A stretch of 64,000 nucleotides of DNA from Streptomyces sp. NBC_01317 (GTDB lineage Bacteria; Actinomycetota; Actinomycetes; Streptomycetales; Streptomycetaceae): positions 1,364,001 through 1,428,000 of the forward strand of contig NZ_CP108393.1 in the NCBI RefSeq assembly GCF_035961655.1. Direction: 5' to 3'. This document shows positions 1 through 64,000 of the stretch, in pieces (the first letter of the stretch is position 1; every line of letters begins with the position of its first letter). Both the position numbers and the translations under genes were made by a program. The notes under the pieces were generated by a model that had not been told where the DNA came from, did not search any database, and saw nothing but the letters and a program-made list of their open reading frames with translations.

Positions 1-52
1 CGCCGTGGGGTACCGTCACCGGCGCTGTGCGGAGCGTCCAAGGAGCAGGTCA

Positions 53-1876
53 TTGCGCGAATTCACCGTTCCTCCCCTGGCGGCCGCGCCCCACGTAGGT
101 GGGCTCGCGGACGCCGTGTTCGAGCATGCCCGCGACGACCCGCACCGGGTCGCCCTCGGCCGCAAGGACGACGAGGGCCGGTGGGGGGACGTGACCGCCG
201 GCGTCTTCCGTGACGAGGTGCTGGCCCTGGCCAAGGGGCTGCTCGCGCAAGGGGTACGGTTCGGCGACCGGATCGCCCTGATGTGCCGTACGCGCTACGA
301 GTGGACGCTCTTCGACTTCGCCCTCTGGTCCGTCGGCGCCCAGTCCGTACCGATCTACCCGACCTCCTCGGCCGAACAGGTCCACTGGATGCTGCACGAC
401 GCCGAGGTCACGGCCTGCATGGTCGAGCACGAGGACCACGCGATGACGGTCGGTTCCGTGATCGACCAGCTGCCCCGCCTCAAGCGGCTGTGGCAGCTGG
501 ACGCCGGCGCGGTGGACGAACTGTTCGCGGCGGGCGCGCCCATCGACGACGACGTCGTGCACCGCCACCGCAAGGCGGTGACGCCGGACTCCGTCGCCAC
601 GGTCATCTACACCTCGGGCACCACAGGCCGCCCCAAGGGCTGTGTGCTGACCCACGCCCACTTCATGTACGAGACCGACACCGTGATCAGCCGGTGGGAG
701 CCCGTTTTCCACTCCCGGCGCGGCGACGAGGCGTCCACGCTGCTGTTCCTGCCGCTCGCGCACGTCTTCGGGCGGATGGTCGAGATCGCGGCGATCCGGG
801 GCCGCGTGAAGCTCGGCCACCAGCCGGAGCTGCGGGCGAACGCGCTCCTGCCCGATCTCGCCGCGTTCCGCCCGACGTTCGTCCTGGCCGTGCCGTACGT
901 CTTCGAGAAGGTCTACCACGCGGCCCGCCGCAAGGCGGAGTCGGAGGGGAAGGCCGGGCCCTTCGACAAGGCGGTCGAGGTGGCGGTGCGGCACGCGGAG
1001 GCGCGGGAGCACCGGGCGTTCGGGATCGGACCCGGGCCGTCCGCCACGCTGCGCGTCCAGCACCAGTTCTTCGAGAAGGCCGTCTACAGCAAGGTGCGGG
1101 AGGCGATGGGCGGGCGGGTGCGGCACGCCTTCTCCGGCGGCTCGGCGATGGACCGGCGGCTCGGCCTCTTCTTCGAGGGCGCGGGCGTCACGATCTACGA
1201 GGGGTACGGACTCACCGAGTCGTGCGCGGCGGCCACCGTCAACCCGCCGGAACGCACCCGCTTCGGCACGGTCGGGCAGCCGATCCCCGGCACCACCGTC
1301 CACATCGCCGAGGACGGCGAGATATGGCTGCACGGCGGCCTGCTCTTCTCCGGCTACCTCAACGACAGCCGGGCGACGGACGCGGTCCTGCGCGACGGCT
1401 GGCTCGCCACCGGTGACCTGGGGTCGCTGGACGAGGACGGCTACCTCACCATCACCGGCCGGAAGAAGGAGATCCTGGTCACGTCGGGCGGCAAGAGCGT
1501 GTCGCCCGGGGCGCTGGAGGAACGGGTCCGGGCGCATCCGCTGGTCGCGCAGTGCATCGTGGTCGGCAACAACCGCCCGTACATCGCCGCCCTGGTCACC
1601 GTCGACCACGAGGCGGTGGAGCACTGGCTGACCATGCGGGGCAAGCCGCCCCTCAAGGACCGTGAGCTGGTACGCGACCGGGACCTGGAACTGGAGATCC
1701 GGCGGGCGGTGGTGGCCGCCAACACGGCCGTGTCGCAGGCGGAGTCGATCCGTACCTTCCGTATCCTGGCGCATCCGTTCAGCGAGGAGCGGGGGTTGCT
1801 GACCCCGTCGCTCAAGCTCAAGCGGAAGGCGATCGAGACGGCGTACGCGACGGAGGTCGAGGCCCTCTACAAGTAG
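53..1876 (+). CDS. long-chain fatty-acid--CoA ligase (AMP-forming synthetase)
   Basis: ANL-superfamily adenylating enzyme of 607 aa, expected to activate a fatty acid to acyl-AMP and then acyl-CoA in the cytoplasm. Visible motifs are the P-loop-like YTSGTTGRPKG at residues 186-196, the YEGYGLTES motif at 382-390, a GDLG segment before the hinge, and TPSLKLKRK near the C-terminus holding the usual catalytic Lys (about residue 588). Length fits the FadD15-like family. I chose the TTG at 53 because AAGGAG lies at 40-45 with 7 nt spacing. A GTG at 5 is in frame but has no visible ribosome site. The gene stands alone; the next gene follows after about 150 nt with its own promoter-like box. The acyl chain specificity cannot be read from the sequence. 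Confidence 0.93.
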   Translation: MREFTVPPLAAAPHVGGLADAVFEHARDDPHRVALGRKDDEGRWGDVTAGVFRDEVLALAKGLLAQGVRFGDRIALMCRTRYEWTLFDFALWSVGAQSVPIYPTSSAEQVHWMLHDAEVTACMVEHEDHAMTVGSVIDQLPRLKRLWQLDAGAVDELFAAGAPIDDDVVHRHRKAVTPDSVATVIYTSGTTGRPKGCVLTHAHFMYETDTVISRWEPVFHSRRGDEASTLLFLPLAHVFGRMVEIAAIRGRVKLGHQPELRANALLPDLAAFRPTFVLAVPYVFEKVYHAARRKAESEGKAGPFDKAVEVAVRHAEAREHRAFGIGPGPSATLRVQHQFFEKAVYSKVREAMGGRVRHAFSGGSAMDRRLGLFFEGAGVTIYEGYGLTESCAAATVNPPERTRFGTVGQPIPGTTVHIAEDGEIWLHGGLLFSGYLNDSRATDAVLRDGWLATGDLGSLDEDGYLTITGRKKEILVTSGGKSVSPGALEERVRAHPLVAQCIVVGNNRPYIAALVTVDHEAVEHWLTMRGKPPLKDRELVRDRDLELEIRRAVVAANTAVSQAESIRTFRILAHPFSEERGLLTPSLKLKRKAIETAYATEVEALYK

Positions 1877-1886
1877 CCCGCGCGAC

Positions 1887-1916
1887 GGACGCGCACGGAC
1901 GCGCACGGACGCGCGA
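1887..1916. repeat. 10-bp tandem repeat, three copies
   Basis: Three consecutive copies of GGACGCGCAC, the last ending GA, lie just after the acyl-CoA ligase stop. The block is non-coding on both strands as far as I can see. It may be neutral simple-sequence expansion. Confidence 0.7.
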
Positions 1917-2010
1917 CGCGCGGCGCCCGCTGTGGGTGACGTGCCGGGAATCTGTCCGCCCCGGCGATCGTTGAACGACCGAGAACTCGTAGACGACGTA
2001 TCGACAACGT

Positions 2011-2016
2011 TAGGAT
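2011..2016 (+). promoter_or_regulatory. -10 box TAGGAT, probable leaderless promoter
   Basis: TAGGAT ends 9 nt before the GTG at 2026, and no purine-rich ribosome site lies between them. This is the spacing expected when transcription starts at or next to the start codon. No convincing -35 hexamer is visible at 17-18 nt. Confidence 0.5.
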
Positions 2017-2025
2017 CGACCGCTC

Positions 2026-2826
2026 GTGAGCAAGGTCCCCACCGTTACCCTCAACAACGGCATCGAGATGCCCCAGCTCGGCTTCGGCGTCTGGCAGGTG
2101 CCGAACGACGAGACCGCGCAGGCCGTCGGCACCGCGCTGGAGGCCGGCTACCGCAGCATCGACACCGCGGCCATCTACCGCAACGAAGAGGGCACGGGGC
2201 AGGCCGTCGCCGCCTCCGGCATCCCCCGCGACGAGCTGTTCATCACCACGAAGCTGTGGAACGCGGACCAGGGGTACGACTCGACCCTGCGCGCCTTCGA
2301 CACGTCGCTGGCCAAGCTCGGCCTCGACCATGTCGACCTGTACCTGATCCACTGGCCCCAGCCGGAGAAGGCCCTGTACGTGGACACGTACAACGCCTTC
2401 GAGAAGATCCTCGCCGACGGCCGCGCCCGGTCCATCGGTGTCTCGAACTTCCTGCCCGAGCACCTGGAGCGGCTGGCCGCCGAGACCTCGGTGGTCCCGG
2501 CCGTCAACCAGATCGAGCTGCACCCCCGGCTCCAGCGGGCCGAGTCCCGCGCCTACCACGCGGAGCACGGCATCGCCACGGAGGCCTGGTCGCCGCTCGC
2601 CCAGGGCAAGAACCTGCTGGACGTCCCGACGGTGGTGGCCGTCGCGCGCAAGCACGGCAAAACCCCGGCGCAGGTCGTGCTGCGCTGGCACCTCCAGCTA
2701 GGCAACGTGGTGATCCCCAAGTCCGTGACCCCGTCCCGGATCCAGGAGAACTTCGACACCGTCTCGGCCGACTTCGAGCTGGACGCGGACGACCTGGCGG
2801 CGTTCGCCGCGCTCGACGAGGGCTGA
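2026..2826 (+). CDS. aldo/keto reductase, 2,5-diketo-D-gluconate reductase type
   Basis: NADPH-dependent (beta/alpha)8 aldo/keto reductase of 266 aa, the usual length for the short AKR5-type bacterial enzymes. The catalytic tetrad is complete: Asp46 and Tyr51 in DTAAIYRNE, Lys76 in TTKLWN, and His109 in LIHWP. IPKSVTPSRIQEN near the C-terminus is the usual 2'-phosphate-binding segment. The GTG start matches the family N-terminus (SKVPTVTLNNG) and the likely leaderless promoter just upstream. The family reduces small aldehydes and keto-sugars; the true substrate is unknown. It converges on the downstream methyltransferase gene, with a strong hairpin between them. Confidence 0.95.
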   Translation: MSKVPTVTLNNGIEMPQLGFGVWQVPNDETAQAVGTALEAGYRSIDTAAIYRNEEGTGQAVAASGIPRDELFITTKLWNADQGYDSTLRAFDTSLAKLGLDHVDLYLIHWPQPEKALYVDTYNAFEKILADGRARSIGVSNFLPEHLERLAAETSVVPAVNQIELHPRLQRAESRAYHAEHGIATEAWSPLAQGKNLLDVPTVVAVARKHGKTPAQVVLRWHLQLGNVVIPKSVTPSRIQENFDTVSADFELDADDLAAFAALDEG

Positions 2827-2852
2827 CCGCCTGTACGTACACGCGGCACCGG

Positions 2853-2891
2853 CACAGGCGCGGCGTCCCGGTCGGGGGCGCCGCGCCTGTG
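2853..2891. terminator. bidirectional hairpin terminator
   Basis: A perfect 13-bp stem (CACAGGCGCGGCG paired with CGCCGCGCCTGTG) encloses a 13-nt loop. It sits between the convergent aldo/keto reductase and methyltransferase genes. No U-tract follows, as is common in Streptomyces. Confidence 0.75.
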
Positions 2892-2892
2892 T

Positions 2893-2953
2893 GTGAGCCG
2901 CGCTTCTGCGGGCCGTGAGCCGCGCTTTTGTCCGGGCCGCGCTTCTGTACGGG
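2893..2953. repeat. degenerate 22-24 bp direct repeat
   Basis: GTGAGCCGCGCTTCTG at 2893 recurs as GTGAGCCGCGCTTTTG at 2915, and a shorter third copy starts with GCGCTTCTG at 2939. The repeats fill the space between the hairpin and the methyltransferase stop codon. Confidence 0.65.
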
Positions 2954-2954
2954 T

Positions 2955-3920
2955 TCAGACCTTGCGCGCGGTGTGCACTGTACGGGCCTCCAGCAGGAAG
3001 ACGTCCGGGCGCTTGAGCAGGCCCCGCGGGTCCTCCGGGTCCAGCAGCCGGTCCAGGACCTCCCGGTCGTCCGCCGACCCCTCCGCCAGGTTCTTGTCCC
3101 GCAATCGCGTGAAGGTCCGGACGAGTTGCTCCCGTACGAGCAGGGGCGCCGGGGCCGGGATGTCGAGCAGGAAGGAGCGGGTGCCGCTCGGTTCGAGACC
3201 TGCGGCGGTCAGCAGGGCCGGCCAGTCCTCCGTCTCCCGTACGGCGCCGGGCAGTTCGGACCGCATCGCGCCGAACCACTCCGCCAGGCGCGCCTCGAAG
3301 CGCACTTCGAGCCCGGGCCGGCCCATGCCCGTACCGAGGTCCCGGGGAAGGTGGCGGGCGCTCAGGCCGCCCTCCAGGAGGGCGAGCACCCCGCCGGGGC
3401 GCAGCCGCCGGGCGAATCCTTCGAGCGCGGCGAGCTGGTCCCCGAGGTGGTGCAGTGAGTTGCCGGCCCAGATGACGTCGGCCTCTCCCAAGGTGTCGAC
3501 GGCGTCGGGGAGTTCGGCGAGGCGCGTGCTCACTCTGCCTTTCAGGCCGAGGAGTTCGGCGCGGGCGGCGGTACGTTCCAGCAGTTCGGGGGTGGAGTCC
3601 ACGGCGACCACCTCGGCGGCGGGGAAGACGTCCGCCAGGAGCGCGGAGACCACGCCGGGGCCGCTGCCGATGTCCAGGACCCGGCGGGCGCCGGGTGCCG
3701 GGAGGAGGCCGGAGATCCACTCGGCGGCCTGCCGGTACAGGGGACCGCGGATCTCGGCCTCCTGTTCGAGCTGGGTGCTGAGGACGCCCCAGTCGAAGTC
3801 GAAGGAGTCGTTGCCGTGGGTGTGCCCCTGGGAATGGCCGTGCGTGTGGCCGTTGCCGGTGGTGGGGGCGGTGGCGGTGGGAGTCGCCGCCGCCGCGTGG
3901 GCGTCGTCGTGAGGGCTCAT
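2955..3920 (-). CDS. class I SAM-dependent methyltransferase with His-rich N-terminus
   Basis: 321-aa protein with a Rossmann methyltransferase domain in its middle: motif I VLDIGSGPG near residue 100, acidic motif II VAVDSTPE, and a later WAGNSLHHLG segment. The first 40 residues are unusual, with an Ala/Thr/Pro stretch followed by HTHGHSQGHTHGN, which looks like a metal-binding His tract. I took the ATG at 3920 because it follows the stop of the upstream AraC gene by 32 nt; extending further would run through that gene. The ribosome site is weak. The gene is probably cotranscribed with the AraC-type regulator. Substrate unknown. Confidence 0.85.
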   Translation of the reverse strand: MSPHDDAHAAAATPTATAPTTGNGHTHGHSQGHTHGNDSFDFDWGVLSTQLEQEAEIRGPLYRQAAEWISGLLPAPGARRVLDIGSGPGVVSALLADVFPAAEVVAVDSTPELLERTAARAELLGLKGRVSTRLAELPDAVDTLGEADVIWAGNSLHHLGDQLAALEGFARRLRPGGVLALLEGGLSARHLPRDLGTGMGRPGLEVRFEARLAEWFGAMRSELPGAVRETEDWPALLTAAGLEPSGTRSFLLDIPAPAPLLVREQLVRTFTRLRDKNLAEGSADDREVLDRLLDPEDPRGLLKRPDVFLLEARTVHTARKV

Positions 3921-3952
3921 GGCCCCAGGCTGCACTCCCGGTGCCGCTATGG

Positions 3953-4936
3953 CTAACTGTGTTGCGGTTCCGGCAAAGAATCCGGTGCCGGGGGCTGCGC
4001 CGCCGCGCCCGCCCGGTACTCCTGCGGGCTGACGCCCCGTACCCGCTTGAAAGCCGTGCTCAGCGCGAACGAGCCGCTGTAGCCGACCTTCCGCGCCACC
4101 GCCTCGACCGTCACGTCCGACCCGCGCAGCAGATCCGCCGCGAGCGCCAGGCGCCAGCCGGTCAGGTACGCCATCGGTGGCTCCCCCACCAGGTCGGTGA
4201 AGCGGCGGGCGAGCCCGGCCCGCGAGACACCGCACGCGGTGGCGAGCGAGGCGACCGTCCAGGGCTGGGCCGGATCGCTCTGGAGCAGCCGCAGGGCGTT
4301 GCCGACCGACGGATCGGCCATGGCGCGGTACCAGCCGGGCGCCTCCGCGCCGGGGCGGGAGAACCATGCCCGGAGCACGGCGATCAGCATCAGGTCGAGC
4401 ACCCGATCGAGAACGACGCTCTGCCCCGGTTCGTCCCGGGAGATCTCGTCGTCGAGGACCGGCATCAACGGCCCGTTCCACGCGTCGGCGGGCAGGTGGA
4501 TCAGGGCGGGCAGGGCGTCCAGCAACCGGCGGCTGACCTCGCCGTCCATCTGGTACGTGCCGATGAGCATCGTCGTCGCCCCGTCGGGGGCGTTGCCCCA
4601 GGTCCGTACGCCCAGCCGCATCGACTGCGCGAGCGGCTCGCCCTCCAGGGTGTGGCAGACCCCGCCGGGGCCGATGAGCGCGCGGGGGGCGGTCGCCGGG
4701 TCGCCGGCGGCAGTGTACGGGTCGGGGCCGCGCGCGATCGCCACGTCACCGGGGCGCAGGTGGATCGCCTCGCCCCCGTCGCCGGGAACGATCCAGGCCT
4801 CGCCGCGCGTGACGCACATCAGGCAGAGGGGGGCGCGGTCCTCGATCCGGACGGACCACGGCGGTTCCATCACCATGCGGAGCAGAAAGGCCCCCCTGGC
4901 GCGCGGTCCGTCGAGGAGTCCGGCGAGTACGTCCAT
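3953..4936 (-). CDS. AraC-family transcriptional regulator with N-terminal cupin domain
   Basis: 327-aa regulator. The N-terminal half resembles the cupin_6 effector domain (LRPGDVAI around residue 60). The C-terminal third carries two helix-turn-helix units: VASLATACGVSRAGLARRF and VEAVARKVGYSGSFALSTAFKR, followed by the SPQEYR signature. Such proteins commonly control a neighbouring operon. The gene directly downstream is the His-rich methyltransferase, 32 nt away on the same strand, so that gene is the first candidate target. The pterin dehydratase gene lies 46 nt upstream in the same direction and could share the transcript. Confidence 0.93.
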   Translation of the reverse strand: MDVLAGLLDGPRARGAFLLRMVMEPPWSVRIEDRAPLCLMCVTRGEAWIVPGDGGEAIHLRPGDVAIARGPDPYTAAGDPATAPRALIGPGGVCHTLEGEPLAQSMRLGVRTWGNAPDGATTMLIGTYQMDGEVSRRLLDALPALIHLPADAWNGPLMPVLDDEISRDEPGQSVVLDRVLDLMLIAVLRAWFSRPGAEAPGWYRAMADPSVGNALRLLQSDPAQPWTVASLATACGVSRAGLARRFTDLVGEPPMAYLTGWRLALAADLLRGSDVTVEAVARKVGYSGSFALSTAFKRVRGVSPQEYRAGAAAQPPAPDSLPEPQHS

Positions 4937-4982
4937 GTCACCAGCGTAAATGCACGGGCGACAGTGCCGGTTGCGGCACCGG

Positions 4983-5288
4983 TCAGTTCGCGCCGTGAGC
5001 AGGTGCGATGTCCTCGACGCGGCGCGCGAGGGCCAGGTCGAGGCCGGTGACGGCGTCGCCCGCGTCGTGCGTGTTCACCGTGAGGGAGAGCGTGTCGTAG
5101 CCCAGGGTCAGGTCGGAGTGGTGGTTCAACTCGTCCTGGATCGCGGCCACGTGCGCGACCATGGCGGCGGCGGCCCGGTGCGAGCCGAGGCGGTACGTAC
5201 GAGTGATCCGGCCGTTCTCCAGGGACCAGCCGGGCAGTTCCCTCAGCCGGTCCTCGGTCTCCTGCGGCGACAGCGGCTCGGTGGGCAT
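4983..5288 (-). CDS. 4a-hydroxytetrahydrobiopterin dehydratase (PCD/DCoH family)
   Basis: Small 101-aa protein covering the whole family length. The diagnostic core DELNHHSDLTLGYDTL contains the catalytic His pair, and LPGW near residue 20 is also conserved. The enzyme regenerates tetrahydrobiopterin-type cofactor by dehydrating the 4a-carbinolamine, usually for an aromatic amino-acid hydroxylase. No such hydroxylase is in this window, so it may serve a distant gene or another pterin reaction. The ATG start gives the typical MPxxxLSxxEx N-terminus. Confidence 0.93.
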   Translation of the reverse strand: MPTEPLSPQETEDRLRELPGWSLENGRITRTYRLGSHRAAAAMVAHVAAIQDELNHHSDLTLGYDTLSLTVNTHDAGDAVTGLDLALARRVEDIAPAHGAN

Positions 5289-5426
5289 GACCGGGGCTCC
5301 TTACTGCTCGGGGCGGGACGCTCCTCACCCGGCCGACGATACGTCGTTCCGCCCGGTCCCTCCTGTCGAGGTCGAGCGGGGACACCGCCGCGCCGCCGGG
5401 GCGGGTCCGCTGACAGAGCGGTGCAC

Positions 5427-5432
5427 TACCGT
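5427..5432 (+). promoter_or_regulatory. -10 box TACCGT, probable leaderless promoter
   Basis: TACCGT is separated by 6 nt from the ATG at 5439, and no ribosome site is visible between them. The arrangement matches the leaderless pattern seen at other genes of this window. Confidence 0.4.
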
Positions 5433-5438
5433 CCCCGT

Positions 5439-6275
5439 ATGGCAGTCCCCGGACCCGCACCCGCCCCCGCATCCGCCCCGGCCCCGTCCGTCGGCCCCCT
5501 GTTGCGCGACTGGCGCCGGCGGCGCCGGATCAGTCAGCTCGATCTGGCCCTGCGGGCGGATTCGTCCGCCCGGCACATCAGCTTCGTCGAGACGGGCCGC
5601 TCACGCCCCAGCGAGGAGATGGTGCTGCGGCTGGCCGAGCACCTCGATGTGCCGGTCAGGGAGCGCAACGCCCTGCTGCTGGCGGCCGGTTACGCGCCCC
5701 GGTACACGGAGACGACGCTGGACGACCCGGCCATGGACGTCCTGCGCGAGGGCCTGACCGAGCTGTTGCGGGCGTACGAGCCGTATCCGGCGGTGATCGT
5801 GGACGGGACGTACACGGTGGTGGCCGCCAACCGGGGCATCGCCCTGCTGATGGAGGGCCTGCCCGAGCACCTGCTCGCCCCGCCGCTGAACGTCATGCGG
5901 ATCACTCTCCACCCGGAGGGGCTCGCCCCGCGCATCCTCAACCTGCACGAGTGGCGGGGGCATCTGCTGGACCAGATGGAACGCCAGCTGGCCCTCTCCC
6001 GCTCCCCCGCCCTGCGTGAGCTGTACGACGAGGTGGCGGCGTACCCCATACGCCCGGCCGGGATCCGGACGCCGACGCACGGGGCACAGGGACCCGTACT
6101 CCCGGGCTTCGCGCTGCCGCTGCGCATCGGGCACGACGGCCATGAGCTGTCCTTCCTCTCGACCATCGCCACGTTCAACACGCCGATGGACGTCACCGTC
6201 GCCGAACTGGCCATGGAAACCTTCCTCCCGGCCGACCCGGCGACGGCCAAGTACCTGGCGTCGGTGACCACGTAG
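5439..6275 (+). CDS. XRE-family HTH regulator, MmyB type
   Basis: 278-aa regulator. After a Pro/Ala-rich start, an XRE helix-turn-helix spans roughly residues 18-80 (LLRDWRRRRRISQLDLAL, then the family signature HISFVETGRSRPS). Residues about 105-270 form the MmyB-like ligand-binding domain (PAVIVDGTYTVVAANRG, LHPEGLAPRILN, TFNTPMDVTVAELAMETFLPAD). The ATG at 5439 is preferred because upstream codons are shadows of the divergent pterin dehydratase region. MmyB-type proteins often control an adjacent reductase gene, but none is adjacent here, so its target is unclear. Confidence 0.92.
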   Translation: MAVPGPAPAPASAPAPSVGPLLRDWRRRRRISQLDLALRADSSARHISFVETGRSRPSEEMVLRLAEHLDVPVRERNALLLAAGYAPRYTETTLDDPAMDVLREGLTELLRAYEPYPAVIVDGTYTVVAANRGIALLMEGLPEHLLAPPLNVMRITLHPEGLAPRILNLHEWRGHLLDQMERQLALSRSPALRELYDEVAAYPIRPAGIRTPTHGAQGPVLPGFALPLRIGHDGHELSFLSTIATFNTPMDVTVAELAMETFLPADPATAKYLASVTT

Positions 6276-6285
6276 TCGGCGGCGG

Positions 6286-6762
6286 TCATTCCATGGCGGG
6301 TGGTGGGGGCGGGGCGGGCGCGCGTACCTTGCGCCGGGGCCGGGTCGCCCGGGCCACGCAGGCCGTGGCCAGGGCGGTCAGGAGCAGGGCCAGGGCCCAG
6401 TTGACGGGGTAGTCGAGCGGCAGCACGGTGGGGTTGTTCGGCTTTCCGGGGCGGAGCATCAGCGGCAGCGCGAGCAACGTCAGGCAACCGGCCGTCAGCA
6501 GGCCGCCGCGCAGGGCCGTACGGGATCGGGAGCGTCCGACGAACAGCCCGGCCCCGAGGACCAGCGGCACGAGCAGCCCGTCGTGCAGGGCGACCGCGCC
6601 CGCGAGCCACAGCGCCACGTTCAGGGGGTCGCCGGGGCGGGTGAGGGTGAGGAGTTCGTACGCGCCGAAGCCGAGGGCCGCCACGCCGAGGGAGCCGACG
6701 GCGATGCGGGCGATGGTGGCGGTGGGCGAGGCGGGGGTGGTCGGAGTGTCGTTCCGGGGCAT
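6286..6762 (-). CDS. small integral membrane protein, partner of Mo oxidoreductase
   Basis: 158-aa hydrophobic protein with about four predicted membrane spans and a basic C-terminal tail ending in a Pro run. It has no recognised domain. The segment LAGAVALHDGLLVPLVL resembles VGAAVLHDLVLAPLYAL in the membrane protein encoded at 10865-11407, so the two are probably paralogues. Its ATG shares one base with the stop of the upstream oxidoreductase gene (TGATG), which implies translational coupling and a shared function, perhaps as membrane partner or electron-transfer subunit. That role is inferred from context only. Confidence 0.8.
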   Translation of the reverse strand: MPRNDTPTTPASPTATIARIAVGSLGVAALGFGAYELLTLTRPGDPLNVALWLAGAVALHDGLLVPLVLGAGLFVGRSRSRTALRGGLLTAGCLTLLALPLMLRPGKPNNPTVLPLDYPVNWALALLLTALATACVARATRPRRKVRAPAPPPPPAME

Positions 6763-7919
6763 CAGAGCACCTCCAGTCGTGTGACCCACTTCGTCTGGAG
6801 CACCCCGGGCCGGTTCGGCGCGATGATCCGGGCCGGATAGCCGTGGTCGGGCGCCAGGATCTCGCCGTTGAGGCGCAGCGCCAGCAGGGTGAGCCCGTCG
6901 CGGGTGTACGCGCTGTCCATCGCGGTCACGCCGTATCCGCCGTGGCGCTGCATCGAGACGATCCGCAGCGACGCGCCGTCCGGCAGTCCCGCGCGGGCCA
7001 GCAGGTCCTTGATCCGGACGCCTTCCCAGTGGGCCGACTTGGACCAGCCCTCGACGCAGGCCAGGGGCAGTTCGACGCGGGTCTGCGGCATCGCGCGGAG
7101 TTCGGCGAGGGTGAGTTCGTACGGCTTCGGTCCGCCGACCCGCAGCCGCCACCCGCGCAGGTCGTCGGGGGTGATGCCGGCGGCCTTGGCCGTGCGGTTG
7201 ACCGGCAGGCCCTGCGGACCGACGCGCGGGTCCCGTGGGGCGAGGAGCACCAGCTTCCGCAGCGGGGTGACGGACTGTCCGGCGGAGACGAGCGTGACCG
7301 CGCCGACCGACGCGGCGAGGCCGAGCAGCAGCGAGCGCCGCTCGGCGCCGGCCGTGGCCACTTCGCCCGCCGCCTCCCGCGCGTCGAGACGCGTCGTCGC
7401 CCGTGAGGTACGGCGCCAGTGCGCGGCGATCACGGGGGCCTTCACGGCGAGGTGGACGAGCAGCGCGCCGATGATGACAAAGGCCAGCGCCCAGTGGACA
7501 GCCCGGAAGGGAAAGGGCCAGGGATACCACTGAATGGTGTTGAGGAGTCCCATGAACAGTTCGAGCAGGGTGGCGGCGACCAGAACGGCGATGGAGATCC
7601 GTTCCCCCGCGTGCGCGACGGAACGGATCGGAGGCCACTCGAAAAGCCTCGGACAGACCGTCCAGAGTTTCACCAGAAGCAGGGGAATCGCGGCGATCCC
7701 GCTGATGACATGGAGGCTCTGGGTGACGCGGTAGCCGGAGACAGGCCTGGTGGGGAGGTGCCCGGCCGCCCAACCAGGTGGTTCCTGGAGGTAATGGCTG
7801 GTGACACCCGTGACAAAGCAGACCAGAATCGCGAGTCCGAGCCATCGGCCCACCGCCGTCGCCGTGCGCGGGTCGTGCAATCGGCCTCTGAATCGGGGGA
7901 GGAAAGGCGGGGTACGCAT
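6762..7919 (-). CDS. membrane-anchored molybdopterin-dependent oxidoreductase
   Basis: 385-aa fusion. Residues about 20-215 are a four- to five-helix cytochrome b-like membrane domain with several His candidates for heme (QSLHVISG, AVHWALAF, LLVHLAV). A further hydrophobic segment (LLLGLAASVGAVTLVSAG) precedes a C-terminal sulfite-oxidase-fold domain. Cys288 in LACVEGWSK is the expected molybdenum ligand, and DHGYPARIIAPNRPG is a typical cofactor-pocket motif. I chose the ATG at 7919, which has GGAA upstream. The layout resembles a fusion of an MsrQ-like membrane unit to an MsrP-like catalytic unit, but the substrate is not determined. A paralogue is encoded at 9606-10877. Confidence 0.88.
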   Translation of the reverse strand: MRTPPFLPRFRGRLHDPRTATAVGRWLGLAILVCFVTGVTSHYLQEPPGWAAGHLPTRPVSGYRVTQSLHVISGIAAIPLLLVKLWTVCPRLFEWPPIRSVAHAGERISIAVLVAATLLELFMGLLNTIQWYPWPFPFRAVHWALAFVIIGALLVHLAVKAPVIAAHWRRTSRATTRLDAREAAGEVATAGAERRSLLLGLAASVGAVTLVSAGQSVTPLRKLVLLAPRDPRVGPQGLPVNRTAKAAGITPDDLRGWRLRVGGPKPYELTLAELRAMPQTRVELPLACVEGWSKSAHWEGVRIKDLLARAGLPDGASLRIVSMQRHGGYGVTAMDSAYTRDGLTLLALRLNGEILAPDHGYPARIIAPNRPGVLQTKWVTRLEVL

Positions 7920-8010
7920 ATCCGTATTCCACGCCGTTTCCGGTGCGGGGTGAAGGGGATCGAGGATTACGGAAAACTGACATCCGCATTCTCCACGCCC
8001 GCGCATTCGC

Positions 8011-9444
8011 TCACCAGAATGTGAGCAGCAGATGATTGACGGCCAGTCCGACGGCGGCCTGGGCCAGCAGCCAGCGCCGGTGGTCCCGGGCGGGCAGCAG
8101 GGCGGCGGTCGCCGGAAGCCAGAGGGTGAAAGGCAGCCAGATGCGTTCCGTCTCGGCCTTGCTCATCCCGGACAGATCGGCGGCGGCCACCGCCAGCAGG
8201 AGGGCGGCGACCAGCAGCACCACCGCCCCGTCGCCGGTGACCGGTCCGCCCCGCCGCAGCCGCCGCAGCGGATCGGGTGCGGCGGCCAGGGCCCGGCGCA
8301 TCCCGGCGGCGGAGGCGAGACCGGTGGCGATCACCACATTGGCCAGATTGCCCCACACCCAGTAGGCGTACGGGCGTTCGCCTCCCACGCCCTGGTAGTA
8401 ACGCTCCACGAGCAGGTCGTACGCCTCCCACCAGCGGAAACCGGCCAGGATGAAGGTGACGGCCACAGCGAGGAATCCCAGTGCCAGGAGGGGCAGGGGC
8501 CGTGCGGTACGGGTCAGCAGCAGGATCGCCGCGACCGGGACCGCCATCAGGGTGAGCCCGTACGAGAGGTGGACGATCCAGCCGAGGAGCAGTCCCGCCG
8601 CCAGGGCCGTCGCGTACGGGGCGCGGACGGTACGGGTCGCGGACAGGGTCAGCAGGGCGAGGGCCCAGGCCCCGACAGCGGCGAAGTACGCGTCGGCGGA
8701 GGCGCCGACCCAGACGGCGGCCGGGGTGAGGACGAGGAAGGGCGCGGCGGCGCGGGCGGCCCGCTCGGCGTCCAGCGCGCGCAGCGTGACGAGCACGGCG
8801 ACCACCGCCGAGGTGCCGGTGAGGATACAGAACGTGGCCGCCCACGCCCCGCCGCCCAGGCCGATCCGGTCGAGGCCGACGAAGGTCAGGACGGCGCCGG
8901 GCGGATGGCCGGCGATGTGCGTCGGCCAGTTGTCGGGCGAGTCGAGGAGGATGTGGGCGGTGTAGCCGCGCAGGGCGGCCCCGATGTCCTGGAAGCGGTC
9001 GACCCCGCGCAGGTATTCGTGGACGGTGTCGAGCCGGCCCGCGACGCCCCGCTGCCAGCCGTCCACCAGCGCCAGCGACCAGGTCCAGGCCAGGGCCGCC
9101 GCCCAGCTCGCGGCGAGGAGCCGCCGCCAGGGCAGCCGGGCCGCGAGGGCGGGGCCGTACAGGACGACCAGGACGGCGACGACCAGGGCGGGGAGGGTGC
9201 CGGGGCCGGTGTGCGGCAGCCACTCGGCCAGGAGAGGGGGCCACTGGACGTGCAGGGTCCCGTACCGGTCCTGGATCACGGCACCGATCACGGCGGCGGC
9301 GGTGACGAGGAGGGCGGCGGCTCCGGCGGCGAGCACGTCGGCACGGCGGCCTGTGCCGGCTGCGGGTCCGGCGTGGCCCTCCGGTGGGGCTTCGCGTGGC
9401 GCGGGAGGCGCGGGGTGCGGGTCGGGGTGGGGAAGCGGGGTCAC
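8011..9444 (-). CDS. polytopic membrane protein, possible GT-C-type glycosyltransferase
   Basis: About 477 aa with roughly ten or more hydrophobic spans. A large extracytoplasmic-type loop follows the second or third span and carries GHPPGAVL, a motif seen in integral-membrane sugar transferases and related uncharacterised actinobacterial proteins. No catalytic assignment is possible from sequence alone. The start is uncertain. I prefer the GTG at 9444, which lies 7 nt after a TAACGT box; an upstream GTG at 9501 would add 19 residues rich in Pro. The gene lies between two outward-facing Mo oxidoreductase modules and is divergent from the one at 9606. Confidence 0.75.
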   Translation of the reverse strand: MTPLPHPDPHPAPPAPREAPPEGHAGPAAGTGRRADVLAAGAAALLVTAAAVIGAVIQDRYGTLHVQWPPLLAEWLPHTGPGTLPALVVAVLVVLYGPALAARLPWRRLLAASWAAALAWTWSLALVDGWQRGVAGRLDTVHEYLRGVDRFQDIGAALRGYTAHILLDSPDNWPTHIAGHPPGAVLTFVGLDRIGLGGGAWAATFCILTGTSAVVAVLVTLRALDAERAARAAAPFLVLTPAAVWVGASADAYFAAVGAWALALLTLSATRTVRAPYATALAAGLLLGWIVHLSYGLTLMAVPVAAILLLTRTARPLPLLALGFLAVAVTFILAGFRWWEAYDLLVERYYQGVGGERPYAYWVWGNLANVVIATGLASAAGMRRALAAAPDPLRRLRRGGPVTGDGAVVLLVAALLLAVAAADLSGMSKAETERIWLPFTLWLPATAALLPARDHRRWLLAQAAVGLAVNHLLLTFW

Positions 9445-9451
9445 GCCCGTC

Positions 9452-9457
9452 ACGTTA
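9452..9457 (-). promoter_or_regulatory. -10 box TAACGT, probable leaderless promoter
   Basis: Reading on the minus strand, TAACGT is followed after 7 nt by the GTG at 9444. This supports the shorter start of the membrane protein. A -35 box is not evident. Confidence 0.4.
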
Positions 9458-9592
9458 GGGCCGGGACCGGGCGGATCGGGGTGAGCGGCGGGTCGCGTCA
9501 CCGATCCGTCAGATCCACGGCGTGGGCACTGTTTCTCTCCGGCGTCAGCCTTTTGTCATGAGTCGCAACCGGGCCCGGCGCTCCCCGCCGCC

Positions 9593-9598
9593 TACGGT
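9593..9598 (+). promoter_or_regulatory. -10 box TACGGT, probable leaderless promoter
   Basis: TACGGT is followed by 7 nt and the ATG at 9606, with no ribosome site between. The same TANNNT-7-start geometry occurs at 48432-48445. Confidence 0.5.
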
Positions 9599-9605
9599 CG
9601 CTGCC

Positions 9606-10877
9606 ATGGACGTCCCTCCGCCGTCGTGGCGCAGCCCCCTGCGCGGGCCGTGGCTGACCTCGGTCCTCGCCGTGGTGCTGCTGGCCGGCATCCCCGTGCT
9701 GTGGGTCACCGGCCTGCTCTCGTACGCCGCGTACAACCCGGATCTCGCGCCGGTCAACGACAAGACACCGGACAAGGGCCTGCTCGGCTTCTACCTCTTC
9801 TCCTGGCCGACCGGCCCCTACTGGCTGTACCGCGTCACGCAGGGCGTCCATGTGACGCTCGGGATCGTGCTGGTGCCGGTGGTGCTCGCCAAGCTCTGGT
9901 CGGTCGCGCCCAAGCTGTTCGTCCTGCCGCCGGTACGGTCGGTGGGCCACGCGCTGGACCGGCTGTCGCTGCTCCTGCTGGTCGGGGGCGGGCTGTTCAC
10001 GTTCGCCACGGGGGTACTCAACATCCAGTTGGAGTACATCTTCCCGGGGTCGTTCTATCCGCTGCACTTCTACGGGTCCTGGGTGTTCTTCGGCGCGTTC
10101 CTCGCACACGCGGTCCTCCGGCTGCCGCGTGCGGTACGGGCGCTGCGCGGCCACGACCTGCGCGCGGAGCTGCGGACGCCCGCGTCCCGTACGGCACCGG
10201 AGCCGCCCGATCCGGAGAGCGGCCTGGTCCCCCGCGACCCGGCGCCGCCGACCGTCTCGCGGCGGGGTGCGCTGGGCCTGGTGGGCCTGGGGTCGCTTGC
10301 CCTCTTCGCGGTGACGGTGGGTCAGAGCATCGGGGGCTCGGTACGCGGTACGGCGCTGCTCGCCCCGCACGGGCGCGATCCGGGCCCGGGGCCCAACGGC
10401 TTCCAGATCAACAAGACCGCCGAGTCTGTGCGGTTGAGGGCGCGGGACATCGGTGAGGACTGGCGCCTCGTCGTACGGGGCGGTGGCCGCCAGGCGGTCC
10501 TGACCCGGGCGCAGCTGGAGCGCCTGCCCCAGCACCGCTCGTCGTTGCCGATCGCGTGTGTCGAGGGGTGGTCGACGTCCGACCAACGGTGGGAGGGGGT
10601 ACGGCTGGTGGATCTCTCGGCCCTGGTCGGCCTGGACCACCGGCCGCCCGGTGTCTTCGTGGAGTCGGCGCAGCTGCACGGTTCGTTCCGCTCGGCGGCG
10701 CTGCGGGACAACCAGGTCCGCGACACCCGGTCGCTGCTCGCGCTGCGGGTCAACGGGGCGCGGCTGTCGGTGGACCACGGCTATCCCGCGCGGATCATCG
10801 TGCCGGGCGCGCCGGGTGTGATGAACACCAAGTGGGTCACACGGCTGAGCTTCGGGGAGGCGGCGTGGCCGGCGTGA
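9606..10877 (+). CDS. membrane-anchored molybdopterin-dependent oxidoreductase (paralogue)
   Basis: 423-aa protein with the same architecture as the product of 6762-7919: an N-terminal cytochrome b-like membrane domain (VTQGVHVTLGIVLVPVVLAK, LHFYGSWVFFGAFLAHAV), then RRGALGLVGLGSLALFAVT as a Tat-like or membrane segment, then a sulfite-oxidase-fold domain. Cys318 in IACVEGWST is the predicted Mo ligand and DHGYPARIIVPG is conserved. An extra loop after the first span (YNPDLAPVNDKTPDKG) is absent from the paralogue. The ATG at 9606 is supported by the leaderless box. The 3' end overlaps the next gene. Substrate unknown. Confidence 0.88.
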   Translation: MDVPPPSWRSPLRGPWLTSVLAVVLLAGIPVLWVTGLLSYAAYNPDLAPVNDKTPDKGLLGFYLFSWPTGPYWLYRVTQGVHVTLGIVLVPVVLAKLWSVAPKLFVLPPVRSVGHALDRLSLLLLVGGGLFTFATGVLNIQLEYIFPGSFYPLHFYGSWVFFGAFLAHAVLRLPRAVRALRGHDLRAELRTPASRTAPEPPDPESGLVPRDPAPPTVSRRGALGLVGLGSLALFAVTVGQSIGGSVRGTALLAPHGRDPGPGPNGFQINKTAESVRLRARDIGEDWRLVVRGGGRQAVLTRAQLERLPQHRSSLPIACVEGWSTSDQRWEGVRLVDLSALVGLDHRPPGVFVESAQLHGSFRSAALRDNQVRDTRSLLALRVNGARLSVDHGYPARIIVPGAPGVMNTKWVTRLSFGEAAWPA

Positions 10878-11407
10878 GAAGGACGGTCCGGGAGGCGGCC
10901 TCGGCGGCCGGGGCGCGCGTCCGGCGGGTGTACGGCGAGTCGCCGCTCCACCTGCTCGTCCTGCTGACGTCGTTTGTCATCTGCTGTTACGCGGGGGTGC
11001 TGCTGCTGGACAGGGACGACTGGGGCGGGATCCTGATCTGGTTCGTGGGCGCGGCCGTGCTGCACGACCTGGTGCTGGCGCCGCTGTACGCGCTCCTCGA
11101 CCGTGCGGTGCGCTCCGCGCTGGGGCGGCGGCCGTCCCTGCCGCGTACGGCGGTCAATTACGTCCGCGTCCCGGCCGCCGTCTCGCTGCTGTTGCTGTTG
11201 GTGTACTGGCCGTTGGTGACGCGGGCCTCGCCGTCCTACGAGGCGGCGACCCGGCTCGACATCGGGGTGTTCCTGGGGCGTTGGCTGCTGATCACGGCGG
11301 CGCTGTTCGTGGCGTCGGCGCTCTGGCTGGGGTGGCGGACGTGGTACGGCCGACGGGCGCGGGCGCGGGCCCGGGTCCGGCAGGACCCGCCCCACCGGAC
11401 CGGGTGA
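10865..11407 (+). CDS. small integral membrane protein, partner of Mo oxidoreductase (paralogue)
   Basis: 180-aa protein with four likely membrane spans, a basic N-terminus and an Arg-rich tail. The segment VGAAVLHDLVLAPLYAL matches the equivalent region of the product of 6286-6762. The start overlaps the end of the oxidoreductase gene. GGGGAGG at 10854-10860 precedes a GTG at 10865 by 4 nt and another GTG at 10874 by 13 nt, so either may be used. Tight coupling with the oxidoreductase suggests a shared complex. Confidence 0.75.
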   Translation: MAGVRRTVREAASAAGARVRRVYGESPLHLLVLLTSFVICCYAGVLLLDRDDWGGILIWFVGAAVLHDLVLAPLYALLDRAVRSALGRRPSLPRTAVNYVRVPAAVSLLLLLVYWPLVTRASPSYEAATRLDIGVFLGRWLLITAALFVASALWLGWRTWYGRRARARARVRQDPPHRTG

Positions 11408-11444
11408 TCCTCCACTGCGGTGCGTGGGGCGGCCGGTGGGTTGC

Positions 11445-14400
11445 TCAGTCGTGTGTCCGGTGGCCGGGGCGGAGCCGTACGGTACGGATCTCGAAGGGGC
11501 GGAGCCGTAGCGGCACTGCCGCGTCCTCGGCGGCGAGGGTCAGTTCGCGCTCGGGGTGTTCCAGCAGGTCGCAGCAGAAGGCCCCGGCCAGGGGGAACGC
11601 CGCCGAGAGCGTGGCGCGCGCCGCCCCGCCGACCGCTTCGTAGAGGCGGACGACCACGTCGCCGCCGCAGTCGTCGGCGAGCTTCACCGACTCGACGACG
11701 ACGTCCGGGTTGTCGACCGCGATGATCGGCGCCGAGCCCGAAGCGGCGGGCCGCAGGGGCAGGTTGAGGGCGTAGCCGCCCGCCATGGCCTCCTCGATGC
11801 CGGCGCCCGCGAGCAGGGCGTAACTGAAGGAGTGCCTGCCCCGGTCGGCCTGCGGGTCGGGGCTGTGCGGGGCGCGCAGCAGCGAGAGCCGTACGGTGGT
11901 GGTCGTACCGCCGTCCTCGCGGGTCTCGCGGCCGAGGTCGTGGCCGTACGTGGAGTCGTTGAGGACGGCCGCGCCCCAGTGCCGCTCGCCGACGTGCACC
12001 CAGCGGTGGGCCCACAGTTCGAAGCGGGCCGCGTCCCAGCTGGTGTTCTCGTGGGTGGGCCGCTGCACATGGCCGAACTGGATCTCCGCGCTCTCCCGTT
12101 CCGCGTGGACGTCCAGCGGCCAGGCCGCCTTGAGGACGGCGTCGCGCTCCTGCCAGTCGATGTCCGTACGGACCGTCAGCTGCCTGCTCTCGGCGCCCAG
12201 TTCGAGGTGCTGCACGATCCGGGAGTCGCCGAAGGCGCGCTCGACGCGCACGGACGCGAGGAGCGGGCCGCTCTCGGCGAGGACCACGGACTCGGCGTCG
12301 GTGAGGTCGCGCACCGTGTCCCGGTAGAAGTGGTCGATGTTCCAGGCGCTCCAGAGGTTGGGGTCGTCGGGGTGCAGCTGGAGCAGGTTGCCGGCGGCGC
12401 CCGGGGCGATGGCCTCGCGTCGGGCGGTGTGGTCGTACACCGACCTGACCAGGCCGTCGTGGTCGATACGTACCCGCACCAGACCGTTGTCCAGGACGAT
12501 GCCGTCCGGTGCGGTCCGGCCGGTGACGGGGGCCGTGGGCGCGCTGTCCGTGGATCCGGCGCCGAGCGCGGGTGCGTCGGCGAACACCGCGCGCCGCCCG
12601 TCGGACAACCGCTGCGCGCCGGGCGCCTCCGGCACCCCAGGGCCGTCCACGGGCAGGACGACCACCTCACGCCGGGCGAACGGGCCCGCGTTCAGGAGCA
12701 GTTGGCCTCCGGTGGCGGTGAGCGCCCCTGCCGCCTCCGCGATGATCTCCTCCAACTCCTCGCGCACCGCGCCGTACGCCTGCTCGGCCTGCTGGTGCAC
12801 CCAGGCGATGGAGGAGCCGGGGAGGATGTCGTGGAACTGGTGGAGCAGGACCCGCTTCCAGAGGGAGTCGAGCCGGCCGTACGGATACTCCGCGCCGGAC
12901 CGTACCGTGGCGGTCGCGGCCCACAACTCCGCCTCGCGCAGCAGCGATTCGCTCCGGCGGTTGCCGCGCTTGGTGCGGGCCTGGCTGGTGTACGTACCCC
13001 GGTGGTTCTCCAGGTACAGCTCACCGCGCCACACCGGGAGGTCGCCGTACTCCGCGTACTCGGCTCGGGCGGCGGCGAAGAACGCGCCGGGGGTGGTGAT
13101 CTCCACCTTCGGGGAGCCTTCGAGGTCGCGCAGCCTGCGGGCCTTCTCCAGCATCGAGCGCGTGGGACCGCCACCGCCGTCCCCGAAGCCGAACGGGGCC
13201 AGGGAGCGGGTGGCCGCGCCCTTGTCCGTGAAGTTCGCCTCGGCGTGGTGGAGTTCGGCCGCCGTGAGTTCGGCGTTGTACGTGTCGATCGGCGGGAAGT
13301 GGGTGAAGATCCGGGTGCCGTCGATGCCCTCCCAGTCGAAGGTGTGGTGCGGCAGCCGGTTGGTCTCGTTCCAGGAGAGCTTCTGCGTCAGGAACCACTT
13401 CGCCCCGGCGAGCTTCGCGAGCTGCGGGTAGGCGGCGGTATAGCCGAAGGAGTCCGGCAGCCAGACGCCGTCCTGCTCGATCCCGAACTCCTCGGCGAAG
13501 AACCGGCGTCCGTGGACCAGTTGGCGGGCGAGCGCCTCGCCACCCGGCAGGTTGCCGTCGGCCTCGACCCACATGCCGCCCACCGGCACCCAGTTGCCGG
13601 CCGCGGCGGCCTTCTGTATCCGGCCGAAGATCTCGGGGCGCTGCTCCTTGATCCAGGCGTACTGCTGCGCCGAGGAGCAGGCGAAGACCAGTTCGGGGTA
13701 TTCCTGGGCCAGGGTCGTCATGTTGGTGAAGGTGCGGGCGCACTTGCGCAGGGTCTCGCGAACGGGCCAGAGCCACGCGGAGTCGATGTGCGCGTGGCCG
13801 ACGGCGGCGATCGTGTGCGCGGAGGCGTGGGCGGGGCGCGCGAGCACGCCGGCGAGGCGGTCACGGCCGGCCGGTGCGGTGCCGGCGACGTCGCGCGGAT
13901 CGACAGCCTCGACCGCGCGGTTGAGGGCGCGCAGGATCTCGTGGCGCCGCGAGGAGTCCTCGGACAGCTCGCGCATCAGCTCGTCGAGCACCTCGACGTC
14001 GTGGATCAACTGCCAGACCGCCTCTTCCCGTACGGCGATCTCGGCGGTCCGCAGCACGTAGAGGTGCTCGTCGCCCGCGGTCTCCTTCGAGCCGAAGCGG
14101 GTACCGAGGCCCCGGCTGCCGACGATGTTCGGGTTGGCGGCCAGCTCGACCAGGAGGCTCACCGGGTCGCCGCCGGTGGCGGAGGCGGCCAGCAGGACAC
14201 TGCGGCTGTACGGGTGCAGCCCCTGGAGCGGGGAGCCGTGCCGGTCGTGCACCAGCCCCTCGGCCTGGCCGCCGGGTCCGCGCGTCAGGTCGAAGCCCAG
14301 GTCGAAGACGGCCTCGACGCGGCGGCCCGTCCAGGCGGCGGGGATCTCGGCGGTGGCCCGCAGCCAGGTGGTGGACCAGGGGCCGCCCCAGCTCTCGCCG

Positions 14401-14573
14401 AGCCGCAGGGGGCGGTACGGCGCGGCCAGCGCCTCCGCGACCGGCACCGGCTCCCCGGGCACCTCCCAGGCGTCGAGGGTGAGGTGCCGGGCGTCGCTGT
14501 AGAGGGCGGGGCGCAGGCTCCTCTCCAGGAACGCGGTCACCCGTGCCTCGATGACGCGGCGGTCGTCATGCAC
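11445..14573 (-). CDS. GH38 alpha-mannosidase (first copy)
   Basis: 1042-aa retaining alpha-mannosidase without signal peptide, so probably cytoplasmic. The N-terminal accessory domain is followed by the GH38 catalytic core: GHAHIDSAWLWP with zinc ligands near residue 270, nucleophile Asp339 in WVEADGNLPGGEA, and HQFHDILPGSS. C-terminal beta-sandwich domains follow, with the mannosidase signature LNDSTYGHD. The GTG at 14573 is chosen because GGAGGAG lies 7 nt upstream; an ATG two codons in is out of frame. The start overlaps the stop of the DUF2264 gene by 8 nt, so the two form one operon. A second GH38 gene lies at 19375-22440. Confidence 0.94.
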   Translation of the reverse strand: MHDDRRVIEARVTAFLERSLRPALYSDARHLTLDAWEVPGEPVPVAEALAAPYRPLRLGESWGGPWSTTWLRATAEIPAAWTGRRVEAVFDLGFDLTRGPGGQAEGLVHDRHGSPLQGLHPYSRSVLLAASATGGDPVSLLVELAANPNIVGSRGLGTRFGSKETAGDEHLYVLRTAEIAVREEAVWQLIHDVEVLDELMRELSEDSSRRHEILRALNRAVEAVDPRDVAGTAPAGRDRLAGVLARPAHASAHTIAAVGHAHIDSAWLWPVRETLRKCARTFTNMTTLAQEYPELVFACSSAQQYAWIKEQRPEIFGRIQKAAAAGNWVPVGGMWVEADGNLPGGEALARQLVHGRRFFAEEFGIEQDGVWLPDSFGYTAAYPQLAKLAGAKWFLTQKLSWNETNRLPHHTFDWEGIDGTRIFTHFPPIDTYNAELTAAELHHAEANFTDKGAATRSLAPFGFGDGGGGPTRSMLEKARRLRDLEGSPKVEITTPGAFFAAARAEYAEYGDLPVWRGELYLENHRGTYTSQARTKRGNRRSESLLREAELWAATATVRSGAEYPYGRLDSLWKRVLLHQFHDILPGSSIAWVHQQAEQAYGAVREELEEIIAEAAGALTATGGQLLLNAGPFARREVVVLPVDGPGVPEAPGAQRLSDGRRAVFADAPALGAGSTDSAPTAPVTGRTAPDGIVLDNGLVRVRIDHDGLVRSVYDHTARREAIAPGAAGNLLQLHPDDPNLWSAWNIDHFYRDTVRDLTDAESVVLAESGPLLASVRVERAFGDSRIVQHLELGAESRQLTVRTDIDWQERDAVLKAAWPLDVHAERESAEIQFGHVQRPTHENTSWDAARFELWAHRWVHVGERHWGAAVLNDSTYGHDLGRETREDGGTTTTVRLSLLRAPHSPDPQADRGRHSFSYALLAGAGIEEAMAGGYALNLPLRPAASGSAPIIAVDNPDVVVESVKLADDCGGDVVVRLYEAVGGAARATLSAAFPLAGAFCCDLLEHPERELTLAAEDAAVPLRLRPFEIRTVRLRPGHRTHD

Positions 14574-16776
14574 GGTACGACTCCTCCGGGGCGGGGAGCC
14601 GTACGGTGTCGCGGACCCCGCCGGGCCAGGTCACGACGGCGTCGGCGACGGGCCCCTCGAAGCGGAGGGCCACGTCCGGGATGTCCTGCGGGTCCAGCGC
14701 GGCGCCCCCCAGGTGGACGGCGGCGGCATAGAGCACGCCGGACTCGACGGGCCCCCCGGTCCACACCACGGGGGTGGCGGAACGGGCTCCGAAGGCATTG
14801 CTGTCGACGGAGCGACGCGTGGCGGCGAGGGCGAAGCCGCGCAGCCCGAGAACACTGGAGACAAGCCCGTCGACACCGACGACGGTGGCGGCCGGCACCT
14901 CGATCCCGCCCGGCATCTCGTGCTCGCCACGCGCTTCCACGCCACTCGGCGCCCGGAGGCCGCCCGCCTGCTCAAGACCGGCCGGCGTTTCAAGCCCGTC
15001 CGGCATCTCGTGCTCGCCACCCGCTTCCACGCCACTCAGCGCCCCGAGACCCCCCGTGTCCTCCGGACCGGCCGGCGTTTCAAGCCCGTCCGGCGATTGA
15101 GGACAGAACGCCACCGCAGGCCGCGTCACCACCCCGACGTCCCCGTCCTCCCCGTCCACCGCAAGCGCCCAGCCCCCCAACCTCAGCCGCCACGGTCCCC
15201 CGTCCTCGTCCGAGCCGCCCGGATCCACCCGTACCAGACGGATCTCCACCGACCCCCGCACCACCGACCCCACCGTGACCCACGGCCCGACCCGGTACTC
15301 CGTGTCCGGGCCGCCGAACGGGTCCCAGCGCTCGTCCGCCGGCCAGTGCGCCCTGCTGCGGGAGACACCCGTGGCGCCCTCGACCGAGATCCGCTCCAGC
15401 GGACGGCGGTGCGCCGCCCTGCCATCGGCGTCCACCAGCGTGGCGGTCGCGTCGACCGGCCCCCCGGCCGGATCCGCGGGCATCTCGGGGGCGGTGTGGG
15501 TGGAGTACGTGAGGCGGGCGTAGCAGGGGTCGTCGGAGTGCGGGCGCGCCGGATCCGCGTGGTCGGCGCCGTGGTTGACGACCCGTACGACACCGTCCGA
15601 AGCCGTACCCGACACCAGCCAGCCCGGCGCCTTCAACGCCCGTACGAAGGAGTGCTGTTCGACGGCGAGAGGGCTCTCCTCCTCCGTCCACACCGGATGG
15701 GTGGGAGGCAGCAGCAGCCCGATGAACCCCTTCGCCGCCCAGTACGGCGAGGCCGGCCCCGAGTACGTCTGGAGCAGGCCCCGGAAGGGCCGGTGCCAGC
15801 CCAGGGTCAACAGCCCGCCGTCGTCCGTGGAGCCGTGCGCGGTGAAGTGGTCGAGCATCCGGGACGCGAGCCGGCGGGTCTCGCCCGGGACGAGCGGCGT
15901 GGCGTCGAAGAGCGCGCCGGTCCATACGGGGGCGAGCGCGGCGAAGCGGTAGGTCATCGAGCGGCCCTGCACGAGCGGGGAGCCGTTGGCGCCGACGAGC
16001 AGCCGCTGGTCCTCCAGGAAGCGCCGGAGGCGGGCGCGGTAGCGGTCGAGCAGTCCCGGGGGCGCCGCGTCGCCCATGATCCGGCAGAACCAGAGCGGGT
16101 AGAGGTGCATGGCCCAGCCGTTGTAGTGGTCGAAGTTGCGGTGCGCGCCGCCGGTGAGCCCGTCCGAGTACCACCCCTCGTCCGCGTACCAGTCGTCGGT
16201 GAGCGCGATCGTGCGGTCCAGGTCGTCCTGGCGCCAGGTGCCGCCCACACCGCGCGCGAAGGCCTCGGTCACGCCCTGGAACCAGATCCAGTTGTTGGCC
16301 GGCATGTCGGTGCCGGCCATGGCGCCCAGCCACTCCAGGAGTTGTTCCTGGACGCGGCCGGGGAGGCGGTCCCAGATCCAGGGCCGGGTCTCGTGCAGGG
16401 CCAGTGCGACGGAGGCCGCCTCGACCTTCGCCTGGTTGCTCTCCTTGAACGTGGGCCAGCGCCCGGGGTGCGCGGGGTCGACCCCGGCGGTCAGGCCGGC
16501 CGCGTACCACTCGGCCAGACCGTGCGGGTCCTCGCCCCGCGCCCCCGCGAGGCGGAAGGCGGCCAGCAGGAAGGTCCGGGCGAAGCCTTCGAAGCCGTCG
16601 CTCCAGGTGCCGTTGTGGCTGGCCGCGCCGGGCAGCTGGACGAGCGAGTGGTCGGGGGTGGCGTACGGGCGTACGGCCAGGAGCAGCCGGTCGGCGGTCC
16701 GTTCCCAGTGGGCGCGGTCGGCGGCGGGGGTGCGGCCGGCCGAGACGGGGACGGGGGCAGGGGGGACGGAGGTCAT
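14566..16776 (-). CDS. DUF2264-family protein, probable glycan hydrolase
   Basis: 736-aa cytoplasmic-type protein. Residues about 15-400 match the DUF2264 family, an (alpha/alpha)6-barrel-like fold: HNGTWSDGFEGFARTFLLAAFR, NNWIWFQGVTEAF, YSDGLTGGAHRNFDHYNGWAMH. The remaining part looks like a beta-sandwich domain interrupted by a Gly/Glu-rich low-complexity stretch made from a 90-bp tandem repeat. No activity is proven for the family to my knowledge; it is often found with carbohydrate-active enzymes. It is first in an operon with a GH38 alpha-mannosidase. I chose the ATG at 16776 over upstream codons because GGGAGAG lies upstream and the extension is low-complexity. Confidence 0.87.
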   Translation of the reverse strand: MTSVPPAPVPVSAGRTPAADRAHWERTADRLLLAVRPYATPDHSLVQLPGAASHNGTWSDGFEGFARTFLLAAFRLAGARGEDPHGLAEWYAAGLTAGVDPAHPGRWPTFKESNQAKVEAASVALALHETRPWIWDRLPGRVQEQLLEWLGAMAGTDMPANNWIWFQGVTEAFARGVGGTWRQDDLDRTIALTDDWYADEGWYSDGLTGGAHRNFDHYNGWAMHLYPLWFCRIMGDAAPPGLLDRYRARLRRFLEDQRLLVGANGSPLVQGRSMTYRFAALAPVWTGALFDATPLVPGETRRLASRMLDHFTAHGSTDDGGLLTLGWHRPFRGLLQTYSGPASPYWAAKGFIGLLLPPTHPVWTEEESPLAVEQHSFVRALKAPGWLVSGTASDGVVRVVNHGADHADPARPHSDDPCYARLTYSTHTAPEMPADPAGGPVDATATLVDADGRAAHRRPLERISVEGATGVSRSRAHWPADERWDPFGGPDTEYRVGPWVTVGSVVRGSVEIRLVRVDPGGSDEDGGPWRLRLGGWALAVDGEDGDVGVVTRPAVAFCPQSPDGLETPAGPEDTGGLGALSGVEAGGEHEMPDGLETPAGLEQAGGLRAPSGVEARGEHEMPGGIEVPAATVVGVDGLVSSVLGLRGFALAATRRSVDSNAFGARSATPVVWTGGPVESGVLYAAAVHLGGAALDPQDIPDVALRFEGPVADAVVTWPGGVRDTVRLPAPEESYRA
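14911..15104. repeat. in-frame 90-bp tandem repeat ending in a dispersed-type palindromic element
   Basis: Two 90-bp units, 14911-15000 and 15001-15090, are nearly identical (both start CGGCATCTCGTGCTCGCCAC and end GGCGTTTCAAGCCCGTC). Because 90 is a multiple of three, they add 30 residues each to the DUF2264 protein. The right end, 15069-15104, contains GTTTCAAGCCCGTCCGGCG followed by ATTGAGGAC. From memory this closely resembles a short repeat scattered between genes in many Streptomyces genomes. Confidence 0.8.
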
Positions 16777-16891
16777 CGCTGGCGGCTCTCCCGGTTGAGG
16801 GTGTCGTCCTTGGACGTCGACGTACCGTCGGGAGAAAGCCCTTTCGTACGGGCTCCCAAGCGTCCCGTCTGCCGCCCGGTCTGACGGTGCC

Positions 16892-16921
16892 ATGTAAATC
16901 CAGCGTGCCGCCTCACGTCAA
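16892..16921 (-). promoter_or_regulatory. promoter of the DUF2264-mannosidase operon
   Basis: On the minus strand, -35 TTGACG (16921-16916) is followed after 18 nt by TTACAT (16897-16892), which places the start of transcription about 110 nt before the ATG at 16776. CAATGCG overlaps the -35 box at 16919-16925 and resembles the AATGCGC core of the operator at 29446-29484. The rest of the 441-nt stretch 16777-17217 holds no gene that I can support. Confidence 0.5.
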
Positions 16922-17217
16922 TGCGTTACGCGGGCGACCGCCCGCCCCGGCGGGGCAATCGCCTGTGCCGGAAGGGCGTGGGAGAGCAGCTGGAAAGCGC
17001 GTTCCCCGGACCCGCCCCGGTCCGTGTCCCCGCCCGGTCCCCCGATCCGGGCGTGCACACGTGACCGAGAGGCGGCGAACGGGGCGGCTGGTCAGGCCGC
17101 GCCTCACTGTGCCGAGCGCGCGTCGCGTGCGGCAAGCTTTTCGAGGACGGTGAAAAGGCTCGGCGCGGCGCCGCCGGACCGGCACCACATCGATGAACCG
17201 AGCGGGGGGACTTCTCC

Positions 17218-17930
17218 ATGGGGCTGAGGATCCATCTGACGAAGGACGACCTCCTGCGGGTGACGGTGGCCCGGGCCCCCGTCGTCCTCTGGGAGGTGGT
17301 CCTGAGCCTCAGGGCTGGGAGGTGGTCCTGAGCCTCAGGGCGCTCCAGGCACCGGGACGGGACAGGACGCCGGCGGGCCGGCGGCGATGGGCGTCGGGGC
17401 GCGTACCGGAATCGGCACGGTTCCTGGGCGACCTGGTCCCGGGGGACGGCTACTGCCCGGACTTCCTCACCCCCGCTCACGCGCGCGACGACCTGGAAGC
17501 GGGCATCGAGAACCTCCTGGGCACCCCCAGGGACGGCTGGACTCCGAACTCGGCCTCCTGGCGCTCTCGTCGGCCGCCGCGGCCGCACGTCCCGCGCCGT
17601 CCCGCCCGGCGCCCGCGCGTGCGACGCCTTCGTGGATGCGGCCCTGGCGGCGGGCAGCCCCCGCGCCCTGACGGCGGTGGGGGACGCGCTGCGCGCCTAT
17701 CACGACGTGGTGGTCGCCCCCGTGGGTAAGCGGCTGCGCGCCGACGTCGCCCGTACGTCCGCCTCCCGGGCCGGGATCCTGCTCGGCGGCGGCCTGGAGG
17801 GTTTACTCGGCGGGCTGCACCCGCGCATCCGCCGGCGCGACCCGGTCCTGGAGCTCGACCGCCACCCCGACCACCGGGCCGCGTCCTTGGAGGCGCTTCT
17901 CGGCAACGGTCCTCGGGATCAGCCTGGCAG
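17218..17930 (+). pseudogene. decayed winged-helix (ArsR/DUF5937-like) transcriptional regulator
   Basis: ATG at 17218, with a G-rich ribosome site at 17203-17210, begins MGLRIHLTKDDLLRVTVARAP, which matches the start of actinobacterial DUF5937/ArsR-type regulators. A perfect 26-bp tandem duplication then shifts the frame and creates a stop after 38 codons. Homology continues in other frames: PDFLTPAHARDDLEAGIENL about 17457-17520, SELGLLALSSAAAAA about 17545-17590, and DALRAYHDVVVAP about 17690-17730 back in the original frame. The C-terminal HTH part is not recognisable before the sigma factor gene. At least three frame changes show an old, non-functional gene rather than a sequencing slip. 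Confidence 0.8.
17289..17340. repeat. perfect 26-bp tandem duplication
   Basis: Positions 17289-17314 and 17315-17340 are identical (CTGGGAGGTGGTCCTGAGCC and six further bases). The duplication is not a multiple of three and causes the first frameshift of the regulator pseudogene. Confidence 0.95.
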
Positions 17931-18074
17931 GGCAACGGATCGCCGGGTCCGGGGCCGGGGCCGCGGGCCCTCTTTTCGACTCCGGACAATTGTTCGCCCT
18001 CGGCGGGGAATGAGTCGGCGAGTACGGGGCACTAGCGCCACCGGTACGGTCCGCTGCTGTGGAGGGTGAGTGTG

Positions 18075-18944
18075 ATGACAACCGGAACTGTGCGTGCTGT
18101 CGGGGTGGAGAGGACGGCCGAGCGGTCGGAGGACGTACTGCCGCGGATCGACGACCCGAGCAAGGTCGCTCCGAAGGACGCCCGCGCGCTGTCCAAGCTC
18201 TTCTTCGACCAGCTCATGGTTCTGGAGGAGGGCACGCGCGAATACCAGTACGCCCGTAACACGCTCATCGAGATGAACCGTTCGCTCGTCCGCTTCGCCG
18301 CGGGCCGCTTCCGCAACCGGGGCGGCGGCGACATGGAGGACATCATCCAGGTCGGCACGATCGGCCTGATCAAGGCGATCGACCGGTTCGACCTGTCCCG
18401 CGAGGTCGAGTTCACCTCCTTCGCGGTGCCGTACATCGTCGGCGAGATCAAGCGCTTCTTCCGTGACACCAGCTGGGCCGTGCACGTGCCGCGCCGGCTC
18501 CAGGAACTGCGGGTCGAGCTGGCGAAGGCCAAGGAGCACCTGGCCACGGGCCTGGACCGGGACCCGACCGTCAAGGAGCTCGCGGAGCTGCTGGACATCG
18601 ACGAGGAAGAGGTCATCGAGGGCCTCGTCGCCACGAACGGCTACACCGCCGGTTCGCTGGACATGCCGACCGGTGACGAGGGCCAGAGCGGCAGCGGCCG
18701 GACCTTCGCCGACGTGCTGGGCGAGCCGGACCCCGCGATGGAGAAGGTCGAGAACCTGCACGCCCTGGCGCCGCTGCTGGAGCAGCTGGACGAGCGGGAG
18801 CGCAGCATCGTCGAGATGCGCTTCGGCCGGGAGATGACGCAGTCGCAGATCGGTACGGAGCTGGGCGTGTCCCAGATGCATGTGTCGCGGCTGCTGAACC
18901 GCATCATCTCGCAGCTCCGCGCGGGGATGCTCGTCGAGGAGTGA
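18075..18944 (+). CDS. RNA polymerase sigma factor, SigB/SigF/SigG subfamily
   Basis: 289-aa group 3 sigma factor. Region 2 is clear (NTLIEMNRSLVRFAAGRF, DIIQVGTIGLIKAIDRFD, FTSFAVPYIVGEIKRFFRD), region 3 follows (VPRRLQELRVELAKAKEHL), and region 4 ends with QSQIGTELGVSQMHVSRLLNRII. Such factors direct stress or developmental genes and are usually held by an anti-sigma factor, but none is encoded next to it here. GGAGGG at 18061-18066 supports the ATG at 18075; GTG codons at 18066 and 18072 are possible. A strong hairpin follows the stop. Confidence 0.95.
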   Translation: MTTGTVRAVGVERTAERSEDVLPRIDDPSKVAPKDARALSKLFFDQLMVLEEGTREYQYARNTLIEMNRSLVRFAAGRFRNRGGGDMEDIIQVGTIGLIKAIDRFDLSREVEFTSFAVPYIVGEIKRFFRDTSWAVHVPRRLQELRVELAKAKEHLATGLDRDPTVKELAELLDIDEEEVIEGLVATNGYTAGSLDMPTGDEGQSGSGRTFADVLGEPDPAMEKVENLHALAPLLEQLDERERSIVEMRFGREMTQSQIGTELGVSQMHVSRLLNRIISQLRAGMLVEE

Positions 18945-18951
18945 CCTCCTC

Positions 18952-18973
18952 ACGGCCTCCGCACGGAGGCCGT
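18952..18973. terminator. hairpin after sigma factor gene
   Basis: Two perfect 10-bp arms (ACGGCCTCCG and CGGAGGCCGT), separated by 2 nt, begin 8 nt after the stop codon. The loop would open to 4-6 nt in practice. Confidence 0.75.
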
Positions 18974-19070
18974 CGGCGGCGGTCGGACCGGTGATCGGAC
19001 CGGAATGTCAGACCCATGGATCAGACTTGAGGACCTGAGAGTCCGACAGATTCCTGGGGAGGAAGCCGAG

Positions 19071-19334
19071 ATGACCGCCACCACCTCCACTCCGTCCGCC
19101 ACGCCCGGCGAGTGCACCGCGGCCCAGGCCTATCTGCGCCTGCTGGCCGCGGTGCGGGCCGTTCTGGACGACCCTTTGCAGGCGTCCCTGGCCGCGCCGC
19201 TGCTGGCAGCCCCGATCGCCGAGGCGGACGAGGCGCTGGACGCGGCGGGCCTGGCGGGCAACGAGAGGGAGTTCCTCGATCTGGTCGCCCTCCAGGCGGT
19301 GGGCGGGCATGCCGCGCGCGCCTCGGGCGGCTGA
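19071..19334 (+). CDS. small hypothetical protein
   Basis: 87-aa protein, Thr/Ser-rich for about 15 residues and then an all-helical Ala/Leu-rich body (AAQAYLRLLAAVRAVL, EADEALDAAGLAGNEREFLDLVALQAV). No membrane span, signal peptide or known domain is seen. GGGGAGGAA at 19057-19065 fixes the ATG at 19071; an upstream ATG at 19005 has no ribosome site. It lies between two strong hairpins and is probably monocistronic. I do not recognise the family. Confidence 0.7.
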   Translation: MTATTSTPSATPGECTAAQAYLRLLAAVRAVLDDPLQASLAAPLLAAPIAEADEALDAAGLAGNEREFLDLVALQAVGGHAARASGG

Positions 19335-19336
19335 GG

Positions 19337-19364
19337 CCGTCCGGCGGCCCGCGCCGCCGGACGG
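19337..19364. terminator. bidirectional hairpin terminator
   Basis: Perfect 12-bp arms CCGTCCGGCGGC and GCCGCCGGACGG flank a 4-nt loop. The hairpin sits exactly between the small hypothetical gene and the converging GH38 gene. Confidence 0.9.
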
Positions 19365-19374
19365 ACCCCGCCTC

Positions 19375-22300
19375 TCAGACCCGCGTCAGCCGCAGCGTGA
19401 CGAGTTCGAACGGGCGCAGGGACAGCCGTACCGTGCCCTCCGTCACCTGGGGCCGTTCCACGTCCGCGAGCGGCCTCTCCAACAGGTCCGTCACGGCGAG
19501 TCCGCCGATCTCGGCCCCCAGGGCGACCGTCACCCTCGCCCGGCCCCCGGTCGACTCGTAGAGCCGTACGACCAGGTCGCCGCTCTTGTCGTCGGCCAGC
19601 TTGACCGCGCTGACGACCACGGCATCGTTGTCGACGGCCACCAGCGGCGCCACCTCACCCGCGGTCCCTTCGACGGGGCGCTCGGGCAGGTTGATCCGAT
19701 AGCCCTCCCTGACCGCGTCGCCGATCGCCGCGCCCGGCGCGAGGGCGTGCCGGAAGCGGTGGACGCCCTGGTCGGTCTCGGGGTCCGGGAAGCGCGGGGC
19801 GCGCAGCAGCGAGACCCGTACGGTCGTGGTGGTGCCGCCGTCGGACGCCCGGACGGTACGGGTCACGTCGTGGCCGTACGTGGAGTCGTTGACGAGCGCG
19901 ACCCCCCAGCCGGGCTCCTCCAGGTGGACGAAGCGGTGGTTGCAGGCCTCGAACTTGGCCGCTTCCCAGGATGTGTTGGTGTGGGTGGCCCGGTAGACGT
20001 GGCCGAACTGCGTCTCGGAGGCGTACCGCTCGGCGTGCACGTCCAGCGGGAAGGCCGCCTTGAGGAACTTCTCCGTCTCGTGCCAGTCGACCTCGGTGTC
20101 GATGTCGAGCCGCTTGGTGCCGGGCGCGAGGGTCAGCAGCTGGGTGACCTTGGACGTACCGAAGGAGCGGACGACGCGGACCACGGCCGCGCCGTCGCCG
20201 TTCGGGACGGCGGTGACCTCGTCCACGTCCGTGAGGTCGGTGACGGTGTTGCGGTAGAACTCGTCGACGTCCCAGGCGTCCCACTGGTTGGGGAAGTCGG
20301 GGTGGATCTGGAGCAGGTTGGCCGCCTCCCCGGGGGCCACGGTCTCCCGTTCGGCGGCGATGTCGTACGCCGACACGACCAGCCCGCGGCCGTCGACCAC
20401 GACCTCCAGCAGCCCGTTGCCGAGGACGAACCCGCCGTCCTCGCGCGGCGACAGCTCCACCTGTCCCGCTCCCCCGGCCGGCCCCGCGGCGCCCGCCGCG
20501 ACCCCGTGGCGCGCGTGCGGCGCGGAGTTGAAGAGCAGGGTCGTCCCCCCGGCGGGGTCACCGGCCAGGGCGCGCTGCGCGGAGTCGATGATGCCGTTCA
20601 GCTCGGCGGCGAGCGCCGCGTACGTCTTCTCGGCCTCGCGGTGCACCCAGGCGATGGAGGAGCCGGGCAGGATGTCGTGGAACTGGTGCAGGAGCACCGT
20701 CTTCCAGATCCGGTCGAGTTGGTCGTACGGATAGGTGTACGGAGAGGTGTCCGGCGTCCCGGCCGCGGACCCGGCCCGTACGGCGGCGGTGGCGGCCCAC
20801 AGCTCGGCCTCCCGCAGGAGGTGCTCGCTGCGCCGGTTGCCCTGCTTGGTCCTGGCCTGGCTGGTGAGGGTCGCGCGGTGCAGCTCCAGGTACAGCTCAC
20901 CGACCCACACGGGCGGATTCGGGTACTCGGCCTCGGCCTTCGCGAAGAACGCGCCCGGGGACTCCCACTCGACGGTGGCGGACCCCTCCAGGCTGCGCAT
21001 CCGCGCGGCCTTGCCGATCATCTCGCGGGTCGTGCCTCCGCCGCCGTCGCCCCAGCCGGTGGGGGCGAGGGAGTGCCTGGCGACGCCCTTCTCCTTGAAG
21101 TTGCGCGCCGCGTGAGCGATCTGCTCACCCGTCATCGAGCAGTTGTAGGAGTCGACGGGCGGGAAGTGCGTGAAGATCCGGGTCCCGTCGATGCCCTCCC
21201 AGTCGAAAGTGTGGTGGGGGAACTTGTTGATCTTGCTCCACGAGATCTTCTGGGTGAGCAGCCACTTGGACCCGGCGGCCTTGATGATCTGCGGCAGCCC
21301 GGCCGCGAAGCCGAACGTGTCGGGCAGCCACGCCTCGTCGTTCTCGATGCCGAACTCGTCGAGGAAGAAGCGCTTGCCGTGCACGAACTGCCGGGCCATC
21401 GCCTCGGACCCGGGCATGTTCGTGTCGGACTCGACCCACATCCCGCCCGCGGGCACGAACCGGCCCTCCGCCACGGCCTTCTTGACCTTCGCGTAGACCT
21501 CGGGCCGGTGCTCCTTGATCCAGGCGAACTGCTGCGCCTGCGACATCGCGAAGACGAACTCGGGCTCGTCCTCCAGCAGCGCGGTCATGTTCGCCGTCGT
21601 ACGGGCGACCTTGCGGACCGTCTCGCGCAGCGGCCAGAGCCACGCCGAGTCGATGTGCGCGTGGCCGACCGCGCTGATGTGGTGCGCGGTCGCCGGGGCC
21701 GGCGTGGCGAGCACGCCGGCGAGCCGCTCGCGCGCCGCCACGGCCGTGCCGTTGACGTCCTGGAGGTCGACGGCGTCCAGAGCGCGGCCGATGGCGCGCA
21801 GGATCTCCCAGCGGCGGGCCCCCTCGACGGGCAGCTCCGCCATCAGCTCCCCCAGCACCTCCAGGTCCAGGACGAGCTGCCACACGTTCTCGTCGAAGAC
21901 GGCGAGGTCCATGCGGGCGAGGCGGTACTGCGGCTCCGTGCCGGCCGTCTCCTTGTCGCCCAGGGTGGTCGGCACGAAGGGGTGGTAGTCGAGGATGACC
22001 GGGTTGGAGGCCGCCTCGATGTGGAGCAGCACCTCTTCCCCGCCCGCCACGGGCGCGCCGATCCGCACCCACTGGTTGCGGGGGTTGAGGCCCTTCACCG
22101 GCGAGCCGTCGGGCCGGTAGACCAGGCCCTCGCACTGGAACCCGGGCATGTTCTCGTCGAAGCCGAGGTCGAGGATCGCCTCGACGGTCCGGCCCGCCCA
22201 CCGCTCGGGGACGGTGCCGGACACGCGGAACCAGCTGGTGGCCCAGGGAGCGCCCCACCGGTCGCCGACGGAGACCGGCCTCACCGGTCCCGCGAGCCCC

Positions 22301-22440
22301 TCCTCGACGGGCACGGGTTCACCCGGCGCGTCCCAGACGGCGACGTCCAGCGGGGTCGATTCGGGATAGACGGCAGGACGGATGCGCTCGTCGAGAACGC
22401 GCTTGAGGCGTGCTTCGACGAGGCTGCGGTCGTCATGCAT
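19375..22440 (-). CDS. GH38 alpha-mannosidase (second copy)
   Basis: 1021-aa enzyme without signal peptide, colinear with the copy at 11445-14573 (both begin HDDR after the start). Motifs are GHAHIDSAWLWP, nucleophile Asp339 in WVESDTNMPGSEA, HQFHDILPGSS and LVNDSTYGHD. It would remove terminal alpha-mannose from imported oligosaccharides. An AGGAG site lies about 10 nt before the ATG. It is the last gene of the minus-strand run that starts with the solute-binding protein, 150 nt after the GH85 gene. Having two GH38 enzymes in one locus suggests different linkage preferences, for example alpha-1,2 and alpha-1,3/1,6. Confidence 0.95.
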   Translation of the reverse strand: MHDDRSLVEARLKRVLDERIRPAVYPESTPLDVAVWDAPGEPVPVEEGLAGPVRPVSVGDRWGAPWATSWFRVSGTVPERWAGRTVEAILDLGFDENMPGFQCEGLVYRPDGSPVKGLNPRNQWVRIGAPVAGGEEVLLHIEAASNPVILDYHPFVPTTLGDKETAGTEPQYRLARMDLAVFDENVWQLVLDLEVLGELMAELPVEGARRWEILRAIGRALDAVDLQDVNGTAVAARERLAGVLATPAPATAHHISAVGHAHIDSAWLWPLRETVRKVARTTANMTALLEDEPEFVFAMSQAQQFAWIKEHRPEVYAKVKKAVAEGRFVPAGGMWVESDTNMPGSEAMARQFVHGKRFFLDEFGIENDEAWLPDTFGFAAGLPQIIKAAGSKWLLTQKISWSKINKFPHHTFDWEGIDGTRIFTHFPPVDSYNCSMTGEQIAHAARNFKEKGVARHSLAPTGWGDGGGGTTREMIGKAARMRSLEGSATVEWESPGAFFAKAEAEYPNPPVWVGELYLELHRATLTSQARTKQGNRRSEHLLREAELWAATAAVRAGSAAGTPDTSPYTYPYDQLDRIWKTVLLHQFHDILPGSSIAWVHREAEKTYAALAAELNGIIDSAQRALAGDPAGGTTLLFNSAPHARHGVAAGAAGPAGGAGQVELSPREDGGFVLGNGLLEVVVDGRGLVVSAYDIAAERETVAPGEAANLLQIHPDFPNQWDAWDVDEFYRNTVTDLTDVDEVTAVPNGDGAAVVRVVRSFGTSKVTQLLTLAPGTKRLDIDTEVDWHETEKFLKAAFPLDVHAERYASETQFGHVYRATHTNTSWEAAKFEACNHRFVHLEEPGWGVALVNDSTYGHDVTRTVRASDGGTTTTVRVSLLRAPRFPDPETDQGVHRFRHALAPGAAIGDAVREGYRINLPERPVEGTAGEVAPLVAVDNDAVVVSAVKLADDKSGDLVVRLYESTGGRARVTVALGAEIGGLAVTDLLERPLADVERPQVTEGTVRLSLRPFELVTLRLTRV

Positions 22441-22478
22441 GAGGGGAGACTCCTGTAGGACGTGAGGGTGCGGGGTAC

Positions 22479-22536
22479 GGACGTGCGGGTGCGGGTGGCA
22501 GACGTGCGGGTGGCGGACGTGCGGGTGCGGTGGCGG
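22479..22536. repeat. GACGTGCGGGTG-type direct repeats
   Basis: Three degenerate copies of GACGTGCGGGTG with variable G-rich tails fill the space between the GH38 gene and the GH85 stop codon. No gene or promoter is evident there. Confidence 0.6.
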
Positions 22537-22590
22537 CTGCGGGCGGTGAGTACGGTACGGGTGCGGACGGGGACGTGACAGGTCAGGGGG

Positions 22591-24696
22591 CTACCAGGGG
22601 CGTTCGGTCCCGGTGGCGGACGAGACCTGGTACGCCTCCGAGACACTACGCACTTCGAAACGGGCCACGCTCTCGCCCGGTTCCGCCTGGAGGGCCGGGA
22701 CATGGTAGGCCGTACCGGCGGTCCCGCCCAGGAAGCGCCGTGAGCCGTCGGGCAGCACGCGGTGCAGTTCGTACTGGCGCACCTCGCCCGGCGCCCGGTC
22801 CCAGGCGAAGCGGAACGCGCTGCCGACGGTGTCGGGCGCGGTGGAGGTGATCCGCAGGGCGGCCGGGGCGGCGGGCACGGTGGTCGCGTCGTGGATCGAG
22901 AGCGCGCCGAGCCGGAAGCGTACGGACGTGGCGCCCGTGCCCGCCGTGAGCCGTATCCCGAGGGCGTGGACCGTGCCTGAGGGCTGTCCGGCGAGCAGAC
23001 CGGAGAGCCGCAGGGTTGCGGTGCTCCAGCCGGTGCCCGGCCGCAGCGTCCCGGCGGGCAGGTAGGTGTACGGGACGGCCGCGCCCGGGGTCGCGGGCTC
23101 GCGGGTGGCGACGGCCAGTTCCACGACCACGGGACCGGCGTCGGCGCGGTAGGTGAGGTCCACGACCGTGTCGGCGGTGAGCGGCAGGCGGGTGCTGTAC
23201 AGGTCGACGGTGGCGGGCGCGGTCAGGGCGCCGTCCACCAGCAGGCTGCTGCCGCCGCGCCAGGCGTCGGCGAAGTCGAAGGTGACGGCCGGGCGGACGC
23301 CGGTGGTGCGGACGACCCAGCGGCGGTTCGGCAGCCGGTCCTGGAGGCCGAGGTGGTTCCAGGCAGTGGCGGAGGTGACGGCGCCGTTGTCGTACCAGCG
23401 CAGGCCGTGGCCGGTGTTGAAGGTCGAGGCGAAGGGCAGGGCCCGTACCGTCGACCGGTCGGCGACGGAGACGGCGGGCGCCCGCCAGCTGCCCGCGGTG
23501 TCGGGGGTCGACGGGTCGAGGGACTGGCCCGTCCAGAAGCGGTCGTCGGCGGCGTGGAACTGGCCCGGGGTGCGGCCGGCCGGGAGCTGGTTGCGGGTCC
23601 ACTCGGGCCGGTAGAAGCCGAGGGAGACGACGTGCGGCTTGTCGAGGGGCACGATGGCGTTCCAGTTGACCGACTTGTTCCAGCCGCTCGCCTCGACGTC
23701 GACGCCCGCCCACAGTTCGTAGCGGTCGCGGCCGAGGTTCCCGGCGAGGGTGCCGGAGGAGGCGAGGGTGGCCGTGCTCCAGCGGAAGTCCAGGAACATG
23801 GAGTCGCTGACCTTGCCGCTCGCGTCCTGGAAGAACGTCTGGTTGGCGGAGTTGAGGGCCCCCTGCCAGGAGACGCCGCCGCCAGTGGTCATCGAGTCGT
23901 ACCAGGTGACCTTGAGGCCCCTGGCCTGGCTGAGCGCGTGCAGCCGCCGCAGGAAGCCGTTCATGTCGGTGGCGAGGGCCGCGTTCCCGCCGCCCGTCTC
24001 GGCGTTGACGAACCAGCCGTCGAAGCCGTACGCGACGGCCACCTCGACCAGCTTGTCGGCGAGCGGGTAGCCGCCCGCCGCGTCGCGCTGCACGAGGTCG
24101 CGGGTCCACTGAAGCTGACCGCCGTAGGCGGCGGGCGGCAGGAAGATGTTGCCGAGGACGGGGACGCCGTTGCGGTGCGCGGCGTCCACGACGGGCGCGT
24201 TGGGCGCGAGGATCAGGCCCTCGCCGGAGGAGCCGCCCCAGAAGACCAGTTCGTCGATGTACTGCCAGTGGGCGAGCGCGTAGTAGTCGGCGGTGGCGGA
24301 GCCCTGGGAGGGGTTCTGGGCGGTGGGGCCGAAGGAGACGAGCGAGGAGATACGGGCCTGGCCGGCGCGGGCGGTGGTGTTCACGGCCACCGGGGTGAAG
24401 CGCGCGGCGAGGGACACGGACGCCCTGTTGAAGGCGAGGTCGGGATCGTCCTGGGCGCGCCAGGTCTTGAGCCCGCGCCAGGTGATGCCCGCGCCGGGGG
24501 TCCCCGAGGGGAGCGAGTCCGGGTACCAGTAGGAGGCGTACGGCGCGTTCGCGGCGGCGGCCGCCGCCTCGGGGGCCGGCGCGGGGGCCGCGGTGGCGAG
24601 CGGGGCGCCGAGGGCCGTGGCGGCCGTGGCGGCGCCGGCGAGGACGACCGTACGGCGGGTGGGGCGGGTGGGTCTCCGCTTCTCTGACGGGTTCAC
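22591..24696 (-). CDS. secreted GH85 endo-beta-N-acetylglucosaminidase
   Basis: 701-aa protein. A twin-arginine signal peptide is visible (RRTVVLAGAATAATALGAP, cut after about residue 35-40), so it is exported folded. The GH85 barrel includes YASYWYPDSLP, FWGGSSGEGL, VPVLGNIFLPP and the catalytic segment GFDGWFVNAETGG, with Asn231 and Glu233 as the conserved pair that cleave the GlcNAc-beta-1,4-GlcNAc core of N-glycans by substrate-assisted catalysis. C-terminal beta-sandwich and fibronectin-like regions follow. The GTG at 24696 has GGAGAG 4 nt upstream; an earlier start would put 22 residues before the Tat motif. Confidence 0.94.
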   Translation of the reverse strand: MNPSEKRRPTRPTRRTVVLAGAATAATALGAPLATAAPAPAPEAAAAAANAPYASYWYPDSLPSGTPGAGITWRGLKTWRAQDDPDLAFNRASVSLAARFTPVAVNTTARAGQARISSLVSFGPTAQNPSQGSATADYYALAHWQYIDELVFWGGSSGEGLILAPNAPVVDAAHRNGVPVLGNIFLPPAAYGGQLQWTRDLVQRDAAGGYPLADKLVEVAVAYGFDGWFVNAETGGGNAALATDMNGFLRRLHALSQARGLKVTWYDSMTTGGGVSWQGALNSANQTFFQDASGKVSDSMFLDFRWSTATLASSGTLAGNLGRDRYELWAGVDVEASGWNKSVNWNAIVPLDKPHVVSLGFYRPEWTRNQLPAGRTPGQFHAADDRFWTGQSLDPSTPDTAGSWRAPAVSVADRSTVRALPFASTFNTGHGLRWYDNGAVTSATAWNHLGLQDRLPNRRWVVRTTGVRPAVTFDFADAWRGGSSLLVDGALTAPATVDLYSTRLPLTADTVVDLTYRADAGPVVVELAVATREPATPGAAVPYTYLPAGTLRPGTGWSTATLRLSGLLAGQPSGTVHALGIRLTAGTGATSVRFRLGALSIHDATTVPAAPAALRITSTAPDTVGSAFRFAWDRAPGEVRQYELHRVLPDGSRRFLGGTAGTAYHVPALQAEPGESVARFEVRSVSEAYQVSSATGTERPW

Positions 24697-24775
24697 TTGG
24701 CTCTCCGTATCGTTGGGGGGCGATTCCGGTGCTGAGCTGAACTGACCTGTGCGGTACGGCACTTGGGGGCGCCGT

Positions 24776-26047
24776 TCATCGGACGTCGTGCGGGCGGAGG
24801 ACCTCGGTGATCCCTCGGGCCGCCAGATGCATCTTGTCCCCCGCGAGGCTCTCCAGAACCACCGCGGGCCTGTGACCTTCCTCCGTCAGCCGGGCGAAGG
24901 CCTCGAAGAACTCCCCGCCCGGCGCGCAGGTCGCACGGTGGGGCGAGGTCTCGTCGTCCCCGGTGTCGAGGGCGAGCGCGGTGGTGCGGACGGCGGGCCT
25001 GTGCTCCCGGCCGCGCCGTTCCCGTACGATCCGGGCGATGGTCTCCCCGGCGGGCTTGGCCTTCCCGTCGTTGGTCAACAGGCCCAGGCTGTATTCCAGT
25101 TCGGGGAAGTCGGCGAGGTCCCGCGACACGTCGTGGGAGCACCACCAGGTGACGCCCCAGACGTCCGGGCAGTCCAGGGCGTTGGCCACCGTCGCCTCGG
25201 TGAAGGCGGCGGCGTGTCCGGCGGGGATCAGCGGGGCCGGGGCGCCGACCTCCTGGAGCCAGACCGGCCGGTGCGGGTCGAGCGCCCAGGCCTTGGACAG
25301 CTCGATCAGGTAGGCGGCGTGGTGCTCGGTGGCGCTGCCGGTACGGCCGTGGCGCTGGGCGGTGCCGTTGAACACCCAGGAGTGCACGGCGGTGACGGCG
25401 CCCAGCCGGGCCGCGTGGGCGGGGGTGAAGGGGTGGCCGTCCACGTACCAGGCCGCGTCGTACTCCGCGTGCAGGTGGAGCCTGCCGGGGGCGCCCTCCT
25501 CGCAGGCGTCGAGCAGCCGGGTCAGCCAACTGCCCGCCTCGGCGGGGGTGATGGGGTCCGGGTCGGGGTGGGGGTCGCCGGAGAACTGGTTGATCTCGTT
25601 GCCGAGGGTCATGCCGATGAAGTTCGGCCGGTCGGCGAGCGCGGCGGCGAGCGTCCGCAGGTACGTGGCCTGCCCGGCGACCACGTCGGGATCGGTGAAG
25701 AGGTTGCACCGGTGCCAGGTCCGGGTCCAGGCCGGCAGGAAGTCGAAGCTGGACAGGTGGCCCTGGAGGCCGTCGACGTTGACGTCCAGGCCGCGTTCGG
25801 CGGCGGCGTCGGTGAGCTGGACGAGCTGCTCGACGGCGCGGGGCCTGATCAGCGTGCGGTTGGGCTGGAAGAGCGGCCACAGCGGGAAGACCCGGATGTG
25901 GTCGAGGCCGAGTCCCGCGATGGAGTCCAGATCGGCCCGTACGGCGTCGAGGTCGAAGTCCAGCCAGTGGTGGAACCACCCCTGGCTGGGCGTGTAGTTG
26001 GCGCCGAAGCGCGGCACGGAAGGGCTCATACCGGCGGAGGGGCTCAT
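24776..26047 (-). CDS. GH5-like glycoside hydrolase, possible beta-mannosidase
   Basis: 423-aa TIM-barrel hydrolase without signal peptide. Acid/base Glu151 is in MTLGNEINQF and the predicted nucleophile Glu266 in VWLQEVGAP, the usual clan A pair after strands 4 and 7. The start matches GANYTPSQGWFHHW of actinobacterial GH5-type enzymes. I believe it is close to subfamily GH5_18, whose studied bifidobacterial members split Man-beta-1,4-GlcNAc from N-glycan cores, but that needs an alignment. Its place between the ABC importer and the GH85 and GH38 genes fits that job. Start choice (26047 or 26029) is uncertain. Confidence 0.88.
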   Translation of the reverse strand: MSPSAGMSPSVPRFGANYTPSQGWFHHWLDFDLDAVRADLDSIAGLGLDHIRVFPLWPLFQPNRTLIRPRAVEQLVQLTDAAAERGLDVNVDGLQGHLSSFDFLPAWTRTWHRCNLFTDPDVVAGQATYLRTLAAALADRPNFIGMTLGNEINQFSGDPHPDPDPITPAEAGSWLTRLLDACEEGAPGRLHLHAEYDAAWYVDGHPFTPAHAARLGAVTAVHSWVFNGTAQRHGRTGSATEHHAAYLIELSKAWALDPHRPVWLQEVGAPAPLIPAGHAAAFTEATVANALDCPDVWGVTWWCSHDVSRDLADFPELEYSLGLLTNDGKAKPAGETIARIVRERRGREHRPAVRTTALALDTGDDETSPHRATCAPGGEFFEAFARLTEEGHRPAVVLESLAGDKMHLAARGITEVLRPHDVR

Positions 26048-26111
26048 ACGGCAGACGGTTCCTGGTTCTCGGTCGGTGGGGGTCGGCGGATCGGGGATAC
26101 GGGCGGGAGGC

Positions 26112-27005
26112 TCAGCCCTTGACGGCGCCTTCGCCGACGCCCCGGAAGAAGTACCGCTGGAGGCAGGCGAACAGGGCGATCAGCGGGGCCACGGCGATGA
26201 TCGTGCCCGCCGCGACGAGCCGTTCGTCGTTGGCGAAGGTGCCATGGAGGTAGTTCAGCCCGATGGTGAGGGTGAACCTGTCCGGGTCGCTCAGCACGAT
26301 CAGGGGCCAGAGGAAGTCGTCCCAGGCGCCCATGAAGGCGAAGATCGCGACGACGGCGAGGGTGCCCTTGACGGAGGGCAGGGCGATCCTGAGGAACCGC
26401 TGCCAGACGTTGGCGCCGTCCACGAAGGCCGCTTCCTCCACCTCCAGGGGGAGGTTGAGGAACGCGTTGCGCATCAGCAGCACGTTGATCGCGCTGATGG
26501 AGCCCGGCAGGAGCACCCCGATCAGGGTGTTGTTCAGGCCCAGCTCCCGCATGGTGGTGAACTGGGCGATGATCAGGCCCTCGACGGGCACGAGCATGGC
26601 GAGGATGAACGCCAGCGTCGCGGCCCGCCGTCCCCGGTAGCGCATCCGGGCCAGGGCGTAGCCGGCCAGCGCCGCGCCGACGCAGTTGGTGATCACGTTG
26701 GCGGCGGCGACCTTGAGCGAGTTGAACGCGTAGTCCCACACCGGGATGGTGTCGGCGACCCGGCCGTAGTTGCGCAGGGTCGGATCGCTCGGGAGGAACG
26801 ACGGCGGGGAGCTGAAGATGTCCTCGTGCGGGCCCTTGAGCGAGGTGGACAGCTGCCAGAGGAACGGGCCCACCGTCAGGGCCAGTACGGCGACCAGCAG
26901 GACGTACCGCAGGACAAGCTGCCAGGGCGCGACGCGCCGCCCGTCGGCGTCGGTGACCCGCATCCCCCGTCGTCCCCCGGCTTCGGTGGCTCTCAGCACG
27001 CTCAC
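26112..27005 (-). CDS. carbohydrate ABC transporter permease (MalG type)
   Basis: 297-aa inner-membrane protein with six spans. The cytoplasmic coupling motif EEAAFVDGANVWQRFLRIALP (near residue 200) identifies a CUT1-family permease. The GTG start has AAGGAGG 4 nt upstream and overlaps the stop of the other permease gene by 4 nt. No ATPase gene is in the operon, as usual in Streptomyces, where a shared MsiK-type ATPase energises many CUT1 importers. Confidence 0.95.
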   Translation of the reverse strand: MSVLRATEAGGRRGMRVTDADGRRVAPWQLVLRYVLLVAVLALTVGPFLWQLSTSLKGPHEDIFSSPPSFLPSDPTLRNYGRVADTIPVWDYAFNSLKVAAANVITNCVGAALAGYALARMRYRGRRAATLAFILAMLVPVEGLIIAQFTTMRELGLNNTLIGVLLPGSISAINVLLMRNAFLNLPLEVEEAAFVDGANVWQRFLRIALPSVKGTLAVVAIFAFMGAWDDFLWPLIVLSDPDRFTLTIGLNYLHGTFANDERLVAAGTIIAVAPLIALFACLQRYFFRGVGEGAVKG

Positions 27006-27934
27006 GCGTCCTCCTTGCGGTCGGCGCGGAGCACCAGCAGCATCAGGGCGACCACCACGGCGAAGACGACGACGGAGAGGGCGGAGGCGTACCCGACCCG
27101 CCCGCTCAGTCCGGTGCCGACGCGCTGCACGAGCATCACGAGGGTGGTGTCCTCCCCGGCGGGGCCGCCGTTGGGGCCCGCCATCAGGTAGACCTCGGAG
27201 AACACCTTGAAGGCGGCGACCGAGGAGAGGGCCGCGACGAGGACCATGGTGGAGCGGACCGCCGGAACGGTGACGGTGACGAACCGGCGCACGGCGCCCG
27301 CCCCGTCCACGGCGGCGGCCTCGTGCAGTTCACGGGGTACGTTGGCCAGCGCGGCCAGGTAGATGATCATGTAGTAGCCGAGGCCCTTCCAGACCGTGAC
27401 GGCCATGGAGCTGACCAGCAGCAGCCACTGGTCGCTGAGGAAGCCCACCTTCCCGACCCCGACGGTCTCCAGCAGCGCGTTGACCAGGCCCCGGTCGTCC
27501 AGCATCCACACCCAGATCAGCCCGACCACGACGATCGAGGCGACCACCGGGGTGTAGAAGGCGGCGCGGAAGAAGGCGATGCCGGGGATGTGCCGCTGGA
27601 CCAGCAGGGCGAGCAGCAGCGGCAGGACCACCAGCGCCGGGACGACACCGAGGACGTAGAGCGTGCTGTTGCGCAGGCCGATCCAGAACATGTCGTCGTC
27701 GAGCAGCTCACGGTAGTTGGCGAGCCCGACGAAGTGTCCCGGCAGCAGCGTCCGCCGGTCCGTGAAGGAGTTGATCACGGTGCTGACGAACGGGTACAGG
27801 CTGAACACGCCGACGATCAGCAGGCCGGGCGCGGCGAACAGCCAGGGGCTGTGCGTCAGATGGCGCCGGATGCCTCGGGCGGGCCTGGGGGCGGCGCGGG
27901 CCGCCGTGGCGGGCGCGGGGTGGGTGGTTGTCAT
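27002..27934 (-). CDS. carbohydrate ABC transporter permease (MalF type)
   Basis: 310-aa permease with six predicted spans and the coupling loop ELHEAAAVDGAGAVRRFVTVTVP near residue 210. It pairs with the MalG-type permease encoded immediately downstream. The gene starts 12 nt after the solute-binding protein stop, so the three form one transcriptional unit. It likely imports oligomannose released outside the cell. Confidence 0.95.
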   Translation of the reverse strand: MTTTHPAPATAARAAPRPARGIRRHLTHSPWLFAAPGLLIVGVFSLYPFVSTVINSFTDRRTLLPGHFVGLANYRELLDDDMFWIGLRNSTLYVLGVVPALVVLPLLLALLVQRHIPGIAFFRAAFYTPVVASIVVVGLIWVWMLDDRGLVNALLETVGVGKVGFLSDQWLLLVSSMAVTVWKGLGYYMIIYLAALANVPRELHEAAAVDGAGAVRRFVTVTVPAVRSTMVLVAALSSVAAFKVFSEVYLMAGPNGGPAGEDTTLVMLVQRVGTGLSGRVGYASALSVVVFAVVVALMLLVLRADRKEDA

Positions 27935-27946
27935 CTTCCGCTCGGC

Positions 27947-29236
27947 TCAGCTCTGCTGGAGCAGGCGGTCGCACGCCTTGACAGCGTTGTCGAGCGCTTC
28001 CTTGGGGCTCTGCTTGCCCTGGAGCGCCTTGGCCACCTCGTTGCCCAGCTCGGTCTTCATCTGGTCGCTGAACTGGACGGGGGTGTAATTGACCGCGTTC
28101 TTCAGGGACTTGGCGGCGGCTATCCGTACCCGCGTCTCGTCGGTGCCGTCCTCCTTCGTGAAGTACGGGTCGTCCAGGGAACCGGCGGTGCTCGGGAAGA
28201 TGGCGACCTGCTTGGCGAACGCCATCTGGCGGGTCGCGTCGGTCACGAAGTGGCCGAACGCCACCGCCGCGGGTTTCCGCTTGCTCCGGGAGTTGACCAT
28301 GACGCCCATGACGTACATGTTCACCTTGCCGGTGCTGGTGATCTGGTCGGTGATCCCGATGTTCCTGTAGAGGTTCGGCGCCTGCTTCTTGAAGTTGCCG
28401 AGGTCCAGGGCGCTGCCCGGGTTCATCGCGACGGACTCGGTGAGGAACTTGTGCCCCGCCGACTCGGGGGTGGCGGTGAGGGCCTGGGGGTCGAGCGCCT
28501 TGGCGTCGTACAACTCCTTGTAGCGGGTGAGCAGTTCCACGCCCTTGGCGTCGTTGAAGGCGAAGCCCGTACCGGCCTCGTTGGTCAACTGGGCGCCGTA
28601 GCGGCCGAAGTCCTCGATGGTGGGTACGTTGGCGAGGGTCGCGATCTTCCCGTCGCTCTTCTCGGCGATCCGGAGCCCGGCGTCGAAGACCTCGTCGTAC
28701 GTGGTCGGCGGCTTCTCGGGGTCGAGGCCCGCTTCCTTGAAGAGGCGCTTGTTGTAGAACAGCGGCCCGGTGTTCAGGTACCAGGGGAAGGCGTACGTCC
28801 CTTCCACTCCCGGCACTTGATCGCCCGCCCAGGCGCCCGGCAGGTACTCCTCGCGGTACTGCGCGGCGGACTTGTCGAGGTCCAGCGCGAGTCCGGCCCT
28901 CACCAGCGGGGCCAGCAGGTCCGGCGAGACGTTGACCACGTCGGGGAGGGTGCCGCCGGCGGCGTCGGCGCTGATCTTGTCGGCGTAGCCGTCGGCCGGC
29001 CGGTCGACCCACTTCACGTCGGTGCCCGGGTACTTCTTCTCGAAGTCGGCGATGACCCCGTTGAAGTAGTCCTTGAAGTTGGCCTGGAGGTTCCAGGTCT
29101 GGAAGGTGATCTTGCCTTCGATCTTGCCGGAGGCGTCCGGGGACGAGCCCGAGCCGGACCCTCCTCCGCAGGCACTGAGGGGCAGGACGGTGGCGAGGAC
29201 AACGGCGGCTGCGACGGTTCCGCGGGAGATACGCAC
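27947..29236 (-). CDS. extracellular sugar-binding lipoprotein of ABC transporter
   Basis: 429-aa solute-binding protein. The signal peptide ends in the lipobox LSAC (Cys about residue 25), followed by a Gly/Ser linker, so it is a membrane-anchored lipoprotein. The body matches family 1 sugar-binding proteins (ITFQTWNL, ADFEKKYPGTDVKWVDRP, GTYAFPWYLNTGPLFYNKRLF). The GTG at 29236 is chosen because AAGGAG lies 9 nt upstream and it gives a normal signal peptide. First gene of the glycan operon, divergent from a LacI-type regulator, with palindromic operators between them. Confidence 0.95.
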   Translation of the reverse strand: MRISRGTVAAAVVLATVLPLSACGGGSGSGSSPDASGKIEGKITFQTWNLQANFKDYFNGVIADFEKKYPGTDVKWVDRPADGYADKISADAAGGTLPDVVNVSPDLLAPLVRAGLALDLDKSAAQYREEYLPGAWAGDQVPGVEGTYAFPWYLNTGPLFYNKRLFKEAGLDPEKPPTTYDEVFDAGLRIAEKSDGKIATLANVPTIEDFGRYGAQLTNEAGTGFAFNDAKGVELLTRYKELYDAKALDPQALTATPESAGHKFLTESVAMNPGSALDLGNFKKQAPNLYRNIGITDQITSTGKVNMYVMGVMVNSRSKRKPAAVAFGHFVTDATRQMAFAKQVAIFPSTAGSLDDPYFTKEDGTDETRVRIAAAKSLKNAVNYTPVQFSDQMKTELGNEVAKALQGKQSPKEALDNAVKACDRLLQQS

Positions 29237-29317
29237 GGTGAACGGCTCCTTTGCTCGGACCAGGCGTGCGCGGGCGGGCCGGGGCTGAGGACCTCCGGGC
29301 CGCCCGCGCCTCGCAGA

Positions 29318-29327
29318 CATTGCAATG
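29318..29327. promoter_or_regulatory. palindrome CATTGCAATG, candidate operator
   Basis: A perfect 10-bp palindrome lies 82-91 nt before the start of the solute-binding protein, inside its likely 5' leader. It is followed directly by CGC, so AATGCGC is shared with the large operator at 29446-29484. It may be an accessory site for the same LacI-type regulator. Confidence 0.4.
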
Positions 29328-29397
29328 CGCCGGGGGGAAAGTCAACAGATCGGTCGCGGATAAGACGCAGGGAAGCCGGGACGGCGTCAAAAACCGC

Positions 29398-29426
29398 GCC
29401 ATAACAGCAGCTCAGAGCGTTGTCAC
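29398..29426 (-). promoter_or_regulatory. candidate promoter of the glycan-import operon
   Basis: On the minus strand, GTGACA (29426-29421) and TATGGC (29403-29398) are 17 nt apart, giving a transcript start near 29391 and a leader of about 155 nt. The large palindrome lies just upstream of the -35 box. On the plus strand, TACGAT boxes at 29435-29440 and 29525-29530 are possible -10 sites for the regulator gene. Confidence 0.35.
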
Positions 29427-29445
29427 AGTGAGATTACGATGGATC

Positions 29446-29484
29446 ACTAATGCGCTTTAGCTCTCTCAGCTCAAGCGCATTAGT
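29446..29484. promoter_or_regulatory. 39-bp near-perfect palindromic operator (LacI type)
   Basis: Left arm ACTAATGCGCTT (29446-29457) and right arm AAGCGCATTAGT (29473-29484) are perfect inverse complements. Between them a second pair of AGCT arms surrounds CTCTC. Each arm also reads as a pseudo-palindrome around GCGC (TAATGCGCTTTA and TCAAGCGCATTA), so the element may be two LacI-family half-operators with centres 23 bp apart. It lies between the solute-binding protein and LacI genes. A hairpin role in RNA is less likely because it sits before both coding regions. Confidence 0.8.
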
Positions 29485-29574
29485 ACACCGGGGGACTTCG
29501 CTCGCCCAGGACGGCGGGAAGGCATACGATGCCCACGTCGGACATCGGGCGAAACGCGGGGATCGGGGCATCGG

Positions 29575-30660
29575 GTGGCAGCGAAGGGGACGCCGTCCGG
29601 AGGGACCCCGCCGGCCAGGCGCACCCCCGCCCGCCGCCCGACCATGAAGGACATCGCCCAGCGCGCCGGAGTGTCGGAGAGCGCCGTGTCCTTCGCGCTC
29701 AACGACCGGCCCGGGGTCTCGGAGGTCACCCGCGACCGGGTCAGGCGGGTCGCCGAACAGCTGGGCTGGCGCCCCAGCACCGCCGCCCGCGCGCTGTCCG
29801 GCGAGGGCTCGGCCACGGTCGGCCTGGTGCTGGCCCGGCCGGCCGCGACACTCGGCGTGGACTCGTTCTTCCTCCAGCTGATCTCCGGCATCCAGGAGGG
29901 GCTGGCCCGGCGCCAACTCGGCCTGCTCTTCCAGGTGGTGGAGGACGTCGGCGCCGAGTGCGCGGTCTACCGGCGGTGGTGGGCCGAGCACCGGGTCGAC
30001 GGCGTGCTCGTCGTGGACCCGAGGACCGACGATCCCCGGCCCGACCTGCTGGACGAACTGGGCCTGCCCGGCGTGGTCATCGGCGCGCTGCCCGGCAACG
30101 ACGTGGGTCCGCACCCCGGCCTCTCGCAGGTACGGGCCGACGACACGGGCGCCATGGCGTCCATCGTCGGCCGGCTGCACGAGCTGGGCCACCGGCGGAT
30201 CGTGCACATCGCGGGGCTGCCCTCCTTCGCCCACACCGAGCGCCGGATCGAGTCGCTGCGGATCGAGGCCGCCCGGCGCGGCCTCGCCGAGGTCCGCTCC
30301 CTCACCACGGACTACTCCGACACCGAGGGCGCCGCGGTGACCCGGCGCGTCCTGGAGGAGGGCACCCCGCCGACCGCGCTGATCTACGACAACGACGTGA
30401 TGGCCGCGGCCGGGGCGGCGGTCACGGCCGGGCTCGGACTCTCCGTGCCCCGCGACGTCTCGGTCGTCTCGTGGGAGGACTCGGCGCTGTGCCGCCTCGT
30501 CCACCCCTGGCTGACCGCCCTCTCCCGGGACACGATCGGCTTCGGCCGGATCGCCGCGGGGGAGCTGGCCGCCCTGCTCGACGGGGGCGCGGCCCGCTCC
30601 GTACAAGTGCCGCTCCCCCGGCTGATCGAGCGCGAGAGCACCGGAGAAGCACGCGGGTAG
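29575..30660 (+). CDS. LacI-family transcriptional regulator
   Basis: 361-aa regulator. After a basic 23-residue extension, the LacI helix-turn-helix and hinge occupy residues 24-80 (MKDIAQRAGVSESAVSFALN, WRPSTAARALSG). The periplasmic-binding-like sensor domain follows, ending with VSWEDSALCRLVHPWLTALSRD. It most likely represses the divergent glycan importer and hydrolase operon until an oligomannoside is present. The GTG at 29575 has no clear ribosome site; an ATG at 29644 would start exactly at the HTH. The preceding palindrome suggests it may also control itself. Confidence 0.93.
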   Translation: MAAKGTPSGGTPPARRTPARRPTMKDIAQRAGVSESAVSFALNDRPGVSEVTRDRVRRVAEQLGWRPSTAARALSGEGSATVGLVLARPAATLGVDSFFLQLISGIQEGLARRQLGLLFQVVEDVGAECAVYRRWWAEHRVDGVLVVDPRTDDPRPDLLDELGLPGVVIGALPGNDVGPHPGLSQVRADDTGAMASIVGRLHELGHRRIVHIAGLPSFAHTERRIESLRIEAARRGLAEVRSLTTDYSDTEGAAVTRRVLEEGTPPTALIYDNDVMAAAGAAVTAGLGLSVPRDVSVVSWEDSALCRLVHPWLTALSRDTIGFGRIAAGELAALLDGGAARSVQVPLPRLIERESTGEARG

Positions 30661-30732
30661 CGCGGGAAAGCACCGAGGAAGCGTCAGGAAAGCACCGGGG
30701 AAGCACGGGCCGAATCGATCCTGTCGCGACCA

Positions 30733-30767
30733 TTGACACCCCAAGAGATCAAGTGATCTATTCACTT
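30733..30767 (+). promoter_or_regulatory. GntR promoter with overlapping palindromic operators
   Basis: TTGACA at 30733-30738 and ATCTAT at 30756-30761 are 17 nt apart, which would start transcription about 2 nt before the ATG at 30770. Two interlocked palindromes cover the same DNA: AGATCA-AG-TGATCT (30746-30759) and AAGTGA-N5-TCACTT (30751-30767). The second has the length and symmetry of FadR-type sites. Binding there would block RNA polymerase, so autoregulation is likely. Confidence 0.65.
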
Positions 30768-30769
30768 CC

Positions 30770-31459
30770 ATGAGTCGCAGTGAGGTGTCACTGTCCGAGC
30801 ATCTGGCGGACAGCATCGTTGAGATCATCCGAACCGAACGGCTGGTTCCGGGGGACGTCCTGGCGTCCTCCCGGGACCTGGCCCGCCGGTTCGACGTCAC
30901 CACGCCCACGGTCCGCGAGGCGTTGCGCAGACTTGAGGCCACCGGCGTGGTGGAGTTCCGGCACGGCTCGGGTACGTACGTGGGTCCTGGCAGCGAGCGG
31001 CGGCTGCTCGCCAATCCCCATCTCCCCCGCAGCAGCCGCGAGTCGGTCCTCGAACTGGTCGAGGCACGGCTCGTGCTGGAGCCCGCCGTGGCGGCCGCCG
31101 CGGCGCGGGTCCGGGAGGCCGGTGCGGTGGGCCGGCTGGAGGAGGCGGCGGTCAACGCGCTGCATCCGCCGGAGGATTCACCGGTCACCTCGACGCACTT
31201 CCACGTGGCTCTCGCCGCGGCCAGCGGCAACGCGCTGCTGCGGGAAGCCGTCGAGGCGTTGCTCCAGGTCAGGGCCACGGAGCAGGTCGAGATCCGGCAC
31301 CGTTACAACGACCGGGCGCGGGACCACGCCGAGCACGTGGAGATCTTCGAAGCGGTACGGGACGGGGACGCGGACGCGGCCGAGCGGCTGACCCGGGACC
31401 ACCTCGGGTCCATCCGCGCGGCGGTCCTCGCCGCCGACTTCCCGGGGAGCGAGCGATGA
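30770..31459 (+). CDS. GntR-family (FadR/FCD) transcriptional regulator
   Basis: 229-aa regulator. The winged helix is at residues 8-75 (GDVLASSRDLARRFDVTTPTVREALRRLEATGVVE, then RHGSGTYV). The FCD ligand domain follows, with His-containing metal-site segments (HFHVALAAASGN, HAEHVEIFEAVRDGD). No ribosome site precedes the ATG, in keeping with a near-leaderless transcript. It overlaps the creatininase-family gene by 4 nt (ATGA), so the regulator probably controls itself and that hydrolase, and perhaps the secreted esterase and AbgT-type transporter further on. Confidence 0.94.
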   Translation: MSRSEVSLSEHLADSIVEIIRTERLVPGDVLASSRDLARRFDVTTPTVREALRRLEATGVVEFRHGSGTYVGPGSERRLLANPHLPRSSRESVLELVEARLVLEPAVAAAAARVREAGAVGRLEEAAVNALHPPEDSPVTSTHFHVALAAASGNALLREAVEALLQVRATEQVEIRHRYNDRARDHAEHVEIFEAVRDGDADAAERLTRDHLGSIRAAVLAADFPGSER

Positions 31460-32247
31460 GCACACCCTCCCCGGCGGAGACCCGGCCCCCGCTGCGGCTG
31501 GCGGAGATGACCACGGTCGAGGCGGCCACGGCCGTCACGGCGAGCCCGGTGGTGATCATCCCGGCGGGCGCGTTCGAACAGCACGGCCCCGGGATGCCGT
31601 TGGCGACGGACACGATCCGGGCCGAGGGGGTGGCCGAACGGGTGGCCGCCGGACTCGGCGGGCGCGTGGTGATCGGCCCACCCCTGCCGGTCGGGGTGTC
31701 CCCGCACCACCTCGCCTTCGCCGGTACGGTCACCCTGACCACCACCACGCTGGCCACGGTGGTCCGTGAGTACGTGGAAAGCCTCCACCGGCACGGCTGG
31801 CGGAAGATCCTCGTGGTGACCGGTCACGGTGGCAACAACGCCACCCTGACCACGGTGGCGCAGGACCTGCTCACCACCCACCCCGACCTCCAGTTCGCCT
31901 GGACCCCGGTCACCCCGCTGGCCGCCGATGTCGTGTCGGAGATGGGCGTCAGCGAGGTGCACGGTCACAGCGGGGAGGCGGAGACCGCCCAAATGCTCCA
32001 CCTCGCACCGCACTTGGTGCACAACGACCGGCTGGTCCCCGGCACGACGGACACCGACCAGCTCGATCCGCTCTCCCGGCTGGCCCGGCACGGCAGCCAC
32101 CCCGCGCTCGCCGTGCGGTACGACCGGCTCAGTGAGAACGGTGTGCTCGGCGACCCGCGGTGGGCGACCGCCGAGGACGGGCGGGCGGTCGTGGACGCGG
32201 TCGTCGCCCGGGTGACCGCCTTTGTCAAGGAGTGGCTGGACGTCTGA
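31456..32247 (+). CDS. creatininase-family amidohydrolase
   Basis: 263-aa metal-dependent hydrolase. The conserved ligands are visible: Glu41 and His43 in GAFEQHGP, Asp52 in LATDT, then VTGHGGNNAT and a Glu in HSGEAETAQM. The family opens cyclic or linear amides (creatinine, formamides) and also includes the MftE peptidase of mycofactocin synthesis. No mycofactocin genes are nearby, so a small-molecule amidase fed by the adjacent AbgT-type transporter is one possibility. Translationally coupled to the GntR gene. Confidence 0.92.
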   Translation: MSTPSPAETRPPLRLAEMTTVEAATAVTASPVVIIPAGAFEQHGPGMPLATDTIRAEGVAERVAAGLGGRVVIGPPLPVGVSPHHLAFAGTVTLTTTTLATVVREYVESLHRHGWRKILVVTGHGGNNATLTTVAQDLLTTHPDLQFAWTPVTPLAADVVSEMGVSEVHGHSGEAETAQMLHLAPHLVHNDRLVPGTTDTDQLDPLSRLARHGSHPALAVRYDRLSENGVLGDPRWATAEDGRAVVDAVVARVTAFVKEWLDV

Positions 32248-32571
32248 TCCCGTAACAGCCACACGAGCCGCACCAGCAGCACTGCCCGCACTATCCGCAC
32301 CACCAGCACCACCAGCACCACTTGTACCCATCGCACCACCGATGACGGCGTGTGCGGTGCCGTAGCACCGGCCTGCCCGGAGCGCCGCCCGCACGCACCA
32401 CCCCGCCCGCGATGCCGGGCCCGTACATCCCTGTCACGCGTTTCCCTGTCACGCGCCCACGCGTCGTTCGTACGCCCGCGCGTCCCCGCCCCGCCCTGCC
32501 CGGGGCACCCCCAGCTCAGCACCCAGAACGACAGCCGTCCGCCGCCAGGCGTCCGGCAGAAGGAGCCTGCC
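32248..32571. other. low-complexity intergenic stretch
   Basis: 324 nt without a supportable gene. Positions about 32262-32343 are built from CACCAG/CAGCAC-like trinucleotide repeats. The rest is C-rich. AAGGAG at 32560-32565 belongs to the following esterase gene. Confidence 0.6.
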
Positions 32572-33582
32572 ATGAACACCACCCTCCGGCCCAGAACCGC
32601 CCTCTCCCTCCGGCGGCTGGCCACCGCCGCGACCGGCCTCCTGCTGTGTGTCGCGGCGACCGCCACCACCGCGTCCGCCTCCGCCCCCACCGCGCCGCAG
32701 CGGACCACGGGCAAGACGGCCTGCCGGCTGCCCGCGCCCCAGGCCGCCGGCACGAGCGAGGCCCACACGCTCACCAGCGGCGGCCGGGAGCGCTCGTACC
32801 GGCTGCACCTCCCCGCCGACTACGGGAAGAAGCGCGACTGGCCCGTCGTGCTGGCCTTCCACGGCCGCGGCAACACCGGCGCCGGTACGGAGGAGTTCTC
32901 CAACCTGTCGACCCTGCCGGCCGTCGTCGTCTACCCCGAGGGTGTGATCGGCACCGGCGACGGTGACCGGCAGGCCTGGCAGGGCGCGCCCTACGCGGCG
33001 GCCGGCGTCGACGACGTCGCGTTCACCGGCGACCTGATCGACACACTCGAAGCCACCCTGTGCGTCGACGAACGGCGGGTGTACGCCACCGGCAAGTCCA
33101 ACGGCGCGGGCTTCGTCAGTACGCTGCTCGCCTGCCGGATGGCCGACCGCATCGCCGCCGTCGCACCCGTCGCCGCCGCCCTCTACCCCACGGGGGAGAC
33201 GTGCCGGCCGTCCCGCCCGGTGCCCATGATCGAGTTCCACGGCACCGGCGACGTGACCATCCCGTACGCGGGTGACGCCGACCGCGGCCTGCCCGCGATC
33301 GCCACGTGGGCGGCGGACTGGGCCGAGCGCAACGGCTGCCACACCCGGCCGCGGGTACGGACGACCGCCCCCGACATCACCACGACCAGCTGGCGCGGCT
33401 GCGACCGCGGGGCCGACGTGCGGCACGTCGCCGTGACGGACGGCGGGCACACCTGGCCGGGCGCGGACATCTACAGCGGCGGCGGCTACACCACCCAGAC
33501 CGTCGAGGCGCACGAGGTCCTGTGGAAATTCCTGCGGGACTTCCGCACTCCCCCCGCCCGCGGCCACGGCCACGGCCACTGA
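32572..33582 (+). CDS. secreted PHB-depolymerase/feruloyl-esterase-like alpha/beta hydrolase
   Basis: 336-aa exported enzyme. The signal peptide has an Arg pair and a hydrophobic core (RRLATAATGLLLCVAATA) ending at ASA about residue 38. The alpha/beta-hydrolase (LpqC-like) triad is Ser176 in GKSNGAG, Asp227 in GTGDVTIPY and His293 in GGHTWPG. The family cleaves polyhydroxybutyrate oligomers or plant hydroxycinnamate esters. The ATG at 32572 has AAGGAG 6 nt upstream. The C-terminus ends in RGHGHGH, a short His/Gly tail that may bind metal. Confidence 0.93.
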   Translation: MNTTLRPRTALSLRRLATAATGLLLCVAATATTASASAPTAPQRTTGKTACRLPAPQAAGTSEAHTLTSGGRERSYRLHLPADYGKKRDWPVVLAFHGRGNTGAGTEEFSNLSTLPAVVVYPEGVIGTGDGDRQAWQGAPYAAAGVDDVAFTGDLIDTLEATLCVDERRVYATGKSNGAGFVSTLLACRMADRIAAVAPVAAALYPTGETCRPSRPVPMIEFHGTGDVTIPYAGDADRGLPAIATWAADWAERNGCHTRPRVRTTAPDITTTSWRGCDRGADVRHVAVTDGGHTWPGADIYSGGGYTTQTVEAHEVLWKFLRDFRTPPARGHGHGH

Positions 33583-33681
33583 CCCCTCCCCCAGCCCGCT
33601 GACCCCCCACGACGCAGGTCCACCCCTCCCCCTCGCCGATCCCGTCCCCTACTCTCACATCCGAGCAAGGAGCCGCTCCCC

Positions 33682-35289
33682 ATGACCACACCGACCCCGC
33701 CCGCACCCCCCGGCAGAACGTCTCCGCCACCCGGCGACCCCGCGGACCCGCGCGGCCCGTCCGTCGCCGAGGGGGCCCGGCTACCGCGCATCGTCCGTGC
33801 GATGGCCGTCATCGAACGCGCGGGCAACGCGCTGCCGCATCCGTTCTGGCTGTTCTGGATCCTCTCCGGCGTGCTCGCCGTCGTGAGCGCGTTCCTGGCC
33901 GCCGCCGACGTGTCCGTGGTCTCCCCGAGCGACCACAAGACCGTCGTCGTCCAGAACCTGCTCAGCGGTGACGGCCTGGCCATGGCCGTCTCCACCATGA
34001 TCGAGAACTTCGCCACCTTCCCGCCGATGGCCACGATCGTCGTGGTGATCATGGGCGTCGCGGTGGCCGAGAGGACCGGCTTCCTCGCGGCGCTGATGCG
34101 GGTCAGCGTCTCGCGGGTGCCCGCCTCCTGGGTCGTGTTCGCCGTCGCCTTCGCGGGCACGGTGGCGCACGTCGCCTCCGCCGCCGCGTACATCATCCTC
34201 GTCCCGCTGGGCGGGCTGGCCTTCCGGGCCGTCGGGCGCTCCCCGATCCTCGGCATCGTCGTCGCCTACACGGCGATCGCGTCCGGGTACGACGCGAGTC
34301 CGGTGCCGACCCCCAACGACGCGATCTTCGCGGGCATCACCACGGCCGCGGCGAAGATCGTCGGCGGGGACGACGCGTACGTCTCGCCGCTCAGCAACTG
34401 GTTCTTCAACATCGCCTCGTCGGTGCTGCTCGCGATCGTCATCACGCTGGTGGTGCGGTTCGTCCTGAGCAAGCGGCCGGACCTCGACGCCGACCCGGAC
34501 GCCGACCTGGAGGACTTGGGCGCGCTCACCCTCAGCCCGAAGGAGCGGTCCGCGCTGCGCGCCGCCGTGCTGACGCTGGTCGGCACGCTGGTCGTGCTCG
34601 TCGCGGTGATGGTCCCGGCGTCGTCCCCGCTGCGGGGCGAGGGCGGCAGCATCGTCGAGTCGCCGTTCCTGGACGGCATCGCGGCGGTGGTCGCGTTTGT
34701 CTTCGGCCTGGTGGGCATTGTGTACGGGTACCGCTCCGGGTCGATCACCTCGGCCGGTGACGTACCGAAGCTGATGGGTCAGGGCATCAAGCAGATGGCG
34801 CCGGTGCTGGTGCTGTTCTTCGCGATCGCCCAGTTCCTGGCGTACTTCGACTGGACCCGGATCGGCGATGTGCTCGCCGTCCGGGCGGCGGAGGCGCTGG
34901 AGCGGAGCGGGATGCCGATCGTGCTGGTGTTCCTGCTGATCCTGTTGCTGCTGACACTGGTCAACGTGATGGTGACGAGCGGCTCCGCGATGTGGGCGCT
35001 GGCCGCGCCCGTCCTGGTGCCGATGCTGATGCTGGTCAGTGTCCCCGCCGAGACGACCCAGGCACTGTTCCGGATCGCGGACTCCGGGTCGACCGCGATC
35101 ACCCCCATGAGTCCGTACTTCCTCATGGCCCTCGGCTTCCTCCAGCGGTACCGCAAGAACGCGGGCATCGGCACGCTCGCGTCGTACACCCTGCCACTGG
35201 CGGTCGCGATGACGCTGGCGTGGACCGCGCTGTTCCTGATCTGGTGGGCGGTCGGCATTCCGCTCGGACCGGGGGCGCCGGTGCGGTGA
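33682..35289 (+). CDS. AbgT-family transporter (p-aminobenzoyl-glutamate type)
   Basis: 535-aa polytopic membrane protein with about eleven spans. Family marks are LPHPFWLFWILSG after a Pro-rich cytoplasmic start, ASPVPTPNDAIFAGITT in the first hairpin region, and DSGSTAITPMSPYF in the second. AbgT proteins import p-aminobenzoyl-glutamate or export sulfonamides. AAGGAG at 33667-33672 supports the ATG. It lies 99 nt after the secreted esterase gene on the same strand. Confidence 0.95.
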   Translation: MTTPTPPAPPGRTSPPPGDPADPRGPSVAEGARLPRIVRAMAVIERAGNALPHPFWLFWILSGVLAVVSAFLAAADVSVVSPSDHKTVVVQNLLSGDGLAMAVSTMIENFATFPPMATIVVVIMGVAVAERTGFLAALMRVSVSRVPASWVVFAVAFAGTVAHVASAAAYIILVPLGGLAFRAVGRSPILGIVVAYTAIASGYDASPVPTPNDAIFAGITTAAAKIVGGDDAYVSPLSNWFFNIASSVLLAIVITLVVRFVLSKRPDLDADPDADLEDLGALTLSPKERSALRAAVLTLVGTLVVLVAVMVPASSPLRGEGGSIVESPFLDGIAAVVAFVFGLVGIVYGYRSGSITSAGDVPKLMGQGIKQMAPVLVLFFAIAQFLAYFDWTRIGDVLAVRAAEALERSGMPIVLVFLLILLLLTLVNVMVTSGSAMWALAAPVLVPMLMLVSVPAETTQALFRIADSGSTAITPMSPYFLMALGFLQRYRKNAGIGTLASYTLPLAVAMTLAWTALFLIWWAVGIPLGPGAPVR

Positions 35290-35529
35290 TCGGACCGGGG
35301 GCGCCGGTGCGGTGAGGGGTCCGGGAGCCCGAGTGGTCTCAGGCGGCGGGGGCGTTGGGAGCGTCGGTTGTAGCGGCCGGTGTTGCGACCGGATGAAATC
35401 ACCGGCGTGCCCCGGCCCCCGGGCGGGGACGCCCCCGTCGCCGGGCCCGGCGACGGAGCCGCAGGTGGGGCGGGGGCGGGGCGCGGCGACGGAGTCCGTA
35501 CGGTCGCCGCGCGCCCTGTCAGGACGGCG
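35290..35529. other. intergenic region after AbgT gene
   Basis: The AbgT stop is followed by a short direct repeat of the last coding bases (GACCGGGGGCGCCGGTGCGG at 35268 recurs at 35294). G/C-rich inverted repeats around 35430-35460 could form a terminator. No gene is supported. Confidence 0.5.
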
Positions 35530-35564
35530 TTGACGTGCCCGGATGCCACTGCCACGCTCCGGGC

Positions 35565-35654
35565 ATGCCTGTGAGGCCGACGCCGTTCTTCGCTCCGCCG
35601 CGCGCCGCGCGGGCGGGGCGTTGTGCGTGGGCGGCGTGTTGTCGGGACCGCTGA
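35565..35654 (+). CDS. possible Cys-containing leader peptide (29 codons)
   Basis: A short reading frame starts with an ATG that lies 6 nt after a CACGCT -10-like box. That box is 17 nt after TTGACG (35530-35535), so it would be leaderless. It encodes MPVRPTPFFAPP, an Arg/Ala stretch, then RCAWAACCRDR and a stop. All three Cys codons are TGT, the less common choice in high-GC genomes. Actinobacteria are known to carry leaderless Cys-rich upstream peptides that attenuate sulfur-metabolism operons. This one precedes a sulfite oxidase gene by 110 nt. It could be chance; no conservation data are available to me. Confidence 0.35.
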   Translation: MPVRPTPFFAPPRAARAGRCAWAACCRDR

Positions 35655-35764
35655 GCCTCGCGGCGTGGGGCGTTCCGGCCCGCGCCGATCGAGGTCACCG
35701 GACCTGCCGGTCCGTTCCTCACCCCTCACCCCTCCCCCACAGTCGTGACCTCTCAGGAGTGCCG

Positions 35765-37048
35765 ATGTCTCCCGTAGCGCCGCCGACCGAAACCGCCTAC
35801 GACCGGCTGCGGTTGCGCCAGTGGCGCGAGGGCGCGGCCGCATCCGCCGGGGTGGAGCGGCGGGACCTGTTGAGGCTGCTCGCGGCAGCCTCCGTCGGTG
35901 GACCGTCGGCGGCGGGATCCTTCGTCGCCGGCGCCGGGAGCGCGGCTGCGGCCGACGCGCCGGGCGCCGCGCCCGGGATCGTAAAGCCGCTGCCCACGGA
36001 CGTGTTCACCGTCCGGGGCACGAACGCGGAGACCAACTTCGCGGCGCTGCGGTCCACCGGCCCGCACACCCCGGCGAGCCACTTCTTCGTACGCAACCAC
36101 ACCGTGACGCCCCGGATCGCCGCCGAGGACTGGACGTTGACCGTGTGGGGCAGCGGACTGCGGGGCCCGGCGGTCGAGTTCGGTTACGAGCAGCTGCGGG
36201 CGCTGCCGTCGGTGACGCGTACCGCGTTCATCGAGTGCGCGGGAAACGGCCGTAGTTACTACACGACCCAGCAGCAGGAGACGGTGAGCGGTACGGCGTG
36301 GACGCTCGGCGCGATCGGGGTCGCGCGCTGGCGTGGGGTACGGCTCTCCGACGTCCTGCGCCGCGCGGGCATCACGTCACGCGCGGTCGACGTCCTGCCG
36401 CGCGGTCTGGACGACGAGGTCATCAGCGGCGGGGTGAACCTCGGCCGGGTCCGCAGGCCGCTGCCGGTGGCCAAGGCGCTGGACGACGTGCTGATCGCGT
36501 ACGAGATGAACGGCGAGCCGCTGCCGCCGGACCACGGTTTCCCCGTGCGGCTGATCGTGCCGTCCTGGATCGGGATCGCGAACATCAAGTGGCTCGGTGA
36601 CATCGAGGTGAGCGACCAGCCGCTGTACAGCCCGTGGAACACGGACCTCTACCGGCTGTTCGGCGCGGCGTATCCCCCCGAGGGCAGCGCGCCGCTGACC
36701 CGGCAGACGCTCAAGAGCGCGTTCGAGCTGGCACCGGGCGTGTCCGTGACCGCGCACCGGCGGCAGGTGCTGACGGGCCGGTCCTGGTCGGGCGGGGCGC
36801 CGGTGCGCACGGTGGAGGTCAGCACCGACGGCGGGACGACGTGGCGCCGCGCGCGGTTGCGCGACACGCCGGAACGGCACAGCTGGGTGCGCTGGTCGGC
36901 GGAGTGGGTGCCGCGAGACCTGGGCCCGGCGGTACTGCTGGCCCGCGCGACGGACCACTCGGGCCGCACCCAGCCGGAGGTGGCGGTGCCGAACACGCAG
37001 GGGTACCTGTTCGACGCGGTGGTACGGCACGAGGTGACGGTGGTCTGA
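35765..37048 (+). CDS. sulfite oxidase / molybdopterin-dependent oxidoreductase
   Basis: 427-aa enzyme. A signal-like segment follows RRDLLRLLAAASVGG (twin-arginine type, cleavage near residue 60), so it is probably exported by Tat. The Mo-binding domain has Cys158 in FIECAGNGRSYY, DHGFPVRLIVPSWIGI and IKWLGDIEVSD. The C-terminal dimerisation domain has VEVSTDGGTTWRRA. The pattern matches bacterial sulfite dehydrogenases that oxidise sulfite to sulfate. AGGAG at 35755-35759 fixes the ATG. It is distinct from the two membrane-anchored Mo proteins encoded at 6.7-10.9 kb. Confidence 0.94.
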   Translation: MSPVAPPTETAYDRLRLRQWREGAAASAGVERRDLLRLLAAASVGGPSAAGSFVAGAGSAAAADAPGAAPGIVKPLPTDVFTVRGTNAETNFAALRSTGPHTPASHFFVRNHTVTPRIAAEDWTLTVWGSGLRGPAVEFGYEQLRALPSVTRTAFIECAGNGRSYYTTQQQETVSGTAWTLGAIGVARWRGVRLSDVLRRAGITSRAVDVLPRGLDDEVISGGVNLGRVRRPLPVAKALDDVLIAYEMNGEPLPPDHGFPVRLIVPSWIGIANIKWLGDIEVSDQPLYSPWNTDLYRLFGAAYPPEGSAPLTRQTLKSAFELAPGVSVTAHRRQVLTGRSWSGGAPVRTVEVSTDGGTTWRRARLRDTPERHSWVRWSAEWVPRDLGPAVLLARATDHSGRTQPEVAVPNTQGYLFDAVVRHEVTVV

Positions 37049-37101
37049 GGAGGTGAGCGGGGGGCCTGCGGGGCGTGTGGGCCGGGGCGTGTCCGGTACG
37101 C

Positions 37102-37136
37102 GGACCGGGCGCGTACGGGATGTACGCACCCGGTCC
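37102..37136. terminator. bidirectional hairpin terminator
   Basis: GGACCGGG and CCCGGTCC arms extend, after one mismatch, into GCGTAC and GTACGC arms with a 5-nt loop. The hairpin lies between the convergent sulfite oxidase gene and a small minus-strand gene. Confidence 0.85.
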
Positions 37137-37201
37137 GGCCGGGCAGCGGGGAGTCGCGAACGGCGGCCCCCCGTGCCCGCGCACTCGCCGCCCTGTCGGA
37201 C

Positions 37202-37372
37202 CTAGCGGGGTGTGCCGCTCTCGTTGCGCTGTCCGTCCACGGCCGCGTGGTCGCCCGCCGCAGCGGGGTCGGTTTCGCCCGTGGGCGGGCGGCGGCGGAT
37301 CTCGGGTTCGTCGGCGCGGGCGGCCTCGGCGCGCAGCAGGGCGTTGAGGGCGGCGAAGGGATCGATGGGCAT
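37202..37372 (-). CDS. small hypothetical protein (56 aa)
   Basis: Short hydrophilic protein beginning MPIDPFAALNALLRAEAARADEPE and ending in an Asp/Gly-rich tail. GAGGA lies 7 nt before the ATG, codon use has normal G/C third positions, and the frame is closed by TAG at 37202. It follows the secreted hypothetical gene by 72 nt on the same strand and may be cotranscribed. No domain is recognised. Confidence 0.6.
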   Translation of the reverse strand: MPIDPFAALNALLRAEAARADEPEIRRRPPTGETDPAAAGDHAAVDGQRNESGTPR

Positions 37373-37444
37373 GGCTGTGTCCTCACGGTGGGTTGGTGCT
37401 GGCTCAACTGCTGGGGCGAGAAGGGCACTTGGGCGCCCCGCCTG

Positions 37445-37903
37445 TCAGCAGCGCAGCACGGCCCCGGAGGCGGCCGACGGCACGCGTGAGGGTTCCTGAG
37501 GGCTGAACGGCCGGGTGTACGAGGCCGGTTGCGGTCCGCGCCACCCTGTCCCGGTCCGGGGTACGGCGGGTGCGCCACCGCCCCGTAGGGCGGCCCGGCC
37601 GACGGCGGCCCGTTCGCTCTCGGCGGGGTCCTGCTGCCCCTCGCCCGCCGGTTCGGGCGCGGCGGAGGCGGGTGGCCTGGGCTCGGCGGCGGAGGCGGGT
37701 ACGTGACCGGTGTCCAGCGACATGCCCAGAAGCGCGACCAGAACGAGCAGCGCCGTTACCGCGATCCGCCGCGCGTGAGCGGCACGGGCCACGGAAACGG
37801 CGCGGGGCGCCGTGACACCGGGGGCCGCCGAGACGGGACGGCCCACCGTGACAGTGCGGGGCGCCGCAACGGTGCGGCGGGTGACGGGCGCGGCACGGCA
37901 CAT
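37445..37903 (-). CDS. hypothetical secreted or membrane-anchored protein
   Basis: 152-aa protein with a 45-residue basic N-terminus, a single hydrophobic helix (IAVTALLVLVALLGMSL, about residues 42-58) and a Pro/Ala/Glu-rich extracytoplasmic part. AGGAGG lies 7 nt before the ATG at 37903 and decides against the in-frame ATG at 37927. I do not recognise a family. The 191-nt gap to the upstream phosphatase-fusion gene holds nothing else I can support. Confidence 0.65.
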   Translation of the reverse strand: MCRAAPVTRRTVAAPRTVTVGRPVSAAPGVTAPRAVSVARAAHARRIAVTALLVLVALLGMSLDTGHVPASAAEPRPPASAAPEPAGEGQQDPAESERAAVGRAALRGGGAPAVPRTGTGWRGPQPASYTRPFSPQEPSRVPSAASGAVLRC

Positions 37904-38094
37904 GGCAGAACCTCCTGGACACGCCACCTCTGCCCGTCAGCGCCCCCGATCCGCCCTCCGCCACCCCGGATTCCCCCGTACGCCACCGGAAACCCCCTGT
38001 ACGAAGGACACCCCCCACCCCAGTTCGACCGCCGACGACTGCGGGCCCCACCACGCCGCCAAAGGGGAGCCACCCGCCCCGCCGCCCAGCGGCG

Positions 38095-40332
38095 TCAGCC
38101 GCTCTGCTGCCACGCCGCCCCCGGCGGGACGCCGTCCGTCGCGGGCCGGTGGTCCTCCGTCGCGACACATTCCCGCCGGGCGCCGTCCTTCGCCGGCTCC
38201 CCCGTCTGCCGTGGCACGTCCGCCGGCGCCGGACCACCGGCGACCGCCCCGGCCGCCAGGCCCACCGGTACCTCCGGGCCGTTGCCCTCGCGCAGCCAGC
38301 GGCGCAGCACCTGGTGCACCTGCTCCGCGCCCACCAGCTCCCCCGGTGGCCCGGACGCGGCGTGCGGGACCGGTGGGGACAGGACCAGCGGGGACAGCAG
38401 GAACGCGTACGACTGCTGGCCGCCCAGGCCGCCGTGGGAGCCGATCTGTTCCTCGAAGGCGTGCACCTGCCCGGTCCGGGGGTCGAACGTCGAGTTGACC
38501 ATGATGTCCGCGACATGCGGGAACGTGTCGGTGCGCCGTACGGCATCCGCCGCCCCGGTCCCCATCGCCGCGAGCGGCCCCTCCCCGTCGCGGAGTTCCG
38601 CCACCGGGACCTCCACCCCGCCCCGGGCGAGCACCACCGAACCGTGCGCCTCGCTGCGTACCAGCAGGAAGCCGATTCCCGGATGGTCGGCCAGCGTCGG
38701 CAGCAGCGCGGGGTGGCGCGCGTCCATCTGCTCACGGCTCATCCGGCCCGGCACGTCGGGGAAGGAGACCAGCGCGAGGTTGCCGGACGCGAGCACCACC
38801 GGGTCCGAGCCCTGCGCGGGCTCGTCCTCCGCGCCCTCCCGCACCGGCCGGTGCAGCGCGTGGCGCACCGCGTGCCGCGCCGCCGAGCGGGCCTCCGCGC
38901 CGCTCCTCGTCCGCTCGGCCCGGCGTGACACGGGCAGCCCGCACCCGGCCCTGACCAGGTCCTTGAGGGTGAGCCCGTACAAACCCTCGAAGGTCTCGCC
39001 GGGGCTCTGCCCGTGGTCGGAGAGCAGCACGATCCGGTATTCGCGCGGCGCGTGGTCCGCGACCTCGACCAGCAGGCCGACCGAGCGGTCCAGCCGGGCG
39101 AGTACCTGCTGCGCGTCCCGGCTGTGCGGCCCGGAGTGGTGGGCCACCTCGTCGTACGCGACGAGATCCGCGTACACCGCCGTGCGTCCCACCAGCATGT
39201 CGCCGATGACCGCCGCGACCACCACGTCCCGTCCGAGGACGGTCGCGAACGCCCGGATGAACGGGTACAGCCCGCCCCGGCCCACCCGTGGCCGGTCGCC
39301 CCGGGCCCGCGCGCGCATCGACTGCCCCATCTCGCGGGCGACTTCCGCCGCGAAGGAGACGACCGTACGGACGGCGTTGGCCGGGTCGCTGAAGTAGGCG
39401 AAGTACCCGGCGCGGGAGCGGTTCGCCCTGCCCCGCCGGGCGGCGATGGAGAGGACGAAGGCGAGTTCGTCGGCGCCGCCGCTGAAGAGGTTGCCCCGGC
39501 TGGCGCCGTCGAGGGTGAGCAGCCCGCCGTCGCCGGTGCGTTCGATGGCCCGCCGCTGGAGTTCGGCGGCACTGGCGGGGCGGTTGCTGACCATCGTCCT
39601 GCCGCTGTCCTTCTCGTACCAGCGGAAGGCGGGGACGTCGTGGTTCGATCCGTGCAGGATGCCGAGCTGGCTGGCGCCGGTCTGGCTGGACCAGTCGGTG
39701 CGCCAGCGGGTGAGCCGGTGGGTGGGCTCCCCTTCGAGCCACGCGGCGATGTTCGGCATCACGCCGTTCGCGAGGGCGTCCAGCAGCACCTGGTGGCCCA
39801 CGCCGTCCAGTTGGAGGAAGACCGTGCCGGGCGGCCCGCCCTGTCCGCCGTCCTCGCCGCTCCTGCGCCGGCGCCGGTCGGCCAGGCGCGAGAGCCTGCG
39901 CCGGTACGCGTCGTCGTCACCGACCGCGAGCCCGGTGGAGGTCGCGGAGGCGACGGCGGACATCACGGCGGCGACCACCACCGCCGTCTCGGCGTTGGCG
40001 GCGCCCCGGCCGTCGGGGATGAGCCACAGGGCGATGAGCAGCAGCGAGCCGTTGAGGAAGAACACCAGCGCGCCGAGGATCAGCGCGGGCACGAGCAGCA
40101 GGGCCCGTACGAGCAAGGGCCAGACCAGCGCGCTGAGCAGGCCGAACGCGCCCGCGCCCCAGCCCGCCGTGACGGCCGTCCTGGTGATGGTGTCCCCGTC
40201 GTCCGACTGGAGCTGGAAGTCGGGCAGGATGCCGGCGAGCGCCAGCAGCGTCAGGCTGGACACCAGCCACACGATGATCACCCGGAGTACGGCTCTGCCT
40301 GTCGTACGCCATCGCCATCGGCCGCGCCACAC
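38095..40332 (-). CDS. phage-holin-like membrane domain fused to alkaline-phosphatase-superfamily domain
   Basis: 745-aa protein. The first 120 residues form four membrane helices of the Mycobacterium phage-holin-like type (RVIIVWLVSSLTLLALAGILP and following). Residues about 165-640 look like a type I phosphodiesterase/nucleotide pyrophosphatase domain: TVFLQLDGVGHQVLLDA with a metal-binding Asp, GASQLGILHG, VYADLVAYDEVAHHSGPHS, LLSDHGQSPGETF, and a late His in IGSHGGLGG. The topology suggests the phosphatase domain sits beside the membrane and acts on a lipid or envelope substrate; that is inference. The start at 40332 (GTG) is preferred because GTGGAG lies 6 nt upstream; a GTG at 40344 is possible. 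Confidence 0.88.
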   Translation of the reverse strand: MWRGRWRWRTTGRAVLRVIIVWLVSSLTLLALAGILPDFQLQSDDGDTITRTAVTAGWGAGAFGLLSALVWPLLVRALLLVPALILGALVFFLNGSLLLIALWLIPDGRGAANAETAVVVAAVMSAVASATSTGLAVGDDDAYRRRLSRLADRRRRRSGEDGGQGGPPGTVFLQLDGVGHQVLLDALANGVMPNIAAWLEGEPTHRLTRWRTDWSSQTGASQLGILHGSNHDVPAFRWYEKDSGRTMVSNRPASAAELQRRAIERTGDGGLLTLDGASRGNLFSGGADELAFVLSIAARRGRANRSRAGYFAYFSDPANAVRTVVSFAAEVAREMGQSMRARARGDRPRVGRGGLYPFIRAFATVLGRDVVVAAVIGDMLVGRTAVYADLVAYDEVAHHSGPHSRDAQQVLARLDRSVGLLVEVADHAPREYRIVLLSDHGQSPGETFEGLYGLTLKDLVRAGCGLPVSRRAERTRSGAEARSAARHAVRHALHRPVREGAEDEPAQGSDPVVLASGNLALVSFPDVPGRMSREQMDARHPALLPTLADHPGIGFLLVRSEAHGSVVLARGGVEVPVAELRDGEGPLAAMGTGAADAVRRTDTFPHVADIMVNSTFDPRTGQVHAFEEQIGSHGGLGGQQSYAFLLSPLVLSPPVPHAASGPPGELVGAEQVHQVLRRWLREGNGPEVPVGLAAGAVAGGPAPADVPRQTGEPAKDGARRECVATEDHRPATDGVPPGAAWQQSG

Positions 40333-40458
40333 GTCGTTCTCCACCCCATGGTCCGGGCCCGCATCCGCTCACGGGCTCGGCCCCAGCGTGACACAGGGCG
40401 GCGCGGGGTCGGGTGGGCGTTTGTCGGCGGGGGCGGGCGCGCGGGTCGGCGCCCCGGG

Positions 40459-40977
40459 TCAGCAGCCGTCGTACCCGGCCGTGGGCATGGAGAGCCTGCG
40501 GTGGACGTCGGCCTTCATCGCCGCGTCGTACGGCGGTTCGTCCAGGCCCACCGTCTCCAGCCGCACCCCCCGGCGCGCGCACTCCGCCGAGAAGGCGGGG
40601 ACGGAGGTGAACGCCCGGTCCAGGACCCGTTCGTTGGGGGCGACGAAGACGTCGAGGAGACCGGCCTCGACATCGACCCACAGCCCGTGGTGATCGGCGC
40701 GGAGCCCGTAGAGGAGCAGCTGGCGGGTGACGACGTACCCCTGGTCCGCCGCCCAGCGCGCGCACATCGCCTGCTGGCCCCGGGTGTCCACGAGGAAGGG
40801 GGTACGGTCCAGCTCCTCCAGGGGCGTCAGGCTGGCGATGACCGCCACCCGTACCTCGCCGGCCGCCACCTCGCCCGTACCGGCTGCCCCGCCCGTGCTG
40901 CCCGTACCGGCTGTCCCGGCCCTATCAGCTGTCCCAGCCGTCCCGCCCGTCTCGACTGCCACGCCCGCCTCGGCCAT
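40459..40977 (-). CDS. hypothetical protein with resolvase-like fold
   Basis: 172-aa protein. The first 45 residues are a Gly/Thr/Ala-rich tract (GTAGTADRAGTAGTG). The remainder resembles the N-terminal catalytic fold of serine recombinases in outline (VRVAVIASLTP, QQAMCARWAADQGY, LDVFVAPNERVLDRAF, CARRGVRLETVG). The usual Arg and Ser catalytic motif is not evident and there is no DNA-binding tail, so recombination is unlikely. ATG at 40977 chosen; the ribosome site is weak. Confidence 0.7.
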   Translation of the reverse strand: MAEAGVAVETGGTAGTADRAGTAGTGSTGGAAGTGEVAAGEVRVAVIASLTPLEELDRTPFLVDTRGQQAMCARWAADQGYVVTRQLLLYGLRADHHGLWVDVEAGLLDVFVAPNERVLDRAFTSVPAFSAECARRGVRLETVGLDEPPYDAAMKADVHRRLSMPTAGYDGC

Positions 40978-41234
40978 GTCCCGTTCCCCACCCCTTGTCC
41001 GGCCCACCCCTTGTCCGGACCGCAGACCTTACCGCTCCCGCACCGGCCCGAGGGAGGCGTGAACCACGCAGGGGGGCGTGCGATCCGCGCCATCCGGGGG
41101 CGCGCGGGAGGGGGCCCGGAAGCGGCGGGCGCCGGATTCGCGGCCCCGTCCCGGGGTACCCCCCGTACGCTGAGTGCGGAGATCGTGCCCGGGGCGGGCT
41201 CACCGGCGCCCGGGCGGACGGAGTTGAGGTCGGG

Positions 41235-42026
41235 TTGGGAACTGTCATCACCTGGTGGGGTCACGCCACCTGCACGGTCGAGGACTCCGGGGTACGGGTG
41301 TTGACGGACCCCCTCTTCGTCCGCAGGCTGGCCCACCTGCGCCGCCGGCTCGGCGCCGTGCCCACCCCCGAGGCCGCCGTCGCGGACGCCGTGCTCGTCT
41401 CGCACCTGCACTCCGACCACCTCCACCCCCGTTCGCTGGCGAAGCTCGCGCCCGGGACCCGGCTGCTCGTGCCGCGCGGCGCCGGGCGGTCCGTCCCGGC
41501 GCTCCGGCGGCTGGACGCCCGCAGGAACCGCGCCGGGCTGCGGATCACGGAGGTCGGCGTCGGCGACGAGGTGGAGATCGGGCCGTTGCGGGTACGAGCC
41601 GTGCCCGCGCACCACGACGGCCGGCGGCTTCCGGTGGGACCGCAGCGCTCGCCCGCCCTCGGCTATGTGATCAGCGGCGAGTCGCGTACGTACTTCGCCG
41701 GGGACACCGGCCTCTTCGACACGATGGCGGACACGGTGGGCCCGGTGGACGTGGCGCTGCTGCCCGTCGGCGGCTGGGGCCCCCACCTGGGGCCCGAGCA
41801 CCTGGACGCCGCGCGGGCGGCCCAGGCGCTGGCGGACCTGTCGCCGGCCGCCGCCGTACCGGTGCACTACGGCACGTACTGGCCGATCGGCTTGGACGCG
41901 GTGCGGCCCCATGAGTTCTTCTCGCCCGGCGAGGACTTCGTACGGCACGCGGCGCTGCTCGCTCCCAAGGTCACCGTGCACCTGCTGCGGCACGGCGAGA
42001 GTGTGCGGCCGGAGGCCCGCCGGTGA
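41235..42026 (+). CDS. metallo-beta-lactamase-fold hydrolase (UlaG-like)
   Basis: 263-aa protein with the metal-binding motif HLHSDHLHP near residue 57, AGDTGLFD as the second ligand site, and VHYGTYWP near the end. It resembles UlaG/L-ascorbate-6-phosphate lactonase-type and NAPE-PLD-type hydrolases starting ITWWGHATCTVE. The TTG at 41235 follows GAGG by 5 nt and gives the family start; no ATG or GTG lies in frame nearby. It overlaps the DedA gene by 4 nt, so the two are cotranslated. Substrate unknown. Confidence 0.88.
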   Translation: MGTVITWWGHATCTVEDSGVRVLTDPLFVRRLAHLRRRLGAVPTPEAAVADAVLVSHLHSDHLHPRSLAKLAPGTRLLVPRGAGRSVPALRRLDARRNRAGLRITEVGVGDEVEIGPLRVRAVPAHHDGRRLPVGPQRSPALGYVISGESRTYFAGDTGLFDTMADTVGPVDVALLPVGGWGPHLGPEHLDAARAAQALADLSPAAAVPVHYGTYWPIGLDAVRPHEFFSPGEDFVRHAALLAPKVTVHLLRHGESVRPEARR

Positions 42027-42721
42027 TAGATCAGCTCATGAGCCAGCTGCCCACGGAGTCGACGCAGCAGGCCGTCGGCTATCCGTCGGTCTTCCTGCTG
42101 GTGACGCTGGGCGCGCTGGTGCCGGTGGTGCCGACGGGGGCCGTGGTGAGTTCGGCGGCGGTGGTGGCGTTCCACCAGACGGCGCCGCTCTCGATGCTGT
42201 ACGTGTTCCTGGTCGCGTCGTTCGGGGCGTTCCTCGGCGACATGGCGCTGTACTGGCTGGGCCGGCGCGGGGTCGGGTCGAAGAACGGGTCGCGCTGGCT
42301 GGCGAAGATAAAGGACCACGCCCCGCCCGACCGGCTGGAGCAGGCGCAGGAGAAGTTGCGGGAGAACGGGGTGACGGTCCTCGTGCTGTCCCGGCTGGTG
42401 CCGGCCGGGCGGATCCCGGTCATGCTGGCGTGCCTGCTCGCCGAGTGGCCGTCGCGACGGTTCGCGCGGGGCGACGTGCCGGCGTGCCTGGCCTGGGCGG
42501 CGACGTACCAGCTGATCGGGATCCTCGGCGGCTCGCTCTTCGAGGAGCCGTGGCAGGGGGTGCTGGCGGCGGTGGTCCTCACGGTGGTGGTGGCCGCGGC
42601 GCCGGCGCTGTGGCACCGGGTACGGGGAGCAGGCGGCCGGGGTGCCTCGGACCCTGGCGGCTCCGGGCGTGGCACTCACGCCCCCGAGGCTCCCGGCTCC
42701 TCAGGGGGTCAGGAGACGTGA
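42023..42721 (+). CDS. DedA-family membrane protein (VTT domain)
   Basis: 232-aa protein with four to six hydrophobic segments. The family core is FGAFLGDMALYWLGRRGVG and VLSRLVPAGRIPVMLACLLA, with the conserved Arg-Pro-Gly-like turn replaced by VPAGR. DedA proteins are involved in membrane phospholipid scrambling and proton-motive-force maintenance. The GTG at 42023 overlaps the upstream stop; an ATG at 42038 is also possible. The last 30 residues are Gly/Ser-rich. The 3' end overlaps the convergent metallo-hydrolase gene by 21 nt. Confidence 0.9.
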   Translation: MIDQLMSQLPTESTQQAVGYPSVFLLVTLGALVPVVPTGAVVSSAAVVAFHQTAPLSMLYVFLVASFGAFLGDMALYWLGRRGVGSKNGSRWLAKIKDHAPPDRLEQAQEKLRENGVTVLVLSRLVPAGRIPVMLACLLAEWPSRRFARGDVPACLAWAATYQLIGILGGSLFEEPWQGVLAAVVLTVVVAAAPALWHRVRGAGGRGASDPGGSGRGTHAPEAPGSSGGQET

Positions 42722-43753
42722 GGCGCCGACCGGCAGGTCCCAGAGCTGGGCGCGCGGCCTGCCGGTGTTCTCCCAGGCGGCCCTGACCCGGGTGAGGGGT
42801 TCCAGGACCGGTTCGGCGGAGAGGACGAACGTCGCCCAGTGCATGGGCGCCATGTTCCGCGCGCCGAGATCCTGGCACGCCCGTACGGCCTCCTCCGGAT
42901 CGGTGTGCACGTCGCTCAGCCACCAGCGCGGGGCGTAGGCCCCGATGGGGAGCAGCGCGAGGTCGATGCCGGGGTGGCGGCGGCCGATCTCGCCGAACCA
43001 GTGCCCGTAGCCCGTGTCCCCGGCGAAGTAGACCCGCTGCCCGTGGCCGTCGCTCAGCACCCAGCCGCCCCACAGCGAACGGCAGGTGTCGGTGAGGGTC
43101 CGCCGGGACCAGTGATGGGCCGGTACGAAGTCGAAGCGTACGGACCTGCCGTCGGCGCCCGGCAGTTCGGCGGCCTCCCACCAGTCCAGCTCGGTGACCC
43201 GGCCGAACCCCCGGCGCCGGCACCAGGCGGCCACGCCCGCCGGGACGAAGAGCGGGGTGGTGCGGGGCAGCCGCTTGAGGGTCGGGGCGTCCAGGTGGTC
43301 GTAGTGGTTGTGGCTGATGACGACCGCGTCGACCGGGGGCAGGTCGGCCCAGCGGACGCCGACGGGGGTGATCCTGGCGGGGGTGCCGAGGATACGGCGG
43401 GACCAGACGGGGTCGGTGAGGACGGTGAGCCCGCCGATGCGCACGACCCAGCTGGCGTGGCCGGCCCAGGTGACGGCGACGGTGGCCGCGTCCACGGACG
43501 GCAGCGGGCCGGGGGCGAAGGGCAGCAGCGGCACGTCCCGCATGCCGTCCGCGCCGGGCCGTACGGACCCCTCCCTGGCCAGCCGGGTCATGGCCCGTAT
43601 GCCGGGGAGGGGCGCGGTCAGCCGCCCGGCGAAGGACTTGGGCCACCGGCGAACCTCCCCGAGCGGCCGCGGCGCCTGCGGCGGCCCGGCGCCGCGCGAC
43701 GAGGGGCCTCGGCCTCGGTGGCCCTCTCCGTCCCGTTTCGTCTCTTCCGTCAC
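42701..43753 (-). CDS. metallo-beta-lactamase-fold hydrolase (NAPE-PLD-like)
   Basis: 350-aa protein. The zinc motif is SHNHYDHLD near residue 150, with AGDTGYGHWF and MHWATF as later ligands, and WAGHASWVVRIGG as the first beta strands. The set matches the N-acyl-phosphatidylethanolamine phospholipase D-like family common in bacteria. The GTG at 43753 has GGAG 5 nt upstream; the first 40 residues are basic and Pro-rich. It converges on the DedA gene. Function in phospholipid turnover is an inference from the family. Confidence 0.9.
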   Translation of the reverse strand: MTEETKRDGEGHRGRGPSSRGAGPPQAPRPLGEVRRWPKSFAGRLTAPLPGIRAMTRLAREGSVRPGADGMRDVPLLPFAPGPLPSVDAATVAVTWAGHASWVVRIGGLTVLTDPVWSRRILGTPARITPVGVRWADLPPVDAVVISHNHYDHLDAPTLKRLPRTTPLFVPAGVAAWCRRRGFGRVTELDWWEAAELPGADGRSVRFDFVPAHHWSRRTLTDTCRSLWGGWVLSDGHGQRVYFAGDTGYGHWFGEIGRRHPGIDLALLPIGAYAPRWWLSDVHTDPEEAVRACQDLGARNMAPMHWATFVLSAEPVLEPLTRVRAAWENTGRPRAQLWDLPVGASRLLTP

Positions 43754-44081
43754 TGGGGCTCCGTTCCACACGGTCGTCTCGGCGCGGTTGACCTGGGCGG
43801 TCGGCTCGGTGGGGTTGACCTGAACGGTCGGCTCGGTGGGGCCTGTCTGGGCGGTCGGCGCCGGGCGACTGGCCCGAGCTGTCGGTTCTGCGGGGTTGAC
43901 GTGGGCAGCCGACGCCCGGCAGACGGCCTGGGCGCCCGACTCCGTACGGCTGGCCCGAGCAGGCGACCCGACGGGGTTGAACCGGGTGGTCGACGCAGGG
44001 GGGAGGGACTGGGCGATCGCCCCCGTAGGGCTGCGGCTGCCCCCGGCAGCCGACCCGTCGCGAATGTCGCGGGCGGTTGTC
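43754..44081. other. repeat-rich intergenic region
   Basis: 328 nt between the metallo-hydrolase start and the aminotransferase stop. It is mostly degenerate copies of a roughly 27-bp unit and I see no gene. GAGCCCC next to the hydrolase start is its ribosome site. Confidence 0.6.
43786..43839. repeat. 27-bp tandem repeat
   Basis: Units 43786-43812 and 43813-43839 differ at only two positions (both start GGTTGACCTG and end CGGTCGGCTCGGTGG). More diverged copies continue to about 44000. Confidence 0.85.
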
Positions 44082-45710
44082 TCATGGCGAGGCGTCCCCG
44101 CTCGGCGGGGCGTCTCCGCTCGCCGGAGCGTCTCCGCTCAGCTCCCCGAAGGCGGAGCCGAGACGGTCGAGCGCCTCCGCGACCTGGGGCAGCGCGAGGG
44201 GATCCGACGCCGTGAGGGACTCCACGCGCTCCTCCGGGGTCGCTCCGAGCAGCGGTCCGGTCGACAGGCGGACGCGCAGCGTGTCCGGTGCCTCGCCGAA
44301 CCGGTGGCCGCCGGGGACGGGTGTCCCCAACCGGTGGCTCAGGTGGTCCTCCAGCTCCAGGGAGTCGGTCACCCCCAGCGCGGCCAGGCGTTCCCGCAGC
44401 GGGCCGAGGTCGGCGTAGAGGTGCCGGCCCGCCTCGGGCGGCAGGGACAGCGCGCCGGAGGAGAGCACGAGCCGGTGCGCGGCGGCGGCGACGCGCGCGT
44501 GCAGGGCGGCGGCGGCCCGCGCCCGGTCCGCGACGGGGCCGGGCTCGTCCAGCGCGTAGGCGGCCGCGGCGCCGACAGGACCGGCGACGAACGCGCCGAG
44601 CGCGGTGAGGATGTCGAGGGTGTCGGTCCGCCGGGCGGCCCCGGCCGGGGTGGCGGGGAAACGCGCGACGGCCGCCGGCCAGGCGGCGGGCAGGAGGGCG
44701 CCGACGGTGTCGTACAGGACGGTGACGTCGTCGGGCCGGCGCTCGGCGGGGCTGAACAGAACCGTCCCGTGCGGCGCGTGGAGGGTGTCGCACCAGGTCT
44801 CGTCGCTGACGAGATGCAGCCCCTCGGCGACCGCCGCCTCGCACGCCTCACTGACCAGCTCGGGCGGCGCGACGGTACCGGTGGGGTCGTCGGCGGGCGA
44901 CAGCAGCAGGACCCGCGGGTCACCGCCCTCGGCACGCACCCGCCGCACGGTCTCCAGCAGGGCGTACGGATCGGGTACGCCTCCGCACTCCGCCGGGGTC
45001 GGTACGGAGTACGCGGCCCGCCCGAGGAGACGGACCTGCGGCGCCCACCAGGCAGGACAGGGACGCGGCACGAGAACGTCACCCCCCAGGGCGGCGAGCA
45101 ACGCGAACAGCAACGACGGCCCACCGGGCGCGGCGACGACGTCCCCGGCCCTGACCCGGTGCCCACGCCGCCCCCAGTAACCGCAGGCGGCCTCGCGCAG
45201 GACCGCACCACCACCGGGCGGCTCGGCTTCGTCCCGCCCAACGGCCCCCGCACAGACCTCACCCAGCTCAGCCACCACAGGCACCCCCGCCTCAGGCGCG
45301 GAGGGCCCGAACCGAACGGGCCCGCGACCCCGGGCCGGGTGCCCACCGGGGGCCGAACCGCCAGTCAGGTGTTCCTCAGCGGCCGCACCACCGACCGCGT
45401 GCCCCCCGGGAGCATGACCGCCGGCCGCATGACTGCCAGGACCCCCACCGCCCTTGGCCGGGCTCACGGCCCCGTGACCTCCGGGGGCCGGACCGCCATT
45501 CGCCGCACTCACGGCCTCGTGACCATCAGGGGCCGGACCGCCAAGGGCTGGACCGCCGGTCGCTCGGCCCCTAGGAACCTGAGCGCCGGTCGCTGGGTCC
45601 TCGTCGGACGTGCTCCCCGCCTGGCGACCGCCGGTAGCCCCGCCCCCGCCCCCGCCGTACCGCCCGCGACCGTGGTCGGTGGCCCGGCCGTCCAGCGATG
45701 TTCGCCGCAT
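44082..45710 (-). CDS. aminotransferase class I/II-like protein with repetitive N-terminus
   Basis: 542-aa protein. The first 150 residues or so are low-complexity Gly/Pro/His/Ala sequence with repeating GGHAPGGHA-like units. The rest is a fold type I PLP-dependent domain: GDVVAAPGGPSLLFALLAALGG, LLLSPADDPTGTVAPPEL, LVSDETWCDTLHA and FSPAERRPDDVTVLYD. The expected catalytic Lys segment near YDTVGALLPAAWP has no Lys, so activity is doubtful. The start at 45710 follows an AAGGGTGG site. It is divergent from the PAP2-lipid kinase gene. Confidence 0.78.
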   Translation of the reverse strand: MRRTSLDGRATDHGRGRYGGGGGGATGGRQAGSTSDEDPATGAQVPRGRATGGPALGGPAPDGHEAVSAANGGPAPGGHGAVSPAKGGGGPGSHAAGGHAPGGHAVGGAAAEEHLTGGSAPGGHPARGRGPVRFGPSAPEAGVPVVAELGEVCAGAVGRDEAEPPGGGAVLREAACGYWGRRGHRVRAGDVVAAPGGPSLLFALLAALGGDVLVPRPCPAWWAPQVRLLGRAAYSVPTPAECGGVPDPYALLETVRRVRAEGGDPRVLLLSPADDPTGTVAPPELVSEACEAAVAEGLHLVSDETWCDTLHAPHGTVLFSPAERRPDDVTVLYDTVGALLPAAWPAAVARFPATPAGAARRTDTLDILTALGAFVAGPVGAAAAYALDEPGPVADRARAAAALHARVAAAAHRLVLSSGALSLPPEAGRHLYADLGPLRERLAALGVTDSLELEDHLSHRLGTPVPGGHRFGEAPDTLRVRLSTGPLLGATPEERVESLTASDPLALPQVAEALDRLGSAFGELSGDAPASGDAPPSGDASP

Positions 45711-45894
45711 GTCGCCACCCTTCCCGGTCGACCGGTCCACGGTCCGCGCGCTCGTCCGGCCCGGCCTGCGCGTGGGCCTCCTGTCCTTTATACGGAGATA
45801 TGTCCCCGCGTGCCCCTCGGGTACCGCCCGCCGTCCGCCGCCCGGATGCCGTACCGCCTGCTTGGGGTCCCGGTCCGCGGGGTACCCGCGTTGC

Positions 45895-47406
45895 ATGTCA
45901 GACACCTCAGCGCGCTTCCGTCAGGCGGCGCCGGGCGCCAGAGCCCGGATCTCGGCCCTTCTGGAGGCCTGGGACAAGCAGGTCTTCGACTCCGTCGCGA
46001 CCCGGCACTGGCCGGGGGCGGGGCCGGTGCTGCCCCGGCTCAGCCGGGCCGCCAACCACGGTCTGCTGTGGTTCGGCGCCGCCGCCGGGATCGCCGCCGT
46101 GGGACACGGACCACGCTCCCGGCGGGCCGCCGTGCGGGGCATCGCGTCGTTGAGTCTCGCCTCCGCCGCCATCAACACGGTCGGCAAGCGGGCCGTACGC
46201 AGGCGGCGGCCCCTGCTCGACGCCGTGCCCGCGATACGGCAGCTGAAGCGGCAGCCGTTCACCACCTCCTTCCCGTCCGGGCACGCGGCCTCCGCCGCCG
46301 CCTTCGCGACGGGGGTCGCGCTGGAGTCCAAGGGATGGGGCGCGGTAGTGATCCCCGTGGCCGCCGCCGTCGCGGTCTCGCGCGTCTACACCGGCGTGCA
46401 CCATCCGAGCGACGTGCTGGTCGGCGCGGCACTCGGCGTCGGCGCCGCCTACGCGATACGCGGCATCGTGCCGACCCGCAACCAGCTCCCGCTGCCGGGC
46501 CGGCCATATACGGAGGCTCCCGCCCTGCCGGGCGGCCAGGACCTGGTCGTCGTGGTGAACCGCGCCTCCGGCACCTCCGAGACCGCCCTCCTCGTGCGCG
46601 ACGCGCTGCCCTTCGCGGAGGTCGTGGAGTGCGAGCCCGAGGACGTGGAGAGTGAACTGGAGAAGGCGGCGGGGCGCTGTCGCGCGCTGGGCGTCGTGGG
46701 CGGCGACGGGACGATCAACCGGGCCGCGGTCGCCGCCATGCGGCACGGCCTGCCGCTGGCCGTCTTCCCCGGCGGCACACTCAACCACTTCGCGTACGAC
46801 CTGGGCGTGGAGGACGTGCACGCCACCGTACGGGCGCTGGCGGAGGGCGACGCCGTACGGGTGGACCTGGGGCGTTTCACACCCGGCCCCGACGGTCCCG
46901 GCTCGGTGGGCCACTTCATCAACACGTTCAGCCTGGGCGTCTACCCGGAGCTGGTACGGGTGCGCGAGCACTGGTCCCCCCGGATCGGCGGCTGGCCCGC
47001 CGGGGTTCTCGCCGCGGTCAAGGTGCTGCGCGCCGAGCACCAGCTGCACGCCGAGTTCGACGGGCGGCAGCGCTCGCTCTGGCTGCTGTTCGCGGGCAAC
47101 GGCATGTACCAGCGCATGGGGCCGACCCCCGGCCGCCGGCACGATCTCGCCGACGGCCTGCTGGACGTACGGATCGTGCACGGCGGCCGCTTCCCGAGCC
47201 TGCGCCTGCTGTCCGCCGCCCTCGCGGGCCCGCTGAGCCGCTCGCCCGTACACGCGGCGGAGCGGATGCGGCGGCTGCGGATCTCGGACATCGCACCGGG
47301 GACCCCGCTCGCCTTCGACGGCGAAGTGGCCGAGGCGCCGCGGGAGTTGACCGTCGACAAGGCGGTCGAGGCCTTGACGGTCTACCGGCCGAAGGCCGTT
47401 TTCTAG
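45895..47406 (+). CDS. PAP2 phosphatase / diacylglycerol-kinase-type fusion
   Basis: 503-aa bifunctional lipid enzyme. Residues 1-200 are a PAP2 membrane phosphatase (KRAVRRRRP, PSGHAAS, SRVYTGVHHPSDVLVG). Residues about 215-503 are a DAGK-catalytic domain: VNRASGTSE, GGDGTINRA, FPGGTLNHFAYDLG. Such fusions could dephosphorylate phosphatidic acid or a prenyl phosphate and phosphorylate a lipid at the membrane. The ATG at 45895 is the first codon that gives the family N-terminus; no ribosome site is obvious. Confidence 0.93.
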   Translation: MSDTSARFRQAAPGARARISALLEAWDKQVFDSVATRHWPGAGPVLPRLSRAANHGLLWFGAAAGIAAVGHGPRSRRAAVRGIASLSLASAAINTVGKRAVRRRRPLLDAVPAIRQLKRQPFTTSFPSGHAASAAAFATGVALESKGWGAVVIPVAAAVAVSRVYTGVHHPSDVLVGAALGVGAAYAIRGIVPTRNQLPLPGRPYTEAPALPGGQDLVVVVNRASGTSETALLVRDALPFAEVVECEPEDVESELEKAAGRCRALGVVGGDGTINRAAVAAMRHGLPLAVFPGGTLNHFAYDLGVEDVHATVRALAEGDAVRVDLGRFTPGPDGPGSVGHFINTFSLGVYPELVRVREHWSPRIGGWPAGVLAAVKVLRAEHQLHAEFDGRQRSLWLLFAGNGMYQRMGPTPGRRHDLADGLLDVRIVHGGRFPSLRLLSAALAGPLSRSPVHAAERMRRLRISDIAPGTPLAFDGEVAEAPRELTVDKAVEALTVYRPKAVF

Positions 47407-47459
47407 CCTCCAGTTCCAGCCTCCGGAGCGGTCGCCCCACATCCAGCCCTGTCCACATC

Positions 47460-47477
47460 GTAAGATACGCATCTCAC
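47460..47477. promoter_or_regulatory. 18-bp pseudo-palindrome, candidate operator
   Basis: The sequence has the form GTRAGATRCGYATCTYAC, symmetric at 14 of 18 positions with purine/pyrimidine symmetry at the rest. It is followed at 47482-47491 by a second palindrome, CGACATGTCG. Both lie 40-70 nt before the methyltransferase ATG at 47532, so a repressor could act there. No regulator gene is adjacent. Confidence 0.5.
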
Positions 47478-47531
47478 TCCTCGACATGTCGGCGTACCGT
47501 GGCCCTACCGTTCACGAGAGGGAGTCCGGCC

Positions 47532-48341
47532 ATGCCGAAGGAGACCGCCGTCTACACCCACGGGCACCACGAGTCGGTGCTGCGCTCGCACCGCTGGCGG
47601 ACCGCCGCCAACTCCGCGGCGTACCTCCTCCCCGAACTGCGGCCCGGCCAGGACCTGCTGGACGTGGGCTGCGGGCCCGGGACCATCACCGCCGACCTGG
47701 CCGCGCTCGTCGCGCCGGGCACGGTGACGGCGGTCGACGCCTCCCAGGGCGTCCTCGACACGGCACGGGACAGCGCGCGGGCGCGGGGCGTGGACAACGT
47801 CCGCTTCGCGGTCGCCGATGTCCACGCCTTGGACTTCCCGGACGACTCGTTCGACGTCGTCCACGCCCACCAGGTGCTCCAGCACGTCGGCGATCCGGTG
47901 GCGGCGCTGCGGGAGATGCGCCGGGTGTGCCGGCCTGGCGGGGTCGTCGCGGCGCGGGACGCGGACTACGGCGCGTTCACCTGGTTCCCCGAGGTGCCGG
48001 TGCTGGACGCGTGGCAGGACGTCTACCGTACGGTGGCCAGGGCCAACGGCGGTGAGCCGGACGCGGGGCGGCGGCTGGTGTCGTGGGCGCGGCGGGCCGG
48101 GTTCACGGACGTCACGGCGACCGCCACGACCTGGTGTTTCGCCACCCCGGAGGAGCGGGCGTGGTGGAGCGGGCTGTGGGCGGACCGTACGGTCGCGTCG
48201 GCGTACGCGGACCGGGCGGTGGACGGCGGCCACACGACGCGCGAACGCCTCACGGAGTTCGGCGAGGCGTGGCGGCGGTGGGGCGCCGAGGAGGACGGCT
48301 GGTTCATGGTCCCGCACGGCGAGATCCTGTGCCGCGTGTGA
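47532..48341 (+). CDS. class I SAM-dependent methyltransferase (UbiE-like)
   Basis: 269-aa enzyme with motif I LLDVGCGPGTITADLA, VTAVDASQGVLDTAR, and the post-I FDVVHAHQVLQHVGDP segment, typical of UbiE/COQ5-like small-molecule methyltransferases. The N-terminal YTHGHHESVLRSHRWRTAANSA is characteristic of an actinobacterial subgroup. GAGAGGGAG upstream supports the ATG at 47532. Its promoter region carries two palindromes, which implies its own regulation. Substrate unknown. Confidence 0.92.
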   Translation: MPKETAVYTHGHHESVLRSHRWRTAANSAAYLLPELRPGQDLLDVGCGPGTITADLAALVAPGTVTAVDASQGVLDTARDSARARGVDNVRFAVADVHALDFPDDSFDVVHAHQVLQHVGDPVAALREMRRVCRPGGVVAARDADYGAFTWFPEVPVLDAWQDVYRTVARANGGEPDAGRRLVSWARRAGFTDVTATATTWCFATPEERAWWSGLWADRTVASAYADRAVDGGHTTRERLTEFGEAWRRWGAEEDGWFMVPHGEILCRV

Positions 48342-48431
48342 AGGCAGCCGCGCTGCTTGCCGCGTCCGACGGCCGCTGTCGTCTTCCGCGTGCGACCCGC
48401 CGTTGCCCTCTCACAGTCGATCGACGCCAAC

Positions 48432-48437
48432 TAGGCT
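48432..48437 (+). promoter_or_regulatory. -10 box TAGGCT, probable leaderless promoter
   Basis: TAGGCT is followed by 7 nt and the ATG at 48445, with no ribosome site. Same geometry as 9593-9606. Confidence 0.5.
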
Positions 48438-48444
48438 GACCCGT

Positions 48445-48795
48445 ATGGAAATCCTGGGAACCACGTTGCGCATCTGCGTCGACGACCTGGAGACCTCGGT
48501 GATGTTCTACGAACACCTCACCGGAAGCCGCGCGCTCCGCTTCGAGCGCGACGGGGTCTCGGTCGCGGCCGTCGGCTGCTTCCTCCTGATGAGTGGCCCG
48601 CCCGCGGAGATCGAGATCCTGCGCAAGGTGACGGCGACGATCGCGGTGAAGGATCTCGACGAGGCGGTGATCCGGCTCAACGGGGTCGGCGCCAAGGTCC
48701 TCGTGGGCCCGGTGCCGACCCCGGTGGGCCGCAACCTCATCGCCGCCCATCCGGACGGCTCGGTCTTCGAGTACGTGGACCGCCGGGCGGTCTGA
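48445..48795 (+). CDS. VOC-superfamily (glyoxalase-like) protein
   Basis: 116-aa single-domain protein made of two beta-alpha-beta-beta-beta halves (LRICVDDLETSVMFYEHLTG, then TIAVKDLDEAVIRLNGVGAK, ending HPDGSVFEYVDRR). The two-metal-ligand pattern is incomplete, so it may bind a ligand rather than act as glyoxalase. Leaderless start likely. It converges on the DUF5107 gene with 26 nt between the stops. Confidence 0.88.
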   Translation: MEILGTTLRICVDDLETSVMFYEHLTGSRALRFERDGVSVAAVGCFLLMSGPPAEIEILRKVTATIAVKDLDEAVIRLNGVGAKVLVGPVPTPVGRNLIAAHPDGSVFEYVDRRAV

Positions 48796-48821
48796 ACGCC
48801 CGCCCGGCCGCACACACCGCC

Positions 48822-50813
48822 TTACGGCCGCATCCGGTACTCGTACGCGTCCGGCAGCGGGTCGTCCGTCAGCTCCGCCCACAACTCGTTCAGCGTCTCG
48901 GCGCCCTCCCGGAGGTCCGCGACCTCGAAACCCGCGTCGAACAGGGCGCGGGCCTCCTCCTTCCGCCCCTCCGCGCCGAGCAGTTGGGCCTCCGCCAGCA
49001 CAAAGGCGCCGCGCTCCCGCACGGACGGCGGCAGCCGGTCGTGGACGGCGCGTGCCTCGGCGGTACGGCGCGCCGCCAGCAGCGCGGCGACCGCCTCCCG
49101 CCCCAGCGCCGCGAACACCGCAGTCCAGGCCTCCCCGTGACCCCCGCCGTCCACGTCATCCCCGCCGCCCCCGCGCTCCCCCCAAAGATCCTCGAACGCC
49201 TCCGCGTACAGGTCGGCGGCCCGCTCCCGGTGGTCGCCCAACTGGTCCGCGACGGCCAGGCAGCGCAGCAACGGCCAGCGCGGGGCCGCCCGTTCGAGCC
49301 CGCGCTCCCAACTGCGCACCGCCTGGGCCAGATCGCCCGCGTGCCACTGCGCCACCCCGAGGTGGTACTCGGTGTGAGGGTCGGCGGGCGCGGTCTCCAG
49401 CATGTCCCGCCAGTGCGGGGCGACCAGCGTCGGCCCGGGCGGTACGTCCCGGCCCGGCGCCGGCAGCGCCCCGTTGGTCAGCAACTCCACCCAGGGCGCC
49501 TGCTCCTCGCCCAACGCGGCCTCCTCGAAGGGGGTGCCGGGCAGCTTGTGCCCCGCGCGCAGCACCTCCAGCGCGCCCCACCCCGACCCCACCGCCAGCG
49601 GCTCCCCCGGCCGTACGTCCGCGCAGGCCAGCCACGCCGTGTAGGCGGCGTCGACGTCCGCGCGCGGCAAAGCCGCCTCCAGCCGGTCCGCGACCTCCGC
49701 GCGGGCCGCGCCCCAGTCGGCGCCGTGCACCGTCCCGGGGTCCGTGGCGAGCGGACCGTACGCCTCCAGCCAGCTGAACTCCCCGCCCGCTTCGAGCGGT
49801 ACATGCTCCAGCTGTGTCCGGGCCAGGCCCGCCTGGATCTCCGCGTAACCGGGCGTGCCCGGCTCGGTGAGCCAGCTCTGCCAGCGCCGGCCGCCCCGGC
49901 CCGCGCCCCATACGAAGAGCTTGCGGCCGCGCAGTGTGTCGGTCGACGTCTGGACAAGCCCTTGCCCGGCGCCGTCCAGGGACGCGATCCATTTCCGTTC
50001 CCCGGCGGGGACTTCGTAGAAGTAGTCGGCCGGGAACGTGCTGCGCGGCGGGTAGGTGACGTCGGTGCCCGCGACCTCGGGCACGGGGACCCGGCGCAGG
50101 TCACGCTCGTACCCGAAGTGCCACGCCTCCGTCGCCGGGGCCAGGACGCGCGTGTGCTCGTCCTCCTCGACGGCGATGTTGGACCACCAGTAGACGGGCG
50201 CGGTCCGCTCGTGCGGATTGCGGATCCGTACGCCGACATAGAGGAAGTCCGAGCCGTCCGGCAGCCACAGGTCCACCTGGAACGGCAGGTCGCGCAGCCG
50301 CTCCCACTCCCAGAGCCGCAGCATCTCGCCCCCGTCGGGAGCGGGGACGAGCGCGGCGTGCAGCGGGGCGCAGGACAGGGTGGTGTGCCCGGTGGCGCCG
50401 ACGTTCCACTCGATGCCGCCGGAGAACCAGGCGCCGTTGAGCGCGAAGCACGCGGGCTGCATCACCGGGTTGCGGTAGACGAGTTCCCGGCCGGTGGGCT
50501 TGTGGTGGAGGGAATGGATACGGCCCCCGAGCCCGGGCAGGACGGTGACGCGCAGCCGGTCGTTCTCGATGATGAGGGCGTCGAGGTCCGTGGACGTCCG
50601 CTCGCGCCCGTACCCGTCGAGGATGCGGACGGGGAGGACGGTCCGCAGCGGTGCGTACCCGACCTGGCGGGCCATGTCGCGGGGCATGCCCCGTTTCACG
50701 CGGTCGTCGACCGTGTGGGTCTCGTCCAGGGCGCGCAGGGCGGGCAGGGGGTTCTCCGGCCCCAGCGGGGCGGTGGGCAGGGTCAGTACGGCACGTCGCA
50801 CGCTCGTGGCCAC
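48822..50813 (-). CDS. DUF5107 domain protein with C-terminal TPR-like repeats
   Basis: 663-aa protein. Residues about 30-320 match DUF5107, a galactose-mutarotase-like beta-sandwich: LIIENDRLRVTVLPGLGGRI, LNGAWFSGGIEWNVG, VYWWSNIAVEEDEHTRVL. The C-terminal 300 residues are helical repeats resembling TPRs (HTEYHLGVAQWHAGDLAQAVRSW and two or three more). No signal peptide is seen. Carbohydrate-related activity is probable for the fold but not established by the sequence. The GTG at 50813 has GAGG 5 nt upstream. It lies 125 nt after the arginase-like gene on the same strand. Confidence 0.87.
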   Translation of the reverse strand: MATSVRRAVLTLPTAPLGPENPLPALRALDETHTVDDRVKRGMPRDMARQVGYAPLRTVLPVRILDGYGRERTSTDLDALIIENDRLRVTVLPGLGGRIHSLHHKPTGRELVYRNPVMQPACFALNGAWFSGGIEWNVGATGHTTLSCAPLHAALVPAPDGGEMLRLWEWERLRDLPFQVDLWLPDGSDFLYVGVRIRNPHERTAPVYWWSNIAVEEDEHTRVLAPATEAWHFGYERDLRRVPVPEVAGTDVTYPPRSTFPADYFYEVPAGERKWIASLDGAGQGLVQTSTDTLRGRKLFVWGAGRGGRRWQSWLTEPGTPGYAEIQAGLARTQLEHVPLEAGGEFSWLEAYGPLATDPGTVHGADWGAARAEVADRLEAALPRADVDAAYTAWLACADVRPGEPLAVGSGWGALEVLRAGHKLPGTPFEEAALGEEQAPWVELLTNGALPAPGRDVPPGPTLVAPHWRDMLETAPADPHTEYHLGVAQWHAGDLAQAVRSWERGLERAAPRWPLLRCLAVADQLGDHRERAADLYAEAFEDLWGERGGGGDDVDGGGHGEAWTAVFAALGREAVAALLAARRTAEARAVHDRLPPSVRERGAFVLAEAQLLGAEGRKEEARALFDAGFEVADLREGAETLNELWAELTDDPLPDAYEYRMRP

Positions 50814-50938
50814 GGCAACCTCGCTTCGTCCGGGGGCCGCGCGCTCTTCCGGTGCCGGGCCCGGTGACCATGGAACACGCTCGGCGGCGCTCTGACCAGG
50901 TGTCAACACGTACGGGGGACGCGCGGCGCCCTCAGGAC

Positions 50939-51856
50939 TCACTCCCCCTCGGGTACGGCCCCCTCGTCCTGGAACGCCCCGACGACCAGATCCGCGAGCA
51001 GCGCGCCGGCCGTTCCCTCCGGGTCCAGGTCCGGGTCGTAGATGGTGACGTTGAGGCCCACGCAGTGCTCGGAGCGGACCAAGGTCCGCAGCAGGACGGC
51101 GAGTTCACCGGGGAGCAGGCCGCCGGGGTCGGGGCTGTCGACGGCGGGCATCACGGACGGGTCGAGGACGTCCGCGTCCAGGTGGACCCAGAAGCCGTCG
51201 GTGACCGGGGTCTCCAGCGTGGGCAGTACGGCCCCGGCGAGGCCGGCCGTACCCCACTCGCGCAGCTCGCCGACCGTGACGGTGGGGATCTTGAGTCGGG
51301 CCAGCTCGTCGCGGTCGTCGTCGTAGTCCCTGATCCCGAAGAGCCGTACGTCCTCGTCACGCAGGTAGGGCCGCAGCCCTTCCAGGTCGGTGAGGTCCCG
51401 CTGGCCGCGTCCGGTGCTCAGCGCCAGCTCCTCGCCGCCCGCCGCGCCGACGGAGGAGGAGTTGCCCGGGTGCCGGAAGTCCGCCGAGCCGTCGATCGCC
51501 GCGAGCCCGTACCGGCCGAGCCTGCGCAGCGCCAGGGAGGCGCCGAGCTGGATCGAACAGTCGCCGCCGAGCACGACGGGGAAGTCCCCGGCGCGGACGT
51601 GGTGTTCGATCCGGTCGGCGAGGCGGGGGGTGTACGCGGCGATCGCGGCGGCGTTGAAGACGCCGTCGCCCTCCTGCCACGCGCCCCGGTCGTAACGCGG
51701 CGGCACGACAACCCCGCCCTCGAACGCCCCGAGCCGCTGGACGATCCGCTGTTCGCGCAGGGCCCCGGCGAGCTTGTAGCAGCCGGGGACGGTGCCGGGG
51801 GCGGGCGGGCGCAGGCCCAGGTTGGAGGGGGCGTCGATGACCACGATATTCCGCAT
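50939..51856 (-). CDS. arginase/agmatinase-family protein with altered metal site
   Basis: 305-aa ureohydrolase-fold protein. Of the canonical dimanganese motifs, the third is intact (HLDADVLDPSVMP). The first reads GGDCSIQLG with Cys100 in place of His, and the second reads DGSADF with Ser124 in place of His. Two of the six usual metal ligands are therefore missing. A Cys at the first site is familiar from some arginase-like actinobacterial proteins; loss of the second His is more unusual. It may have a mononuclear site, a new activity, or none. GGAGG lies 9 nt before the ATG at 51856; an ATG at 51865 is too close. Confidence 0.88.
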   Translation of the reverse strand: MRNIVVIDAPSNLGLRPPAPGTVPGCYKLAGALREQRIVQRLGAFEGGVVVPPRYDRGAWQEGDGVFNAAAIAAYTPRLADRIEHHVRAGDFPVVLGGDCSIQLGASLALRRLGRYGLAAIDGSADFRHPGNSSSVGAAGGEELALSTGRGQRDLTDLEGLRPYLRDEDVRLFGIRDYDDDRDELARLKIPTVTVGELREWGTAGLAGAVLPTLETPVTDGFWVHLDADVLDPSVMPAVDSPDPGGLLPGELAVLLRTLVRSEHCVGLNVTIYDPDLDPEGTAGALLADLVVGAFQDEGAVPEGE

Positions 51857-51996
51857 GCGGATCATCCTCCGCGTCGTAGGGTGCGTCTTCAAGCGGGTTC
51901 GCGCGCGACGGACGACCCGGCGCGGACGGACCGGCGCGGACCGACCCGCGCAGACAGACACAGCACCACCACGTACGGAAGAAGGCAGGCCGGACC

Positions 51997-52332
51997 ATGA
52001 CGACGCAGCACACCTACCGGGTGATCGTACGAGGGGTCTGGGACGGCCTCACGGACGAGACACGGTCCCGGCTGCTCGCGGAGGTGGACGCCCACGGCCT
52101 GGAGCAGATGCGCTTCACCCCGGAGGGTGCCCTCTCCTACGACCGTGCCCTCAAGCGCTTCACGTACCGCTTCGTGGTCGTCTCCGACGCCGAGGACGGC
52201 GACGAGATGGCCGTGGCCCTCGCGGAGGACCGCGCCGGGACGGCGCTCGCGGCCCTCGGCTGCGGCCACCGCGACCTGCGCTCGACGGCCACCGACATGG
52301 ACGCGATGAAGATCAACAGAAAGACCCGCTGA
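51997..52332 (+). CDS. conserved hypothetical protein (DUF6204-like)
   Basis: 111-aa protein beginning TTQHTYRVIVRGVWDGLTDETR, which I recall as the start of the DUF6204 family in Streptomyces. It looks like a ferredoxin-like alpha/beta fold with two strands of the type FTYRFVVVSD. No function is known. The ATG has GAAGGC-like sequence about 12 nt upstream. It is divergent from the arginase-like gene and converges on the small gene at 52336. Confidence 0.85.
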   Translation: MTTQHTYRVIVRGVWDGLTDETRSRLLAEVDAHGLEQMRFTPEGALSYDRALKRFTYRFVVVSDAEDGDEMAVALAEDRAGTALAALGCGHRDLRSTATDMDAMKINRKTR

Positions 52333-52335
52333 CGG

Positions 52336-52551
52336 TCAGCTCCGCGCGGTGTTGTCGCCCGCCTCCCCGGCCCCCTCGCCCGCGCCCGCCTTCTCGCGCA
52401 TCTTGCGCACCAGCTCCGCCTTCTGGTCGGCCGCGCCCTGGCGGTCGAGGTTCCGGTGCGGACCGTTGTTCTGCCGTTCGGTGCGGGACAGCTTCTTGCG
52501 CTGGCCGCCGCCCATGCCCACGGGGTTGTTGATGTTCTTGCTCACGGTCAC
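52336..52551 (-). CDS. small basic hypothetical protein (DUF6243-like)
   Basis: 71-aa hydrophilic protein with KNINNPVGMGGGQRKKLSR and PHRNLDRQGAADQKAELVRKM, a pattern I recall from the DUF6243 family of actinomycetes. It is Lys/Arg-rich and probably partly disordered. I chose the GTG at 52551, 5 nt after GGGAG; GTG at 52545 or an ATG at 52584 are alternatives. Its stop is 3 nt from the convergent neighbour. Confidence 0.75.
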   Translation of the reverse strand: MTVSKNINNPVGMGGGQRKKLSRTERQNNGPHRNLDRQGAADQKAELVRKMREKAGAGEGAGEAGDNTARS

Positions 52552-52653
52552 GGGTTCTCCCGGTGGTGATGTGAAGTGATCCACGGATCTCGGCTTGCCA
52601 AGGGTACGAGCCCGGTGGGGCGTCCGCCGCTCGCGGGAAGGGCACGGGGCCGC

Positions 52654-53193
52654 TCACGTCACCATCTCGGCGGTGATCGCCCAGCGTTCGTGGTCACGCC
52701 ACGCGCCGTCGATGAGGAGGAAGTCCGGGGAGAACCCCTCCAGGCGGAAGCCCGCCCGGCGCACGAGCGCGAGGGAGGCGGCGTTCGCGGGCTGGATGTT
52801 GGCCTCCAGGCGGTGCAGGCCCAGCGGGCCGAAGGCGTGGCGGATCACCAGGCCCAGCCCTTCCGAGAGCAGGCCGCGCCCGGCCGCGTGGGCGAAGGCC
52901 CCGTAGCCGAGGGCTCCGCTCCGGAAGGCGCCCTGGACGATGTTGTTGATGTTGATGAAGCCGGCGACGCGGTGGTCGTCCCGCGCGCGGACGAGGAATC
53001 CGGTGCGGGTGGGGTCCTCGATGAGGCGGCGCGCGTACGGCGTGTAGTCCTCGGCGCGGGTGGGCGGGAAGAGCCAGGGGTGGTGCAGTTCCCGGCTCTC
53101 GCGGGCGAGCGAGGTGAACTCGTCCATGTCCTCATGGCGGTACGGGCTCAGGTAGGTGCGCGGACCTTCGGCCAGGTCAGGGCTGTCGGGCAT
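52654..53193 (-). CDS. GNAT-family N-acetyltransferase (RimJ/RimL type)
   Basis: 179-aa acetyltransferase. The acetyl-CoA site shows in HAAGRGLLSEGLGLVIRHAF, and LHRLEANIQPANAASLALVRRAGFRLEG is the RimJ/RimL signature. Targets of this group include ribosomal protein N-termini, peptides and amino compounds. It is the last gene of the minus-strand peptidase run, 58 nt after the LD-carboxypeptidase gene. In that setting it might acetylate released peptides or amino acids, which is speculation. Confidence 0.93.
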   Translation of the reverse strand: MPDSPDLAEGPRTYLSPYRHEDMDEFTSLARESRELHHPWLFPPTRAEDYTPYARRLIEDPTRTGFLVRARDDHRVAGFININNIVQGAFRSGALGYGAFAHAAGRGLLSEGLGLVIRHAFGPLGLHRLEANIQPANAASLALVRRAGFRLEGFSPDFLLIDGAWRDHERWAITAEMVT

Positions 53194-53251
53194 CCCCTCA
53201 GCGTACTGCCGGCGCCCCGGGCGGGGTCGGCGCCGCTCACACCAGCGCCGC

Positions 53252-54187
53252 TCAGACCAGCGCCGGTACGTCCAGGGTCAGCGTCCCGCGCCCCGCGTCG
53301 AGCGTCCCCGGCACCCCCAGCGGCATCGTGAGGTTCGTCGGGCCGTGCCCGAAGCCCATCTCCTCCGCGACCGGTACGCCGAGCCCGCCCAGCCGGTCCC
53401 GCAGCACCGTCCGCACCTCGTCGTACGGGCCGCACTCCGCCCAGGACCCGAGGCCGATCCCGGCCACCCCGTCCAGCACGCCGGAGCGCAGCAGCTGGGT
53501 CAGGATGCGGTCCAGGCGGTACGGCTCCTCGCCGGTGTCCTCGATCAGCAGCAGCCCGCCGGCCGTGGTGGGCCGTGCGTACGGGGTCCCGAGGCCGGCG
53601 GCGAGCAGGCTGACGCAGCCGCCGAGGGTGACCCCCCTGGCCCGGCCGGGGACCAGCGCGCCGGCCGTCGGGCCGCCGCCGAGGGTCATCACCGACTCGG
53701 GCTCGAAGAGCGTGGCCCGCAGCGACTCCTGGGTGTCGGTGTCCTTGAGGAAGGTCATGGCGGCGACCATCGGGCCGTGGAGCGTGGCCAGGCCCATCCG
53801 TACGGCGAAGGCCTCGTGCAGCGCCGTGATGTCGCTGTACCCGACGAAGACCTTGGGCCCTGCGGCCCGCAGGGCGGTCCAGTCGAGCAGGTCCACCATG
53901 CGCTGGACTCCGTAGCCGCCGCGCGCGCAGAGCACGGCGGACACGCTCGGGTCGCACCACGCCTCCTGGAAATCGCGGGCCCGGTCCGCGTCCGTGCCCG
54001 CGAGATACCTGAACTCGTCGTGCCGGTCGAGGACATGGGGCGCGACGACCGGGTCGAGGTCCCAGCCGCGCAACAAGTCCAGGCCCGCGTCCAGCCGTTC
54101 GGCGGGCAAGGGCCCGCTGGGCGCCACGACGGCGACCTTCGCTCCGGGGCGCAGTCGCGCGGGCCGGGTCAGAGGGGTGACGGTCAC
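53252..54187 (-). CDS. LD-carboxypeptidase (peptidase family S66)
   Basis: 311-aa cytoplasmic serine peptidase. The nucleophile is Ser118 in VGYSDITALHEAF, the Glu is in LLLIEDTGEEPY, and the His is in GFGHGPTN; CARGGYGVQRM precedes the nucleophile as usual. S66 enzymes remove D-Ala from the L-Lys/mDAP position of murein tetrapeptides, or act on microcin C-like peptides (MccF). The GTG start overlaps the stop of the S9 peptidase gene by 4 nt, so the two are coupled. Presence beside DppA favours a murein peptide recycling role. Confidence 0.92.
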   Translation of the reverse strand: MTVTPLTRPARLRPGAKVAVVAPSGPLPAERLDAGLDLLRGWDLDPVVAPHVLDRHDEFRYLAGTDADRARDFQEAWCDPSVSAVLCARGGYGVQRMVDLLDWTALRAAGPKVFVGYSDITALHEAFAVRMGLATLHGPMVAAMTFLKDTDTQESLRATLFEPESVMTLGGGPTAGALVPGRARGVTLGGCVSLLAAGLGTPYARPTTAGGLLLIEDTGEEPYRLDRILTQLLRSGVLDGVAGIGLGSWAECGPYDEVRTVLRDRLGGLGVPVAEEMGFGHGPTNLTMPLGVPGTLDAGRGTLTLDVPALV

Positions 54188-56232
54188 CGGGAGAGCTCCA
54201 GCTTCGGGACGTCGGTCCTGGCGAACCGGAACGTCTGTGCGTACAGGGACAGTTCGGCCTCCAGCGCACGGATCATCGTGGCCGCCTTCCGGAATCCGTG
54301 GCCTTCGCCCTCGAAGGTGAGGTACGCGTGCGGGATGCCACGCCCGGCGGTCCTGGCGAGGAACCTCTCGCACTGCTCGGGCGGGCAGATGACGTCGTCG
54401 AGCCCCTGGAGCAGGAGGAACGGCGAGGTGATCCGGTCGACTTGGTTGATGGGCGACCGGTCGCGGTAGCGGTCGGGGACCTCCACGATCGGACCGATCA
54501 GCGATTCCAGGTACTGGGACTCGAAGTCGTGTGTCCCGTCGGTGGCCCAGCCCTCCAGGTCGAGGATGGGGTAGCTGATGGTGCCGCAACCGTAGACGCC
54601 GGTGGCGGCGAGGGAGGCCGCCGCGGTCCAGCCGCCGGCGCTGCCGCCCCGTACCGCCAGCCGTGCTCCGTCGGCGGTGCCCTCGGCGGCCAGCGCCCGG
54701 GCGACGGCCGCGCAGTCCTCGACGTCGACCACGCCCCACTGCTCGCGCAGCCGGTCGCGGTACTCCCTGCCGTAGCCGGTGGAGCCGCCGTAGTTGACCT
54801 CCACGACGCCGATGCCCCGCGAGGTGAAGTAGGCGATCTCCAGGTCGAGGACGAGCGGGGCACGGCCCGTGGGCCCGCCGTGCGCCCACACCACGTAGGG
54901 CGGCAGCTCGCCGTCGGGCGCGGCGGTGTCGGGGCTGTACGGCGGGTAGACGTGGGCGTGGACGTCGCGCCGGCCGGGTCCGGTGAAGGTGCGGATCTGC
55001 GGCTCGGGGTAGTAGGCGGGGTCGACCGGGTCCCGGTGGGCCTCGCCGATGACCCGGGCGCGGCCGGTGACGGTGTCCAGTTCCACGATCTCGTACCCGG
55101 ACCGGGGTCCCGCCGCGACGCCGATCACCCGGTCGCCCCGGACGGTGAGGTCGGCGGCCCATTCGGTCCACGGCCCGGCGGTGTCCACGACGTCGCCGGT
55201 CTCCGGGTCCAGTATCCCCAGCGCGTTGGCGCCCTTGCCGTGGATGACGGCGATCATGCCGTTCGCCAGCGGGTGGAACCACCGCAGGCCGATCTTCCAG
55301 AGCGGTCCGCCGAACTCCTCGCGGCGGCCGGGGCTCAGCGGGGTGGCCGGGGGCAGGGGGGCGGGGCCGCCGCCCGGCGACGGGACGGGGCCGGACAGCG
55401 CCGCGTCGAGGCCGAGGCGCTGGATCTCCCACCAGTTGCCGATGTCCGAGACGAGGAGCAGCGCGCCGTCCGGGGACCAGTCGACCTGGGCCACCGACTC
55501 GCCGACGCCTCCGGCGACGGTCCTGACGCCGGTGAAGGGGCCGGTCGGCCCGGTGTCGGCCGGTGCCACCGCGCCGAGTTGGACGACCGTGCCGTCCCAG
55601 GGCATCCGGGGATGGTCCCAGGCGATCCAGGCGACGTGGGCGCCGTCGGGCGAGAGCCGGGGCCCGGTGACGAAGCGGTGCCTGTCGTCGGACAGTTCCC
55701 GTACGGCGGTACGGTCCCCGGCGGCGGAGCCGTCGAGCGGGACGGCGGCGATCACCCGCCGTACGTCGGTGGGCCGTTCGCCGGTGAACTCCTCCAGGAC
55801 ACACCAGACTTCGCCGCGCTCCCGCTCGATGCGCGGGTCGGCCCACCGCAGGCCGCCGCCGGTGGCGGACACCGGAGTGAGGGGGCGGGGTTCGCCGCCG
55901 CCGTCCGGCTCGTACGCGTACAAGCGCTGGTCGGGGAAGTGGACGAAGACGATCAGCGGTCCGCCGTCGGGGCGCTCGGTGCCGGCCCAGGGCACCCCGC
56001 CGTACTCGATGACCCGGCTGCGGACGTTCCACGGCGGGGGCAGCACGGACTCCTCACGGCCGTCGGGATGCCGGCGCACGAGGGCGCGGCGGCCGTCCTC
56101 GGCGGGCCGTGGCGCGGTCCACCACAGCTCGTCGCCGACCGCCCCCACGTACTCGGGCCGGCCGTCGTGCGACGCGGCGAGGGTGGCGTCGATCGGCGAC
56201 GGCCACGTTCCGTAGGCCCCCATGGGCACCAT
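54184..56232 (-). CDS. prolyl-oligopeptidase-family serine peptidase (S9C-like)
   Basis: 682-aa protein without signal peptide. An N-terminal beta-propeller occupies about residues 20-410 (repeated strands such as RLSPDGAHVAWIAWD and VDWSPDGALLLVSD). The alpha/beta-hydrolase domain has Ser531 in RGGSAGGW, Asp in GLDDVICPPEQ and His in EGEGHGFR. The family includes acylaminoacyl peptidases and dipeptidyl peptidases. GGAGAG 6 nt upstream fixes the ATG at 56232; an earlier ATG at 56238 is less well placed. It lies 60 nt after the M20 gene and overlaps the S66 gene. Confidence 0.94.
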   Translation of the reverse strand: MVPMGAYGTWPSPIDATLAASHDGRPEYVGAVGDELWWTAPRPAEDGRRALVRRHPDGREESVLPPPWNVRSRVIEYGGVPWAGTERPDGGPLIVFVHFPDQRLYAYEPDGGGEPRPLTPVSATGGGLRWADPRIERERGEVWCVLEEFTGERPTDVRRVIAAVPLDGSAAGDRTAVRELSDDRHRFVTGPRLSPDGAHVAWIAWDHPRMPWDGTVVQLGAVAPADTGPTGPFTGVRTVAGGVGESVAQVDWSPDGALLLVSDIGNWWEIQRLGLDAALSGPVPSPGGGPAPLPPATPLSPGRREEFGGPLWKIGLRWFHPLANGMIAVIHGKGANALGILDPETGDVVDTAGPWTEWAADLTVRGDRVIGVAAGPRSGYEIVELDTVTGRARVIGEAHRDPVDPAYYPEPQIRTFTGPGRRDVHAHVYPPYSPDTAAPDGELPPYVVWAHGGPTGRAPLVLDLEIAYFTSRGIGVVEVNYGGSTGYGREYRDRLREQWGVVDVEDCAAVARALAAEGTADGARLAVRGGSAGGWTAAASLAATGVYGCGTISYPILDLEGWATDGTHDFESQYLESLIGPIVEVPDRYRDRSPINQVDRITSPFLLLQGLDDVICPPEQCERFLARTAGRGIPHAYLTFEGEGHGFRKAATMIRALEAELSLYAQTFRFARTDVPKLELSR

Positions 56233-56292
56233 GGACAACTCTCCTAAGCGGACTGAGGGTGGTGGCCCTGCGCGGACCGAAGACAGTGATCC

Positions 56293-57657
56293 CTACGCGG
56301 ACCGGAGGTAGTGGTCGAGGACACGGACACCGAAGTGGAGCGCCGAGACGGGGACCCGTTCGTCGACGCCGTGGAAGAGCGCCTGGTAGTCGAAGCCGGG
56401 TGGCAGCTTGAGGGGCGAGAAGCCGTAGCCGGTGATCCCGAGGCGGGAGAACTGCTTGGCGTCCGTACCACCCGACATGCAGTACGGCACGACGTGCCCC
56501 GCCGGGTCGAACCGCTCGACGGCCGCCCGCATCTTGGCGAACGCCGGTGAGTCCACGGGGGCTTGGAGGGCGATCTCCCGGTGGTGGAACTCCCACTCGA
56601 CGTCGGGCCCGGTGAGCAGGTCCAGGGTGGCGCTGAACTCCTCCTCGCCGCCGGGCACCATCCGCCCGTCGACCAGCGCGGTGGCCTGCCCGGGAATCAC
56701 ATTGACCTTGTAACCGGCCTCCAGGACCGTCGGGTTGGCGCTGTTGCGGATCGTCGGCTCGACCAGCGCGGCGGCCGGCCCCAGCTTGCCCAGGAGGTCG
56801 TCCGGGTCGAAGCCCGGGGCGTCCACATCGGTCTCCACCCCATGGAGGACGGCCAGTTCACGCAGGGCGGCCCGGACGGTCGGGGTGAGCCGGACCGGCC
56901 ACTCGTGGTCGCCGATCCTGGCGATGGCGGCGGCGAGCCTGCTGACCGCGTTGGCGCGGTTGACCTTGGAGCCGTGTCCCGCCTTGCCGTGCGCGGTGAG
57001 CTTGAGCCACCCCGTGCCGCGTTCGCCGGCCGCGATCGGGTAGAGCGCCATGCCGGGGCCCGCGTGGAGGGTGAAGGCGCCCGATTCGCTGATGCCCTCC
57101 GTACAGCCCTCGAACAGCTCCGGGTGATGGTCGGCGAGGAAGCCCGAGCCGTCGACGGCGCTGGCCTCCTCGTCGGCGGTGTAGGCGATCACGATGTCGC
57201 GGCGCGGCCGGACGCCCGACCTGGCCCAGGCGCGGACGACGGAGAGCACCATCGCGTCCATGTTCTTCATGTCGACCGCGCCCCGGCCCCACACCACCCC
57301 GTCCCTGACCTCCCCGGAGAAGGGGTGGAGGGTCCAGTCGGCGGGTTCGGCGGGCACCACGTCCAGGTGGCCGTGGACGAGGAGCGCCTCGGCGGAGGGG
57401 TCCGTGCCCTCGATCCTGGCGACCACGTTGGTACGGCCCGGGGTCCGCTCGATCAGGGTGGGTTCGAGCCCCGCGCCGGCGAGCCGTTCGGCGACGTACT
57501 CGGCCGCCGGGCGCTCCCGGCAGTCGCCGCTCCCTCGGTTGGTGGTGTCGATGCGGATCAGGTCGGAGGTGAAGGTGACCACCTCGTCCAGCGCCACCGC
57601 GTCGAGTGCGTCGATCGTGTCGCTGGGCGTCGTGTCGCTGGGCGTCATGTCAGCCAT
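56293..57657 (-). CDS. M20-family metallopeptidase (DapE/ArgE-type dipeptidase)
   Basis: 454-aa binuclear zinc peptidase. Ligand and catalytic motifs are HGHLDVVP, the bridging Asp in GRGAVDMKN, TADEEAS, and a late His in LFHGVDERVP. The dimerisation lid lies between (GKAGHGSKVNRANAV). It probably cleaves dipeptides or N-acylated amino acids in the cytoplasm. GGAGGAG is 4 nt before the ATG. It overlaps the dppA stop by 8 nt, part of the same operon. Confidence 0.95.
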   Translation of the reverse strand: MADMTPSDTTPSDTIDALDAVALDEVVTFTSDLIRIDTTNRGSGDCRERPAAEYVAERLAGAGLEPTLIERTPGRTNVVARIEGTDPSAEALLVHGHLDVVPAEPADWTLHPFSGEVRDGVVWGRGAVDMKNMDAMVLSVVRAWARSGVRPRRDIVIAYTADEEASAVDGSGFLADHHPELFEGCTEGISESGAFTLHAGPGMALYPIAAGERGTGWLKLTAHGKAGHGSKVNRANAVSRLAAAIARIGDHEWPVRLTPTVRAALRELAVLHGVETDVDAPGFDPDDLLGKLGPAAALVEPTIRNSANPTVLEAGYKVNVIPGQATALVDGRMVPGGEEEFSATLDLLTGPDVEWEFHHREIALQAPVDSPAFAKMRAAVERFDPAGHVVPYCMSGGTDAKQFSRLGITGYGFSPLKLPPGFDYQALFHGVDERVPVSALHFGVRVLDHYLRSA

Positions 57658-58486
57658 ACTGCTCCTCCACCGCGGCCGAGACGATCGTGGTGACCGCCTT
57701 GAAGGTGCGAATGCCCTCGTACATCGTCCCGCTGGTGTACACGACGCGGCGTTCGCCCGTGGCGGCGACCCCCGGAACCACGGTGGCGGCCGAGGCGAGA
57801 TGGGCGGCGTCGAACTCCAGCTCGACGGTGAAGGGACCGGCGGGGGCCGGTTCGTACCGTACGGCGAGCGCCGTGGCCTCCTTCGCCGCCGCGCGGATGT
57901 CGGCAGCGGTACGAGCCGGGGTGCGGCACACCGCGGCGTACCGCGAGACGTGGTCCTTCACCGCGACCTTGCGGGCCCCCGGCGCGTAGCCGTCCGCGTC
58001 CGCGCAGGTCAGGTCGTCGCCGGTGACCAGGACCACCGGGACGCCGTACTCGGCGACAACGGCCGCGTTCAGCACTCCCTCGCTCGCGCGTGTGCCGTCG
58101 AGCCACACGCCGGTGATCGAGTTGGCGAGGTAGGTGTGCGCGAGGACCCCTTCCGTACCGGCGCCGGTGTGGTAGCCGACGAAGGCGATGCCGTCGACAT
58201 CGCCGTGCTGGACCCCCTCCACCATGGAGAGTGACTTGTGACGCCCCGTCAGCAGCTGTGCCCGATCATCCAGTTGCTCCAGGAGGAGATTGCGCATGGT
58301 CCAGTGCGCCTCGTTGATGAGTACGTCGTCGGCGCCGCCGTCGAGAAAACCGAGCACGGCGGCGTTCACGTCGGAGGTGAACAGGGCGCGGCAGCGCTCC
58401 CACTGCGGCGTGCCGGGCAGGACGTCGGCCGGCCAGGTCACGCCGGTCGCGCCCTCCATGTCGGCGCTGATGAGGATCTTTACCAT
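57650..58486 (-). CDS. dppA: D-aminopeptidase DppA-like (peptidase family M55)
   Basis: 278-aa zinc peptidase. Metal ligands visible are Asp9 and Glu11 in SADMEGATG, His61 in NEAHWTMRN, and His106 in VGYHTGAG. In Bacillus subtilis DppA releases D-Ala from D-Ala-containing peptides in an operon with a dipeptide transporter and the S66 enzyme YkfA. Here the S66 partner is present but the transporter is not. The start overlaps the stop of the TetR-type receptor gene by 7 nt, so expression is probably tied to that regulator. Confidence 0.92.
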   Translation of the reverse strand: MVKILISADMEGATGVTWPADVLPGTPQWERCRALFTSDVNAAVLGFLDGGADDVLINEAHWTMRNLLLEQLDDRAQLLTGRHKSLSMVEGVQHGDVDGIAFVGYHTGAGTEGVLAHTYLANSITGVWLDGTRASEGVLNAAVVAEYGVPVVLVTGDDLTCADADGYAPGARKVAVKDHVSRYAAVCRTPARTAADIRAAAKEATALAVRYEPAPAGPFTVELEFDAAHLASAATVVPGVAATGERRVVYTSGTMYEGIRTFKAVTTIVSAAVEEQYG

Positions 58487-59169
58487 GCGCCAGTCCTATC
58501 GCAGGTGACCGCCGGTACGCACGGGCGCACCCGCTCCAGCAGTCCGGCCGCGTCGGGGCGCGCCTGGAGCCCGGACAGCAGCAGCAGCCACAGGTCCCGG
58601 AGCCTGTCCTCGATGTACTCCCGGCCGTCGAGCGCGTCCGAGACGGTGTGGAGACCGAAGAACGCGTACACGACCCCGTGCGCGGCCACGCCGGGGTCCA
58701 GGTGCGGGTTGAGCTCCCCCCCGGCGCGGGCCTGTTCGAGGAGCGTGGTGACCGTGGCGAGCCAGCCGACGAACGGGGCGGGCAGCGGGGCGTCGATCGC
58801 GGTGCGCTCGGCCCAGAGGCGGGCGCCGGCCCGGACGACGACGTCGTCGCGGAACGCCTTCGCCACGTCGAAGCTCAGTCCGACGAGCCGGTCGAGCGCG
58901 GGGCGCTCCGCGGTGAGGTATTCCCCGACCAGCTCGGGCCAGGTCGCGAAATGCGCCTCGACGATCGCGAGGGCGAGTTTTTCCTTGCTGACGTAATGGA
59001 AGTAGATGGCTCCGCTGGTACGGCCGGACTCCGCGCTGATGTCGCTGATACTGGTCCCGGCGTATCCCCGCTCATCGAACAGGCGTGCTGCCGCTTCCAG
59101 AAGAAACCTACGCGTGTTTTTCGCCCTAGCCTGCACGTGCACTCCGAGTCCCGATTCCGCTGCTGACAT
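58480..59169 (-). CDS. TetR-family gamma-butyrolactone/butenolide receptor-like regulator
   Basis: 229-aa regulator. The N-terminal HTH (FLLEAAARLFDERGYAGTSISDISAESGRTSGAIYFHYVSKEKLA, taken in parts) and the segment DVVVRAGARLWAER are typical of ArpA/ScbR receptors of diffusible signals. The gene is divergent from an AfsA homologue, the classic pairing. Its stop overlaps dppA, so it heads the peptidase operon. The ATG at 59169 follows TACATT after 5 nt with no ribosome site, suggesting a leaderless transcript. A GTG at 59142 is an alternative start. Confidence 0.92.
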   Translation of the reverse strand: MSAAESGLGVHVQARAKNTRRFLLEAAARLFDERGYAGTSISDISAESGRTSGAIYFHYVSKEKLALAIVEAHFATWPELVGEYLTAERPALDRLVGLSFDVAKAFRDDVVVRAGARLWAERTAIDAPLPAPFVGWLATVTTLLEQARAGGELNPHLDPGVAAHGVVYAFFGLHTVSDALDGREYIEDRLRDLWLLLLSGLQARPDAAGLLERVRPCVPAVTCDRTGAW

Positions 59170-59247
59170 CACGCAATGTAGTGCTTTCCGCCAATGCCGC
59201 GACAACGCTGGCGTGCAGATCCCGAGAAATTGGGATTGTTTTATTTC
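59170..59247. promoter_or_regulatory. divergent promoter region of receptor and AfsA-like genes
   Basis: This 78-nt stretch is clearly richer in A+T than its surroundings. TACATT (59180-59175 on the minus strand) is a -10 candidate for the receptor gene. GATTGTTTTATTTC just before 59248 may serve the AfsA-like gene. I do not see a clean autoregulatory-element palindrome within it. Confidence 0.5.
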
Positions 59248-60198
59248 ATGATGGATTTGTTCGATGAACTCGGCGGTGACTCCCGACCGCTGAGCTGGTC
59301 GCGCACGGTCGCCCGCGAGACGGTCCACCGGGCCTCGGTCGCGGAGGTGCTCCTGACCGACGTACGGCAGGCGGGGGACGGCCGCTTCGAGGCCGCCGCG
59401 TGCTGGCCGCGGTCGCATCCCACCTTCCCGCGCGGCGGCACGGACCTCCACAGCCCCCTGATGGTCGTGGAGACCCTGCGCCAGCTGGGCATCTACCTGC
59501 CCCTGCGCCACTACGGCGTCGCGCCGGACGCCCGGCTGCTGATCACCGATCTCTTCTTCCGCCTCGACCCGTCGGCCGAGCCCCGGGCGGCCTTCGGCGC
59601 CACCGAGGTCACCTGCCTGGCCACCGTCAGCGAGGTGCGGCGCGGTCCTGGCGGCGGCGTGACGGGGCTGCGCCTGGAGGTGGCGTTCCTGGCCGGCGGG
59701 CGAGCGTTCGCGCTGGCCGGCGGGGGTGCGCTCTTCCTGGACGAGGAGCGGTACGGCGCGGTACGCGCGGGGCGGGCCGGAACCGTCGCCCCCGGGGCGA
59801 CGCCGACGGGCCGGCCGTACCCGGACGCCGTGACGGTGGGGGTGCACACCCCGCACGACGTCCTGGTCACCCACGGCACGCGGCCCCTGCGGGCCGGCGG
59901 TCCCGCTCCGGACGACGTACTGCTCGTGGAGCCCGCCGACCCGCGCCACCCGTTCTTCTTCGACCACGCGTCGGACCACGTGCCCGGCATGGTCCTGCTG
60001 GAGGCGGCACGGCAGGCGGCCGCCCGGCAGAGTGGCGGAACGTTGCTTCGCCCTACCGCCGGACGGCTGAAAGCCGCGCGGTTCACCGAATTCGATCCGC
60101 CCGCGCGCATTCTCTGCGTGCCACACCACTCGACCTGCGTCTTCCGCGTCCTGCAAGGGGGCGAACAGAAAGCATTCGGCACCCTGCACTACCGGTGA
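59248..60198 (+). CDS. AfsA-family gamma-butyrolactone/butenolide biosynthesis protein
   Basis: 316-aa protein with two hot-dog-like AfsA domains. The first starts at VHRASVAEVLLTDV and includes SHPTFPRGGTDLHSPLMVVETLRQLG. The second includes HPFFFDHASDHVPGMVLLEAARQAA, very close to the ScbA/AfsA signature. The family condenses a beta-ketoacyl chain with dihydroxyacetone phosphate to start signal synthesis. The start is uncertain: ATG 59248 or 59251, or an ATG at 59194 that would overlap the likely promoter. No ribosome site is clear. Confidence 0.93.
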   Translation: MMDLFDELGGDSRPLSWSRTVARETVHRASVAEVLLTDVRQAGDGRFEAAACWPRSHPTFPRGGTDLHSPLMVVETLRQLGIYLPLRHYGVAPDARLLITDLFFRLDPSAEPRAAFGATEVTCLATVSEVRRGPGGGVTGLRLEVAFLAGGRAFALAGGGALFLDEERYGAVRAGRAGTVAPGATPTGRPYPDAVTVGVHTPHDVLVTHGTRPLRAGGPAPDDVLLVEPADPRHPFFFDHASDHVPGMVLLEAARQAAARQSGGTLLRPTAGRLKAARFTEFDPPARILCVPHHSTCVFRVLQGGEQKAFGTLHYR

Positions 60199-60364
60199 AC
60201 ACCCTCGTCACGATCCGTGCCTCCTTGACTACGTCGAGTCGCCGTCCTTAGCGTAGCGATCGTTATGTTTTCGGCGGGCGCCGGATGAACACACTCCGCG
60301 CGCCCGCCACCCAAAGCCGCCCTCTCGGGCGCCACTCCCCTACGCGAACGGACAAGAAATCGAA

Positions 60365-61072
60365 ATGACGGCTTCTCGCATCCTTTCCTGGACCCCCGCG
60401 GCCATTGTTTTCGACTGCGACGGCACACTGATGGACACCGAACGGCATTGGCAGGACGCCCGCGACCTCGTCCTCGACGGGTACGGCTTCGCTCCCGCCC
60501 CCGGATTCGCGGAACGGGCCAAAGGCCTGCACTACACCGAGTGCGGCACCCTCATGGCGGTCGAGTCGGGACGCCCCGACCTGGCCGGGGACATGACGTC
60601 CCAGCTGCTCACGGAGTTCCGGTCGCTCGTCGCCGAGCAGCCGATGACCATGCCCGGCGCCCGGGAACTGGTCCATGACGTACGGCGGTTCGCGCCGCTG
60701 GCCGTCGCCAGCAACTGCCCGGCCGAGGTGGTCGAGTCCTGCCTCGACACGGCGGGGCTGCTCGACTGCTTCGACCACATCGTGGTCCCGGACGGCACCA
60801 TCAGGCCCAAGCCGCACCCGGACGTCTACCTCACGGCCGCCAAGCTGTGCGGCGTCGACCCGGCCGACACCCTGGCCGTCGAGGACTCGCACTGCGGCGT
60901 CCAGGCAGCGGTAGGGGCCGGCATGCGCGTCCTCGGGGCGGGCTCCTGGCCGAGCCCCGAGACGGTGGCCCTGGTGGACCTGTGGGTCCGCGCCCTGGAC
61001 AACCCGGAGGTACGGCTCTGGGCCTGCGACCGCATCCCCAGCCAGGCCCAGGGAGGCGTACCGGCCAGCTAG
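60365..61072 (+). CDS. HAD-superfamily hydrolase (beta-phosphoglucomutase-like phosphatase)
   Basis: 235-aa phosphatase. Motif I is VFDCDGTLMDTE with nucleophile Asp near residue 17, motif II VASNCPAE, motif III the Lys in RPKPHPDVY, and motif IV VEDSHCGVQA. An alpha-helical cap lies between motifs I and II. It follows the AfsA-like gene by 166 nt on the same strand. The butenolide pathway needs a phosphatase to remove the DHAP-derived phosphate, so this gene is a candidate; a housekeeping role is equally possible. The ribosome site is weak (ACAAGAAA). Confidence 0.9.
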   Translation: MTASRILSWTPAAIVFDCDGTLMDTERHWQDARDLVLDGYGFAPAPGFAERAKGLHYTECGTLMAVESGRPDLAGDMTSQLLTEFRSLVAEQPMTMPGARELVHDVRRFAPLAVASNCPAEVVESCLDTAGLLDCFDHIVVPDGTIRPKPHPDVYLTAAKLCGVDPADTLAVEDSHCGVQAAVGAGMRVLGAGSWPSPETVALVDLWVRALDNPEVRLWACDRIPSQAQGGVPAS

Positions 61073-61128
61073 CACGCCGACGCGGGTCAGGTGCGGGACC
61101 GCCGGGAGCCGGCCCCGCGCACCACGCA

Positions 61129-61192
61129 GTCGCCGTCGCCGTCGCCGTCGCTGTCGCTGTCGCTGTCGCAGGCGCAGTCGCCGTCGCCGTCG
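61129..61192. repeat. hexanucleotide GTCGCC/GTCGCT microsatellite
   Basis: About ten copies of GTCGCC or GTCGCT lie between the converging HAD and dhaL genes. Read on the minus strand they encode alternating Asp with Gly or Ser. A frame from an ATG near 61228 would give a short hydrophobic start and an Asp-rich tail ending at 61087, but no ribosome site supports it. Confidence 0.75.
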
Positions 61193-61304
61193 AGATGCGT
61201 GGCGATCACCGCAGCGCCGACGTTCATCGCCAACAGCACCCAGGTGATCCGGGAAATCCTCTCCGTACAAGTGCCCAGAAAATCAAGGCCGTTGGCCTGT
61301 GCGC

Positions 61305-61982
61305 CTACCGGGCCGCCGGAGTGGGTTCCTCCAGATACGGTGCCAGGGTCGTGACGCTCTCGCCGGACGACGAGAACAGCAGCGCGATGCCCACCGCGCC
61401 CGGGTCCGGCACCCCTGAGGCATGTTCCCCCACGTAGCTGGCCCGGCCCCGTCGGGCCCGTAGGCCGGCCGTGTCCCGTACGCCCTCCCAGGAGGCGGCG
61501 GCCGCACGCGACAGCGCCTTCCTCGGGTCCCCCTTCCGGTCGCACGACCGCAGGGCGTCGCAGGCGGGTGCCAGCGCGTCGACCAGTGTCTTGTCGCCGG
61601 GAGCGGCCTCCCCGACCCGCCGGATCGCCGACAGGCCACCGCCCGCGCCGGCGGCCAGCGCGCTCACGGTCAGCTCGGGCCCCGCGTCCGTGGCGGCCAC
61701 CGCCAGTTCGTGGAAGAGCAGCCCGAACAGCGGTCCGCTCGTCCCTCCCACCTCGTCGAGGAAGGCCGTGGCGGCGGCGCGCAGGGGGCCCGCCGGGTCC
61801 GCGGGACCGGTGGGCGCGTCGCCGAGGAAGCGGAGTGTGGCGTCCAGTCCCGCCATGAGGTTGGTGCCGAAGTCGCCGTCCCCGGCCGCCTGGTCGAGCG
61901 CGGTCAGTTCGGCCTCGGTGGCGGAGACGGATGCCGCGAAGCGCCGCATCCAGCCGTCGGTGAACGTTCCGTCCACGTGCAT
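61305..61982 (-). CDS. dhaL: dihydroxyacetone kinase subunit DhaL
   Basis: 225-aa nucleotide-binding subunit. The ADP/Mg site is seen in DQAAGDGDFGTNL near residue 30, followed by EVGGTSGPLFGLLF and GDKTLVDALAPA. DhaL transfers phosphate to dihydroxyacetone bound on DhaK. It follows dhaK by 61 nt on the same strand. A DhaM phosphotransferase subunit, usual in the PTS-dependent version, is not encoded in the 232 nt before the HAD gene. AGGA lies 4 nt before the ATG. Confidence 0.93.
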   Translation of the reverse strand: MHVDGTFTDGWMRRFAASVSATEAELTALDQAAGDGDFGTNLMAGLDATLRFLGDAPTGPADPAGPLRAAATAFLDEVGGTSGPLFGLLFHELAVAATDAGPELTVSALAAGAGGGLSAIRRVGEAAPGDKTLVDALAPACDALRSCDRKGDPRKALSRAAAASWEGVRDTAGLRARRGRASYVGEHASGVPDPGAVGIALLFSSSGESVTTLAPYLEEPTPAAR

Positions 61983-62043
61983 GGCGTCCTGCCTCTCTTC
62001 GGGTCGGCGGCGCTGCCGCCCAGGTCGACGGAGAGCGGTCGGC

Positions 62044-63042
62044 TCAGCGGGGCCAGGCAGCGGTACGGGCGGGGGCGTCGAAGAGCTTGACCGTCTCGGC
62101 GTCCGCCACCATCACGGACAGGGAGAAGCCCCGCATGTCCAGCGCGGTGACAAAATCGCCCACCAGCACCCGCTCGGTGGTGATGCCGCGCGCGTCGAGG
62201 ACCCGGGCCGCGTCGGCCAGCACCGCGTACAGCTCCAATCGGGTGAGGGAACCGAGACCGTTGACCAGGAGGATCACGGACGCGCCCTTGCCGAGCCCCA
62301 GGGACTTCTCCAGCGCGCTCGCCATGTTCCCGACCAGCTCCCGGACCGGCTGCCGGGGGACGGTGTGGTCCGCGCGCTCGCCGTGGATCCCGACGCCGTA
62401 CTCCATTCGGTCGATCGGCAGCTCGAAGGCGGGCAGCCCCGTGGTGGGCGCGGTGTGCGACGCGGAGGCGACGGCGAGGCTCCGGCAGCGGGACACCAGG
62501 TCGGTCCCGAGGTCCGCCAGGTCACGCAGTCCCAGACCGGTGTCGGCGGCGGCCCCGAGCACCTTCTCGACCAGCACGGTCGCGCCCGTGCCGCGCCTGC
62601 CCGCCGCGATCTCCTCGGACTCCGAGGCGAGGTCGTCGTCGATCAGCACCCGGGTGCAGGCGATGCCCTCGTGGACGAGGCGCTCGGCCGCGATGCCGAA
62701 GTTGATGCGGTCGCCGGTGTAGTTCTTCACCAGATGGAGTACGCCGTCCTCGCGGGCCACCGCCCGGGACGCCATGAAGACCTGCCGGTTGTGCGGTGAG
62801 GCGAAGATCCGGCCCGGACAGGCCGCGTCCAGCATGCCCAGACCGACAAATCCCGTGTGCAGGGGTTCGTGGCCGGAACCGCCGCCCGACACCAGGCCCA
62901 CCCGTCTGGCGGGGGACGTGTGCAGGGCCCGTATGAAACCGTGCTCGACGTCGTGCGCCACCAGATCGGCGTGGGCCCGGGCGAAGCCGGCCAGCGCGTC
63001 GATGACCAAAGAGTCCGAACTGTTCCCGAAGTACAAGGCCAT
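62044..63042 (-). CDS. dhaK: dihydroxyacetone kinase subunit DhaK
   Basis: 332-aa substrate-binding subunit. GGGSGHEPLHTGFVG binds the ligand and His220 in YGVGIHGERAD is the residue that forms the hemiaminal with dihydroxyacetone. VKNYTGDRINF is also conserved. With DhaL it makes dihydroxyacetone phosphate, a precursor used by AfsA-type enzymes such as the one encoded 2.8 kb away. Central carbon metabolism of glycerol is the alternative role. Start at 63042 gives the usual ALYFGNSSDSLV N-terminus; 295 nt upstream hold no gene. Confidence 0.94.
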   Translation of the reverse strand: MALYFGNSSDSLVIDALAGFARAHADLVAHDVEHGFIRALHTSPARRVGLVSGGGSGHEPLHTGFVGLGMLDAACPGRIFASPHNRQVFMASRAVAREDGVLHLVKNYTGDRINFGIAAERLVHEGIACTRVLIDDDLASESEEIAAGRRGTGATVLVEKVLGAAADTGLGLRDLADLGTDLVSRCRSLAVASASHTAPTTGLPAFELPIDRMEYGVGIHGERADHTVPRQPVRELVGNMASALEKSLGLGKGASVILLVNGLGSLTRLELYAVLADAARVLDARGITTERVLVGDFVTALDMRGFSLSVMVADAETVKLFDAPARTAAWPR

Positions 63043-63230
63043 GTGGGCTCCCAGAAATCACCCGCCGCGGGCGGACCACCGGAACGCCATCGTGTGCCAC
63101 GACACGCCGGGCGGCAACTCACACCGACCCGGCGGCCGAAGCACGCTCCCGGGCCACGAGCGCCGTACGTACGCCTTCCCGACCCCGGCCACGCCCTGTC
63201 CCCGCCCCCCTTCACGCCCCCTGAGGGCCG

Positions 63231-63350
63231 GTCCCGCTCACGCCCGGCCGGTCCCGCTCACGCCCGGCCGGTCCCGCTCACGCCCGGCCGGTCCCGCTCA
63301 CGCCGGGCCCGTACCGCTCACTCCCCACTCGTACCGCTCACTCCCGGGCG
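63231..63350. repeat. 20-bp tandem repeat, six units
   Basis: GTCCCGCTCACGCCCGGCCG recurs exactly three times from 63231, then three diverged units (GTCCCGCTCACGCCGGGCCC, then two starting GTACCGCTCACTCCC) run to 63350. The last unit overlaps the stop codon of the methyltransferase gene at 63338. Confidence 0.92.
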
Positions 63351-64000
63351 AGCACGAACCAGCGCGCCGGCAGGTCGATCCTGGTGCCGTCCGGCAGATG
63401 CTCCGTCTGCGGGAGCGCCGTGTCGCCGGTGTCCAGGATCTTCAGGCCCGCGGCGCGCAGCAGCCCGGGGACCTCCTCGTCGGCGGCCCCGGCCGGCCGC
63501 AGGCCGTGGTCGAAGACCCGCTGGAGTTTCGCGGGCGTGCCCGCCTCCACCGCCTGCTGGAACACCGCCTTCGAGGCGGACGTCAGTTCGACGACAAACG
63601 CCCGCCCCCGCGCCCCGAGGAGCCGCGCGACCGCCCCGGCGACCGCCGCGCGGTCCTGCGGCTCGCTCTGGTGGATGACGGCGCGCATGTAGACGTTGGT
63701 GTCACCCAGACGCTCCCCCAGGGCCTCCACCGCGCCCGCGTCGACCAGGTTCAGCTGTTCGTACGTGGCGGCCTCGGCCGTGTCCGCGCGGCGCGCGTGC
63801 TCCACCGCCGCCAGCGACAGGTCCACGCCGATCGCGCGGGCGAAGAGCGTCGCCAGATAGCGCGTCTGGGTGCCGCTGCCGCAGCCGAGGTCGACCACGG
63901 GCAGCGACACATCGGCGTACGGCAGCAGCAGAGCGCTGTGCGGTACGGAGCTGAGGGAGGCATCCGAGTCCCAGATGGCCTCCCCCGGCGCGTCGGAGGT
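63338..64000 (-). CDS. class I SAM-dependent methyltransferase, 5' part outside window
   Basis: The frame is open to the window edge, giving at least 220 residues. The visible part begins TSDAPGEAIWDSDASLSSVP, then motif I VVDLGCGSGTQTRYLA, an acidic loop IGVDLSLAAVEHA, and the tail LPDGTRIDLPARWFVLARE. The upstream codons lack stops and keep high G/C third positions, so the true start lies beyond 64000. The 3' end coincides with the 20-bp tandem repeat. Substrate unknown. Confidence 0.85.
   Translation of the reverse strand, partial: TSDAPGEAIWDSDASLSSVPHSALLLPYADVSLPVVDLGCGSGTQTRYLATLFARAIGVDLSLAAVEHARRADTAEAATYEQLNLVDAGAVEALGERLGDTNVYMRAVIHQSEPQDRAAVAGAVARLLGARGRAFVVELTSASKAVFQQAVEAGTPAKLQRVFDHGLRPAGAADEEVPGLLRAAGLKILDTGDTALPQTEHLPDGTRIDLPARWFVLARE

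Follow-up and report, generated by a model that had tools for sequence, protein, structure and literature searches.

Known butyrolactone systems usually lie in antibiotic regions. In the DNA analysed here (the window, a whole stretch of 64 kb), a receptor gene of this type runs directly into a series of peptidase genes on the same strand, raising the question of whether a diffusible signal governs these peptidases or whether two separate gene sets have merely become neighbours. Direct reading of the junctions confirmed the gene order, same-strand packing and overlaps given in a preliminary description of this DNA, and its receptor, AfsA, peptidase and GNAT families were borne out by NCBIfam and Pfam scores above the cut-offs. 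The receptor and the genes behind it are as follows.

58480–59136, minus strand: ScbR/ArpA-family receptor gene (NF041196 ScbR_bind_reg over the full length, 207.8 bits, cut-off 150; GTG start by alignment)
58480–58486, minus strand: letters shared by the end of the receptor gene and the beginning of dppA (ATGGTAA read in the sequence)
57650–58486, minus strand: dppA-like gene, peptidase family M55 (PF04951, 2e-88, 296.7 bits; 1hi9, E 1.3e-33)
56293–57657, minus strand: M20 metallopeptidase gene (PF01546; NF005913, 666.8 bits)
54184–56232, minus strand: S9 (prolyl oligopeptidase family) gene (PF00326, 4e-46; motif GGSAGG)
53252–54187, minus strand: S66 (LD-carboxypeptidase/MccF family) gene (PF02016 and PF17676; GYSD)
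52654–53193, minus strand: GNAT acetyltransferase gene (PF13302; loosely associated)

A search among solved structures returned CprB (E 3.6e-28) and AvaR1 (1.1e-25) as relatives of the receptor. Because alignments with orthologues from other cassettes place its start at GTG 59136, this codon is probably used rather than the earlier one at 59169, and afsA likewise probably begins at ATG 59251 rather than 59194; the genes as first described are real, with both of these starts probably drawn too far upstream. The receptor stop codon TAA falls inside the ATGGTAA that opens dppA, an overlap of 7 nt. Further along, dppA and the M20 gene share 8 nt (57650–57657), 60 nt separate the M20 stop from the S9 ATG at 56232, the S9 and S66 genes share 4 nt (GTGA, 54184–54187), and the GNAT gene starts 58 nt beyond the S66 stop. 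An alternative in-frame start, TTG 56238, is possible for the S9 gene.

Among solved structures the M55 protein is nearest to Bacillus DppA, and its DxE and His positions align with those of 1hi9, which we take to be metal ligands. Its score against the NCBIfam DppA equivalog of the Bacillus type (NF058634) was 169.9 bits against a cut-off of 430, so we name it M55 DppA-like only, keeping the family of the earlier assignment but not the Bacillus-type identity. The S66 protein has both domains and the GYSD sequence, presumably the S66 Ser nucleophile motif, and is nearest to muramoyl-tetrapeptide carboxypeptidases among solved structures; it scored 132.1 bits against a cut-off of 378 for the muramoyltetrapeptide carboxypeptidase equivalog PRK11253, so the family model does not fix its substrate. 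The M20, S9, S66 and GNAT proteins all exceed their Pfam cut-offs. In the dpp/ykf operon of Bacillus subtilis, DppA is found with the S66 enzyme YkfA. Both operons thus encode M55 and S66 enzymes together, probably acting on D-amino-acid peptides, whereas the window operon includes M20 and S9 peptidase genes, has no transporter gene and encodes a DppA-like protein below the equivalog cut-off. Across Streptomyces, dppA was present in 148 of 150 genomes, 74 of the 76 named loci whose DNA sufficed kept the order dppA-M20-S9, and S66 came next in 63 of 73; 13 of 73 loci had a GNAT gene no more than 200 nt from S66. Judged by this gene order, dppA-M20-S9-S66 is an old, widely shared core operon of Streptomyces.

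Divergent from the receptor gene lies an afsA homologue, followed by genes that extend to the window end.

59137–59250, no strand assigned: divergent receptor/afsA promoter region between both revised starts (114 nt), no operator recognised
59251–60198, plus strand: afsA homologue (NF041195, 242.6 bits, cut-off 200; AfsA hotdog domains, PF03756, in two stretches; ATG 59251 by orthologue alignment)
60365–61072, plus strand: HAD-family phosphatase gene behind afsA (PF13419)
61305–61982, minus strand: dhaL (TIGR02365, 141.3 bits, cut-off 138.3)
62044–63042, minus strand: dhaK of a less common type (PF02733)
63338–64000, minus strand: gene for a SAM methyltransferase, truncated where the window ends (35 of 76 named loci have this gene upstream of dppA)

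The HAD phosphatase gene and, convergent to it beyond its 3' side, dhaL and dhaK had not figured in the preliminary description. We sampled 392 Streptomyces genomes for AfsA and 150 for dppA. The receptor-afsA-HAD set, with receptor and afsA divergent and adjoining, recurred in Streptomyces sp. 150FB (L012) and in 28 of 34 other AfsA-homologue loci, and dppA was not found at any of these 34 within the DNA fetched around each. By this distribution, the set is a cassette separate from the peptidase operon. It resembles the ArpA/AfsA, ScbR/ScbA and BarA/BarX systems in placing a ScbR-family receptor beside a divergent AfsA homologue, and differs from them in that the receptor heads a core peptidase operon, a HAD phosphatase gene and dhaKL are attached, and no ARE was recognised in the receptor/afsA gap.

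We consider it about 45% probable that part of the core operon's transcription comes from read-through starting at the receptor promoter, after the cassette settled beside dppA. The cassette, with its receptor divergent from afsA-HAD and with dhaK-dhaL, sits between the methyltransferase gene and dppA-M20-S9-S66, abutting the operon's own promoter region, which the receptor reading frame now covers. The peptidase genes would then probably be read from the receptor promoter, at least in good part, while the remainder of the operon's own promoter would add to their transcription. As its relatives do, the receptor may keep its own promoter repressed as long as no signal is bound; no clear operator was recognised in the receptor/afsA gap, so we infer this autoregulation from the relatives. 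Given autorepression, the signal would raise peptidase expression and might thereby affect wall-peptide turnover. Co-transcription of the peptidases from the receptor promoter is plausible as a lineage-specific trait.

It is also quite possible, if somewhat short of an even chance, that chance brought the cassette into a variable interval ahead of dppA, with the peptidases still under independent control and no regulatory link. The interval between the methyltransferase gene and dppA indeed holds different genes from species to species, and the cassette was found at dppA only in the window and in two of 80 named dppA loci, those of SID3212 (L009), a near-twin of the window strain, and 150FB. 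A tblastn search of the 80 loci for an orphan receptor at dppA returned the same two. The expectation that relatives would keep the order was therefore not borne out (two of 80 named dppA loci, none of the 34 other AfsA-homologue loci), and a receptor-headed peptidase operon does not appear to be a conserved Streptomyces trait. Accidental placement would also explain why the genes downstream of the receptor differ between distant cassettes, none being common beyond closely related ones. It sits less easily with the 7-nt overlap in the window lineage and with linkage in two host clades that carry sister cassettes: 150FB has the same order as the window (MTase-dhaK-dhaL-HAD-afsA-rec-dppA), and the two cassettes are sisters (support 0.997). 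The two strains were not grouped in host-operon trees, which also counts against the read-through reading; these trees were built without five fragmented or short loci (L026, L058, L060, L067 and L082) and without any locus that lacked an S9 match.

The region upstream of dppA bears on both readings. A promoter-like element, its pattern defined after the sequences had been inspected, was present in 36 of 78 cassette-free loci, compared with 4 of 4000 random stretches. The 150FB copy is complete, which favours independent control of the peptidases, and the receptor stop codon lies within it; in the window and SID3212 the -10-like part alone matches.

58487–58503, minus strand: -10-like piece left from the promoter element of dppA (TGCGATAGGACTGGCGC), within the receptor's last codons, from comparison of upstream regions

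A separate dppA promoter, named in the preliminary description as evidence against joint control, is thus half borne out: a promoter-like element is common in the genus and complete in 150FB, but matches in the window by its -10-like part only. The full element is also missing from the other 42 of the 78 cassette-free loci, another point for accidental placement; 16 of these keep the -10 part alone, as in L073, where its letters are nearly those of the window. The lack of a -35 match in the window is therefore not necessarily a result of insertion, and a further promoter belonging to the operon itself is possible. A sigma-70 scan of 52400–59400, a weak test in high-GC DNA, gave no promoters (shuffles 0.2), and the same interval held four terminator-like sites (shuffles mean 1.5), every one on the plus strand, a point in favour of read-through.

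A stronger form of the read-through reading appears unlikely: that a quorum cassette moved in, its receptor gene extending over the promoter of a core operon for wall-peptide recycling and replacing it in part. Peptide turnover in this lineage would thereby have become signal-dependent, and the linked DhaKL kinase would provide the AfsA synthase with dihydroxyacetone phosphate. Two cassette branches have dhaKL next to afsA, a hint that substrate for the synthase may be supplied locally. dhaK was present in 5 of 10 cassette genomes versus 14 of 150 (P 6.5e-4, uncorrected) and, by a further count, in 12 of 30 versus 31 of 392; nine of these twelve belong to one cassette clade in which dhaK and cassette are unlinked, so kinship may explain the co-occurrence and we used physical linkage alone.

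Neither consensus nor palindrome searches gave a convincing receptor operator, whether between receptor and afsA or at dppA. Imperfect palindromes in the gap were chance-level matches, and its best matches had five mismatches to the SfbR consensus and four to that of AvaR1; the operator of this receptor may differ. A three-mismatch site of the SfbR type at 59104, within the start of the receptor gene, is at chance level (56 such in 64 kb), as is an AvaR1-type site with three mismatches in the SID3212 gap. AvaR1-type sites with two mismatches at 60357 (overlapping the HAD start) and 53505 were left unused (six such in 64 kb). Direct repression of the peptidase operon by the receptor, selected so that the signal switches on wall-peptide recycling, is accordingly improbable, with no convincing operator and an arrangement absent from nearly all relatives examined, although the gene order and overlap, the receptor dN/dS of 0.235 against its SID3212 counterpart, the sister cassettes in two clades and the primary-metabolism genes among the reported targets of the same-family pleiotropic receptors AvaR1/AvaR2 of S. 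avermitilis (PMC5744401) speak for it.

The claim that a link between signal and peptidases had not been described before stood: we found no paper in the open-licence PMC literature connecting a butyrolactone receptor or synthase with these peptidases. The term 'peptidase' does not occur in the main text of the AvaR1/AvaR2 paper (PMC5744401), nor do three peptidase terms in that of an AdpA paper (PMC12466573). Hormone control of peptide recycling may exist in a few species, the two gene sets being unlinked in most relatives examined. With its complete element, 150FB forms with the window strain, which has the -10-like part only, a natural pair for testing read-through. The dhaKL neighbour, if confirmed, would be a dedicated source of AfsA synthase substrate. 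If receptor and operon are mere neighbours, such adjacency in Streptomyces should not be read as regulation without comparison. If read-through is true, a quorum-type signal would have taken over a core function, the recycling of peptides inside the cell, by lodging at a promoter, and butyrolactone regulons could expand by this simple route.

The preliminary description had placed a butyrolactone-type receptor gene at the head of a peptidase operon, and its gene order and spacings were borne out when the junctions, all on the (-) strand, were read directly in the sequence:

receptor/dppA junction: 7-nt overlap, ATGGTAA
dppA/M20 junction: 8-nt overlap
M20 to the S9 ATG: 60 nt
S9/S66 junction: 4-nt overlap, GTGA
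S66 to GNAT: 58 nt
53252-54187, (-) strand: S66 gene, both S66 domains matched

An ORF listed at 53148-54269 was rejected as the S66 gene, being in a different frame. The receptor (207.8, cut-off 150) and AfsA (242.6, cut-off 200) both exceeded their NCBIfam cut-offs, and alignment with other cassettes suggests that they start at GTG 59136 and ATG 59251, respectively. Outside the interval originally described lie a HAD phosphatase gene, which follows afsA, and dhaL and dhaK, which run convergently to it. A short-unit repeat at ~61080-61180, separating the HAD gene from dhaL, reads as repeated Val-Ala in one + strand frame.

By genome comparison, the peptidase operon is old and common in the genus. 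DppA searches found matches in 148 of 150 genomes, and among the 80 top-ranking loci out of 549 confirmed relatives, a sample biased to close DppA relatives, dppA-M20-S9 occurred in order in 74 of the 76 loci with enough DNA, with S66 next in 63 of 73. GNAT lay within 200 nt of S66 in only 13 loci and is therefore no firm operon member. The nearest solved relative of DppA is Bacillus subtilis DppA (1hi9, E 1.3e-33); those of S66 are 1zrs and PA5198 (1zl0), both with E ~3e-35, and a muramoyltetrapeptide carboxypeptidase (6uuk, 1.8e-32), all three ranking above MccF (6.5e-21). Neither DppA nor S66 reached an equivalog cut-off, and a simple window test found no strongly hydrophobic N-terminus in S66, S9 or M20. 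From the families, the likely role is cytoplasmic recycling of wall peptides or D-peptides.

The signalling genes form a cassette separate from this operon. When 392 genomes of the genus were searched for AfsA, 63 had matches at E <= 1e-30, in 67 rows that include the window's own. Among the flanks fetched for 34 of the other 66 rows, 28 had receptor, afsA and HAD in the same arrangement and none contained dppA, the L149 flank ending 58 nt past the receptor stop; in distant cassettes the genes after the receptor differ, often on the opposite strand. Genome G000 has two AfsA domain matches in a single 822-residue open frame outside the window (C1:3526689-3527576) and two further AfsA loci with receptor matches alongside, at 0.36 and 7.10 Mb.

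The receptor-headed operon, correctly described in its anatomy, proved lineage-specific: the cassette adjoins dppA in the window and, among the best 80 of 549 dppA relatives, only in L009 (Streptomyces sp. SID3212; DppA 98% identical, contig ending within afsA) and L012 (Streptomyces sp. 150FB). Where 1.5 kb or more of DNA upstream of dppA was available, in 76 of these loci, L012 alone carries it. The L012 order, MTase-dhaK-dhaL-HAD-afsA-receptor-dppA, is that of the window, and the two cassettes are sisters in the tree (support 0.997). Their host operons, by contrast, fall with different species, that of the window with L018, L019, L033, L037 and L079, and that of L012 with L010, L043 and L062. 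A single old insertion followed by losses and a transfer between lineages both fit. Against L009 the receptor has a dN/dS of 0.235 (dppA, 0.118; M20, 0.11), and is therefore constrained, less than dppA and M20.

In 35 of the 76 loci with at least that much upstream DNA, dppA is preceded in the same orientation by a methyltransferase (MTase) gene of the window's family, at a distance of no more than 400 nt in 11. The gap between them is variable: it is empty in L031, L018 and L037 each have a ribosomal-protection-like GTPase gene there, and in L010, L043 and L062 dppA follows a cold-shock-like gene; the latter two identities we presume from protein starts.

The window's dhaK is of a second type, the genus-wide DhaK being ~45-50% identical to it, and this type was found in 31 of 392 genomes (E <= 1e-110). 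It adjoins the cassette, with dhaL, in three loci:

61305-63042: window
5565-7266: L012
6800-8567: L154 (genome G181)

In genome G102 (contig C807), the 3' part of afsA and a window-type dhaK lie within ~3.1 kb, dhaL not being among the genes seen, and the receptor/afsA gap almost matches that of L154. Because the L154 cassette branches away from those of the window and L012, the linkage occurs on two branches. AfsA uses DHAP as substrate, and the linkage suggests, as a testable idea, that dhaK-dhaL may supply it locally; no open-licence PMC paper joining dihydroxyacetone kinase, AfsA and butyrolactone was found.

Many species carry an element upstream of dppA (CTG[GT], 18-21 nt, TANNN[T/C], 4-10 nt, start codon) whose spacing is the layout predicted for a leaderless transcript. 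The full pattern, defined post hoc on sequences already inspected, occurred in 36 of 78 cassette-free loci versus 4 of 4000 random stretches of the same DNA, and the -10 part, counted whether or not the remainder was present, in 52 of 78 versus 143 of 4000. L012 has the full pattern, and since the receptor stop TAA belongs to its TAACCT, the receptor's last codons there form the dppA promoter-like sequence; the pattern is absent from L010, L043 and L062, the relatives of its host operon. The final receptor codons of the window and L009 read TGCGATAGGACTGG, two letters, then CATGG. This is similar to TGCGATACAACTGG, present for example in L014 and L017, and to GCGATAGGACTG of cassette-free L073. 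The -35-like part is missing from all three of the window, L009 and L073, and because L073 is cassette-free, its absence cannot be blamed on the insertion. The window's host relatives are divided: L019 and L033 show the full pattern, L018, L037 and L079 none. Window and L009 receptors differ once in the last 24 nt and six times in the preceding 30, only a slight hint of constraint because their first 270 nt are identical. Just upstream of the element, a DnaA-box-like TT[AG]TCCACA occurs in 13 of 81 upstream regions (L019, L029, L048, L049, L053, L056, L058, L060, L061, L065, L076, L081 and L087).

Because the genes overlap on a strand where our scan found no terminator-like site, the most economical expectation in the window lineage is that transcription starting at the receptor promoter reads through into the peptidase genes; in 150FB the peptidase operon could well fire by itself. 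Whether the signal plays a role hinges on receptor autoregulation. Measured against the published consensus operators (AREs) of SfbR (PMC7480387) and AvaR1 (PMC5744401), the receptor/afsA gap of the window offers at best 5 and 4 mismatches, respectively. Sites with three mismatches (59104, inside the receptor start; L009 gap) or two (60357, at the HAD start; 53505) do not exceed what chance would give in 64 kb.

Open-licence PMC papers, outside which most subscription journals fall, yielded none on a receptor with a peptidase operon or D-aminopeptidase, nor any on leaderless transcripts with D-aminopeptidase. Among such papers on D-aminopeptidase and DppA in Streptomyces, or on the ScbR regulon and peptidases, none was seen to treat a receptor-peptidase link, and the matches listed for a receptor with peptidoglycan or muropeptides showed none either. 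The arrangement is thus specific to a lineage in which a core operon and a signalling cassette of known kind have come together, and we hypothesize that a signal may control wall-peptide turnover there.
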